Of a stretch of DNA of 64,000 bases, positions 1 to 64,000 are shown one piece after another. The notes under the pieces were generated by a model, which had not been told where the DNA came from, did no database searches, and saw only the letters and a program-made list of their open reading frames with translations. Made by a program: the position numbers and the translations under genes. The stretch is from Phorcus lineatus (lineage: Eukaryota > Mollusca > Gastropoda > Trochida > Trochidae). Numbering within the stretch: position 1 is the stretch's first letter; the number at the start of each line of letters is the position of its first letter. The stretch is from positions 3,782,001 to 3,846,000 of the forward strand of contig OV121081.1 of NCBI GenBank assembly GCA_921293015.1. Direction: 5' to 3'.

Positions 1-479
1 GCCTGTGGCACAGAAACGTGAGCCAACCATCCTAAATAGAAACATTTTGAAAAAGTTAAGAAAACATTTTTTGTGTGCCTCAAAATGTTTTTACACTTCT
101 TCTTCAAGTGGCTGTCATGTTAAAGGAAGGGTGTCACCTCGTTGAATGTTTGTGCTGACACTTCGTCTGTATTTTCTTTAATGCAAATCTAAAAAAATCT
201 GGAATAGTTTCGTTTTGTTGTTTCCAATTTCCTTTCAGGAAACAGTCAAATTTATTCATATATATGACAAAATGACAATAATTGTTGATGGTGAGATTAT
301 AAGACAGACGAATTGTTTTTCGCCACTCTAATTAAAATTATGATTATCTACTGTTTCAATTGCACAATTGACATTTCTTGTGTACAAGTAGGAGTATATG
401 TTTTTGAGCATTTTGTGTTTTTATGAAGTTTAATGTTTTGTAAGGGTGTTTTGAGATGATGTCCAATTGTTTAGCGATC

Positions 480-1270
480 CTTCACACTTGATAAACTTGT
501 GTTTGATCGGTGAAAGTCCTCGGATGATGATGAGTCTAAGACGGACTCAACACCCTCTTTAAGAAAAGACTCGGCCGATGATAGGTTTTATTTTGAATTT
601 GTTCAAAATATTGCTCTTGGTCAATTGTTGTGTCGCTATGTTTTATCCAATCCTTGTGGACTCTGTTGTTTGGAAGCTTGTCCTTCGAATGATGTTTTCT
701 TCTTTTTCTGCAAATTCGAAGATTTAGTTAATGGTAGGTTTCAGCCATTTTTGTCTTTTCATCCAAAATTTTATTTTCCTCCTTAATCGTATCATTTTTC
801 CATATGTCTAAAGGTTTATCTTACAAATATTTCGCTGTCCTGCCACTGCAGAAATCGGAAAGCAGTTGTGACATGAATTCATCAATCGCTTTATATGTTG
901 GGCACACTTGGCATGTTTATTTAACAGATTGAGGTTTTCTATTTCAACGAGATATATTGAAAATTGTATCCTATACACCTCAGAGGAACATCCGTGCCTT
1001 TTCCCAGAAATTTATTTGCTATACTGGATCGGCATGTCCAGAAAATCACTATATAATTTCAGCAGTTCTTTTTTTCTCGGACTGCATTCTAAGATGGTTT
1101 CGGCGCCATGTCTTTATCACGGCTTTTGATAATTGAAAAGCTTCATTCTCCGCTTCTTTGGCTTGCTGTGTAGCGAGGTGTGAACCATAAAGCTTGGCGT
1201 AATCTTCTAGATCAGGTTGTGGAATCTCTCTGTCCTCTTCAGACTCATCTGACTGATTGTCGTTTACTGC
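480..1270 (-). pseudogene. Decayed coding sequence of unknown identity
   Basis: Read on the minus strand, this stretch has several coding-like pieces separated by stops and frame changes. The best piece (about 1270 down to 1080) is about 60 codons, rich in charged residues (DESEEDREIPQPDLEDYAKLYG, then AKEAENEAFQLSKAVIKTWR). It lies behind an 'ataggcag' that could be a splice acceptor. Further pieces follow near 880-700 (IDEFMSQLLSDFCSGRTAKYL, a stop, then DKPLDIWKNDTIKEENK) and near 690-480 (including DQEQYFEQIQNKTYHRPSLF and a serine-rich tail). No ATG-initiated frame spans them. I do not recognise the family. A degraded retroelement or host gene fragment are both possible; the helical, charged composition gives no specific function. 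Confidence 0.35.
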
Positions 1271-1675
1271 CTATTGTTGTAAATATCTTTAATCGTTTTC
1301 TTTGATACACCAAACATTTATTAAGATTAGCGAATAAATTCGATTTTCAACTGAATGCTTCAATATGTAAACAACTCACATGCGTTTATTCAAGCTCAAA
1401 TAAATCTATGATTAGCGCTAAGAGATGATGTTCATGAACACACAGACAGGAAGACTAGAAGTCAGTACAGAATGTATACAAGGGTCAGATGTAGGACTCA
1501 AAGAACAACAATTAACTATCTATTTAGATTGTTATTGAATGCCCTCCATTATCATATATAAAGATGTTCACTCTCAGGCTCTACATTGCACAACCCATGT
1601 CATGTGTTTTACACAAACACTCACACTTTTTTCGTTAAGTGTTTCAGGTTGTTGCAACATTAAAACTAATGAATG

Positions 1676-1891
1676 CTAAATGAAGACTAATGAATGAATA
1701 TTTTTCTTAAAGTCGAATGCTGAAACGTGTGAACAGCTGAACCCATTGAAGCCCTCAAATAAGCCTGCGATTATCTCCATGAGAGTCTCGCTTCTCTTTG
1801 AGGGAAGGATTGACGTGTATTCGATACCCCCATAAAGAAACTTGTATTCAGAGTCCATGGTGATGAATTTAACGTCCTGATAAACCGCCAC
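1676..1891 (-). CDS. Exon-like open frame, unknown protein
   Basis: An open minus-strand frame of about 71 codons with protein-like composition: MDSEYKFLYGGIEYTSILP near the start, then SETLMEIIAGLFEGFNGFSC, ending in a short basic and hydrophobic tail at a stop. Just upstream on the minus strand is 'tataaagtc', which could be a chance TATA-like string. I recognise no domain. It may be an exon of the same decayed gene as the segment below 1270, since strand and order agree, but I could not join them through clear splice sites. A chance frame in AT-rich DNA is the alternative. Confidence 0.25.
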   Translation of the reverse strand: MAVYQDVKFITMDSEYKFLYGGIEYTSILPSKRSETLMEIIAGLFEGFNGFSCSHVSAFDFKKNIHSLVFI

Positions 1892-2403
1892 TAGCCAAAG
1901 ACTTTATATGTCAATGTTTGTTCAAGATTGCGATAAACAGAACGTTATGCTCGATAAAACCATTTCGTCTTTCATCTTGAAAGAAACTCCGACCCACATT
2001 CCTGCTCTCCCCCTCCCCTCCTCTCGGTCACACATGTCCCCCAGAGCCGTCGACACTTTTACATAGTCATCAAATGCCTTTCTTCCAAGTTGAAATAATC
2101 TGGAGATTCTTTTTTATTCTTGGCTGTATGAAAAGAACAGCGAAACTCTTAAAGGCACCATAGCACGCCTTCTCAGTTTAAATATGCTATTTTAAGGCAT
2201 ATGATGACAGCTTTCTATCGATCCAATCCAAATGCTTATCATTCTTTACAATTGACCTGCAATCAATAATGAAAGTGTTAAAGTCATAGTCTCATTTTTG
2301 TAAGGCAACTAAACTGAACTAATTATTCTTCACGAACAAAATCTGATCGCTAACACAAATATTTCCTGTCGCATTTGCAAAGATTTTCACTTTTATGCCC
2401 GTT

Positions 2404-2610
2404 TTACAGTTTTGGATGAAGCAGCTTATTGGCGTATGCCGTTTCAGACCGATGAGGTACCGAATCAAGTGCAATCCCATCGCGAGTACGAAACACCGGA
2501 AATCTAGTCATCGCAGCGCCGATACTTATGACAGACGCATTCTTCACTGAGTTTACCACTTTTTTGTTATTTCTATATTTGAAAAAGCGTAAGCTATTAG
2601 CTATTTTCAT
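2404..2610 (-). CDS. Exon-like open frame, unknown protein
   Basis: A minus-strand frame of 68 codons beginning at an ATG. Its second half is less AT-rich than the surroundings and reads plausibly (SVISIGAAMTRFPVFRTRDG then IALDSVPHRSETAYANKLLH). An 'aaactcag' inside the frame could be a splice acceptor, making only the second half exonic. No domain or signal peptide is evident. It lies on the same strand as the exon-like frames at 1.7 kb and 0.5-1.3 kb, so it could belong to the same old gene; that is inference. Confidence 0.22.
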   Translation of the reverse strand: MKIANSLRFFKYRNNKKVVNSVKNASVISIGAAMTRFPVFRTRDGIALDSVPHRSETAYANKLLHPKL

Positions 2611-4366
2611 TGGATATTCAGCTGGGAAATTTTATGTGTTCTTCGTCACGGCGTTTGCGAAATGACGTGGTAAGGACTAACGCTCGCAAAACACATTATA
2701 TTCGGGTAGGGTAGGGTAGTTTGAACTTCATTATTGAGGGCTAGAATGCCTGCAGAGTTCTGAAAATTGTTGCAAACGTCAGGGGAAAGATTTCTGTGAG
2801 TGGTGAATTATTTGTCCGGCATTTATTACAATTTGCCTTGCAAAAATGAGACTATGACTTTAAGACAGTCGTTTTCGGCTTGAACATATGAAAAATCTAT
2901 GGTTAGCTGTGCACAAAACCGATAAATCATGGGCAGTTGAAAACGGCTAAACTATCAATGTGTTCAGCTTTTGAATTTACATAAACTTTGACATCAGGGT
3001 GATATCTTAAAATGAATCAATTTTTAAACATAATATTAGTATTGCCATTTGGTTACATGTAACTATAGCGACTGCTGTTTTAGCTAACCTGGCTGTAAGC
3101 AACATTTAAATATTTCTGATGTTATAGTTGCCGCGGATTTATTACAACGCTGCATTAAATACTTCAGGTCATTTAGAATCAATTTCACAACTTGAAAACG
3201 TACATATTTGCTTAATAACTTTCAAGGTGGATTTCCTGATTGCAGATCGCTACTTATATACGAGTACATAGATATGCGGTATCCGTGCATGCGTTGTATT
3301 TACGAAATATCGCTTTGCACTAGTGCATAGAGTATCATAAAGCTAAAGAACGTATGACTGAGACTGGACTGGATTGATGATCACAAAACAAAGTGATTAA
3401 AACCCTCACGTTAACTCCCGTACAAACATAATCGGATTCAATATGCTGAGATAATATTCAGTGTATGTACTTCATATCTTGTTCTTCTGAGTCTCAGGAC
3501 CTTTGGTCTCCGCCATCTTCGAATTATATTCATGTCAACCAGGGACACTCTAATTTACAAAAAAATATAAAAGAATGAGTTAAAGGGCCCCTGCGCAAAC
3601 AAAGAAAGGAAGAGAGGAAACTGATACAGGACCGTGAGATATGCATGCAAGGGATTTTTTGTCAGAAGCATGCTATACAAGCATATATATATAAAGTTTT
3701 CTTTGCGGAGGCATTCACAACTCTCCCTCCCCTGTACCACTCTTAAATCCCTCCCCCCTCCCCACCTGTCAACCACGTGACAAGCATAACCCGTCACGGC
3801 TGTGCACATCCAGGCACCGTATAACCACGTGACCTCGCGAGTTAACAGCCATGTTTGTTGGAACTGAGACACGTGTTTATTTTTTAAACAGAACCTTGTC
3901 ATCAGATCCCCACCTGCTATCTAACGGTACTCATTACCAGAGAAGAGTCTTCATCAAGTGGGACTTACCATACTGTTTGACACTTGCAATCTGTGATTTG
4001 ATATGTTGTTTTTGCATATCTAGACATTTTTTTTGGATTCTCAAAATATAATTCTAGTGCATTAATAAGTTAACTCAGCAATGCTTTTAAAAATATAAAC
4101 AGAATATGCTATCTTTGGTTGATCAACTCAAGTCGTAAACATTCCATCTAGAAGAATGTTTGGCTTTATGGAAATATCAACTGATGAACTGTAGTTTTCC
4201 GTTGTTTAGCATTGCCAAATGATAAAGAAACTGACATGTTTAAAACAAGATACAGATTGTTAAGTTGATAATGGAAAAAGGTTTGTAATATTGATCATGC
4301 ATGTTTAATATTTGACAGAAGATGCTTTTGCCACTAGACATTGATATATTAAAAGTACACATACGA
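2611..4366. other. Non-coding stretch
   Basis: No gene is supportable here. There is a short G-rich run (gggtagggtaggg) near 2705. A somewhat GC-richer patch at 3490-3860 keeps a 115-codon minus-strand frame open (3555-3902), but its content (low-complexity hydrophobic tail, no domain) does not look like protein. Confidence 0.6.
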
Positions 4367-4606
4367 GATATCCACATTATCACATTATTATATATGTTTT
4401 AGATATCCACATTATCACATTATTATATATGTTTTAGATATCCACATTATCACATTATTATATATGTTTTTGATATCCACAATATTACATTATTATATAT
4501 GTTTTTGATATCCACATTATCACATTATTGTATATGTTTTAGATATCCACATTATCACATTATCATATATGTTTTAGATATCCACATTATCACATATATG
4601 TTTTTA
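4367..4606. repeat. 35-bp tandem repeat, about 7 copies
   Basis: The unit begins 'gatatccacattatcacat' and ends 'atatatgtttta', 35 bp in all. Five of the first six copies differ at only one or two positions; the copy beginning near 4472 is more diverged. The last copy is truncated within the 'cattat' part. The array is AT-rich and non-coding. Confidence 0.95.
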
Positions 4607-6880
4607 GCCCGCGTTCTCTTTGTCCTTTGTTTGGAAGATTCTCACATATTTTAAAGAACTCATTAGCAAACTCATATCACATATTTCTAGACTGTTTAAC
4701 ATGCTCGTGGATAAAGTTGTCATCCTGACACATTTAGTAAAAATATCTGTAAAATTAACATTAAACGGTCATTATCTTTCCTTTGGTCGTCTTGTGTGGT
4801 GGACCTTTAGTGGTATGCCTCCAAGTTATGTTCATAGATCTATAGTATGATTTCAAGCAACAAACAATGGTCAAATACTTTGATTTCTTGATTCAGAATC
4901 TTATTGGAGGGTTTTCGTGAAAGACACTCCCATTTTAGTCTTCCAAAATCAATGTCTCCATGGATGATATTATTTGCGATATGTTGAAAACTGACACCTT
5001 TGAGACCGTTAGGTATTGAGGGTGAACCATTGGCATCATGTTAAAGGAAGTGAAAACAATACAATAAGTTTGGTCCTTATGATACAGTCGTCTTCACATT
5101 AGAAGTAGTGTCTCAAAGAAAGCTTTTTTGGTAATTATAAGGCGGGTAGAAGCTTTCACGGGTTGAGACACTTTTAGATCTTGTGTTTATGTGCATTAAC
5201 ATTAACTAAAGTTATAAGTTTTGTTTCACAAACATTGTCATTTTTTTCGCGGATTGGGACGTTTACTATTGTGCCAATATATCATGATACTGATATATAA
5301 CCGGACCGAGTTCCTCAAGACAAGATACAAAGAGTAAAATCAAAACATGTCAACAGCTGCTTTTGGATCATTTTCTGTTTAAGGCCACTCACGTACCCCT
5401 CGTAAGATATTATTTTTATCGTACCGTGTCATTTCTCTGGTATAGTAACTGAGTAAGAAATTATGCTGTTTCCATAGAATTTCTTAACTGTGTTCGATAC
5501 TTCTTTCCAACTTTTTCGTTTTTTTGGACATCGTATCGTATTTGTCTTTAACAATACCATAGCCATTACCCAAGCATGTATCAACATCTTAAAAGATAAT
5601 AAATCACAACCAAATTTCACATTTATTGATATTATATACTAGTACATATTTATAGGTATATTTTTGATATTTTCTGGTGTAGAGATTTATGTCATTTATC
5701 TCAAGCTCTGATTAAATAAAGCTGAAGTAAACGAATTAAATATGATTTGATTTCGTTGAACGCCCTTTAACATTCTTGTCCTTGAAGTAAAATGGCGAAA
5801 AGTAAATTTGATTAGTTTCGACAAACAATTGTTGCATAAAAATATATACTCCTGAGACTTTTCCGAGCTTAAATACAATTAGTCCAGTGACTCACTCCAC
5901 GTGTTTCAACATTGTTGACGGGCTGATCTGGAAACGCCCGGCTCTTTAATCATATTCTTTATGTTAAGAAGTTGGAAATGGAAATAGTGACAGAAATATT
6001 GGAGTCGTTACTCATTTTCTCTTGTCTCAAGGAAATTATGAATTTATATCTTTATTCTAAATATCGACGGAATCTTTACAACGTTTAGGGGAAATGGAAT
6101 GAACTTTCTTTACAAATAGAACATATACGATGCCCTTTATTCTAGGCGCTGTCATGTCCACCAAAATGTACCATTTCAACAACAGAGAATATAAGCCACT
6201 TGTACTTTTTTTCAAAACACAAAAGAAAAAAAATCGTGACACGATTTAATTTTTTTTACTTATCTCCAATTGCTATTACATTTAAAAGAAAGTCTTTTAT
6301 CTTTATCGAAAATTGCGAGGATAATTAAACACAACTTTCTAACGATCACTTTGGCCTGGTTGTTGTGGGTCCCAGACTGTAAAACACTCAGCTCACTGCA
6401 TTAGCCCGTTGTTCTGTTTTTCTTTGAGTGAAAAGTGTCAAAATTCTTACACGACTAGGTCGACGTGACAAAGAGATGCATGTTTAGAAAATTATTTTCA
6501 GAAACATGACTATTTTTTAGATAAGTAAAAAATTAAAATGTATCAAATGTCACCCTTTGTTCTAATCTCTGTTCGATAAGCCCTTTTCTCCATTATCAGC
6601 TGCAAGAATATAAATACATGACAGAAATCATCAAATTGACAGAATTTTTGTAAAAGGATGTAGGTGTCTGCGATTTCTTTACGGTTAACTTAAAATTTTC
6701 GGAGTTTGCCTAGAATCAAGTGCATAGGCCGAATATTACTTTTTTAACGTGTCATTTAAAAGCTTTTTAGATGTAAAATGTCATGTTGACTGTTTTTGAA
6801 AAAAAATGAATGTTAGAATTTTTTGGTGAATAAATTAACTGCTACAATGATACAGAATCTATAGGCGTAAGTTACGTCTA
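4607..6880. other. Non-coding AT-rich stretch
   Basis: Only short frames of 60-76 codons are open here, with no recognisable domain. No repeat structure was seen apart from the MITE that starts at its right edge. Confidence 0.6.
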
Positions 6881-7439
6881 CAGCTGCATACCGAAAGTTT
6901 GTTCACTTACCACTGAATCGTTGTGCAAATATCATGTAATTTGGGTTTCGTTTCAACGTCAATAGAGGAACTTAAGCAACACTGACAATGGATCATCCAC
7001 TGTCCATGTCCGAAATAGCCATTCTTGAACTCATTTTGGCATTGTATGGTCACTCGTTAAATGTCGAATATAATGTTCCATATCGCCTCTCTGAGATTAA
7101 AACCAACATAAACACATTGACTTTGTGCTAAGAAACCCACGTGACTAATATTTCAAAGAAGTTGATAACTTATAAAGGATTTCATGGAGAAAAATATAAA
7201 TTAGTCTTTTAGGAATTTTGACCCCTGGTCATTTTAATGACCTGCCAAAACTGTTACGGGTAATTGTGGGTTATGATAAACCTTTGCCTTACAGAAGAAT
7301 GGATCTGCATATGTGTATTGAAAATTCAATATTATACGTTTCTTTTTTGCAACGCTACGACACCTCAAAGGCATCTCAAATAACATGATATTTGCATTAG
7401 TATATACAGGTATGTGAACAAACTTTTGGCATGCAGCTG
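6881..7439. mobile_element. TA-flanked TIR element (MITE)
   Basis: The left end reads TA-CAGCTGCATACCGAAAGT and the right end is its inverted counterpart (complement CAGCTGCATGCCAAAAGT). Each is flanked by TA, which suits a Tc1/mariner-type target duplication. The arms share about 30 bp with mismatches, plus a second block containing 'gcaaatatcatgt'. The right half (read on the minus strand) resembles 54594-54720, so this is a dispersed family. A 95-codon frame at 7234-7521 crosses the right TIR and is not a gene. Confidence 0.6.
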
Positions 7440-7847
7440 TAGATAGCTGATAATCAGGAAGTAACTGAAGACTCCAAAGCGGAACAGTGTCCCACAAACC
7501 TACAGTATCAGTCAACCTCACACAGCCTATCGTGATCAGTAGTGACTTTGCTAACTCAACACAGCTCAGTAACAGCAGAAAGTAACCATGTTTGAAGAGA
7601 CAGGAACAAATTGTGGTGGTTTTAGAATTGAATGAAGTTAGAAGTCACCACTTGTTAATCTGTAAGACTTGCTTGAAATCGCCTAATTAGACTAATTTCA
7701 GTCTCACGGTAAGGGATGGGCAAGCGTGCTAGCTCGAGTACTCCAGTCAAAGATGACACAACACAGGAATGAAATTGATAATGATGTATTCAAGAGAAAG
7801 AAACTTTATGATGGTTGGTGCAAATCTTGTCTGTACATCCAAGGGGG

Positions 7848-7913
7848 TACCTATGAACAATGGAGAGTATGGTACAGTGGATGTTAACCCTTGGGTGATC
7901 AGACAAAGAAGAG
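7848..7913. repeat. 66-bp direct repeat, copy 1 (inside the solo LTR)
   Basis: This segment, starting 'tacctatgaacaatgg' and ending 'cagacaaagaagag', recurs without visible change at 9273-9338. Both copies lie inside the LTR-like element, 1.4 kb apart. Confidence 0.95.
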
Positions 7914-9272
7914 CCTAAATGAATATATGACATATGAATCATTTAAAGTTGAATTTAGTGGTATGATAGATGTGATGAAAACTATTTAAAGGATAGATAG
8001 ATAATGTAAAAGATAAATACATACATTTTGGCAAGCAGCATCAGCGCTCGCAACGACCCAATGAGTATTTTTATTTAATTACATTTATTACTATAAATCT
8101 CCCCAGAGTAATCATCACATCTTTCCACATAAGGAAATGTTGCCACCTGATGTAAGTTACCAGTCACACTATTATACAAAGGGCCCTAAGGAATACATAT
8201 ATATGTATATAACCAAACAATATATGTATGTAATCAAATCAATACCGGTAAAGGAGAAATTATTAACCATGATAGGGCACCTGGCCTATACTTAAATGGA
8301 GAATAATAAAGATGGGGTATGACTATTTGTTGCATACCAGACCACTGAGGTTGGCTCCAACAATGTGTACATACACCCATTAGGTAGAATAACCAGAAAC
8401 TACCCAGAATAAGGATACCTAACTCTAGCAAAATGAAATATATTAAAATGCAATAATAAGATATTACATAATTAAATTTCACTAAAGGTTGAAGGTAAAG
8501 AGAGTGGGCCATATGGATAACACATACTGTATCAATAAGCATAATGGTGACTTTACATCAAGAGGGCAACGTAAAACGTTAAAACAATATTGATAGGAGT
8601 ATTATCATTGTGAAAAAACCTCACATCCCTTGAAGGATATTGATAACAATAACGTGAATTGTGAGGAAAAACAATGATATGATTAACAATAACAAAGTGG
8701 AAAAAACATCACATAAATATTTCAAATATGAGAAATGAATTTGGATACACATTTAATCTAATGTGATGAAAAACAATGATTGTTAATGCTTAGCCAATAA
8801 CATAAATATATGATGCGTGAGCGCATTGATAAGCAAGATGCAGATAAAAAGCTTAGCTTAGCAGCTTTGTTTACATCTGAAGCCGCCATCTTGGATCATG
8901 TTCATTACAGGGCAAGTGGCTTTAATTAATACCATGTGTGGAGACTGAGACAATGGGATGGCTACACACTTGTTGAATTTGAAAATAGATATATCAACTA
9001 TCTATGAGTGAATATAAATGCACCATGCATTTATTGAATAAAAGGATTGAAACAAGGAAAAGTGAAATTTGGAACTTTAATTAGCATGGAGCTAATTAAA
9101 TAGAATTTGGAATTTCCAAAGTTATTGATAATAAATTTAGCAATTGATATTAAATGCTATCTGCCAATTATAAATCCAGCAAGTAAAGGTATTGAATGTA
9201 AATATACATTAGAACATAATAGGGTCCCATAACAGCATAAAGGGGAAAAGTCAAAGTTCTAATTGGTGTATT

Positions 9273-9338
9273 TACCTATGAACAATGGAGAGTATGGTAC
9301 AGTGGATGTTAACCCTTGGGTGATCAGACAAAGAAGAG
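9273..9338. repeat. 66-bp direct repeat, copy 2 (inside the solo LTR)
   Basis: Second copy of the repeat at 7848-7913, in the same orientation and apparently identical. Confidence 0.95.
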
Positions 9339-9802
9339 GGCGATAAGAGGCTTTGAGTGTCCCTCTTCAGAACTGGGGTCACATGATCTCTGACCATTGG
9401 TCAGTTTGGAACCACTTGTATGGAACTAGTTACCTAGCAACAGTTTGGCTAGGGGTTTGGCTGATTTCTACCCACAACAATTACCTCCCTTAGAGTATTC
9501 TAATTAGTAAAAGGACAGAGAAAACAGGCACCTCTAGGGAAAATATCCTGGCCGTTACAAATCAACTAATGTTTTTTGCATTTTAAGCCTAAGCTATAAA
9601 ATCATTTTTGATCTACGTTCTATTTTAACGTGAACTTAATTTCAATTAACGTAATGAAACAAACCATCTTGGTGGTACAAGAGCATGACTACAATATAGA
9701 AAACACTTGTACGTAAAGATACAAATTCATATTTAAGACTGAAGATGTTTTTACAGAAATCATCCCTTTCTCACAAGAGATGAAAGGTGTATGATCAATT
9801 AA

Positions 9803-10450
9803 AGAGCCACTCCGTGAGTTGTTGAAGTCATACATGCCAAACTTAATCAATAGTGTCATTTGATCGCGAAGTATCGACTGTTACCAAAAAGAAACATTTT
9901 AAAGCTAATTTGTTTTGTACAGTGACAACATGAAGGTAGAACGTCACTATTATGATCGAAAACTGGACAGTGTTGGAGACTTATCTAAAAGAGCCAGGAG
10001 GGCAGTTAGGAGTTGATAGTGTTTGTTAGGTTATATAACTAGTTTCCATGTACATTGGATGTGATATCTACACCGCTGTGCATTTATAAGGTTGTTTTTA
10101 GATTTTCATGGAAAACCAATATTTGTCATATATATATGTCTTTTGGACATGAAAAGTTAAAATGTTTTGATTATATATCACCACACATGACATTCAGGTT
10201 CGTATAAAAGGTAAATGATATGTTATGACAATCATGGAGGGTTCAATTAGATCAGTTCTGCCTAAATGGATTCAAATGTGTGTGGTGTATTCTTTTTTTA
10301 AAAAGGTAAATTTAAATTCGAAGAGGTTATACTTTTAATAATTTCATAGTTTTTATTTTATTTTTATTTTATTTTTTTTTTTTTATGGATTAGGATTCGA
10401 TTTTTCAATGTTCTTAATGTGATATGTTATGAAAATCACGGAGTGGCTCT
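9803..10450. mobile_element. TTAA-flanked TIR element, 648 bp
   Basis: The ends are a perfect 15-bp inverted repeat, AGAGCCACTCCGTGA at 9803 and its complement ending at 10450. Each abuts a TTAA (9799-9802 and 10451-10454), the target duplication typical of piggyBac-like transposons. No transposase is encoded. A T-rich tract (10340-10385) lies near the right end, and a 25-bp motif beginning 'gatatgttatga' occurs twice (near 10214 and 10420). Internal sequence 10236-10420 is related to 27822-27990. Confidence 0.6.
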
Positions 10451-10454
10451 TTAA

Positions 10455-12840
10455 GTCTTGCGATATCTTTGCGGGTTAGGTTCTTCTGAATTTTGCAATA
10501 TTAGGTGAAAACGTCATAATGTTCGGTTAATATTTGTTCCAGGCGATGTCAAGTGGTTTACAGTAAAACTATAATGATATTCTTCTACAATGCTTTTTAA
10601 GTGAATAATTGCGTAATGCATAACGAAGAGTTATATTAAACAAATTCAATCATATTCTTATCTTGTCAAAAACACAACTCAAATTGTCTTCTTTTTATAT
10701 GTTCTGATTTTGATTGCAATTTCACATTAATGCATATCTAAATCATATCTGTCTGCAATCATTCAATGAAATCTGCAATGTTTGTACAAAGACGTTGAGC
10801 AGATCAGTGTGCCGGCAATAGGAAAAGACGATTAGATATCAGTTAAATAAAACATGTTAGTTTTGAGTTCAACTTCTATGAATTTGATCAAGAAATAGTT
10901 TGGATAACGCAGATTTTAAATGTTTATTTTAAATGTCATGTATATATGTTTGTTTTCAAGCAGGTGAAAATTTACATGGAGGATATTGAACCTGTTTTAG
11001 TTCAGTGAACGCGTGTAAACACTTTGGTTAAACCTTGGCTTCAACTTCCACTTCCTTGGCAGAGTAGAAGTGAGGTCAGGAATGTAGTTAAAAATGTTTA
11101 TTCAGGATATCAAGCATATAATGTTTGTTTCCAAGCAGGTGAAAATTTAAATGGCTGATCTTGACTCTAAAAATCTGTTTTATTTCAGTGCAAGTTATGA
11201 GCGATGAACATGCCTCTCTGTGCAGTCGAGTTAACGAGTATTTGATTGCCCAAATCTATAAACATGTTGCAAGATGTTGAAAGTCTTTTATAGTGAACTT
11301 CTAGATGCTTGATGAAAATTTACAAGAGATGGTAAATGTAAGTTTTTTTATTGACAGAATAAAGATACAAATGGTATAAAATAAGTAGACAACGCGTTTA
11401 TGATGAATAACTTGATGAATAATACTTGTTTGTGTCATACAATTTCTTGAAATTCATCTCATTCAGTATTGTTGTTATGAAAAAACATCAGTCAAATGAG
11501 TTTTTAGTCCTGCTATATTTCGTCTGATTGGGTTGTAAATAGGATATCTAATACGGTGTTTGTTATCCTCAACTATGACCAAGCAATTAAGAAAGGGAAA
11601 AGCGGTGTATTATCATGACACATTTTCATTTACTTAGTACAGATGACAGATGGCTATTTAAATGGTCACTGTTGCACTAGAGCGTTCTGGATATCCAACA
11701 AACATAATCTGTCGGGGATTTAACATTTTTAATTATGACATGGGGCATATGACTGTAGATACCAATAATCTGACCTCAACGTCACCTCTTGAAAAGACTG
11801 CCCATTTCTCAAAGGTCCCTTTCTTATATCAAATCAAATAATATTTTTTGAGAATTATGTTTCAGGGACTACGAGTTAATGTAGATAGAAGTAGAGTGAA
11901 GCTTTGAAGACTAACGCTTAATTCATGAAATGAAATTGACATTTTTTCAATATTTATAAATGATTTTGACATAGATTTAATAAGATTTTCGGATATAAAA
12001 ATCGGGATGATTAGAGGACTTTACGAAAACGTCGTTATATATACTGTGTGTCCAAGAAATTGAATATCCACGAAGATTTATCCTATCTGCCACAAAAAAC
12101 CCAAACTGCCCGTCTACATTAATATTGTTGTTATAAATTTTTTAAATTATGTTTGTGGTTCTCAATTTTGTAGAAAAACTGTTAAAAACTTGAAAATTCT
12201 TCCTAAAAGATGGTGATCAAGAATGATAAAACAAAGTCGCGGTACCTTACAGTTGAGAGTTCATAAATACAATTCACCTATATGACGACACCATTTAAGA
12301 TATATTTATAAGAAAGCTGACCTGAAACGATTATCTATCATGATATTGACGATCTATGCTATTGTATGTTCAATTAAGTTTTTAGAAAGAGTCAAATCTT
12401 TCATTCACTTTCAATTAAGGACAACTCATCATGTATAAATATTTGAAAATCTTCTAAAGATTCTTCAACAAAGATTTTTGCATTTTTCATACAGAACCTC
12501 AAAACATTGTTTTCTCAGGTGTCATATTCCAATTTAAACTAAGCCACGAAGACTAGTTTCTTTTGAAAACACTTTAAGGTAATTATGGAAGTCACGACCT
12601 TTGAATACCAGCACCATCCATCTAATTTCAAAGCAATTAAAAAAGTGTTTTTCTTTCCAATTCACTGCAAACGGCGCAGTTTTACTCCACACTTACACCA
12701 TTTCACATGAACTGGCGGCAGATCCAAATTCAAGCTGTCATGTTGGAGAGAACCAAGCTATAACATGGAGCACTGAAATGTAATGGAGTCTTATCTTCTC
12801 TAGACATGATGACAGTAGCTGCAGTGAAAATAGTACGTCC
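10455..12840. other. Non-coding stretch
   Basis: Apart from a 60-codon chance frame at 12601, I see no coding or RNA gene here. A related pair of sequences, 'tgtttgttttcaagcaggtgaaaattta' type, occurs near 10946 and 11123, suggesting an old local duplication. Confidence 0.55.
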
Positions 12841-13161
12841 TTAAAATGTTTGTTTTAGATAAGGCTCGCGGTCACATTTTCCAACAACCACTCCTCGACT
12901 TCTGAATAAATAATCGGACATGTGAAAAACGATGGAGTGTAGGATTTCTCCATCAATGGGATCTCTACACGGGAGACTGGCGGAGACACGAACCACCGTG
13001 AGAAAATATGAAAGCGGGCGACGCTCTGGAATAATGAGCTCTCCGGGCATAAACACTCGCAGATTTGTAGACATTGACACATGTTGCGTGGTAAATAGTA
13101 CCATGTGCAAGCATTGGCCATCGGTGCCTCCAAAAAAGCCCCAAACAGTAGCAAATGGTCT
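12841..13161 (-). CDS. Exon-like open frame, unknown protein
   Basis: A minus-strand frame of about 106 codons runs from just after 'aatctaaag' (possible acceptor) to a TAA at 12841. Its composition is protein-like: GGTDGQCLHMVLFTTQHV, then NLRVFMPGELIIPERRPLSY, then VSASLPCRDPIDGEILHS, ending KCDREPYLKQTF. The patch is GC-richer than its surroundings, and two other frames are also open across it: another minus frame (12855-13181) and a plus frame (12932-13165). The strand is therefore uncertain. I recognise no family. The nearest likely gene is the GPCR at 16.4 kb on the same strand, but no link is visible. Confidence 0.3.
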   Translation of the reverse strand, partial: RPFATVWGFFGGTDGQCLHMVLFTTQHVSMSTNLRVFMPGELIIPERRPLSYFLTVVRVSASLPCRDPIDGEILHSIVFHMSDYLFRSRGVVVGKCDREPYLKQTF

Positions 13162-13920
13162 TTAGATTTCAGGGGTGTCAAATGACTTTCGATAACAGCA
13201 AGAAATGTCGCCCCTTAGGAGTCTGTTAACACATAGGGGACACTACTCTACATTCATAGAATTATCTTGAATACTATTTCGTTGAGTGAAAGGGTAAATT
13301 GTTTTAGAAAAAAAAACTATTTTTGCTTCGCTGTTATCATAGCTGTGTCTTGATGATAGATGAAGGCTTGTGTGTAACTTGGTGAGAGAGCCATGCGAAA
13401 ATATACGATATTTATTTCAAAGATACGCCTATTATATCGATAAATCATTTTGACAGATATGCTTTCAGGGACACATATGTATGATATGTTTTTAGATATA
13501 CCTGATTATGGAAATAGATGCGCCTTTTTTCCCCTAGTAAATGATTATCAAAAAACATGCAAAGCAATATGTTCAACCGTACTTTTTCTGTCAGACATGT
13601 ACATTGTATGCAGAAAATGCAAAATCAAGATTTTCCCAAATACATTGGTTTACATTTAGGACTGAAAGATCCGAACGATACTATGATTGGTTGAAATTAA
13701 ATGAAATAAACGACATTTTTTCTAGATGAGCATTCGCTCTTTTCCCATATCCTTAGATATCTTCTGTGCGATTCATGCCTGAAGCATCAGCATTGCTAAA
13801 CAGTCAATGTGAAACAAATAACTAAGACTAATTTTTAGGTAGAGATATAAACTATAAATCGTCTAGCACAACTCGAGATGTTTTGGACACCAGGAAATAT
13901 CGTTACAGTTTAAATAGGGG

Positions 13921-14062
13921 ATACTAAACGACCTTCCATTTAATACTAGTTTCATCAAACGAGCAAATTATTTTGTATAATACGAGCGAAAGCGAGTTTG
14001 ATATTAAATCATCTACGGGTTTAATAAAATTGTATTATAGCCTACTGAAGGATGTTTAGTAT
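13921..14062. repeat. Hairpin-forming inverted repeat, about 140 bp
   Basis: ATACTAAACGACCTTC at 13921 pairs with GAAGGATGTTTAGTAT ending at 14062, with two mismatches. A second inner pair is 'tataatac' near 13977 with 'gtattata' near 14031. It looks like a small hairpin MITE; no target duplication was clear. Confidence 0.5.
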
Positions 14063-14144
14063 TCTGTTTATTACTTGCCTTCCTAAATCCAGGTAATTTC
14101 AATGTGCCAAAACTAAAATTTCCCATTATGACGACGGTACGTAC

Positions 14145-14160
14145 ATTGTGACGTCACAAT
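14145..14160. promoter_or_regulatory. Perfect palindrome with CRE core
   Basis: ATTGTGACGTCACAAT is fully self-complementary and contains the CREB/ATF consensus TGACGTCA. No gene start is evident beside it, so function is unproven. Confidence 0.3.
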
Positions 14161-16449
14161 TGCAAACTATTGCAACGTCATACGTGTAGCAGTATTGCAC
14201 TTGTCCAATCTAATTGAATCAGGTCGAAACTTCACACTGGTACCTCCAACGACAAATTTCCATCTGATTTCAATGAGGTTGTCCACTAGTCTAATACCGC
14301 CGTACGATGCGTACACGAACGACCAACTAATGGTTCGGTATCAATTTTCATTCTAGTCTATATGTTTAAATGATAGGATTTGTTGAATGATGTCATAATT
14401 GCATCTTTCAGATCCCACGCTTGTTAATTATCGTTTTAAAAGTTGTAGAGAACTGTTATATTTGGTGTTTCAAAATTGTTTGAAAGGTTTTATTTAACCA
14501 TATTGTTGTTACCAATGACTAACATGCGTTTTTGAGTTTTAATGATTATGTGGTCTAAGTAAGTCTCAGAAATATTTCCATATCTCTGTGTGTTAAGTTG
14601 AATAAGAATGCGGCTTAAATTACAATTAAATGTTTAAAAAGTTTGAAATGTTTTTAGAAATAACAAGTTGTGGAGAGTTTTCTAGTTCGAGAGCAGTGCT
14701 ATGTGAGCTCTTCTGTTACTCACATTCAAAATACTTCACAGCTCTAATTAAAATGTTGTGTAACCCTTTTGCTCCCTATACATCATTACTGAAACTTCAT
14801 AAAAATCTTGACATGAACATCTGTTTGAAACCTTAAGAAACGCAATAAAGACTCAACCTTTGTTCTCTGGTTTCCAAAAATAATAAGTTCTTGATAGAGA
14901 AACCAGAATTATGACAAGACCCGCAGTTGGGGGAAACTGAGTGAAATATCGCAAGCTTCTGTTTCTGATGTTATCTAAAAATCATTGTTTTAAGGAATGT
15001 AATTGATTTGGCATATGACGCCTGCTCAACCCTATAAGCATAGTCTGTCATCCAGTTCTCTGAGCAAAAACAATATAGTCAAGCCACTCGCTTGGTTAGG
15101 ACTAGTCCCCAACACTCATCACCATTTTGGTTTTATATCAACTTAAGTCATGTGTTAATCAAGGATATGCTTATCGCCTTTAAGTTAAAGAGGAAACTAA
15201 TAAATAGGCATTTCACTTTTAATAAGATATTAGAAAAAATCGTTAAAAAATATGCAATTATATATCTTGATAAATGGTCTCAATTAGTTTTATTAGTTTT
15301 CTTCTCCGAATTTTATGCTCTTCAAAACGAGATAAAGACAGAGGTAAAGTATTCCTACTTCATTATTGTGTATAAATCTATGTAGATCACATGGTCCTCA
15401 TTCTGAATGTCTTGCTTTAACTCACTACACATGTAAAATAAAAGCCTAAGGAGAAATGATAACATGGACGAAGGAACATTAATCTGAAGAACTCCATAGA
15501 CTTTTTTAAACAAGTATAGATGCATCCGATATTCAAAAAGAACAAAAGTATCCATGATTACTGAACTTTTATTTTGTTTGTCAAAGGAAACGAAAATATG
15601 GACAAAACAGGATGGAAAACAATGGAGTTTCTATGAAACAAGGTGGTGCAACTAAATAATGATCATTCACGTTAATGTGACGTCTTTTCCTTTTCAAATC
15701 TATAATTAACAAATGTCATAAAAACGCCTCGTATAAGCAATTCTTTCAAGTGATTAAAGAGTGCATAAACATGATTTTGAATTGGCATTTTAAAGAAAAT
15801 CAATACTTGAAAACATGAATAAAAATCATTCCCAACCCAAAAATACTTTAAAGATATGAAACGTGACAGATTAATTGGATGTATCCAATGCAAGTATATG
15901 ACGTCATTAACACATGATTGAGTTAGATTATTCCCCCGAATCTCAGTAATATCCCTTCACGTAACATAACTGTCACTGTTACTAGGCAACAGGTGTTCGT
16001 CACAGCACGCGCCAAAGTAGATCACGTGACATGAGGCGGATATAAACACCCCTGTCAATATTGTCATCAAAATTACATGAAACAAAAAGCATATGAAAAA
16101 CCTGCAGGGTTCCAATAACTGTCTAAAACTTGACACAACGTTAAAATTTCACAATTAAGATGTTTAATTCTGTGCGTATCATTACTAAGTTGAAACAATC
16201 TCCTGTTTCCCGTTGTTTAGTGAACAGTTCTACATCGAAAATGTTTATGAAAACATAAGAAAAATCGTCTCAACCAGAATGTATTCGGTCGCTTTAATGT
16301 TGTACCACTGCGCATATACAGCTTTCCAAGCTTTTAGTGTCTGTTGATAAGCGCAAACGGCATGTCCACTCCTGTACATGTATATGGAATTTCTTGAATT
16401 TAGCTGTAGTAGGAGTGTCTGAACTTAAAGGGGTAATAAATCCACAAAT

Positions 16450-17859
16450 TTATTTCCAAGATGAAATACAAGGGCAAAGTAACCTTTTGCATTCGTTGCG
16501 AAATTTGATATTGCAGAAACTATACACGATGCAGTTTGCAGCACTGTTAATGAAGTATGAACGGAGGAATACATTATACACGACGATTCCTCCGCCCTGA
16601 AGCGAGTCCAGAAAGTCCGACTTGAAGCCTCGCGTTATCATGAGGATGAGGTGAGGCAGAAAACTGATTATAAACACCGCGGTGATTATAAACAACATCA
16701 ACGTTGTCTTTGATGTACGAGGAGAATTCTTGGCATCGGACCTTGCCGAATTGCCTTGTTTATTCCCGTCAAGCTTGACGAAGCTTGTAAGTTTAACACC
16801 GTTCGACTCCGGTCGCCTCGTGAACACAACTGTCTTAGGCTTCTTGAGACTGTCACTCTTGTCACTAGACAGCGAAGACCCAGTTTCAGAAACGTCCTCA
16901 ATCCCAACCTTCCCCTTGACCAAGCCCGTGGGTAAGGTCTTCCTGGGCGAGATCCAGGCAATCCGCTTCCCGTTCGTCGACGTCTTCCCGTTCCCTATGA
17001 GATATTTCTTCCCGTTCTTCTCCTTCCCGTCACTGGACGACAGCTCCGTCTCGGATGTGGAGTTCTGCGGAGAGTGGGACTTCCCGTCCGAGGTGGGCCT
17101 AAACTTGAACTTGCGATGAGTGAAGACGGTGCGACCGATGAGGATGTACATGATGATGAGGACACACAGGGAGCCGAAGAAGGTGAGGAAGAGGATACCG
17201 GTGTAGACGAGCGGGAACAAGGTATCCCGCCACTTGTCATCAAAAGAGCAGTCCACGCCTGTTATCCCCTCCCGGTCTGTTATCACTGTCGTCTGCCCGT
17301 TTACTATGACAGACGGGATGGTCAACACCAAGGCAACAGACACAGCGATGCCGACCATGATGCGGGACACCTTGATGCTGATCTGACGTTGTAGGGGGCG
17401 ACATATCTTCCTATAGCGGTCTATAGACACGGCGATGAGGGTGAACCCAGATGATACAACAGTAAAAGTGTTGTTGAATCGCAGGATCCTGCATATATTC
17501 GGGTACTCGAATGTATGCGTGTGTCGCATGTCCAAGATCTCTCCCGGAAGTGATATTGCACAAGTCGTCAAGTCAAAGATTGCAAGGGAAACCACGAACA
17601 CACGTGTCGGGCTAGGCTTGAACTTTTTCAGGTAAACGATCAAAACGAGAATATTTCCCACTATCCCTAGAAACATGAGGATGGCTAGATACACAACTGC
17701 TGGTATCATGTACGGGAACGTAACGTCGTCAAGGTGATTCAAGTACCTCCACTTCTCTTCCTCGGTGATGTTCGCCACTGACGTCATCTCTGGTGACGTA
17801 GTTGTCACGTTAAACAAGTGCGTCGTGTCTGTGAAAGCTATCGAGCCCGTTGTCGCCAT
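16450..17859 (-). CDS. Class A (rhodopsin-like) peptide-type GPCR
   Basis: A 469-residue seven-helix receptor in one exon, expected at the plasma membrane and coupled to G proteins. Start ATG at 17859 follows a likely acceptor (ttcacag). The N-terminus has N-glycosylation sites at N17 and N30. TM1 (about 50-76) has G68-N69; TM2 (86-106) has SLAIFD with D96; C123 at the top of TM3 should pair with C204 in the second extracellular loop; IDRYR (146-150) is the DRY motif. TM4 lies at 165-187 and TM5 at 213-243. A long Ser/Lys-rich third intracellular loop (about 244-383) precedes TM6 (386-410, FLP) and TM7 (425-448, N442-C-I-V-Y446). C457, C462 and C464 may be palmitoylated. It resembles molluscan orphan receptors often labelled cholecystokinin- or orexin-receptor-like; the ligand cannot be told. 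Unusual: no Trp is seen in TM4, Phe replaces the TM6 Trp, and Cys replaces the NPxxY Pro. Confidence 0.96.
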   Translation of the reverse strand: MATTGSIAFTDTTHLFNVTTTSPEMTSVANITEEEKWRYLNHLDDVTFPYMIPAVVYLAILMFLGIVGNILVLIVYLKKFKPSPTRVFVVSLAIFDLTTCAISLPGEILDMRHTHTFEYPNICRILRFNNTFTVVSSGFTLIAVSIDRYRKICRPLQRQISIKVSRIMVGIAVSVALVLTIPSVIVNGQTTVITDREGITGVDCSFDDKWRDTLFPLVYTGILFLTFFGSLCVLIIMYILIGRTVFTHRKFKFRPTSDGKSHSPQNSTSETELSSSDGKEKNGKKYLIGNGKTSTNGKRIAWISPRKTLPTGLVKGKVGIEDVSETGSSLSSDKSDSLKKPKTVVFTRRPESNGVKLTSFVKLDGNKQGNSARSDAKNSPRTSKTTLMLFIITAVFIISFLPHLILMITRGFKSDFLDSLQGGGIVVYNVFLRSYFINSAANCIVYSFCNIKFRNECKRLLCPCISSWK

Positions 17860-17866
17860 TTTGTGT

Positions 17867-18609
17867 CTGTGAATTAAAATTTACGTATTCATTTTAAAAT
17901 ATTAAATTGGGACAAGTACATAGATAATGAGAAAGCTTCGCTCTCAAGGATAACATAGATATTGCAAAGAACATAAATTTAAAGAAAACAAGTTGAAGTT
18001 AAAACGGGTAAACACAACTTGATAAACAATTGACCAAAATAAGTTCAAGACTAACTACTGCCAGATGGAATTTAGTTATCCTGCTTAGTTCCAAAGATGC
18101 CACAATATGAAGGGTGTGCCAGCATTAAAACGTATCCAGTAAACAACAGTTACTGTCAAGTAATACATTCATTTAAGGGACATGAGTGGTTGATGTTTTA
18201 TTCCCTCATTCTTTTTCAAAATCAGAAACAAGTATTTTCTGAGACGCGATCTTTATGAAACCTCAGTGATCTCAATTTATCAAGTTAGCTTTTATTCGGA
18301 CAGTCTACTTTTATAATATCTTAAATTTAAAAAAAAATTAATTCATGTGAAAAGCAATATTTGTTTAATAACTGGTAATGTCATGAAATAACGTTCAATA
18401 CCGAAATGATTATGAAATAAAGCTGCTCTTTCTGTATTTACAGTTCCTGAAATTTTAAACTTATTTCAATAAGTTATAAAAACAGGTGAATTTTTCAAAC
18501 TGCATTCAATATGACAAGGAAGGCTTCCTCGTCAGTTTAAGCGATATGCTTTGTCAAGTATAACACAAAAAACATCGTATTTCAATTTAATAAAAGATGA
18601 ATTACTTAC
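17867..18609 (-). other. Putative 5' UTR intron of the GPCR gene
   Basis: On the minus strand, a consensus donor CTG|GTAAGTAAT lies at 18610/18609. An acceptor, ttttaattcacag|acacaaaATGG, lies six bases before the start codon. The implied 743-bp intron would separate a non-coding first exon from the coding exon. The donor is strong; the acceptor has a weak pyrimidine tract. RNA evidence is needed to confirm the pairing. Confidence 0.5.
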
Positions 18610-18740
18610 CAGTTCACCCCGGTATATTTTCTTAAAAGTTATCGCAATCCCCTCTGATCTGTCACAGAGGAAGTTATAGAAACCTGTCACATCCTCCGAC
18701 TCCGTGTGGCGAGCAGCAGGGATAAAGTGCAACTGCTGTC
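18610..18740 (-). other. Putative non-coding first exon of the GPCR gene
   Basis: This GC-richer minus-strand segment ends at the consensus donor at 18610. Its upstream limit is approximate, since the transcription start can only be guessed from the promoter motifs above it. It contains no ATG in good context that would extend the receptor frame. Confidence 0.4.
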
Positions 18741-18754
18741 AGACGGGGCCAACT

Positions 18755-18777
18755 AGCGTGTTTATGAATAACACGCT
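18755..18777. promoter_or_regulatory. Hairpin with AT-rich loop in the GPCR promoter
   Basis: AGCGTGTT (18755-18762) and AACACGCT (18770-18777) are perfect inverted repeats around a 7-nt AT-rich loop. On the minus strand this places 'ttattcataaa', a TATA-like string, just upstream of the putative first exon. Confidence 0.35.
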
Positions 18778-18822
18778 TCAAGAACCCGCTTCCTTGAAAT
18801 CGGAACTCATTGCTCGGTTCAG

Positions 18823-18827
18823 CCAAT
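18823..18827. promoter_or_regulatory. CCAAT box (inverted relative to the GPCR gene)
   Basis: CCAAT lies within 'agccaatcag' on the plus strand, about 210 bp upstream of the proposed donor and between the CRE and the TATA-like hairpin. This is a typical NF-Y position. Confidence 0.4.
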
Positions 18828-18867
18828 CAGAGAAGTCTGTCGACCACATGTTGGACATCTCTGGAAG

Positions 18868-18875
18868 TGACGTCA
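18868..18875. promoter_or_regulatory. Consensus CRE, TGACGTCA
   Basis: A perfect CREB/ATF palindrome (GTGACGTCAC including flanks) lies about 260 bp upstream of the putative first-exon donor, with the CCAAT box about 40 bp downstream of it. It suggests cAMP-responsive control of the receptor gene, but this is inference from sequence alone. Confidence 0.45.
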
Positions 18876-18940
18876 CATCCGAGCTGTCACTTGGTTGGCT
18901 GTATCGGTGCAGTGATAGACTGAAGTTCTCTACCCATTAG

Positions 18941-21300
18941 GAGCAGGTAGAAAACAACATTGACGTTGCATTTATTCTATCTGTTTGTAAGTGCTTGTTT
19001 GAGGTCATAAAACTTTAAAAAAATGAACTATTAATGAATTTTGATAGTATCATAGGGTGATAGTCTAGTAAAATAGTCACGAATAAATCAAAATGCTATC
19101 GCAGTCCAAAGTACAGTTATGCTTATTAGTAACTGGATGAGTCAGAGAAGAGAGAGAGAGAGACAGTAATGTTTTTTCTCTGAATAGAGGAGGGTCTCTC
19201 ACGCTCATGCAACGGGACGTTATCGATTTGCCCGGGGGCCTGTCCAGGCTCATCGTGGAAAACTTTGTTGGTCAAAGATGTAAATGACCACGAGTGTAAC
19301 CCCTTAACTGACGGACGCGATTAGCATTTATATTAAAGTATATAAAGTTAGAAGTAAAAATTATTGTTGTGACAAAGTTAGATAACTGTGAGTGAATAGT
19401 TAATATGGCAAAAGTTTATAGAGAAAAATCTCTCATCATGGAAAAGTAAATTATACAAATGAAAGAATAAAATGGGTTAACTTCTAGAAGCTAAAAGAAC
19501 TCGGTAAATGACTACAAAGATTATGAATATTAATTTTCTTGGGAGATTTCTTGGAATTTTGGAGGATGATGTTGTGGATCATCCAATGACAGTGGAGGAT
19601 CCACATACATGGCCATGTAGGGTAATACTAATAAGATGTTTATTCTTCATTAGTAGGTATTTCATGGTCACGTGTACGAATAATTAAGTTTTTTCTGTTA
19701 AATACCCTGTGCGGGCCCCAAGCCAGGGACTCGGGCAGGACACTTCACACAGGGCGTGTGACTGTGTATTCGTGATCAAATACATGATTGAGAGAAACAC
19801 CGACTCAAGTTGTTTTTGATGTTGTGAAGCCGTAGTATTCCCGAGATCCACCACAATCCTTTAATCCCTGACCATCAACATCAGAATAGTTTAATGTGTG
19901 ATGTAATCATATTGTTTATCTCCAGCGACAGTGACGTTTCATGTGAGAAAAGCTGTTGTAGCAATCACGTAATTATTGATTTTGTCAGATGGATGTCATA
20001 ACGTGAATCACATTTGATAATAACAGGATGTTTTGCTGGAGTTTATTATTTGCAGATCAATCACTCATCATATGTTTGTTATTATCATACTTTTATCTAT
20101 TACGTTGTGCTAAAAAACACGATTGACTAGATTCGACCATAACAACATTTGATGACTTAATTTTGATAACTCTTTATTTTACCAAATTAAAAACAGTGCC
20201 AGTCAAACTATGATTAATGATTTTAGCTTTCATGTATGTGGTTGAAAGTGTCTCACTAACAAGTCATAAACATGACAATAATATGATATTTACCATGCAG
20301 ATACAAATCAGGATTTAACACAAAAACTAATTAGTGCTCTTGTTAAACTTTTTATGTTAATTCAACAACGATTTACGTTGTGAATAGGGAAGATATACAC
20401 GCATTTACAGTGGCTTTAAATTTTAATTAGGTCTTATCGTGTTTTATCTTACGTAGCTACTTTATTTTTTCGCAAAGCGGTTCCAGTGACACCATGATTG
20501 GAGCCAGATGGGAATAAATCAGTGTACAGCGACTGTCGCCAATGCTTATCATTCAATTAAGTGCCTATATACACACATTGAGACGTTAAACTCTTATCAG
20601 GGCGACCTTGTTCGAGCCACTGAGAAGATATACACCCTGTTGGGACGTCCCTGATGAAACGCTTGGCTTTCTGGTTCGCTTCGTGTGTTAACTCTTGCAG
20701 CGAGTGTTCAACCTTGTGGAATGCATTTGTTTTGGTATGAAATCTCAAGTTTTTCAGTTTTTTACTTTTTATCTATGCTAGGTTATTACTTTTATATAAA
20801 TACTTTCGAAGTATTTTTTATATTATAGTTTGCTTACACAGCAACAAAATCGAAAGGTTGGTTCAGACGGTTACCATCTTTACAAGACTACTCAGTTTTC
20901 TAACAATTTCGCTTCAGCCCCAAAAAATTTTGTTAGTCGTTACATATCTGCATATAAAGAATTAATACAAATGGGGAACCACGTGTAGTTTTCATTCAGA
21001 GAGGAAGTCATGACTTTTAACAGTTAAAGTAACTATACTTGACATCGATTTTCATGACACACCTTTGTGTTAGTACCTATTTCCATATCAAATTTGATCA
21101 GGTCATTGGTTCAGAAGGTATGAGCCAAATAGGACTTGTGAAAAGTTTTCTCACAAATTAAACATTTTACATACGGCCCGGGCAGATTCTGATATCAGCC
21201 GTGGCATAAAGTCAAACGAGGCTCTGAATTAGTCACCATATCTAGTCATCGTTCAATGAATCTTGGATCAATCGAAAAGTCATTCCCTAACCTTCAACTT
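18941..21300. other. Non-coding stretch
   Basis: There is a short GA microsatellite near 19148-19162. Two GC-richer patches (about 19200-19260 and 19700-19760) stand out without coding content. A 63-codon minus-strand frame at 20557-20748 is mildly protein-like but has no supporting signals. Confidence 0.55.
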
Positions 21301-21455
21301 CTCTAATGTTTGAGTTATCCACCTCTAATGTTTGAGTTATCCATCTCCAATGTTTGAGTTATCCATCTCCAATGTTTGAGTTATCCATCTCCAATGTTTG
21401 AGTTATCCATCTCCAATATTAACGTTACCAATCTCCAATGTTTGAGTTACTCCAT
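21301..21455. repeat. 22-bp tandem repeat, 7 copies
   Basis: The unit is 'ctccaatgtttgagttatcc' plus two bases. Copies start near 21301, 21323, 21345, 21367, 21389, 21411 and 21433. The sixth is strongly diverged and the seventh has an extra base. Confidence 0.95.
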
Positions 21456-22012
21456 CTCATGTCAGAAAATTATTTCGGAATTATACTTCTCTCGCTTGAA
21501 GTTTTTAAACACAGATTGAGATGTTGTTCCAAAATACCTAGGGTTGAATATGTCATATAATCATTCCTTGGTGAATGTCCAATACAAGCTCATTTGAAGT
21601 TCGTAACATGATATGGTAGTATCAATTTGAGAAGCATTCATACAAAATTACCGATCAGCCATTTCAACTTTTTAAGAGAGGGTAATTGCATGTACTAGGG
21701 TGCTCTTGGTTAAATTTCAGCAATTTTCAAACGATGTACCTTTAGACTAATCTCTCAAAATATACATGAATGTTGCATTAAGTAAAAAAAATCTTGGGTA
21801 TAACGAACAATAAGAGCATATGTTTATTGTAAAAAATGTTTTGGTCACAGAATTACATGTAGTTCGCAACTTGAATTTCATGTTTAATTTGATGTAGATT
21901 TAATAATGGTTATCATAGTTATGTCTGGTCGACAATTCTCTGCCTGAATCAAACAAAAAAGAAAAAAATGTTCAATCATTTTCCGACGTTTCTCGTGAGA
22001 ATACAAAGAAGG

Positions 22013-22306
22013 TCATTTCTGCTTCTTCGGATACAATTTTATAGTTCTTATGTTCAGACCGTGGCACAAAATCATGATTAAACACGCCACATACAGATTT
22101 AAAAAACATTTCTTCAACTTCGTTTGACATGATAGCATTGGAAGATCAGAAAAAAATCCGTTAATCTTGGTTTTATCAAATTGATTTCCCCCGACAAAAA
22201 AACGTAAAGACCCATTCCGATTGCTTGAAACCAAACTGCAGGGCACCAACATAAATAAATTGATATACACAGATAAGAGGATAGTCTTACAGAGAGGAGC
22301 TCTCAT
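22013..22306 (-). CDS. Possible small secreted protein
   Basis: From ATG at 22306 a 97-codon minus-strand frame begins with a signal-peptide-like segment: basic MRAPLCK, then the hydrophobic TILLSVYINLFMLVPC, then a plausible cleavage after SLVS. The remainder contains SNRNGSLRFFVGGNQFDK, two Cys-containing stretches, and a basic tail. A TATAAA lies on the minus strand at 22356-22351, about 45 bp before the ATG, which would leave a very short leader. No prohormone dibasic pattern or known peptide family is clear, and a chance frame in AT-rich DNA is a real alternative. Confidence 0.22.
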   Translation of the reverse strand: MRAPLCKTILLSVYINLFMLVPCSLVSSNRNGSLRFFVGGNQFDKTKINGFFSDLPMLSCQTKLKKCFLNLYVACLIMILCHGLNIRTIKLYPKKQK

Positions 22307-22359
22307 ACAGCACCCCCTTCTTTCAACCAAACTCTATCAGGAGATCGGTGTTTATAAAT

Positions 22360-23400
22360 CTCAGAGCCTCGACTGTTGAGTTTGTATCTACAATGTAGAT
22401 AAGGGTAGATATGGTGATGCATGCCAACCCCCTGATGCAATCCGTTACGAGAGAGATGCAGCTCAACTTGATACCGTTATACTCAGTTCAACACTGTACC
22501 CAGTGCTCGCCTTCTTGTAAATGTTATCATTGAAATGTAATTATTTTGGGAAGGTTTCACAGAAAAGTTAACTGAATTGATTAACCATCTATATGAGAAT
22601 TCATTGAAATATAATTATTGTGGGAACATTTAGCGGAAAAGGTAACCAATACACCGTTCAGGTGTTAACAAGTGTATTCATTATTAGGATATTTGCAGGG
22701 GGAGTTCCCCTGTTGTGTATACACATATATATAATCTGATGAATTGGATGCTAAACTGATCATGTAAGTGGAGTGATATTGATATGTCATATATCTAGTG
22801 TAGTTATAAATGTAGAAAGTTAACGCTAGATGTTCCTATTGAAGTTTTTACTATTAATGACCGTGTAAAAAAAAAGGAGGATGATTAGTTTTGAATGTAT
22901 TTTAGAATATGTTTAACTGAAATCCAATCCCTCATTGATCAACATTCAGAATACATTTGAGATAATATAACTTGAATATAGCCATGTACTAAAAATGTGA
23001 TGGCATTGATTGTTTATTAGTATTTAAAGTTTAAATGGAGTGATTAAAGTGAAGATTCGGTTCACTAGTTTTGCGGAGGAGCCTGTAAACAGTCTAACAG
23101 CTCCTGTCATGTCTCCTAGGCTAAATTTCATCACGGCGGAGTCGTCACGGTTCACTTATAGTAAAAGCTTCTGCTGGTTATCAACCGGGAACCTTTTTGT
23201 ACTTTATCCAGGATTATAAAATTGGAACTAAAGCCCTTTTACTAGACGAGTATGAAGCCATGCCATCACGCACGTGTATACGTTCATCGTTATACTGAAG
23301 CATTTACTACTTTTTTAAATCTACTTATTCTATTTAGCCATGAATACAAGACAATTAACGATTTTATTACGTTATAGTATGACTGTGTTAGTATACATGT
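22360..23400. other. Non-coding stretch
   Basis: No gene seen. Two related sequences, both containing 'ttgaaatgtaattattttggg' or a close variant, lie near 22530 and 22604 and suggest a local duplication. The duplicated block array begins near 23400. Confidence 0.5.
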
Positions 23401-23744
23401 ATCCTCATTGGTCCCATGATGGTTATACTGAATAGCATCACGCACCCAAACTGACAGATGATCAGAAGCGTAATAATCATCATAATCATGGACATCACAT
23501 TCTCATTAACATGTTATTCATAATCCTCTTCAATAATTTTAGAATAACTTTAATCAAGCACAATCTCATTAAAATGAAATCTAAATGGTCCACTTCATTA
23601 CTTGTGTATTATCTGCGTAACGTCGTGCGGCAATATATCTGTTTTTAATGCAATTGAATTGGACCAAGGATTATCTTCAGATTCTACAACGTCTAAATCT
23701 AAATGCAAAACAGCTTGCAGTTCAACATTTCCTATGTAGTTATC

Positions 23745-23905
23745 GTACTTTAACACGAACAGGAGCCTGTTTCTCCAATCCTTCGGCAAATGTCAACACT
23801 GCGAGTGACACTTGAGCTACAATAGACTCGCTTGATAAACACCGCGTCATTGCATGAAGACACAGCCATCTCTATGCCTGATCTGAGTGTCTGAGATAAC
23901 ATATT
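23745..23905 (-). pseudogene. Block A copy 1: Cys-containing terminal-exon candidate
   Basis: Behind the acceptor-like 'gttatctcag' the minus strand reads TLRSGIEMAVSSCNDAVF, then IKRVYCSSSVTRSVDICRR, then IGETGSCSC and a TAA: about 46 residues with five cysteines in the second half. A second frame over the same bases also reads well (CLHAMTRCLSSESIVAQV, then SLAVLTFAEGLEKQ) and is the one that stays open in copy 2. Repeated copies at 26.3, 28.1, 36.6, 46.2, 55.8 and 61.3 kb show the segment was part of a duplicated unit. The family is unrecognised, the true frame is undecided, and most copies are broken. Confidence 0.35.
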
Positions 23906-26189
23906 GTTCAAGGGGACACTCGTCTCTTTCTTTCTCTCAAATATTCCACTATAGCTGAGAGATTTGAACACTTTTGGTTGTGAAGCTTTCATTTATCATT
24001 CAGGCTCCTTCAGCCAAATATTCCAGAGCATTTGTGTAAACATCATCTCGGCGAAACATCTATGAACGGAACGCTTTAAGTTAAGCCTCTTGAATTAATG
24101 GTCTAAAAGTTTGTAATCTCAGCAGTTTGATGCAAACAAACATGATAAATAACGTGCAGTTTGATTTACAATATCATCTAACTGATGGGACTATCATGCA
24201 CATCAAGTTAGAATAAAAATCATTTTGGTTTAGAAAGATTGTATTGTAGATCATGGTTTACGCCATTTCCCCAGCATTAACTGAAGGGTTTTCTGAAGCT
24301 TTATGAAATATCAAGAACAAAACAACACAAGATATTATCTGTAAACAATTGTGATATAAAAGGAGCATAATTTAACAACGGATTTACGTACATATAGACA
24401 ACCTAACAAAAATAATTTGCCTCAAAATTAAAATCTTATGTCAAAAACAGCTAATGACTTGTTATAAATTGCAAAATACAATGTAATTGTCACTAATCTT
24501 TTAAATTTAGTTTGGTTGGAACACATTGTAAGAACTTGATGTTTCCATTAAATAGAGTCTTCCGAAAATTTTCAAAAACTATTCAAACGATTCTTTCACT
24601 TTTAACATGACCATGACTTCCCGCGCAGACTTTTGCTCTCTAAAGAGGAATCTGTTTTAGGTCTGTAACTTTTTGAAACTGCAATTGGCTCTTAAACTTT
24701 TTATATGCATAATCTCTTAGCTTATTCAAAGCAAAGTAAGAAGAAGGAAGCTTTACATGACAAGTATAATCTCTCAACCTCAAGCTGGAGTCAGGTTTCC
24801 TTACGTTTAATTGCATGTAACTAGCAAACAGGAAATGCATGTGCATCTACAACCAATTAAACTCAAGTATTACATGCATTTTTTAAGTTGGAAAGATAAT
24901 TCATTCCATCCGAGAAGATGGTTCCAAACGTGAATTTTATAAAAACATCTGTATATCTAGTCCTAAGTTGAATACGTATATGAAATGACATCTTTGTTAG
25001 CACTTCATGCATAATGAAACATAACAGTTGTGTTGGCATCATTAAAAACACGACTAAATACAAAAACATTGCATTAGTTCATAAAAAAATGAAAAATGTG
25101 TTGTTATTATTACTTAAGATGAATAATAGAAGTATTTGCAATGAGATCAACTTGTTCTTTTTGTGATGTCATTTGTATTTTACGTTTAGTAAAGACAAAA
25201 TCAATAAGAATGACTGAATTATGAATTAATTGCACTTTCATTATAATGTTCCCAAATTCAAACTGATAACAAATCGTTGGTTAGCATCATAACAGACTCT
25301 TTGAAGAAAAGAGTTTCCATTGCTTTACGTTTAGGAACATTTCTGTAGATCAATATACAAGATTGATATTTTCATATATTAACAATGAACAAGGTGACCA
25401 TCGAAGAATGTTTTACTCTCATTCGTTATAATTAATTCTGTCACTCAATTGCAAGTTGGCGAGATATTATATCTGCAATCAAACAAGTTTACAAAGAATT
25501 TTGAAAGTTTGATGGACATTTCGGCAAATATTGAATAGAAACAAGTCTGTACTATCGTAGTAGAGGAGTTCAACATCAAGTGAATATGTCTTCAGATATA
25601 AACAATAAAACATAACGTATAGAACCTTATTTTGATTTTTTACAAGTATTAAGTACAAGAAGTTATTCACGTTTTGCCGTCAAATATTGATGATATTTCA
25701 CACGATAATGTTGAGGTTCAGTGCTCTGTAGCCCCAGATATGATTGCTTGGATTATCTTTATTTAGTCTCAGAGTTAAATCTGTCACTCAATGTCAAAAA
25801 TGAAAGATAAACTATCTCTGCAAAAAATATCAAATATATTAACTAACATCCTTTAATTTACATCCTTGAATTAAAAAAAATTACCTTACTAAATAAAATG
25901 AAAGTATGATATAATATAATTTATGATATATATATGATATAAATGATAGATGACTTCACACAAAAAATCCATGTCAGGGCGTCCCTATTGGTCCAATGGT
26001 GGTTATACAAAAAGAATCACGGACTCGGATCTACGGGTAAACAACTTCTTAATAATCTTCACCACACCACGTCATCCCATTTTCATTGATATGAAATGAA
26101 TAATCCTTTTTTTATAACTCTATAATTTCCTCAATCCTTGCAATGAGAGTTCTGTTAAGATATTTTCCCTCGTATTCATAAACCAAAAT

Positions 26190-26465
26190 TTAACACAACA
26201 GAACCAAGCATGATCTACAGATTCCATTGCGTATAAAACTGAATGCTTGCACTTCAACATTTCCTCTACAGGTATCGTTCTTAAACACGAACAGAAGCTG
26301 TTTCTCTAGTCCTTCGGAAAATGTCAACATGGCGAGTGACACTTCATCTACAATTGGCTCCCTTTCGGTTGATAAACATTGCATGATTGAATGAAGGCCC
26401 AGCCATCTCTATGCCTGATGTTCAGAGTGGCTGATATAAGATACTGTTCCAAAGGGTACGCGCTT
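26190..26465 (-). pseudogene. Block A copy 2: exon candidate in the alternative frame
   Basis: This copy keeps a 64-codon minus-strand frame that reads MQCLSTEREPIVDEVSLAML, then TFSEGLEKQLLFVFKND, then TCRGNVEVQAF. Downstream of the shared core it aligns with copy 1 in the frame starting at 23789 (LLFVLKYDN, then GNVELQAVLHLD). In the Cys-rich frame of copy 1 this copy has a TGA and has lost several cysteines. One of the two copies must therefore be frame-shifted; I cannot say which is ancestral. Confidence 0.3.
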
Positions 26466-27769
26466 CTTTCTTTCTCTGAAATAATCCACCATACATATAA
26501 CTGCGTTATGTGAACTATTTGTGAATATTTAAAAAAAAATTAGCAATAAACATGGTGATCATTGAAAAACATTTAAATGAAAAAAATAACTTTGCTTCTG
26601 CCCTCTTTTCGTATTCATATTGCACACGATGAGGAAATTGTTGATAGATTTGCAATCTCTGGATGTACTGCTTACTGATATCATACAAGAGCATACACAT
26701 ATTACCTCTTGACCCTCGTTGTCAAACAAATATTTTGATGTAATAGGCTGGAATAATGAGATTTTACACCATCATATCTAAGAATGAAACAGAAATCTTA
26801 ACAATACTTAATTAACATGCAGGTTAGCATACCAAAACTTGCTATTATTTTCTTTTCAAAAAGGCTGCTATAATCCAGTCATGGGTCTCAATGAGAGATG
26901 ACATCATTTGTATACTATGATTTATTCAACTGTTTATATGAACTCAAACCAACCAAAGGAAATCATCAGGAGAATGAATCACCACTGACAATCTGCACTA
27001 AAACCAAGAGTTCTGAAATCAAAACATTGATGCCACCCATCGTAATGTCATGTGCTCCATTAATTCAATTACACTAAAATAACTAATGCCAACTTGGATA
27101 AACTCTTCCTACAACAAACAGGTTTGAAGCACGGATATTTTATTGAAACCAGCAATGTGCTTTGAGTGTGCATTTGGAAACGAATTTAAGGAAGAGTTTT
27201 TCTTTCATAGGTATTTTGATTTTTGATGACGGTTCCATTGATTTATCGATGAGTGTTTATTTCGTGTTCAAGATTTGCCTTTAAAACCTCTTGAACGTTC
27301 AACAAAAACTATCAGTAATGGACACAGGCTTTGGTGCTAATGTGATTTGCATTAAATCCCTACATGCAATGTTTGCATAGAAAACAGTTTATTTACGACC
27401 ATTCTCACACGAAATGATTTTTGCAAAGCTTAAATCGCATCACAACAAACATCACACAAAGAAAACACTCTCAAACAGTTGTAAAACAGCCTGATATTTG
27501 ACAACTACAGAAACACTATAATAATGCTGATTTATAGTGAAGTAAAGCACAATCAACAGGCGACATCCCTGAAAATGTTTCTGTTGGTGCATTAAAATTT
27601 GAACTGTGATTACACATCTCCAAGGGAAATAATTAGAAAAAAAGAAGGTTTCGCAAGATGATACCATGTTTTGATATAGTGTGACGTTATATTTCCAATG
27701 ATTTCCAATGATTTCCATGATACAAAGAGAGAATATCAATTTGAAAATCTAGGATATTGGCAAACTTGT

Positions 27770-27830
27770 TCAGTCATGCAAGCACGTGTATGCCGAGTTA
27801 ACACGTGCACATCCCAAATGAGAGGGTTCA
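27770..27830. promoter_or_regulatory. Conserved double E-box segment, block E copy 1
   Basis: Two CACGTG hexamers (27783-27788 and 27802-27807) are embedded in a segment beginning 'gtcatgcaagcacgtgtatg' that recurs in every block E. See also the copies at 42.1 and 52.1 kb. Confidence 0.4.
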
Positions 27831-30800
27831 AATAGATCAGTTCTGCCTAAATGGATTCATATTTTTTAGAAAAAGGTAAATGTAAATTCAAAGAGATTAT
27901 ATTGTTTATAATTTCATAGTTTTTCTTTTTTTTATTCTAAAAAAACCTTTTTATGCATTAGGATTCGATTAATCATTTTTAAAAATTTGATATTTTGAAC
28001 TTTTGAAATATTATTTAATGTTGTTAAAATTATTTTTATCATTAGTGCAATCATTCATTGCTTGTAATATGTAATCCTAAATCTCAACTATCAACACTGC
28101 AAGTGACACTTGAGCTACAATCAACTCCCAAGAGACTCTGGCTTCTTTCTTTCTCTTAAATATGCTGTGAGATTTGAACATATTGTCTTGTGAAACTGTA
28201 AAGGGATACTTAGTATGTTATCGGAGTCAAATTTGTCAAACTCCTTTATTGGTATTAATTAATCGAGAAGCATTGGTTGTTTTTGAAGATCTCTTTCTAA
28301 GAGCTTATAAGTTCAGTATGGAGACAATAAACAGGTTTAAGTTGTTATATGTGATAGAAAAGCGGACAGTGGCGCGCGCCAATGACTCAAACGTAATTTT
28401 GGAAACTTTTCTACATCAGACATTATTTGTTTGTAGTGTTTAGTAGGTCATTTACCTGATATTCATGTAAAGTGGACGCAGACTTTCAACTTATTAACAT
28501 CAACATGGCTGTTTTTGTACTGTCATTGAAAGCAGGAAAATATTCTAATTTTGGCAATTTAGAGATAAAGATGCAAGTTTAGGGAGGACATTTGAATTTA
28601 ATTATTTGTAGATGGTATTTTGGCCATTATTGAAGCTACATAAAAATTGATGATATATACTCTGTGTCACTTTTAGTTATCACTTCAGAATCTTTCAACA
28701 GATATTATAGACAATGAGTGTAAACACGGACTTAGTAAAAGGCGAAACATGAATTTAAGGAACTAATGGTCTCAATTATGTAATTTTAGCAGTTTAATGC
28801 AAAGCGTTTATAACACTTGGGATAACATCAGCTTATCATCAGTGATGTTCCACGTATATCGTTATCTATGTTCGATCAAATTAAAAAACTATTACCACAT
28901 GACAGATGCTGTATGCGTTGACAGCCAGGTGTGAGCACTGTCAGTCACTCTCATAATCAATATTCAACACCTGTAGAAAAATAACGCGCAGTTTGATTTA
29001 CAATATCATACATGTATATCCATTTGAACTATTATTTGCTGTTAGCTGTCGTGCATATCAAGTTTGAATAAATGTCATGAATTTTGCATTTAGAAAGATT
29101 ATATCATAGATTATGTTTTACACTTGTTTTACATTTCTCCAACAGTTTTCTGAAGCCTTAAAGCACACTTTTGAAATTTCAAGCGAACATTGACACCATT
29201 ATTTGTAAACTTTTTGAATTATTAAGTTAATTGATTATTCTGGTATTTCAAATTATAAGCATATTATCCGTAAACAATAATTGATTAAAAGGGAGAGTAC
29301 AACAGACAAGAAATATGAACAACATTACCAAAAAAAGAGAAAGAAATTGTATCAAAGTTAAAGTCTTGATTCTTTATCAGATATAATCAATAAATTGTTA
29401 TATAATTCAAAATACAATGTAATTGTCAATAACAAATTTTGATATACTTTGGTTTGAACAAATATTTGAACTTTGATGTTTCCAGAAAAAAGGGTCTCCT
29501 GAGTTGTAACTTATTCAAAGCAGGCACGATTGACTTGAACAAGGAATGCTTATACGACAAGTATAATCTCTCAAACTCAAGTTGGAGTCAGCTTTCTGCA
29601 AGTTTAATTGCATGCAAATATCAAACAGGAAATGCACGTGCATCTAAAACCAATTAACGCAAGCATTACACGCGTTTTTGAGGGAATAATTTTATTTCAG
29701 CCTAAAAGATAAGTTCGAGCAGATGAATCATTTAGGTATCTCTATCTGAACGATAGTCTGAATTAGTTACGCTTATTAGATATCACATAACACATAGCTT
29801 CTGTGATAACACTGCAAGGAATATAAAATCATTGTATTTGTCAAAACGTTTGAAGTTACAAGATATTCCTTGAAGTGCATGTTCAGCAAACAAGGATTGC
29901 ATGGTTTATTTACCTAAATATTGCTCCAAAGATAGAAATGAATTTTTTAAAGCTTTGATAAGTAATTAAAGGAAACTGTCCTTGTAGTTTTCTGATTGAG
30001 AACTTTTTTGCAGTTCAAAACATCAGATGACTATCTTGTATGTAATAGCGAGCAACAAGGTCTTCATTGACAAAAGTTTGTATAAGAAAATTCAACTTTG
30101 CTGCTAATGTCATTTCATATTTGGATTAAGGAATTTGTTGACAGTTCTGCAGTTTATAGATGTTAATGCAGGGATTATTATCAACAATATTTACTCATAC
30201 ATTTTGTCTGTCACTCAGTGTCAAACCAGTGAGATAACATTTTTTTACTCTCACAAGGGTGCAAATAATTGTGAAAGTTTGAAGGAAATTTTAGTAAGTA
30301 TACAACAGAAAACAGTCTGCACTGTATTCACTGAGGAGTTCTACACCAAGTGAATAAGTCTTGAGGTATGAACAATTAAAAAGTTCTGTGTCGCAATATG
30401 TGGTAAGGTCAAACAGATATACATGTGCTGCCATCATATCATGTTGAGATTTTCCAAGATAATTTTGAGGTTCAGTTGAAGTCAAGTTTCTGCAAGTTTA
30501 ATTGCATGTACATAACCAACAGGAAATGCTTGTGGATCTACGACCAATTAAACTCAAATATTACATGAGAAAAGTTATTCATTTCATGTGTAAAGACACA
30601 TGAATCTTTTAATGTACATCTTTACCTCTAGATGAGTCATAGCCTCAAATGAATATGCTTATTTAATGAGTTTATTAATAGACATTCATATCAATGAAAC
30701 ATAGCAGTTAGTTTTCATCATCAAATGGATGCTGTTGAAAATTTTATGGAAATGTTATTGCATAAACAATAGTAAACAGTCTGTACCGTACATCAAGTGA

Positions 30801-31040
30801 TTAAAATGGTGAGTTATGAGCAATACAAAAACTGTGTTGTAATCACACATATTCAAACAGTTATACACGTGCTGCCATCATTTCATTTCACACGATGATG
30901 TTGAGGTTCATTACTCTGCAGCCTACCGATATGACTTCTCAAGATATGACTACATAGATTATCTTTATTTAGTCTCATACGTTCCATCTGTCACTCAATG
31001 TCAATAAGAAAGATAAAGTATCTTTAGGTATAAGGTGAAC

Positions 31041-32384
31041 TGCTTTAATTCATATGCTTGGGATTTTAATGTTTATGAATACAAGTCTGTAAATAATGGA
31101 TATATTTACGATATTTATATCATATAAAGGTATATACATGACCGGTCACTGACGAACTTCAGTGTTAGCCAAGGCCAATAGAATTTAATCCTTTTTATTT
31201 GAGAAACAAAATTCCCTTCATAAAACCCAAGTTAGCTAAAAAAACATTACCATAGTTTTCAATTAAGATTTTACAGTTAATGTCTGTACTGAAGGTCGCA
31301 TTACCTCGAGGTCGTTATTGGGTACAAAGACATTCCACATTGTTACATAATACATAAACTAATATTGATAAAAAGAGGTGTGCGGATCAAATCATTTGTA
31401 CATAATCATTTTCAAAACATTGCAAGTGACTTCAAGATACTTTTAGTTTTACATTATAACAACCGTTTCTGATGAGATATTGGAAATAATTAGGTTTAAG
31501 TTATTTTTCACTCGCTTGAAAGAAAAATACAAAGCGAAAATGAAATTCATCTTCGAAAGCATTTGAATTACACTTATCACAATTCAAATAAGATGATTGA
31601 AAGTATATTAGTGTTAAAACGCTTCATTTGTACACTGATGTTAAAAGCTCAACATCTCAACCAATCCAGGGCTTGCAATACATCAGAATCAAATCAAAAT
31701 CTTGTTCAAATAAAGTCTTACATGATGCATATGGGTTTTAAAGGTTGAATCGTTTCTTATACCAAGCTTGTATGTCTAAATCAATACAACTCCGCTTAAA
31801 CTCTGACATGAAAGTGTGTTCCTTTCCTCAGTCTTGGAAACTCCAGGCACAAGCATAACCTATTTGAAACATTAGCATCCTCAATTAGAAGCTCAATTGA
31901 TTCTACCATTTTCAATGACCAATTACATTATTGTTAATGCTATGAATTATCCAACTGTTTAAATGAATTTAAACCAAACAGTGGGATAGGTAAGTCACTG
32001 ATAATTTGGACTAAAAGTAAGTGTTCTTGAAATTTAAACATTGAACCTATGCACCCATCAGTATCTGATGTATTCTATAAACTCCATTACACAAACATTG
32101 CTGGTATATGTTTTGATACACACTTACTCACTCTTCAGTCTCGAGTTCACAATTTGTGTGATGCTCGGTTGGTATTGGGTATGTCATATAGGTGGTATGT
32201 TTCGAGGAGCGGATAATTGATTCAATCTTCTGAAGTAGTAAGGTTTTATATCGTATTTTGGATTTATCTTTAAAATCCCAGTTATGATAAAAATTTCAGT
32301 TACAACAAAGAATATTAGTGACATTTATAAGGTTTTTAAATGATCGAATTTTAAGTCATATTCATTAGGCTCTGTGTATGGAAG
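31041..32384. other. Non-coding stretch between D2 and E2
   Basis: No gene, RNA or strong repeat was seen; AT-rich, with one chance 61-codon frame at 31563. Confidence 0.5.
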
Positions 32385-32775
32385 CTGTTTATTTACGTCA
32401 ACTTTACAATAATCGTTTTTTCAAGAGATCACATCGCAACCCATCAACACTAATATAAGCAATAGACCCAAAACGTACAACAGCCAAATGATTTTACACC
32501 AATTACAGAAACATTAACGCTGATTATTGAATCAAGCACAATTGTTCTGAAAATCTGTTTGTGCAACTAATTGTGCAGTGCATTGACATGTTTACTGAAA
32601 GTATTAAAAATATCTCGGACTTTCGTCAAGATGATAAAACGTTTTGCTATTGTGCAGCAGCATATATTTGAATGGTTTACGTGATACAAACAGAGTAAAG
32701 TAGTTTGAAATTCTCGGTTATTGGCAAAGTCATACAAGCACATGTATGCTAAGTGCAAACGTACAGTTCTTTCTA
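32385..32775. repeat. Block E copy 2 of the array
   Basis: Aligns with 27400-27835 and 41690-42160 through strings such as 'atctgtttgtgca', 'ttgtgcagtg' and 'cagcatat'. Its E-box segment (32728-32772) is degraded, with CACATG where the others have CACGTG. Confidence 0.6.
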
Positions 32776-33232
32776 AATCAAGGATTCATATGTGTATTTT
32801 GTATATTTCAAAATGAATATTATTCAGTAGGGACAATTGGAAATTTGAAGTGATTTTACTGTTGTTTGCTTTTGGGGGAGATTTCAAGTTAATGTCTCTT
32901 TAAAATTAGTTACTCAATGTTGTTCAAATGATTTTTTATCATCAATTGTTACGTACATTCATTTTTTTCATTATGCATTTAATATGAAAAGATAAACAAC
33001 AAAACGTGTTTTATCGTTTTGGTAAAACACATGTAGTTGGCTATGAAAGAATGGGAGAACTTTCCATTTTACATTTCCATGCGGAATGAAAAGACACTAA
33101 GGGAGTAGTTTAGGTGATGGAATTTATGCATTTACAACTCCCGTTTGTGTTTATGAATTAAAAAGCTCATAAAGCATCACGACATGCCCCATTTAATTAA
33201 CGTGTTCCTTGTAGGATTCTCTTTCTGATTAG

Positions 33233-33502
33233 TCAGATATAGTCGCATATGGTGGACGGTTGCACACGCCTGTTGAGGCAAAGACTTGCAATATCCATGA
33301 TACCATTAGTTCCCTTAGAGGGGGTATCAATAATGGTATGGTTGTGCATTTCCATGGATTGAAAGATTGACCTCACCTCCATTCGAAAAAAACTCAATTG
33401 ACTTTGGTACCAAGAGGAGATCCTGATAGGGCTGATATCGAACACCTCGATAACCATGATATTGTCACAAGACAAATCTTCATGGATGACTAATCTGGTC
33501 AT
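33233..33502 (-). CDS. Open frame with kinase-loop-like motif
   Basis: An 89-codon minus-strand frame starts TRLVIHEDLSCDNIMVI. This resembles the protein-kinase catalytic loop HRDLxxxN, but with Glu in place of the Arg. No ATP-binding loop, DFG or other kinase motif follows, and the rest (IRISSWYQSQLSFFRMEVRS, then NHTIIDTPSKGTNGIMDIAS) is not kinase-like. It may be a fragment of a degenerate gene or coincidence. Confidence 0.18.
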   Translation of the reverse strand: MTRLVIHEDLSCDNIMVIEVFDISPIRISSWYQSQLSFFRMEVRSIFQSMEMHNHTIIDTPSKGTNGIMDIASLCLNRRVQPSTICDYI

Positions 33503-34841
33503 CTCTTAACGTTTAGACTGTCCTTTGCATTAGAAATGGAACATGATTCCTCAGAAGAAATTTACTGAGATCTCAGAAATGAGGAGGTGTCTGTCATCAG
33601 TCGTTCGTGCACAGGTAAGTCCCATAAATGTAATTGAAAGACAATATGCATACTTACAGGAAATATCCATGCATGAAAAATATTATTGCAAGGGAGGAAA
33701 TGTAATTTTGGTCTATTTTGTATGCTATAATGTCATTTGATCCATTTTGCGCTATCCTGAAATAAGCCAGAGTATCTATGATGGTGTTTTTAGTTTCATT
33801 CTCAAACCTTCCCTTTTCACTGATTGTTATAAAAACATTTGAGATATTTGAAACTTACAATGTATAGAACATCAAAGTTGTTGAAATAGGAAAAAGGAGT
33901 GTTGCTTGTTTAATTTCCATATGTATATGTAGCCAATTAGATTTAATTGAAAACAAGCAAGTGTATTTACAAATTCAAAGCTCCAAAATCTGTTTCCTAA
34001 TTGATTCATTAAAGTAAACGTTTAGTTAACTTAATTTAAGTCTAGGAACCAGCGGAGATTAGCCCCCAAGACGTATAGAGGATATTTCAAAGTTTTAATT
34101 GTGATTTTAAATTAGTGGAGTTTGGTGGCAGTCTCTGTTGAGATTGAGGTAATGAACTTGTTCGCTCAAATTCATAAAAATATTTACTAATAAATGCAGA
34201 CTTGAACGAAGTTGAATTAAGTTTTGAAAGATCATCTTTGTGAAAATTCTCAATATGTTAACATAATTGTTTTTACAAACCTTTAAATGTTTGCATATAC
34301 CATATACATATATGCAGATGAAATAAGTGGGAAAAGGATGTCTTAATGAGCAGCGAAGCCGTTTCATAAGTTTCAAATCGAAGAAGTTATTTCCGTATTT
34401 GTCCCCGCTTGGCTAAGAATTTGTTATATTTGAAAGCTATTGAAATAATAATGAATAATGAATTCAATTGTTCATTATTTGGTTCCATTATCTATACTGT
34501 TATGTTGCTTACATTTACTCTTTAAAATATTATGCAGGAAACAATTTTGCAACAGATTAATTCCTTTCTAAAAGCTTGCCTTCAAACACATGATTCTTAT
34601 ATAAATGGAATCAGTTTGAAAACTCTTTATTCTTTCGAAGCCTTTGTCTGACTCAATTTCATATACGCAGCAAAAAAAGTCTGTTCGATTTAAATATAAG
34701 CTAGGCACTTTAATTAAATCAGTATGAAAATCGATTGAATCATTGAAAGGTTTGGTACACAGTATGTTGACAGATCAGTTAACGACTCAACACGATATCA
34801 ACACATCATCAAAAACGTTAAGTCTATACACAGGTTTTACA
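33503..34841. other. Non-coding stretch left of the Tc1 remnant
   Basis: No gene is supportable; AT-rich, with chance frames of 65-89 codons. The end of the Tc1 element, including its TIR, should lie within the right-hand few hundred bases, but I did not find a clear TIR pair. Confidence 0.45.
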
Positions 34842-35580
34842 TCAGTATCTGATGTGTCCGCCATGAGTGTCATAAACAGCAACACAGTGTTTGTGCATTG
34901 AATGTACCAGTCGATTGATGAGTTCCATCGGCATTTGGAACCATAGGTTTGGAAAAGTCTGGCGAAATAAATTGGCTCTGTTTGGTCTTTGCATGACGTA
35001 ATTCAGTCATCTCTGAATTTTAATCCCAAAGATGTTCAATCGGACTAAAATCCGGAGTAAGGGCATACCAGTGCATAACGTTGAGACCATTCTGCTGTAG
35101 AAAGTCCCATGTAGCTCTGGTTGAATGGACGCGGGCGTTGTCATGCTTGAAAATGTTGTTCCGTTGATGTGCGAAATGGGGAATGTCGTGTGGTATGAGA
35201 GCTTGGTTGAAATAATGCACTGCTGTTATGCGGCCTCCTCTCCCTGAACCAAGATTCTGTAACACCACGGGACCCACTCTCTGGTTCAGGCCGATTCCAC
35301 CCTAAACCATGATGCTTGAAAATTCCCACGAGTTACTCTCCTACATTCATCTGTGAACAGAAACCTTCTCCATTGCCGGTGTCGCCAGTTTAGGTGTTGT
35401 TTTGCAAACTGCAGACGTTCACTCCGATGACGAGGCGTTAGGATAGGTCCACGGTAAGGTCTACAGCAATGGAGGTTGTCTCTGGTTGTCTACCCTGTGT
35501 TCCCACTGTCTGACGTGCTCTTTCAGATTCCTGCGTGATTCTGTTGTCGCACCACATGGCAGTCCTGACGTCTGAGTAAT
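34842..35580 (-). pseudogene. Tc1-like transposase, degenerate
   Basis: The minus strand encodes about the C-terminal two thirds of a Tc1/mariner-superfamily transposase, broken by frame changes. From the upstream side I see RPYRGPILTPRHRSERLQFA, then NWRHRQWRRFLFTDE with the first catalytic Asp region. In the next frame come FKHDNARVHSTRATWDFLQQ (second Asp) and TPDFSPIEHLWD (the Glu region). The C-terminal VHSMHKHCVAVYDTHGGHIR leads to a stop at 34842. The frames must be joined by at least two shifts, so it is inactive. The DNA-binding N-terminus was not recognised beyond about 35580. Confidence 0.88.
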
Positions 35581-35605
35581 TGATTTGGGTCTAGAACCTC
35601 GAATA

Positions 35606-35655
35606 CCTTATTATGAGTGAATGAGTGAGTTGGGGGCCTAACACCTCCAATTTCT
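35606..35655 (-). repeat. Single inverted unit of the 43-bp repeat
   Basis: This short segment (ttatgagtgaatgagtgag, then ttgggggcc) is the reverse complement of a unit of the 35.9-36.3 kb array, placed beside the Tc1 remnant. About 300 bp of unrelated sequence separates it from the main array. Confidence 0.6.
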
Positions 35656-35849
35656 TGCGTGTATGCAGCTTAAATCCTAACCTATGGAAACGGCGCGCAT
35701 AAACGGGTCCCTTTGAACCAGGTTGGTATACATTGGAAGGCTTTGATGCTACATATGTATGTGCTGTAACTGTAAGTGTACCGTGACGACTCGTAGCCTC
35801 GTAGAAACGTAGCCTCGAAACCCTTACTCACTAATTATAAAGAGGTGAA

Positions 35850-36300
35850 TGCCCAACTCTCTCACTCACTCACTCATAAAGGATCTGGAGGTGCTACAAT
35901 CCAACTTACTCACTGTTCCATTATTTGGAGGTGGAGGCGCTTGACCCCAGCTCACTCACTCATAATAAGGAATTGGAGATACTAGACCCCCAACTCACTC
36001 ACTCATAATAAGGAATTGGAGATACTAGACCCCCAACTCACTCACTCATAATAAGGAAATGGAGATACTAGACCCCCAACTCACTCACTCATAATAAGGA
36101 ATTGGAGATACTAGACCCCCAACTCACTCACTCATAATAAGGAATTGGAGATACTAGACCCCAACTCACTCACTCATAATAAGGAATTGGAGATACTAGA
36201 CCCCCAACTCACTCACTCATAATAAGGAATTGGAGATACTAGACCCCCAAATCACTCACTCACTCATAATAAGGATTTGGGGGTGCTAGACTCCATCATC
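35850..36300. repeat. 43-bp tandem repeat, about 8 copies plus diverged leaders
   Basis: The unit reads 'aaggaattggagatactaga' followed by 'cccccaactcactcactcat' and 'aat'. Copies from about 35965 to 36270 are nearly identical, one lacking a C and another with an extra CACT. Flanking units at 35870-35960 and 36270-36300 are diverged. Confidence 0.93.
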
Positions 36301-36496
36301 ACCCACTCATGATAAGCGTGTAAGTGTGATTGTAATATGAACGTGTGTTCACAGACAAAGGTCAACATCACCTTCATCTACACATAAATCAAATGCCTTT
36401 TAGTCACTTCAACAGGTCCAATAAATGCATCGCCAAACTTTGTAGTACATGTTTTCATAAAATGTTAGCTAAGCATTATCTACAGATCCCAAACGT

Positions 36497-36720
36497 TTAG
36501 TGTTCTGTTTCCTTAATGCAAAACAGCTTGCAGTTCACAGTTTTTATAAAGTTTATCATTCGCGAACAAGAACAGAAGTCTGTTCCTCCAATTCTTCGGC
36601 AAATGTCAACACTGCGAGTGACACTCGAGCTACAATCGTCTCCCGTTTCGCTTGATAAACACCGTGTGATTGCATGAAGGCCCAGCCATCTCAAGTGGAT
36701 CTTCAGAGAGGCTGAGTTAA
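36497..36720 (-). pseudogene. Block A copy 4: exon candidate, frameshifted
   Basis: Reading the minus strand from the 'ctcag' acceptor gives LSEDPLEMAGPSCNHTVFIK. After a one-base shift it continues as DDCSSSVTRSVDICRRIGGT then DFCSCS. The Cys pattern matches copy 1 (CSSSVTRSVDICRR), so this frame is shared by two copies about 13 kb apart, while both carry differing small indels. The alternative frame (RWLGLHAITRCLSSET) is also partly open. Non-functional as it stands. Confidence 0.35.
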
Positions 36721-37039
36721 CGTTCTGAGGACATATCTTTTTTCTAAAAAAACTTGAATTGGATTGAAGGGTTTAGTGTTTTAAAACGAACGCCAAAACG
36801 CAACTGATATTGACATGTTTTGTAGCTGCCCCTGCTGAGAAGCACATTTATGATATTTGTGTCTTAAAAACGTTGTCTCGTAAATAAAGTTGTACATAGT
36901 TGGAATATTTTATTTGGTTACAACTTTGTAATAAAATATCTGAATTTGAAGACCAAAGCGGTGTGTTGTTTATTTATACCGTTTAAAAACACAAGCTTCC
37001 ACTGCGTTACAAAGATTTTGAACGTTTTGTGTTATTTAG

Positions 37040-37260
37040 CTTTAAATTATCATTTCAAAATCGTTCGACAAATATTTCAGAGCATTTCTAAACACCGCCT
37101 CTGTAAAAGCCGAAACATGAATGTACGGAATGCTTAATGTTGATTTCGTGGTTTCAATGGCCTCAATTTTTGTAATCTCACCACTTTTATGCAAAGGGTT
37201 TTAAACATGTGAGTTAACATCAGTTTATCTTCAGTGATGTGCCTTGTAAAGAAGTCCAGG
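37040..37260. repeat. Block B copy 3, first part
   Basis: Aligns with B1 and B2 through 'gccgaaacatgaatgta', 'atggcctcaatttttgtaat' and 'aacatcagtttatcttcag'. The remainder of block B resumes near 38280, after the fold-back element and unaligned sequence. Confidence 0.55.
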
Positions 37261-37433
37261 AATGAAGTTTGATAAACATTTAACGTAGAGAGAAATAATT
37301 TAACGTGAAAGTTAACATCAACATCATGGCGCCATGGTAAAGGCATGAATTTTCATCATCCTCCCATTCGTACCAGTTATTTTGTGTTAGTTCTAGTATT
37401 CTAAGACAGTTATATATATATAGTCGTTTGCAG

Positions 37434-37500
37434 AATCATTTTAATCCGATACTAGTATTTCGTCAATAGTATTGACTCATCAGGGATGAAACGATATGAT
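37434..37500 (-). ncRNA. Type I hammerhead ribozyme (left arm)
   Basis: Mirror image of the ribozyme in the right arm, encoded on the minus strand. The core CTGATGA is the complement of 37477-37483, stem II is the GTCAAT/ATTGAC hairpin, GAAA follows, and cleavage is predicted between the complements of 37448 and 37447. Confidence 0.85.
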
Positions 37501-37809
37501 CGTTAACATCGCGTTACAAGCGTTTTTATAACAAAATATACGTACAATGTACAATGCTATATTGTAAATTATGCTAATCAGGTGACATCATGGTACTTCC
37601 TTGTTGGTCTTCTGATTGACACAATCACTCTCTCATGAGTTTACCCCTTGAGCAATATGTTAATGTGACATAATCTCTTTTGTTTTGAATAGTTAGAGAT
37701 ATATGTCAGCGATTTAAGGGTATGTCACCTGATTAGCATAATTTACAATATAGCATTGTACATTGTACGTATATTTTGTTATAAAAACGCTTGTAACGCG
37801 ATGTTAACG

Positions 37810-37876
37810 ATCATATCGTTTCATCCCTGATGAGTCAATACTATTGACGAAATACTAGTATCGGATTAAAATGATT
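37810..37876 (+). ncRNA. Type I hammerhead ribozyme (right arm)
   Basis: All core positions are present: CTGATGA (37827-37833); stem II G34-T39 pairing with A43-C48 around the loop ACT (37834-37848); GAAA (37849-37852); stem III TAC/GTA with a 2-nt TA loop (37853-37860), then T37861-C37862. Stem I is ATCC (37823-37826) with GGAT (37863-37866), extended beyond an internal loop by ATCAT (37810-37814) with ATGAT (37871-37875). Self-cleavage is predicted after C37862. Stem I is open, hence type I. Short stem III hammerheads of this kind are known from animal retrozymes, Penelope-like elements and satellites, where they often need dimers to work. Confidence 0.88.
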
Positions 37877-38279
37877 CTGCAAACGACTATGTGAAGTATG
37901 TTATATTCAATCTACATGTGACCTTGCGTTTGAACCAATTCATCTGTTCATATATATATATATATATATAACTTGACCATTAATCTGTCGTTTTGTTGAG
38001 TACTCAAGACTAGTTTCAATGAATATAGAATAAGATTATTCTTTATTTTGTTAGTCAATATTTGACGTAAATTATAATGTCCTTCTCAAGAAGGTGGCTT
38101 TTGCAATATTTACAACAAACCTTCGCCGTTACAGATAAATGACTTATTTATCCAAAAGTATTTTACATTTTTCAGATTTTTTTAAGTCAATCAGATACGA
38201 TCTTTGTTGAAAGATAGGTCACTCCGTTTACATATCAAAAATAGAAACATAATTGAAAATCCAACTACTCATGTTTTAG

Positions 38280-39725
38280 TTGTCAGTATCAACATCCACA
38301 TAAGATTATTAAACTATCATAGATGCAGATATGCAGTTTTATGTACATCATAAATAAGTTTCAATTACTCTTTGCTGTAAACAATCATGAACATCAAGCT
38401 TAATACAAACCATGAGATCTTCGCCTATGAAGACAGTAATATATAGCTGGCTGGACACCATTTCACGGACATCAATAAGTGGATAGTTTTCTGAAGCTTT
38501 CTAACACATTTGCAATAAAAACACACAAAATGAGACCATTAGTGTCATCATTGATACTGTATTAATTAGGAAACAGTCAAAACTTTATCTTCACATAACA
38601 ATTATCTGTGTGATTATCAGTGCTAAAAATCAGTCGACAAATTTCAGGTAAATAAGGACATTTCCTCAAACTTAATCAAAGGCGTATTGATTTCATTATG
38701 CAATGTATGTTATTTAACGCTAAATCATTTAAGAGAACTTTGAGTTTCCTGAAAGTAGGGTCAGTGTGACCTTTTTGAATAATGCTTTAAACTAGCGGCT
38801 GTTCAAAAGCCTTTTTTTTTTTACTAGAGTGACACTTGAAACACATGATAAACGTTTTCCTGTCGTAAAAATACTTGTTTACATTCGAGAAATCTTTAGT
38901 TGCCTGCAACTTAGGCAAACTGCAGTTTTCTTTTCAACTTCCTTGTGCATATTCGTTGAATAATAAACTTATTCAAAGCATGTTTATCACACTTCAACCG
39001 GGAAGGCTACATGACAAATATAATCCCTCACCATGAAGTTGGGACTTATGTTCCTGAATGTTTTATTGCAAATAACTGCAGACAGGAAATGCTGTGCATC
39101 TAAAGCTCAATAAAACGCATGTATACTTGCATTTGTATGCAGAAGGTTAATAAATTTTACCCGGAACGACAACGTGGAACATGTGAGTTGTAAAACAAAC
39201 ATCTGTATATATAGTTAGGTTTTGGCCTCGAAGGAAAGCAACAAATAGATGGTGATTAAAGATTGGATGTTGTTGAAGTTTAATATTAGTTGGTTGGCTG
39301 TCAAACATGACTTGAATATGAATGCGGCCATCAATGTGGCACTGTAGCATCAAGATATGATTGTAGGCTTTATTAAAATTATTTTCTTTCACATGTCAGT
39401 ACAAATCAAAGAGGTGAGACAAACTATCCTAAGTGATACACATCTACAGTGATTTTTGTAAATACAGGGTAACAGATACTTACAACGTACAAATTCACAC
39501 CAAGTGAGAAAATCTAAATACATGATAAATAAACGAATGAGAAATTTGAAAATCAGATAATAAAGGTCGTGCTGTCATGGTGTCATGATGATATTTCACA
39601 TGATAATAATGAGGCTCATTGCTGTGCATCATCATTGGGTTATCTCATTCACTCTTATGGGTAAGATAAGTCGCTTAATGTAAAATAAGATCGATAAACT
39701 ATCTCAATCTGTGTATCAGGTTGAA
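38280..39725. repeat. Array blocks B3 (second part), C3, D3
   Basis: B3 continues at 38280-38500 (shared 'ggatagttttctgaagcttt'), C3 is at 38935-39145 (shared 'caggaaatgctgtgcatcta') and D3 at 39590-39725 (shared 'gataaactatctc'). The order and orientation match the left part of the array. Confidence 0.6.
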
Positions 39726-41689
39726 TGCTCAATTTCAAATGTTTGAAATTTGGAACTTTACCATTCTTGGTGTATGAAAGTCTCAGAATAATGATGTTAA
39801 TTTCATCTCTAAATAATACATGTTAATTTTATTTTTGAATAATCTTTGTTGTCGGATTAAATGTATGTTGACAAATAAAATTTGACCTTAGGGTTGACTA
39901 TCAAATATTTCCTCAAAATCAGGAGATTTTGAGATGTATTTGTACTTTTTTGTATATTTGAAAAAAAAGTAGTATTAGAAAAGTCTGGAGCTGCAATTTT
40001 TATTCATTTCCCCCACAGTTCTCAACTTAGGAACAGGTGTCGTCCTTTCCTCATTCTTGATACTCTTACTTTAAATGAAAATGGACATGAAATTTGATGT
40101 GGTAATAAGTGATTAAAACAGATGTATTCAAAAGAAATGTTTTGGTACAAGTTGTCTAAGTGAGATTCTCCCCTATGTAGGGGAAACCAGGGCACATTGG
40201 GACAAAACGCTATTTTCCAGTGTGTTCGTAATCTATGAAGACAATAATATGAAACCTCGTAGATTTAAAGCAACCTTGAGTGTCAAAATATGAAAATAAG
40301 AGACAATGAAATATAACAACAAACTGTATGTATAAATGAGAAATAAAAGAGCAAAAAATTTTGTACCAAACTACCCCACCCTGGGTAATGAGACATGAAA
40401 CAGTGAAAACAGGGGAAATATCCATATCTGTAAAAAATAATGATTAAAGATACATGACTTCCTTTCAATATCATCAGCCCCTCTTAGCATTGTATGCTTG
40501 AAATGCACTCTTGAAGATATTAATGCCTCTTATTTGTATAAGGATATGTAAGTGATAATTTACTAAAGAGAGAAAAACAATGAATTTTCCAGCAGTGTTA
40601 TAATCCAATTTTCAAAACTCAAAAGGGTTATGTATTTTTGGAAGTTCTTTTAAAGACTCTAAATATCGTCCTTTTCAAGAGGCTGAACAATCATTATTAA
40701 CAATTAGTCAAAATTTATCAGTGCTATTTTGTTGCACCAACGTTACAAAATAATTAATGTCTTACATTTTAAAAAATAGTACATTGCATGAAAATAAGGA
40801 GAAGAATTCATCGGATTGTCCGCTAGACCATTATTATATAGCTCATAGTTTCATCTGGTTGTTATATTCTTTAATGGTTTTTTTATGTCTTTTATGTTTA
40901 TTTCATGTAAATAAAGTTATCTCTTTTAAACTGAACTTATGAAAGTTATTGAAATGGAGATAAGTAGTTTTCGAGTGTCTACAAACCTAAACATGGGTTT
41001 CATAAGTTGTGATTAACTTGCGGAGGAAATTGCAATAGTGAAATCACATAACTTTGCTTCTGGTGCGAAGTCACGTGTCATAGAGATTTATTTTCTAATC
41101 ATTATAATCAATGAGGCTACTACAGGGAACATTAAACAAACGTTTAAGCACAGAATCATGAGGAATGTCTGCAAGTAAAAGAGAAGTTGCGGATAGACAC
41201 CAACCTTACAAATATTTCCATGTCCATGAGTCATTTAGATTTTTAAGTGAGTTTCTTGTGCGGATGAGTTTAATTAATGATTCCACCAATATTTTGATAT
41301 TAAATACGCTAGAAAAAAATACCACGTTTCAAATTATAATTTTACATTTATTTAACTATAGACGATAGGCAACGTCAGCCAATATTTTTAAATTATCAAA
41401 AAAACCTCACAGGTTTCTTTTTTGAAACGTTTCTTTTCTTATTTCTTTTCATTGATATTGAATAATTCTTTGGGATTGGATGTCGTTGATATTGGTGTTT
41501 CTGTGAGCAAAGATCAAGTAATGTTAATCTTTTATTCACCTGTCTTCTCTGTAAGCTCAGTATGGAGAACAATCAAACAAACACTACATAAAACTTTCGG
41601 TTCAAAGCATGTTGTGCTATTATGGATTGTAGTCGAAAGTTTGCAACGTCTGTAACGAAATCTGTTCATCTATGGTAATTCTTACAAAA
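39726..41689. other. Non-coding stretch between D3 and E3
   Basis: AT-rich, with chance frames of 61-77 codons and no recognised domain, RNA or repeat. Confidence 0.5.
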
Positions 41690-42079
41690 ATCTGTTTCTA
41701 TGTGTCTGCCTAGCTATAAGTAACAAACATTTACAAGCAGCATCTCACAAAAGTAAACATTCTCAAAGGAAAGTAAAACAGGCTGATAATGTGTCCTCAG
41801 TAACAAAAACAACTTGAAAGATGATAAAGTCAAGGACCTTTCAGCACGGAGTTTCCATCAAAGATCTTTTTGTCAGGACAAGCTATCTGTTTGTGCATTA
41901 ACTTGTGCAGTGTGATGACATATTTACAGAAAAATTAGGAGAAAAATCGCAAACGTTGCACAAGCTGATACGAATGTTCTCGTACGTTGGTAGACATATC
42001 AGATGATTTACAGCATACAAAAAGACGCAGAAGAATTAACTGGATCGAAAGTCGAGGAAAAAACTGGCCAATTCGTTTA

Positions 42080-42130
42080 ATGACGTTATGCAAACACGTG
42101 CACAATTACGGTACACGTGCACATATAAAT
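42080..42130. promoter_or_regulatory. Conserved double E-box segment, block E copy 3
   Basis: Two CACGTG motifs (42095-42100 and 42114-42119) stand 19 bp apart, preceded by TGACGTTATGCAAA. Spacing and flanks closely match the copy at 52.1 kb. Confidence 0.45.
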
Positions 42131-42988
42131 TGAGAGTTCTTCCCAAATTGATTCAAATATATTTGCTGGTGAATATTGTTTGCTTTTTATGATAAACAAA
42201 TGTTTTGATTGTACATGATATGCAGTCTTTTGATGTATGTAAGACTAAACGATTCATATTGTAGTAAATGTTAGGTACGATTAAGAGATATGGTAAATTT
42301 ATAAAAAGTAATTTAATGTCTATCCCAATGATTTATTTTCATCAACTATTCATGTTTTCATAGTTAACTGTAATTAATATTTTACCGTGTTTAATTAGAA
42401 GTAATTTACAAGATGAAAAGATGGACATTACTTGAGTTTTTGACAAGGCACGTGTCGTTTATAAATAAATGAAAAAAAGACATTGCCTTTTCCTTCTGAC
42501 ATTTCAAACTGCTCATCCAGTATGAACCGACACGTTAAGAAAGGTTATGAAAATGTCATCGTAGAGCTCACCCAGCATAGCAAGCAACAGAAGGAAGAGT
42601 GGATTCTCTTTACCACAACAGGCTACATAGCGACTTTATCAATTTCTTTTACCATATATCATTTCTATCTCAGCATTCAGCCTCGGGCGATAATCGCGAT
42701 TTGAGATTGAACTGATAATCGACAAAAACGATGAAATATTCAATATACAATTCTACTGTTGTGAAGGTTGGCTCAGCCTTACAACTCCCCTCACCTTTGC
42801 GCGGTAAATGTGATGAAGAAATAGTCGATGTGGATTTCCTCTTTTACACCAAACACTTAACAGTTTTAAATCGTTGACCAAATGATTTATCTACTTAAGT
42901 GGAAAACAATCTCTGAAAATCTTTAATTATTGTTTTCTTCTGTGTCAGGCATGCACATTCACTGGTTTGTGTGGCCAGATGATTTACC

Positions 42989-43052
42989 CCCATAAGTCAG
43001 ACGCCCCATAAGTCAGACGCCCCAAAAGTCAGACGTCCCATAAGTCAGACGA
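42989..43052. repeat. 16-bp tandem repeat, 4 copies
   Basis: The unit CCCATAAGTCAGACGC recurs at 42989, 43005, 43021 and 43037 with one or two changes per copy. It lies between blocks F and G. Confidence 0.93.
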
Positions 43053-44085
43053 ATCAGTAAGTAAGCAAGTAATGGTGAGCACTATGTTTATAAGAGAAAA
43101 TAAAAGGTACATATGATAATGTACTTGTTGTTGTAATAGATAGTTTGTGTTTTCACGAGGTAGGCTTTCAAAAGCTGAATTTCCCTCCATGATACTAATT
43201 GACTTACTCACTAACTGCCACATTGTTTGACCAGATAGATCTAAGCGGCCCATCAAAAGTGGCATTCAAAAACGGCTTTCATTACAAATCTGAACAATAC
43301 AATACTGCACTATACAATATTGTAATCAGACATTCATATATTCCAAGGAAAATAGTGAGATATGTTTGTGGTTATGTTAACTTTAAAACAATTACTAATA
43401 TCCTGAGTGAATTATACATGTAAAAGATGACATCTTGCTTCGTTAAGGTTTTCACGATAAAATGAATTATTATAAAATAAACAAATAATACATGCATATG
43501 AACTTAAAAAGAATTTTTAATATCGAAAGGAATAATGACACTGCAAAATTGAAACGGTTATATACCGAAAACATCGTAACAAGTTTACATATAATTATTA
43601 TTTATCATATGGCTTTCCATCGCTTTTGTTTAAATATGGAATACTTGTATTTTCATTGTATCATCCTATATTTGTTCTCTTCGCAGTGATACTGCAACCC
43701 TCATATATTAACTGATAGTTAATTATTTGTTTCCAATAACAATTATTCAATTGATATTAAAGAAATAAGGCCGAGCCTTTTGTAAGAAATAAACCCCCCA
43801 GAAATCATAACGCTATTACTGAATCTAATAACTATGTCAAGATTGTAAGGATTTGATTGCTAATTTTGAGGTGAATAAAGTTAAACTTTTAGTTAATTCC
43901 ATCTTTCATCAAATAAGGATTAATTTGCATATAACAGGTTATGCCATTTGCCGCTCATCAGTTCGTATGGCCAACCCTTTCAACAGCTGATGTACTGTTG
44001 TGGAACATTTGAAATAACAACGTGAGAATGTCTTTGATGTTAATGTTTCTCTTTCAAAAGTTTTAAGTTTTGATGCCTGAACATA

Positions 44086-46130
44086 ATTATTGATAACGAT
44101 GCGCTTGAAACAACTTGAGTGTAGTTAAAAACGTGTGCTAAAGTCAATACCCTCCCTATGCTGTGTGGACATGAAAACTCAACATGCTCTTTGTAATAAG
44201 TGATATTGAGGTAGAATTGTAGTAATTAACAGAATTTGCCTGTTAACATCATTATCCTCTTCATAGCAATGAATAGCTAATTCGAATAATAGCGAATAAT
44301 TGCCGACGTGGTATTTTGTATAGGAGTTTCATAACAATTTATTACGACACATGAAGTTTGAAATTGCCTGGACTTCTTTATTCATTCATAATACAAACGT
44401 TTTCATTCACACATTTCTAACGACAACCCATTCATTCTTCAAACTTTCAGTTTATTGCCTTAATCTTACTTACCGTGATGAATCATTTGACTGAATGATA
44501 AGATATTGCAAGAGAAGGAATTCTAACGTATATCTGCAAGGTTTTGAATACATCATATCATCTAAGCTTGTGACTGCTTTCTGTGTCGCCAAAATTGACA
44601 TCTAAAAAGTCTGTTTATTGATCAACATGAATTGTTATCTATCGGGTACAGAATGGTTTACATATTTTGACGAAGAGAAACAATGGCAGTCGCCATGTCA
44701 TGACGTTATTCAAAGGAAGATGACTGAATACGCTTTATTTTATATCCTGGTGCATCTTTCTTCCTACTTCGTAAATAAACGTAGGAATTGAATTGAATTT
44801 AAAGGTGTGAATATCTAAGATCGTAAATTTAAATATATTGAGACTGTGACGTGGTTTGATATTCATCCGCTGTCCCGTTCCTGTATAGGTACGATACAAA
44901 CTTGTTTATTAACACAATGAAACGTTTGGAAAAACAAGTTGGTAATAAATAGGATATTTAACTCGTCATCCTGTCATATGAAGTTTATGTGCTTCGTGAA
45001 CTCATTTTGATTTGACCCTCGCCTTAACAAAGTTATTTCACTCGGGACATGACATGACACTTGATTAGAAAGGGGAAGCTCGTTAGATATCCTAGAAATA
45101 TGACTTTATTGCTTCCCTGTACCTACAAGTTTTCTTCTATGAAAAAACACACACCGTGAGACTGTCATTTTATACCTCTCAAAGGGAATAAATACCAACG
45201 TTTTTCCAATGTACAGGTAATAATACGATATATCATATTTATATCAATGTCCTATTCTCTTTGAATAAAGTGTAAAGTGGCATTTTATCAATTGACATAC
45301 GAGAAACCTTAAAGGAAACTAAAATCTAGTGAAATTGCCTTTCATTAAATTGGACCAAAACGTTCCCACAATATTATGCGATTTAACTGTTTATGAAGAG
45401 AGAAATGTGTGCGGTCCTGGGAACGTTGCGGAAGTTTGAAAATGACAGACAGAAAAGACAGATGAAAATGTGTCTCCACGTGCAAACACACAACCAACGT
45501 GCAAACATGCATCCCACGTGCACGTCCAAGGGAACATAACGAGGCAACTGTTCTTAAAAGATCAAATTTTACAAAAAAATATATAATGGTATTGCAGACC
45601 ATATCTTTCTAATTAAAACAGTTCAGTTTTCCTTATATCAAACAATTTTTGGGGTTAAGCAACTTCTGTTTGAGGTATGCTTTTAACCTTATTAGCAATT
45701 TAAAATCCAGATGATAACGTTTGAGTTTTTGGTGGCTTAAAGATTTGGTCTGCTTTATCTAGCGTTATGTAGATGATATTATTGAAAATATTTACCAGTT
45801 CTTATCACATAGACAATAACTAATAAATTATGTGATAATAATTGTCATATCAACATATATCATTATGAGTTTTATATTTATGACAGCTACTGATGAAAAA
45901 TAACAAACAAATTTCATAATGTAGACCTTATGTTTGTTTTAGCTGTAAAATATTTTCTTAGGTAGATATAATCGCCGTAACACTGAATTAACATGACAAT
46001 ATAAGGATATAAGGGTAATATGGGGACATTTTAAGTCTCCTTACAGTACATTCTTCCCAGACTGGTCCTCCGATTCCTCGACAAAATTTAATGTCAACAG
46101 AAGAAAAACCCGTTGGTGTACAATGTTCTT
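44086..46130. other. Non-coding stretch
   Basis: No gene seen. Near 45478-45530 three CACGTG or close variants are clustered, and an 85-codon minus-strand frame (45345-45602) overlaps them without domain features. Confidence 0.5.
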
Positions 46131-48540
46131 CTATATAATTCGTTTCATCAACATGGGTTTTCACTCAGATTGCAAGAAACCCAAGTCACGGCCTACTTGA
46201 AGCTGAGATAACATATATCAACCCAGGGAACACGCGATTTTTGTGTGGAATTCTTGTAGTGACAGATACAGGTTTTGCTGGTATTGATAGTAAAGAAGGC
46301 AAAATGATTACATTGCAGTTTATTTGTTTACTGCAAAAATGCTGTTTATTTCTGCCATGCATGATTTTAGATTGGATCGTAATTTCAAGAATTCAAAAGT
46401 GTTATATTTCAATGTCCTAGCGTGCAAGAATGGAAAAGATTGGTTGAAAAGATATAGATTGTTTCATCAGTATTCAAATAGTTTATGTTTCAAATTGACT
46501 TAACTGTATTAACATAATTTCAGAATAATTTTAATTTTTGTACCCAAAATAGGATTGCCATTTGTATAATATTTATATGTAAAAGTGAGAGTGCCTGTAT
46601 TCAGGTCATAATTTTTAATGTCAATGCCAAATTATGATTTGTAAATACCATAATGATTTTTACACGAGTCATTGCCGGTGAATTAAAGTGAGAGTTAGTG
46701 AATAACTTTAGTTTTTCATTATTCATTTAATACCCAAAATAGGTTTTCCGTTTGTCAGTAAAATACATTCACTTCAGAGAACCACAGACGTGCCACATTC
46801 TCAACGCAAATAACTGAATGCTTTGACAACTGCTTATTCTTGTTTCACTGATTATAACATAAAGGCTATCAATTAAACCATTAAAATGTCATTAGAGGAC
46901 AAACTGATGAGTTTTAAGAATGTTTACAACCTTCCAAATGCCTCTTGTCAGCTAGACTTAGTTTGATAAAAGTACAACAAACGTTTGACAAGTTATCAAA
47001 AGTTTAGATAAAATTAAATTCGCATGTTATACCTTAATAACCAATAATCATATCCTTTCTCACAATAATTCAAGTACAGAATGAACAGACTCGTTAAAAA
47101 TGGTTAAAGGTTATGAAAATGTCATAGGGCAGCTATACCAATTGCAATCATTCAGTGCAACAGAAGGTGACACCATCGGGGTTCGAGTCCTCAACAATAA
47201 ACAGAGCTGATGTACATGTCCCATTCTGTTACTGTTACTCCCTCAGTACATGTTTCATTGTCAAACCTTCATTGAAACCTTCCCTACTTTAATTTGGTGT
47301 TCCGGAAAACAAACTTTTATTACAAGGTCCTGTGCAAGGATTTTCCACTTTGAATATCAAGACAATATGAACATACATGTATGTTACATGAATGCATTTT
47401 GTTTAGTAATTATTTTGCTTATTGTTTCCTTAGGCTTAGGATCATAGGACACGATCAAATCGTTGTGTAAGTTTGTAATGATCTTACCTCTCTTAAAGCA
47501 ACCTTTAATTCCATCTTCTTTACGAAAATGTATGTTTTATACCATAAATCATTCGACAGAAATTCGTAAATGATCCCTTGACTTTTGAAAATTTATTAAA
47601 TTCATTAGTATTTCAATTTCTTTATATTCTAGCGAACCATTCACAATTTGTCGTTTAATTCAAATGTGTCATAAGGTTGTTGAAACAACAGTGAAGGGTA
47701 AACAATTTGCATTTTTTAAGAAAAACTTCTTACAAGAGACAGGTGACTATATAAGTAATCATCCCAATCTGTCAGTGCAATCAAGTTCAAAACCAGACGA
47801 AGTGGAAGGATGTGAATATTTTCATTTGTTTCAACTTACACAAGAGACAGGTGACTCCATCTCAAAATGGAGAAATGGAGACCAGATCTCAGAATGTTAA
47901 GGCCGTTAATTACCCCCGAATGTGTCTGATAATGCACTCCCTCACTCTCTATGTGTTTGATTGTGTATCGGGTTTAAGAGTAGTTGATAATGGCTTCCAG
48001 TACGACTTTTACTCACAGTGACACTTCAAAAGATTTTCTAAGATTCAAGTAGCACAATCTTAACGTTTTTGTTACGATGCTTCCAAATGGGAGAAAAAAC
48101 TCGACACAGGTATACTTTTAAAAAGTTCATCAACAATGACTACAAAAGCTGAAACTTTAATATAAGCTGAAAACTAAAATTATTGTTGAAAAGAAAGGAC
48201 TACTTGCTCAAGTATTTGTTTCATGAATTTCATCTCCAATATTGGAAATATAATAACAAGAAAACTGATCAGCAGTTAAATTCTATTGATTTATATCAAT
48301 AAAGAAAAGTTTATTTTAAAAATAGTTTGTCTAGTAAAATGTGAATTAAATCAGTTGAAATGACAAATATCAAAAGAGGATATCATGTTGAGTTTCACAC
48401 AATAAAGTTTCGGTTCATTGCTGACAGTGTGCATTTTCCACATTTGATTCTTGCGATTATCTTTATTCAATATACCTTCAATCTGTCACTCAGCTCTAAA
48501 AAGTGACATTATCCTAAGATATGAGATGAATAAACATTTG
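46131..48540. repeat. Array blocks A5, F-like, D4
   Basis: A5 (46140-46270) is weak but aligns with A6 and A7 through 'tttcatcaac' and 'gaagctgagataacat'. An F-like copy lies at 47075-47185 (shared 'aaaggttatgaaaatgtcat'). D4 is at 48385-48540 (shared 'gattatctttattcaata' and 'aatctgtcactca'). Two partial repeats of 'agagacaggtgact' (47736 and 47844) resemble the end of the F-like block. Confidence 0.5.
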
Positions 48541-49144
48541 TTTAATAGTTATACTTATCAAAATGTTAAAAATGGAATTTCAATGTTTTAGAAATAGCTT
48601 AAGGTAAGCGATATACCTTTGTATTTTGTCAAACTCTCTTGATTAACCTCACGCTATTGATGACATTATTTAATAGACATTAAATAGATAGCGGACACAT
48701 CCTTTGCCATAAGATACAGCGATTGTTTCTGCCAACTGTCACTTGCCATTATGGCGAATCTTAAATCTCAGAAAATAGGATAGCTGCAAGTTTCGGCATC
48801 ATCAAATTGGTGAGCACAGTGTTCTTCGCCGCTATCCATGTTACATTTTCATTTTGATATAAGTTTCATCAACAGATTAGTTGAAACTCGTAAATTGACA
48901 GTTTATCATCTTGTAATGCACACAGTAAGTGAGTGCTAATCTTAGGAGACATTTTCTTTCTAAACCACAAGTAATACAAGGTTTTCCGAACATATTCGTA
49001 TGTTACATAAGAAAATATCAGACGCCAACAGCACTGCTCTTGTTTGTAGTTGCAAATAACTTTTTTGGTAAGGAAATCTGTTTCTTCACGTCAGTTGTCT
49101 CAAGAATCACATTTTTGAAAACCCCCTTCTCCATCAATCACAAG

Positions 49145-49321
49145 TATGTAAACAAACATCTCACAACAACATACAATTTCAAAGAAAGAAAAACAGCAAG
49201 ATAAGTTGACACCAGTAAGAGAAACAACAATAAAGAAGATCACGTCAGACTACCTATCAGCACAGATTGTCTTTGAAATTACTTCCCTGGAGATAAGTAT
49301 ATCTGTTTGTGCTTTAAACTT
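49145..49321. repeat. Block E copy 4, part left of the insertion
   Basis: Aligns with block E3 up to 'atctgtttgtgctttaaactt', where the TIR element interrupts it. The right part of the same block resumes at 51892. Confidence 0.6.
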
Positions 49322-51891
49322 CAGGCCTACCAAGGTAACGGATCAAATAACCTCCAAATGGAACAAATAACCGCATGAATGGATTAGATTACCTCCAAAA
49401 CGGTACAAATAACCTCGTCAGCGGTATTAATAACCTCAAAACGGAACGAATAACCTCAAAACGGATTCGCGCAGCGCATCCCTACGATCTACCCAGTTTG
49501 ACTGAAGGAGCCCAGTCTTTTGTTTATGTTTACGCCAGCGGCTCTCATTTTGCCTGATAAAAAAACAAAACAATTAAAAGGTATTTAGGCCTACTTGAAT
49601 CCAAAAGTTACGGTAATCTAATGATGATTTGGTCACCGACACAATAATTTTAGGCCTACTAAAATTTGAAAATATGTATTGTGGTTACGAGAATCAACAA
49701 TAGGCCTATCTATATTTGCAAATGGTGTAATAAATGAATGAACCAGAAGAAGTACCTAAAAAGTTTTAAAAAATTGAAATATCAAATTACATTTTCTTCG
49801 TAGTTCGCTGGTTTGAAGTCTGCCTAAATTTAAAAAAAAAATTCTTTATAAAGTATTCCCCGTTTGGCTTGTAGGCCTACTTTTGTTTATGAACAGCTGG
49901 ATAGTCAATGATGAGACATGTGACATGGAAAATGTATTAAAGGTTTCTATATGTGTTGAATGTAACTTTTTACTACAGATATATGAACTAACTCCAAAAA
50001 ATAATGTTTACGCAAAATATAAAGAGGATATCAAAAGGTTTAGAATTTTTTTTAAAATCTTGTTTCATCATAAAGATAGAATATAGTTAAGTACAATGTT
50101 GACATTGTTCCGAAATAACCAAACTTGAATATTATCAAAAGATTAATATTTCAAAAATACCAATTTCTCTGAATGAATTATTTTTATTTCGAGATATTGT
50201 CATTTTTTCTTCTTTTTTTCTCTGATATTATTCAAAAGCTAGTGTCGATGAATGAAATACAAAAATTCACAAGTTAAAAATCTGTACTAAATATTCCAAA
50301 TCGGAGGAGGCTGTTTGTCACTAATTCTAAAAAAAATATTTTTTACATCATTTTGTTCAGAATAAAATTTTGTACCAGAAAATAATTAAGGTGCATGACT
50401 GGGAGTTCGGTCCAGCAAGCAAGGACTGGTTATGCATTGAAAATGAGAGAGAAAATCAAGGATAATTCGTGCTGATAATATTTCAAACAACGTATCAATC
50501 GTTATAAACTTAACCCGGAAGTGTAGGAAATCTATTCAGCTTTATATGTTCCAAATGCAATAATAGTTTATAACATCGATTACATCTATATCATCTTAAT
50601 ATTTGAACGTCGATCTCTCATTGTAATCGCCAAACCAGGAATCATATGTCTATACGATCCCTGGCCAAACAAACCGGATCAAAAAGTCTGTATCAGTCTA
50701 CACCACACAGAGATCTTCAAATCAAGATATTGAGAAATTATTTTCATATTGTACAAATTCCATTTAAAACTAAGGAGAGAATACATTTTTGAAGCTGAGA
50801 GTTGAAGGATTTATTTACTTTTAATCTCGAATAGTCGTGAAATATACAATCTACACACTTGTGACATCAGCTACGGAACGCATCGGGGAAAGTGTCAACA
50901 ACTCACTTGATGTCTGCGCCGGTCATCATTAGACCCATATTTTGTTTGTTATTTTCGCAGTAATTAAGCACAAATAGAATCTTATTTGATGTTTGAAATT
51001 TCCATATTTTCATGGATGTAAAAAAAGTCGTGATATTTACATATTATTAAAAAATTATTTGAGATAGTCCCCTTTACATGTCCCTTCCATTTGCTATCAT
51101 TATTGAGAATTAACACTTGCGATTTTGTTTGAAAACGGATAAATTTCTATGAAGGACAACATTCCAAACTAAAAATAGTGAACAACAAGACCTCTACAAT
51201 TAGATCTATAATCGTACAATAAAATTATATTTACACTATAAATAAATTTGTGATCTACGATTTTAGTGCGTGTGTAGCAAAACTCAAATTCGCCGCAATA
51301 CAAACTCAACTAAAACTATCGATCGATTACAGTGTCACGTCATATCCAACACGGTTCATGCATGCGAACATAGTTACGATTGAATTTTTAGATTATCTGG
51401 TGGTAAATGTCTTCTAGTTTGATTGTAGGGCTATATGAAAATAACATCAACATTTGACAAAATCTACTCACAGGGATTTTATTCGTGACCGAATCCTGTT
51501 TCGCGATCGCTTGGTGTACATTATGCAAATTATGACCTCATCGGGTCAAAGACAGCGAATAGAACACCGCGGTTAAGATGAAATTACGACATTATAATGA
51601 TTTTTTTATTTATGGGGGAAAATTTCACTGCTAGCGTAACTTTGTTGACAGCCGCTGGTGTAGTCTAAACATAAAACAAAAGACTGGGCTCCTTCAGTCA
51701 AGCTGGGTAGATCGTAGGGATGCGCTGCGCAAATCGAGGTTATTGAATCCGTTTTGAGGTTATTCGTTCCGTTTTGAGGTTATTAATACCGCTGACGAGG
51801 TTATTTGTACCGTTTTGGAGGTAATCTAATCCATTCATGCGGTTATTTGTTCCATTTGGAGGTTATTTGATCCGTTACCTTGGTAGGCCTG
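49322..51891. mobile_element. 2.57-kb non-autonomous TIR transposon
   Basis: The termini are CAGGCCTACC and GGTAGGCCTG, flanked by a 5-bp direct repeat AACTT (49317-49321 and 51892-51896). TIRs are about 220-240 bp (49322-49544 and 51650-51891), nearly identical, with small indels at their inner ends. Each TIR contains about six copies of a 20-22-bp subrepeat built on 'aataacctcaaaacgg'. The interior is AT-rich with no transposase frame, so it must depend on a partner. Four near-copies of 'taggcctac', matching the terminus, lie just inside the left TIR. The superfamily is not evident from this much. Confidence 0.88.
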
Positions 51892-52945
51892 AACTTTGCA
51901 ATGTGGTGACATTTGTACAAAACAGTCGGAGAAAGATCGTGAACTTTTCACCAGCTGTGAAGTTAATGTTATGATACATTTTGATGATTTACAATAAGAA
52001 GGATTTACAGGATACCAAAAGTCACAGAAGAGTTAATATGTGTGAAGTTCGAGGATATTTGCCTACTTGTTTGGTCACGTCATGCAAACACGTGCATAAT
52101 TAGTGCACACGTGCACATTCAAAATGAGAGGTTACCAGCGGAGGTTCTGCATCAATGACGTTAAAGATTGGGTAATGGTGGTCTCGGTGTCGGTACATTA
52201 AATGCAGGATGACTATCGCTAACGTTTTTCATTTTACTTCATATCTAACTAAATTTTCGTTAGGATTAGCAAATATACTTATAAGTTTAGATGATGCAGT
52301 GGATCAGTTTGATGTTTTATAAAAACACGTACCGTTTGCATATTAACTGAAAATCTTAACTGACCTTTCTAGATGACATTTGAAAATATTTTATCCAGAA
52401 TGAACAGACACATCAGGGAAAGGTTATCCAGCTATTCATCTGTACCAAACATCTATTGCAGCAAACTAAATTGGAATGGAGTGACTTAACTTGCAATGTA
52501 ATTTGTGTTTAAGGATTTAGAAATGTATCTAAGAATGTAATTTTAACTGTTTGTTTGTGTATCATGCATGACTGATACAGCCGCTGATTCTTTCATAAGG
52601 ACCTCTTATATCCACATTGATGTATCGAATCTTGACAATAAGAACTTATCCCCAGTAAACAATTTTTAAGAATGATTTGGAATGAAATATTTCATTATTT
52701 GAACCTCTAGGAATTTCTTTCAAAATATAAAGTATATTGTGCCGTTTTATCGTCTTAGATTGACTAAAATGGAACAGGTTACGTCATTTGCCCTCGATGT
52801 ATTCACACGACCAGCCGTTTCGACAGCTGCAGCACTGTTGTTAGACAGGGGGAAATAACAAAGTGAGGATGTCTTTGATTTCGATGTGTTTCCCGTTACA
52901 TATGTTCCAGCTTTGTATGTTCACTTTGATGCCTCAACTTCCTTT
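51892..52945. repeat. Array blocks E4 (right part), F4, G4
   Basis: E4 continues from the insertion to about 52135, F4 lies at 52395-52490 and G4 at 52780-52945. G4 shares 'gacagctg', 'ggatgtctttgat' and 'tgatgcct' type strings with the G block at 43.9-44.1 kb. Confidence 0.6.
52077..52125. promoter_or_regulatory. Conserved double E-box segment, block E copy 4
   Basis: CACGTCATGCAAACACGTGC followed by a second CACGTG 19 bp downstream (52089-52094 and 52108-52113). It is the best-preserved relative of the 42.1-kb segment. Confidence 0.45.
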
Positions 52946-53762
52946 CATAAGCTTAGCTGTTTAGTCAAGCTAAAATTAAAATTCTTATTTAACTTGAATT
53001 GCAGCATGTCTTTGAGAATGAGGTTAAAGACATATATTTAATAATAAATAACAGATAAAGGTGGGTTTCATGTGAAAGGTAAAACGTTTGGGCAATTGCT
53101 CTCACTAACTATAAGTTATTCTTTGAAAGTTATATCCAAGTTGTTAGGTGCGGTTTGCATGCCCAACAACATTTGATATAACGATGTTAGAAAATATACA
53201 ATATGAAGTTATAAATGCATAAAATAACTGAGAGGGTTTCAGGATGTTTTTGTTGTTGTTTCTTTATATTATTTTATCTAATTCAATATCTTCTGATCTA
53301 TCTTAATATGAAGAGAGAAGCATGCATGGTACTGGGAAAATTACTCAAACTTATGCAATTAATAAATGTTGACGCATCTGCCTTGAATGTTGACGCTAGA
53401 GCATACTTATTCAACTGTCAACAAATCTATTACACACACCCTATAAAATTGATTATCTGGATCATTGGCTGTAAATTATAACAAAATTGGTTTCAATTGT
53501 TTCAAATAAAGCATGGTAGTTGCCTTTCGGTGCTTTTAAATTACAGATATCCTTTGTTGAACCATCTAAACAAAACAAAATATCCTGCTGTAATTAAATT
53601 GAAGTGATGACGAGTTCTTACATCACATTAAACTGAAGTAAGTTCTTGATATAGTTACAACATGATTAACATGTCACGCACTACATTTTCTTTACACGTA
53701 ATGTGTGACGACTTCAAATATTCGAAATTGAAACAGAATTATATACAGAAACGTTAATTCGG
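52946..53762. other. Non-coding stretch
   Basis: One 88-codon frame at 53215 looks like chance. No repeat or RNA was noticed. Confidence 0.5.
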
Positions 53763-53771
53763 TGAAATTAT

Positions 53772-54102
53772 CATCCTGCTAAATCAGCGTATTTAAATCC
53801 GTATCCATGTAGCTATAGCTCCTCCCAAATACCCTGATCTCTTTCGGGCCAGATGCTTCGTATGGCTGGATCGGCTTGTTATTGTGGATAAGTTTACCTG
53901 TTATATTTTCAGACAATGAAATGTCATTATGCAAGGAGCTTGAAGCTACTATCTTGATATCAACGTATTTTTTTTTATCCGGACTGTGCGATTCATCTCA
54001 TTGGCTGGTTAAAAAGCTACCGATACAAGGCTTTTGGCTTGAAAGTGATCAGGGTATTTGGAAGGAGCTGAGCGGATTCAAATACGCAAATTTAGCAGGA
54101 TG
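53772..54102. mobile_element. 331-bp TIR element with 9-bp target duplication
   Basis: The ends CATCCTGCTAAA and TTTAGCAGGATG are inverted repeats extending about 80 bp, with one indel of about 17 bp. They are flanked by the 9-bp direct repeat TGAAATTAT (53763-53771 and 54103-54111). A 9-bp duplication with long TIRs fits Mutator-like (MULE) elements. It encodes nothing; the 108-codon frame at 53876-54202 runs through the element and its flank and is chance. Confidence 0.82.
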
Positions 54103-54111
54103 TGAAATTAT

Positions 54112-55720
54112 AATGAGAGTAGGATTGCTTATGAACGCATCAGACTGTACAATGAGGTTACAAGCATACATGTATGATGTTTTAGTCGCAAAAAGTCCTT
54201 AAGCGCACTCTCTCTTCACTGCCATAGTTTAGGACCACTCATTAATGTCGTTTCAGTGGGCCGTCAGAATAAAGTAAATTTTTCCGTGATGAAAATTCTT
54301 TGGGTACAAAAAATTATATCGGTTTACATGGTCAACAGGGAATTCAGCTAAGAGTTCACAGAGTTTTACATGGTCAACTAGGAAGTTAGTCGAGAGTGAA
54401 TTCACTGAATTGTTTACAGAGCAAATTTATTTCATAAAACAAGAAATATTTTACACAGATACCACGATAGGGACGTTAAACGGCCAACTTGCAAGAGAGT
54501 AATGAAATTTGATCATTTGAAAATTCAAAGCATTAATTGTGCAGCACTGACCGCTGGATGGCAGCAATGACCGTTTAGAGTGAGTATACTTTACAGCTGC
54601 ATTCCGAAAGTTTGTTCGTATCCTCGTGCAAATAGCATGTAATGCCAAGGATGTCTTTGAGGCATCGCAGCATTGCGAAATAGAAACGGATAATGTTTTT
54701 TTCTCAATACAGTAATGATCGAAGATCCATTGTACCTATACACAATCGTTTATCGTACCCAACAGTTAACCGTCATCAAAATAACAAATTGGCGTCTAAT
54801 TTTCGAAAGCACCAATTCTACTTTTCTCTACAAAATTATTTAAAGGATATTAACCACGTTGACTTTTGATCACGCTCCTATTTTCAACATGGGTATAAAG
54901 TATTACCTGAATTATCAACAAGAAGAATTTAGTTTACGCATTAGAAGGTATCTTTCAACACAGACCATGGAGAGAGCATGACTTTCACAAAGGTCTCTCT
55001 AATTCTCAATGACATTTTGAAATCATTTCAAAGAAACATATGGCCAATCTTGATTTAATCATCCAAGTGAATGTTTCTGCTTTTCTTATCATCTTTCAGG
55101 GCAAAGTTAAACATAAGGTTTCTAAAATTGACCGGGACAAGGAAAACAGTTTTAACAATTGCAAATGAGTCCTTTTAAACCGATGAGGGGAACTTACACG
55201 AACTTTCGGTTAAGCTATGTATATGCGGATAAATGTTTTACTGAAATGTTTTTCAGGAGTTCACTCTACGTGATACGTGAAAGTTTCTTCAACGACTCGG
55301 TTAGTCGGCTTCATTATTGAAACATTAATTAAATATCTAATAAAACATTTTGCATTAACTAAAATTTATTTGGAAAATATTTAACTTATGTAATTTCCAA
55401 AGACGTGCTACAACGCCTCTAGACACCGGTTTGTTATGCCAAAGGTGCATTGTCATTTGTTGCAGTTTATAGCGAAGAAATAATGATTTGATGAATTTAT
55501 TGGTGAAATTTTGGGTTTTTGTAACCTTTTGGGGAAATATAATAGTATCTATAGCCATGGCACTGTACAGATAAGATAATATGCAAAAGTATTAGTTGCA
55601 AATTCATAGTTCCTCTCGGGGAATGTCAGGATTATTTCATCATTATTTCATTCTCAACTTGCTTCTGTAGTCCCTTGGTAGATGTCAACAAACTTTGTTA
55701 CATTTGAACTTCAGTTGTCC
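54112..55720. other. Non-coding stretch with MITE fragment
   Basis: At 54592 a TA-CAGCTGCATTCCGAAAGT end begins about 130 bp of homology to the MITE at 6.9-7.4 kb, here apparently truncated. Nothing else is supportable. Confidence 0.5.
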
Positions 55721-55724
55721 TCTA

Positions 55725-55870
55725 TTTAATTTCATCAACAGTTTTTCACTCAAATTCCAAGACATCCCAGAACTTCAACTCATGACCCCTTCTTTAGGTT
55801 GAAATAACAGATTAATTCAAGGAAAACTGGCTTTTTGTTTTTGTTGAATTCTTGGAGTAACAGCCATGTC
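55725..55870. repeat. Block A copy 6
   Basis: Degraded copy, recognised by 'atttcatcaac', 'cactcaaattccaaga' and 'aggttgaaataacag' in the same order as A5 and A7. No open exon frame is left. Confidence 0.45.
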
Positions 55871-55999
55871 TGTGAGAGGTAACATTTCTTGCTGTAAGTG
55901 ATACCAGTAAGAAAAATGATAACATTGCAATTTATATCTTGCACAAACTGAAGCATTTGTATAAAAGCTGAATTGGCGACTCGTAATTCCAATATCGTA

Positions 56000-58140
56000 T
56001 GAATTTCAAGAATGTTGCGACTTTATGAGTGTCATGTTTTAAGTCCTATCACATCCAGTTGATAAACCCAGACAGTGTATTCTATCAATATTACGAGAAT
56101 TGGTGTTTAACTTTCATTACCAGGGACATCATCTCCACGACCCACGTATAAATGTTTATCAAATGTTGTAAATATCATAACACAACGCGAAATATTCCTC
56201 ACAAATTATTTGATTTATGCCTCAAGTATCTTACATGTTATGTGCAAGCACAAGAAGTTCACAAAGTCCAACGAAAATATTTTATTTTAAGTGCACTATT
56301 TATTTTTAAGTTAAGAAATAATCCGTCATTTGCATGCTAAATGATAAGGTTTCGATAGTTAGATTTTCTAGATGGGAAATCAAGATTGTCTAGGTCTCAA
56401 AACTCAAAGACACAGTCATGTGACGAGACTATAGTGTGTAACTAAAAGTAAAAAATGCATGCAATGATAAAAGCTTGAATGTAATCGTTTACATGTAGTT
56501 TGTATAGACAATCTTAGTTTGTTAGTAAAGTAAAACATTGTATCAAACGTTATAATTGTAGACTAATGTAATATTTCGAAGTAAATTTACAGTCAGTATG
56601 TTAAAGTCATAAAGATGTAGATAGAATCTGCGCTTAAGATCAATATTGGCGAGTTAAATTCATAGTGTAAGGAAGCTCACAACAAGCATGACTTCTCAGA
56701 TCGCAAGGAAAACAACTTAAGACTTTGACTGCTTCAATGTTTCTGAAAAGACAAATCCAAAAGCGCCACAGGGAGGACATAAAAGCAAGATATCTCTACA
56801 CGGCCTAGTTATGACTGAAGGCGGGGCAATGTTAGCCTTGAACATGAGATCACAGTTATCACACGACTGAAAGAGTAAGATTCGTATCCTGGGCTTTTCT
56901 ACTAAAGAGGCAGTATCTGCATAATATGAAAGCTTTATGCACATTGCACTACGCCTAGCTTTCGGTTTTCAGATAAAGATTTGGACATCAAACGGACCAG
57001 TTTTAAGAGTGTATGCGTGTACAGGATATTATCAGATCCTACGAGGAACTTCATTCCCAATTAGCCGGGAAGTGGTTGACATATACGATATCTCAAAGCA
57101 ATGATTAAACTCCTTTTCGAACGAACATCTTTATGTAGAAATAAGAAAAAACTTTATTCAGTTGTAGAAGTTATACCATTTTCGAAATGAATTGACACTG
57201 ATCAAAAGGAATGTGCAACTTTTGACTGCATGATTTAAGATATTAGTGGTTATGTTAACCGAGGGTCAAACAAGGAAACCAGAAATAAACTAAGATAAGA
57301 GATCAAATAACTCTTATGATATAGTTTCACTCACGATTGAAGGGAACTCAAATATATATTCTGATATACTTCACTTACGAATGCAGGGAACTTAAATATA
57401 TATTCTGATATACTTTCACTGACGAATGCAGGGAACTTAGATATATATTAAGTAAGTATATAAGTTATGTAGCTGGTGACGTCATCCTGTGATATCAAAG
57501 ACATCCACTTCCTTCCTGCTCTAGTTGCAGTTGTGATGAAAATACCCTCTTTATAATTGTTGTCATTTCTCTTCCGTTCTATTCTTTAATGTTATGAATA
57601 TGTCCCACAAGTAAAGTTTTGAACTCCCCTCTCCATTCGTCGACAGACGAAGTTGATTAAAGTGCAGGGGGAATTACCTCGTTTGACACGAGATCATTTG
57701 GTTCAGTTTGTGTAACCAAATATTTGTTTGGAGATTGAACACAAGCACCTCAATATTATGTTTGTACAAGACCATGCTCGCATGTATAACCCACAAATAA
57801 ATGAGAAACACCCTCTTCAACAAATAAGCTATCCACAAGACACTGATAGGGGTTGAAATTGCACGGAAATCTGACGAAAAGTGTGTTAATTAAGTTATGA
57901 ACTTTTCGAACTATAATAGGTCTGTTCTATTTCAATTTCCCTTTTGGATGTTTAAAGAAAGTTAAGTTGTAGAGATTACTTCATAACGGTGAGTTTTAAA
58001 GGTTGATGAGAATGAAGGTCTGCGTAATCATACATAAAAGTACCACTAATGCTTAGAGTTCCTTGACCAAATTAAAGTTGTCCTGCTTCCGTTTATAATC
58101 GGTGTCCATCTATACCGCCCAACATTTATCAATAAGGTAG
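56000..58140. other. Non-coding stretch
   Basis: No gene seen. It includes the short tandem repeat at 57318-57450. A 75-codon minus-strand frame at 56717-56944 is probably chance. Confidence 0.5.
57318..57450. repeat. 44-bp tandem repeat, 3 copies
   Basis: Copies begin at about 57318, 57363 and 57407 with 'gatata' and contain 'tcact', 'gcagggaact' and 'aatatatatt'. The first copy is the most diverged. Confidence 0.88.
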
Positions 58141-58568
58141 GTATGGGTGTTAAGGCAGTATGAAAATGTCACGGTTGATTACTCAACAGAAAGAAGGTAG
58201 CATGGGTATAGAAGAGTTAAAGTTCTACAACTTGAGGTGTTCATTACACTACATGTAGTTCATTATCACATAACCATCTCAGTCAGCTGCATATCTGATC
58301 ATTCCCTATCATTGTATGTAAATGTTCGTGATTATGAATAATTTAGTTTATAACATGACGTATTTCCCTTTTCTTCTGGGTTCAAGCGCATGTGTTTGCT
58401 GTTGAGCTAACCCCATTTCTGACTTCGACCACTCACGATATCATTTCGACAAAGTCGAAGATGTTAGGATGAAAGAGTTCAGGTGCAATCCTTCAATGTG
58501 ACTGTCGGTCCTATGGCCGCCATTAGCAAAGTTGTTCCAGTTAAGCTTATCTCAGCATCCTTCCTCTA

Positions 58569-58838
58569 CTAAGGTATATTGGTTAGATAAGCCATGAATT
58601 TAGTTGTGTCGGGGTCTAGGATGTTGTCAACTTCACCCAGATTTGCAAGTCTTTGCAATACTCTCTGGTCAAGCTGACTGAAGTGAGGGTCTTCCTTGTA
58701 GCAGAAGGCAAGTCCGGGTTGCTGGGTCTTCCTTGTAGCAGAAGGCAAGTCCGAGCTGCTGAGGCTTCCTTCTTCCTCCAATCCCTCGAACACTGCAACG
58801 ACGGCGTTAGCGACGGCTCTCACGAAGTCGATGTGATA
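58569..58838 (-). CDS. Exon-like frame with internal 37-bp duplication
   Basis: Behind a possible acceptor 'cttacgccacag' the minus strand reads HIDFVRAVANAVVAVFEGLE, then EEGSLSSSDLPSATRKT. After the duplication come GLAFCYKEDPHFSQ and LDQRVLQRLANLGEVDNILD, ending MAYLTNIP and a TAG at 58569. The codon composition is far more protein-like than the surroundings. A tandem 37-bp duplication (58687-58723 and 58724-58760, two differences) is not a multiple of three, so its two copies are read in different frames and yet no stop results. I do not recognise the family. A plus-strand frame (58653-58859) ending at a donor-like GTAAGT is the main alternative. Confidence 0.35.
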   Translation of the reverse strand, partial: YHIDFVRAVANAVVAVFEGLEEEGSLSSSDLPSATRKTQQPGLAFCYKEDPHFSQLDQRVLQRLANLGEVDNILDPDTTKFMAYLTNIP

Positions 58839-58859
58839 CTGTGGCGTAAGTTACTATAG

Positions 58860-61265
58860 CGATTACATTCTTTAGTTATGACAAACATAAGTGGGCACAT
58901 GTATCTAACAATATATCCTCCTAAATGTAATGTATCTTTCAAGTTTTTATAGCAGAACCTTCTTTTCGAATGTTAGTCCTATTTCATAAATATGCACATT
59001 ATGTTTCACCCTGGAGTTCCTTAAAATAGTTCTGTTTTAAGCAGCTGTAACACTCCTACAAGTAAGATTATCCTTCAATAAGTGCCATTTGAGGCGATCT
59101 GGATTCTTAAAAGTTTAGGCAGTTTGGGCTTTCATTACTCAATAAAAAAAGGCAGTACCGGTATAAAATATGCTATTTACCTAGGCTATTTCCCCTAATT
59201 TCTAAATTCAATATGAAAATGAAAAACATATTAATGAAGGAAAGATACAAAAGCTTTAACATCTGTCTCCTGTAAAGCCATTCGACTTTCGGCCACAGGG
59301 AGGTCTAGTCTAGATGATAATGGACAAACCAAGCACATGCTTACCAAGCTAGATCTATTGCAGTATAAAGTCGGGATCCATTTAAAACACCTAATCTGTA
59401 TATAGTCTCACAGTCTCTCGAAATTGTACCTATTTCAGATTTGAAATAGAAATAAAGGATTTTACTCTGCAATTTTAATTTTGAAATTCAAATAGAAAAT
59501 AGATGATCCCGTTTTGTAAAGCAAGTCTACATTTGTGATGATCGATCACAATTCCTTGAAGCACTTTTCCTATATTTTCCTAAATTTTCTAAGAATTAAG
59601 TTTTTGGAGACTAAATGTAATCTTCTAGGTGCATTCAGATAGCTAGATTTGATACAGCAGATCTTTAGACCTTCATTTCCTTTGATGATACAAAATTCTG
59701 GTGAAGACAAGGGCAGCACTAGCACGGCGATGTAGACCAGTAAAGACGTATGAGCACAGGAGTGGAAGTGGACCGTGACGTTCCCACCAGATCGTGCTGT
59801 TATGAGAGGGAAGCGATCTAGGGCATGTCGGTAACGTTAGGACAAACTAACAGGGGCACACGATACGCAGGCAGACAGTCTGTATTTGATAAATAAAGAC
59901 GTACTTCCTTTACCCCCAAATGCCTTTAGGTTACCTTCAGTTGCCAATCACACATGCACACAGTGTATACAGTTCACAGGATGACAAGAGAAAAGGAAAA
60001 TCGCATTCTTGATTCTCAATACAGACAATCTAGGGCACATGTTAAGAATTAATTGAGATCTTTCAATGAGAGAATTACCAAAATATTTCCTTTTCGTGAC
60101 AGTCAAAGTCGGCTATCCGATATAAACCCCGATGTAAGACATTACTACATGTGCTTGTAGAGGTAAGTGATAGAAGCGAAGGTTAAAAGATTAGAAACAT
60201 GGATTCCGGGGAATATGGACGTGCATTGCAGTGATAAGATATATAAGGTATATGGGATAGATATATAGATAGATGCTTTAGAACATGTCTGTTAAATGTA
60301 CGTATATTTCTTGATTAAACAGGGGAAAGGAAATTATCTTGACAACAAATGACAGCTGAGAAAATACTATTTCAATGGAAATACGAATATAGTACAACAA
60401 ACTAGGCTCATTTGCTGTGTAAGATTATTTATTTGGCGTCGGATGAGAGCTTGTAGGTTAATTATAAAGTGTGTTGTAAAATAACCAAGGCACTTTTGTA
60501 CATGATTATATGTAAATTTGGAAGGTATTTCTACACCAGTCTTAATGAGGGTTATGAAACACTAGACGGGGCGGTGGGTAGGAGTATATTTATTTAGGAC
60601 AAATGTTCGGTTTTACTCAAATTTATGCCCTCTGTGATTATTGTGTTTTGCCTTTTGAACACATGATCTGTTTGAAGTTTCCTAGAGCTTTTCTCTCTCA
60701 TTTATTCATGAAGTCAGTGCATTGGGTTCATTAGATGAAATAATTATGCTTAATGCCTTCTATTTCTTATGATAATCAAACTCAAAGTCAAATGATTTAA
60801 GCCTTTTAGGTTTTAACGGTTTGAAACTTGAGAAATCATGAAAGCATGGCCATAACTTTTATCACATCAATAAATATGTATACATAAATGAATGGTTGAA
60901 TTACAAACTTATCAAATAAATCATGAAAAATGAGGTTATTCAGTCGATTTACTGACTAGATCAACATAATATAACTACATTAAGAACATCAAGAACAAAT
61001 AAAATCCTAACAATTACGACACTCTTACCCTAGTTTTGAAATCTGCACTAAAATTTGTTTTCCCTATTACGTCCGAGTCAAAGACATGTTGAAAATAATT
61101 CTAGATTTAGGTCTCTAAAATTCCGGTTTTTTTAAAAGACCAAATTCACATTTTTAACAAAATTGTTATATATCAATTTAGCATCGAGAGTAAATGAATA
61201 TTGGTTATATCTTAAGTGTCGTACAACAATGGCCTTTACTTCATCGGACACTTTAAGTGCCACGC
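58860..61265. other. Non-coding stretch
   Basis: A GC-richer patch at 59700-59890 has no long open frame. Nothing else is supportable. Confidence 0.5.
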
Positions 61266-61269
61266 CATT

Positions 61270-61470
61270 TCCATTCCCCGTCAAATGTCAACTTACACGA
61301 GACACTTGAGTTACAGTTATCTCCCCTTTCGTTTCATAAACACTTCCAAATTACAAGAAGTCCCAGACGGTCTAGCTCACGACCCTTTGAAGCTGAGATA
61401 ACATGCTTGTCCTAGGAACAGAGGGCGTCTTATTGAGTATTTACACGGAATCCTTTCACAATGAACAACT
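61270..61470. repeat. Block A copy 7, right limit of the array
   Basis: Shares 'gacacttgagttacagttat' and 'gaagctgagataacatg' with the other A copies. About 180 bp further right (61650-61680) is 'gtgtgcacatgtgcatat', a degraded relative of the block E E-box segment. The frame at 61216-61401 on the plus strand is chance. Confidence 0.5.
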
Positions 61471-62661
61471 CTTGTTTGTTGAGCGTGCAAGCTTGATTCC
61501 TGTAATGTGTAGGATTGTGGACTGAAGCAGGCATAGTCTCTTGACTCTCAGATTGCACCAGATTAAATATGTGTCTTGGTCCAGCTGCTATGAATACGTA
61601 CTACATCTATAATTCATCTATGTCTAAACGGTGAAATAAATGCCGTGACATGTTCTTGGTGTGTGCACATGTGCATATATATCATCTTTGCCAAGCAACG
61701 CGTGAATACTATAACAAGTGTTAAAAAGATAAAATGGTCTTGTAGATTTCCTGAAGCGTCATAATCTATTTCCCTTTATGATGTTATATTCTTCAATGAT
61801 TTACTTATTTTAAACAGTTTAGTTCTTCAAATGAGCTGTTTTGACAGTTTGTTTTGTTGTTAGCTCTGCAAACACGGTATGTTATAATAAGCATTCGCTA
61901 TTGCCCAAACAAAATTGACAAATTTATCTTAAAAGGACAGTCCTATCAAGGTATTTTTTTGTCATTCATCGGCGTTACGAGTGTGATTAGCCCTGCTATG
62001 GCATTACAAGGCATTGTTGATTAGTCTTATCATAAATCGTTTGTGATTACTATGATATTCTAACCATACATATAGTATATTTCTATCACGTTGTAAAATT
62101 GGTAAATGTACAGCGTATTTTCATGTCATTTTCACGAAAACAAAATGGCGGACTGGATGCCGATAGGTAGGTCTCTTTCAGAGTAATACATGTTTTTGTA
62201 TAACATGAATTGTATCAATCAGTTAAAAATTTACTTACATGGGTTCAGCATTTAGAAACTTTAACTTCCGCTTGAAGATCACAGCCTTTCAAGTACAGAA
62301 TTTTTTTATTTGATATCACATCTAATATCCTCTCGGACGTTTAAATTTTTATCGAAACTAACATATGTCACATATAGAGAGTAACGTTTGGAGAAGTACT
62401 AACGAAAAAACGAAAACTATCAAGCAAGACATCTAGACATAGGGAGATGATAAAGATTTTAAAACAGCAAAAAAAATGGGTCCCTAAAGAGAAGAACAAT
62501 GAAGCATTTGGAAAAAAACTTTTGCTATCGTAAGTACATAATTTTAATTGCTATATCTTGGAATTATGGGTAAGTCATATTCCACAGAGGAAATAAGCGG
62601 ATTGTATAACTCCGCTAAAATACTCAATCAATCTTACTGCAAAATGAACACTTTATGAATC

Positions 62662-62907
62662 ATGTTACAAATTGTATATCGGCAGGCTGTTCTCCTTGTG
62701 AACTGGAGAATTATTGCACACCTCTGTCATATTGATTTAATAACACTTCTCGACCGTCTACCTTTCCAGCAAGACCTTAGACTCTTGAAAATCGTCTCAA
62801 CGACAAGATGTCCCAAGACCCCACGATGCACTTGTGTTCATTTAGCTATGCTAATTAGAAGAGACGGGTTTTGGTTTAGAGTTCTTGGTGTTCTAGATGG
62901 AAGATGA
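62662..62907 (+). CDS. Possible CARD-like domain exon
   Basis: After 'tatcggcag', a possible acceptor, the plus strand reads AVLLVNWRIIAHLCHIDLIT, then LLDRLPFQQDLRLLKIVSTT, then RCPKTPRCTCVHLAMLIRRD, then GFWFRVLGVLDGR and a stop. The NW start, the DLI/LLDRL helix, the TTR-x-x-K centre and the final LLxxLxRRGxxxFxxxLxxL-like helix match the layout of a caspase-recruitment domain (death-fold superfamily, homotypic signalling adaptor). This is pattern reading only. No further exon was securely joined: a Kozak ATGGCGGAC with a following GTAGGT donor lies 0.5 kb upstream, but its phase does not fit. Confidence 0.33.
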   Translation: MLQIVYRQAVLLVNWRIIAHLCHIDLITLLDRLPFQQDLRLLKIVSTTRCPKTPRCTCVHLAMLIRRDGFWFRVLGVLDGR

Positions 62908-64000
62908 CAATGTGAGATAATGTTCACGGTTCACAGAGGTAGTTACGTCAAGAGGCGTCAGTGCTGCTGTAATTTGACAATCAAGCTCTAGGCACCACTG
63001 GGGGTCGACAAGGTTTAGGCATAGCTCCTCTATTGTTCCATCGCTTTTGAAGACGTTTGTCTGTACTTTATTGAAACCCTAATCAATCTTGAAGTTATTC
63101 ATGGTAAAATTGCCTGAATGTCATATGTCTTATTTCGTAAAAGGACCACATGGTACATACAATGTATACTTTACAGAAGCTTGTCGCAGTACAGAGACCT
63201 ATATAATGGCACACAAATATGACAAGTGACAAGTTTAACATGATAAATACATTATATGATTATCTTAAAGGGACATCTTCGAAGAAAGTTTGTCTTTGCT
63301 TTGTTGCTAGGAACGGAAAATTAAAAAGATTTCTTAAGAGTATGCCTTTTGACAAGAATAGGTGTCGCAGTTTATCTTGAGTTCGATATTTATCTAACTG
63401 GCGACATGGATGCGTCAGTTGAAGTTGTTCACAAATACATGAAACATATGCAGTTAGAAATTATTTGAGTGCAACTCAGTTATGTCACTGGTCAATTATT
63501 CAAGACTTTATTTTAGCTCTTGAGTATTATTTCTGAAATAAGAACAGCGCGCCATATTTCTCACTTTAGAAGAACTTGGCTAATCCCTCGATTACACCCT
63601 CAATTTCACCAAAAGTCAAAATTTAGATACCATAAAAAAAACTTCATTCCAGTTTAATGATCCTTTCCAATATTTAATTATAAAAGCCATCTGACTTAGA
63701 AAATTATATATCATAGATTTTTAAGAGAAGACGTCACTTAATCCACACTATATCATTTAAAGATGGAACTACAAGTCATGGAGATATACACTGTGATATA
63801 ACATCATGGTAATACTAGCCTAGAGCTAGTTTTTTCTTACACCATATGCTGTGACAGACTTGCATGACGCTCACTTTTATTATTCGAAGCACAGAGTGGT
63901 AATTCGGCAAGCTATTATATTTCATAACGCTTGACAGTACGATCACACGTGGCTCTGTATGAACCGTACAGGGGTAACACGCTCCACATGATGCCGCACA
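62908..64000. other. Non-coding right end
   Basis: No gene or repeat was recognised; the sequence returns to ordinary AT-rich intergenic character. Confidence 0.5.

Follow-up and report, generated by a model that had tools for sequence, protein, structure and literature searches.

Two hammerhead motifs lie on opposite strands, facing each other, in the 64-kb window (the whole stretch of DNA analysed here), and this arrangement raises the question of what kind of element places them there and whether they work as a pair. The initial annotation had described two opposed hammerheads in a perfect inverted repeat, and comparison of the arms bears this out: they are 100% complementary and each contains a hammerhead core. 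The palindrome had been placed at 37423-37887 with 166-bp arms; the palindrome stands, but the arms are 169 nt each (37420-37588 and 37722-37890) with 133 nt between them, and the full insert runs over 37420-37950. The features on which the following analysis draws are listed here, where PLE denotes a Penelope-like element, numbers with a sign are element positions relative to the hammerhead cleavage site, and the source of each assignment is given in brackets.

37420..37588, minus strand: left inverted arm (inverted-repeat comparison)
37722..37890, plus strand: right inverted arm (inverted-repeat comparison)
37815..37875, plus strand: type I hammerhead motif of the sense copy, predicted cleavage after C37862 (core and stem inspection, structural descriptor)
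37435..37495, minus strand: type I hammerhead motif of the other strand, identical through the inverted repeat (descriptor, inverted repeat)
37420..37722, minus strand: left PLE copy, antisense, comprising the left arm (169 nt) and the spacer (133 nt) (BLAST map against family copy L029)
37722..37950, plus strand: right PLE copy, sense, with a tailed 3' end, tail at about 37913-37950 (family copy map)
37589..37721, minus strand: spacer of left-copy sequence, which in the element lies 3' of the PLE stop codon and 5' of the arm (copy maps)
37410..37422, no strand: left (TA)n target, containing the start of the left copy in CTAT at element +28 (same end in L049 and L060)
37951..37970, no strand: right (TA)n target, following the tail, which ends in TTCA (sequence)

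Both arms carry the core CTGATGA / GAAA / UC, arranged as in type I hammerheads; C37862 occupies the cleavage position, and the three stems can pair in each arm, as had been claimed. Stem I comprises 4 bp, an internal loop and 5 bp (pairable), stem II 5 bp (GTCAA/TTGAC), and stem III 3 bp when the core-adjacent A-U is counted (AUA/UAU around CUAG, then UC and, past the cleavage position, G). Helix III thus consists of two pairs beyond the core A-U and the tetraloop CUAG, which is the form given for invertebrate hammerheads in the extracts of PMC7229834, where a palindromic tetraloop is also described for an amphibian hammerhead. A structural descriptor that required the core and the three stems matched these two sites only in the 64-kb window, and had no match in 150 first-order random 64-kb windows. 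The covariance-model check that the initial annotation had proposed did not come out in its favour: in the Rfam scan of the whole window no family reached its gathering score, and the best hammerhead match was to Hammerhead_3, a type III model, with 16.7 bits (E 1.5) against a cutoff of 48.5. For a 71-nt stretch, the hammerhead fold was calculated at -4.0 kcal/mol versus -9.7 for the minimum-energy fold, and the folding energy of this stretch was no better than that of shuffles (z 0.36). A transcript of the entire repeat is predicted to form one long hairpin (-319.5 kcal/mol). Since the Rfam score is below gathering level, the hammerhead fold is not the most stable one, and the whole-repeat transcript folds as one hairpin, we treat the hammerhead as a putative ribozyme, that is, as a sequence motif with the conserved core and three helices. 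Among 73 mapped copies, 54 have the same haplotype, and a simple string test for the core is passed by 66 and failed by 7; this retention is uninformative on selection because the sample was chosen by the hammerhead pattern or the arm. For the Anolis PLE, it has been reported that hammerhead mutants still inserted in vitro and that the ribozyme cleaved only when the protein was present (PMC11167929). Pattern scans of viral contigs gave no match, one of the two patterns having the wrong spacer length.

The motif is abundant in the host. In the 958-Mb genome, a 31-base pattern from the hammerhead 3' half had 815 matches with at most 2 mismatches, and a reversed-pattern control had none. A search with the arm gave 920 first-look candidates, 40 of which were scored, with at least 41 matches listed; the working set comprised 86 loci, some of them overlapping. 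The copies examined have the arm in common. Their truncation points 5' of the hammerhead vary, and 3' of it most of them stop at either of two sites, beyond which lie simple repeats, (TA)n in most cases. The proximal (tailless) end, ..TTTAATC, lies at +50 from the cleavage site and maps to +55 where the (TA)n target matches the next tail bases; the distal (tailed) end, ..TTTTCA, lies at +88, 38 nt further on. Both ends precede varied targets, the proximal one also TC and TATC repeats, and single copies divide into 28 with the proximal end, 19 with the tailed end and 3 with another. Target-site duplications are unreadable within (TA)n. With respect to the arrangement of copies, which the initial annotation had proposed to survey, single and inverted (head-to-head) copies were found, but no tandem array among the mapped loci. 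Specifically, the first 100 listed pattern places (contigs C1 and C2, no mismatch) contained 13 neighbour pairs no more than 2.5 kb apart, which were head-to-head in 11 cases, tail-to-tail in 1 and direct in 1. Two full arms facing inward were present at three places among the first 30 loci (the window, L015/L018 and L021/L022).

Longer copies reveal the nature of the element, as upstream of the arm they enter an open frame that encodes a CxxC region and a GIY-YIG domain, the latter scoring above cutoff in the upstream frame of L022 (E 6.8e-8). A genome search with a reverse transcriptase (RT) piece gave 388 candidates, and frames of 787-789 aa were among the best of the 150 that were scored. 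In L086 (597 aa of a 788-aa frame), RVT_1 was matched with E 3e-6 and 27.5 bits, 2.1 bits short of the curated cutoff of 29.6, and is followed by a GIY-YIG domain above cutoff (E 4.7e-7); the DNA 3' of the L086 stop is the family's common 3' sequence. The shorter RT pieces of L065 and L046 matched no RT family. RT and GIY-YIG in one ORF were therefore seen in relatives and not in the truncated window copy. Canonical Penelope-like elements have both domains in one frame (PMC11167929), and an optional 30-40 bp tail and AT-rich targets have been described for them (PMC11167929, PMC3846280). Moreover, an inverted pLTR is part of the typical Penelope structure, the commonest inverted arrangement being head-to-head, with the tail optionally on one of the inverted pLTRs (PMC3846280). 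The present family likewise has head-to-head inverted pLTRs with an optional tail on one end, and the copies examined have AT-rich targets, variable 5' truncation and preferred 3' ends. The sole hint of a direct pLTR-ORF-pLTR order is in L006, where a sense piece ending at +44 is followed by a sense piece that starts in the ORF at -710.

Neither hammerheads in PLE pLTRs nor inverted PLE ends are new (PMC7229834, PMC7761336, PMC3846280), and the window feature is an ordinary PLE insertion, of a kind of element already known. An aside in the initial annotation, which mentioned inverted copies as in some Penelope-like LTRs, was thus close to the mark, given the RT and GIY-YIG of family members and the PLE-like 3' ends. 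Its premise of direct tandem repeats as the sole setting of PLE hammerheads is at odds with the literature, since the inverted pLTR is typical of Penelope (PMC3846280), and the new fold-back family or special replication intermediate that it had entertained is not needed, the feature being two overlapping PLE copies head to head. In addition, opposed RT matches (minus then plus) in long open frames, 2-3 kb apart, were noted at C9:57206441/57209165, C2:45859060/45861486 and C9:2944128/2946396; these may be near-full-length head-to-head copies of this and other PLE families.

The left copy in the window spans element +28 to -286 (BLAST against L029), and the right copy -140 to +88 (map against one family copy). 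They meet head to head in a plain join with a 1-nt overlap at 37722. The spacer is assigned to the portion of the left copy that extends further 5' than the right copy, and at least its first ~20 nt adjoin the arm in 26 of 28 other aligned copies, the exceptions being L024 and L028. At +28, the left end uses a minor start site inside CTAT beside (TA)n, found also in L049 and L060, and the left junction is ambiguous in that its last bases, TAT, are assignable to either target or element. Because the outer flanks differ between the arms and near-identical copies lie at other genome sites, an assembly fold-back artefact, which the initial annotation had considered possible, is unlikely. The surrounding region is present in three diverged direct copies (window 23600-26600, 28000-31100 and 36400-39900; ~60-88% identity in blocks), a pattern that suggests an old local triplication. 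The insert is contained in a ~1.1-kb segment of the 36.4-39.9 kb copy that is absent from the 23.6-26.6 and 28.0-31.1 kb copies; an exact empty site was sought in these two paralogous stretches and not found, as they are too diverged.

Elsewhere in the window, a second inverted pair at 49316-49547 and 51646-51897 gave a 252-column match with 90% identity, measures ~2.6 kb overall and has 20-bp tandem repeats in both arms; judged by its sequence, 49316-51897 looks like a terminal-inverted-repeat element. The window also contains an uninterrupted 469-aa frame for a rhodopsin-family GPCR on the minus strand at 16450-17859 (Pfam 7tm_1, E 3.6e-34), which points to an animal host, and a tandem array at 35945-36316 with 8.6 copies of a 43-bp unit, of which an inverted partial copy is located at 35573-35656.

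To compare the two ends of head-to-head pairs, pairs were collected by script from the working loci and ten loci repeating another were dropped, which left 34 head-to-head rows, with L055 and L056 being halves of one pair. Five loci (L081-L085) had been fetched as known pairs, end type disregarded. Outer ends were classed as proximal (P) from +44 to +66 and as tailed (T) at +77 or more. Both ends could be classed in 21 pairs, and 19 of these combined one P with one T end, while 2 were P/P (L008 and L081) and none was T/T. From the single-copy end counts, mixed pairs are expected at 48%, and the probability of at least 19 out of 21 is 5.8e-5. On inspection, the P end of L006 proved to be an internal joint; without this locus, 18 of 20 pairs are mixed (P = 1.1e-4). 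The 13 unclassed rows include the window pair (+28/T), which falls outside the 21 because its left end is a minor third site. Within the 19 mixed pairs the P copy extends further 5' in 12 and the T copy in 3, with 4 equal within 10 nt (sign test 0.035); the ratio is 11 to 3 without L006 (sign test 0.057). Arm identity within pairs (16 opposed pairs, one tail-to-tail) showed no general excess over that between other loci, and for this reason one shared RNA template for both arms is not established. In the PLE literature searched, which covered hammerhead-bearing PLEs in part, a rule of one tailed and one tailless end was not found as a statistic, the nearest being the remark on the optional tail. 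Several antisense and sense PLE fragments occur within one locus in L006 and L060, and these multi-piece inserts suggest repeated template switching.

The window feature is very probably a short, 5'-truncated insertion of an endonuclease-bearing PLE, with a type I hammerhead motif in its 3' region, that was made by two-ended priming. The PLE endonuclease would cut both strands of an AT-rich target, and each freed DNA end would prime reverse transcription internally on the element RNA, one end starting at the distal (tailed) site and the other at the proximal (tailless) site. Joining of the two cDNAs would leave head-to-head copies, whose overlap is the perfect inverted repeat. For the window insert, synthesis from the left end would have begun at the minor site at +28 and run for ~300 nt, and synthesis from the right end would have begun at the tailed site and run to -140. 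The hammerheads would then be the element's own motif copied twice, and their opposition a by-product of insertion rather than a working pair. Both strands of AT-rich DNA are cut and extended in vitro by the Anolis PLE protein, and the purified protein, a predicted dimer, initiates at two neighbouring positions within the RNA (PMC11167929). The pairs in the genome point to a tendency for the two ends of one event to use different start sites. We more tentatively propose, as something that could almost as easily be right as wrong, that each insertion pairs both start sites, perhaps with each subunit of an RT/endonuclease dimer serving one of them, and that the tailless strand usually runs further; no start-site difference between strands was reported for the Anolis PLE protein (PMC11167929), which counts against this paired-site step.

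Head-to-head structures and inverted repeats of PLEs have previously been explained by self-priming on an antisense template (PMC3846280), according to which the inverted arm arises when the first cDNA, or an antisense template, folds onto itself and serves as its own primer. Such an origin would fit the window arms, which are 169/169 identical and thereby exceed all 50 other-locus comparisons (maximum 0.994), though by a margin of one base, and it would also fit the palindromes reported at inverted junctions (PMC3846280) and the 4 of 19 mixed pairs with inner ends equal within 10 nt. However, a copy of the longer left arm could not contain the 60 nt (+29 to +88, tail included) that are unique to the right arm, and two independent starts are needed. 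The tailless copy is the longer one in 12 of 19 mixed pairs (11 of 18 without L006), and the tailed copy cannot derive from it; the plain inner join in the window likewise speaks against folding back. The excess of tailed/tailless pairs (19 of 21) thus favours priming from both target ends, and we consider fold-back self-priming improbable.

Mobilisation by a PLE of a metazoan non-LTR retrozyme, a small, tandem, circRNA-forming element inserted here in inverted form, is less probable still. PLEs are the proposed helper of retrozymes, whose invertebrate hammerheads have a similar short, tetraloop-capped helix III (PMC7229834), and L030 has two direct copies with the same truncation point, 593 bp apart. 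The longer copies, however, run upstream into the PLE ORF and not into a repeated 150-450-bp monomer, and L030 is the only direct case among the 13 close neighbour pairs from the first 100 listed places; because the flanking (TA)n is included, it looks like a local duplication. The mapped loci held no array of three or more tandem ORF-less monomers and, apart from the direct pair in L030, no non-coding direct tandem repeats of 150-450 bp. Paired full-length arms with differing interiors had also raised the reading of a transposon with terminal inverted repeats (TIRs), which was rejected after end mapping. The perfect 169-bp arms, the three places among the first 30 loci with two full inward-facing arms, and TA or AT as a conceivable 2-bp target duplication would all suit a non-autonomous DNA transposon (MITE or fold-back) with hammerheads inside its terminal inverted repeats. 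Yet the position of the inner ends changes between loci, numerous copies stand alone, the two outer ends within a pair are usually unlike, and RT and GIY-YIG are encoded by the family. Fixed symmetric termini with a constant target-site duplication, as in TIR elements or MITEs, were not seen among the mapped copies, the duplication being unreadable in (TA)n, and we regard this origin as extremely unlikely.

How PLEs insert is relatively little known (PMC11167929), and the family offers a large natural data set on this process. If each insertion does pair the two start sites, head-to-head PLE copies would be direct footprints of two-ended target-primed reverse transcription. The pairing of tailed with tailless starts, which argues against fold-back self-priming, is testable across genomes, and the fuller hammerhead of this PLE is relevant to the connection that has been proposed between PLEs and retrozymes. 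It is in the excess of this pairing and in the tetraloop-capped helix III that the present observations go further than known PLE structure. PLE hammerheads have been called minimal, lacking helix III or loop contacts (PMC7761336, in extracts), whereas that of this family has a fuller helix III capped by a tetraloop. Metazoan non-LTR retrozymes, as far as extracts of PMC7229834 describe them, share a type I hammerhead whose helix III is short and capped by a tetraloop, but here no tandem monomer array was seen and the longer copies are part of a coding element.

Endonuclease-bearing PLEs such as A. vaga Pen2 and Anolis PAc resemble the family in the order of RT and GIY-YIG within one ~790-aa frame, in the head-to-head inverted ends with an optional 30-40 bp tail on one of them, in the AT-rich targets and in the hammerhead motif of the terminal region. 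The targets of the present family differ in being mostly (TA)n, and the hammerhead of the Anolis PLE overlaps the ORF start. In LINE-1 twin priming, the second target strand also serves as a primer on the element RNA, with an inverted segment as the result. Second-strand priming on element RNA and the inverted segment would be common to both systems, whereas here both ends favour particular internal start sites, and overlap of the copies yields long perfect inverted repeats.
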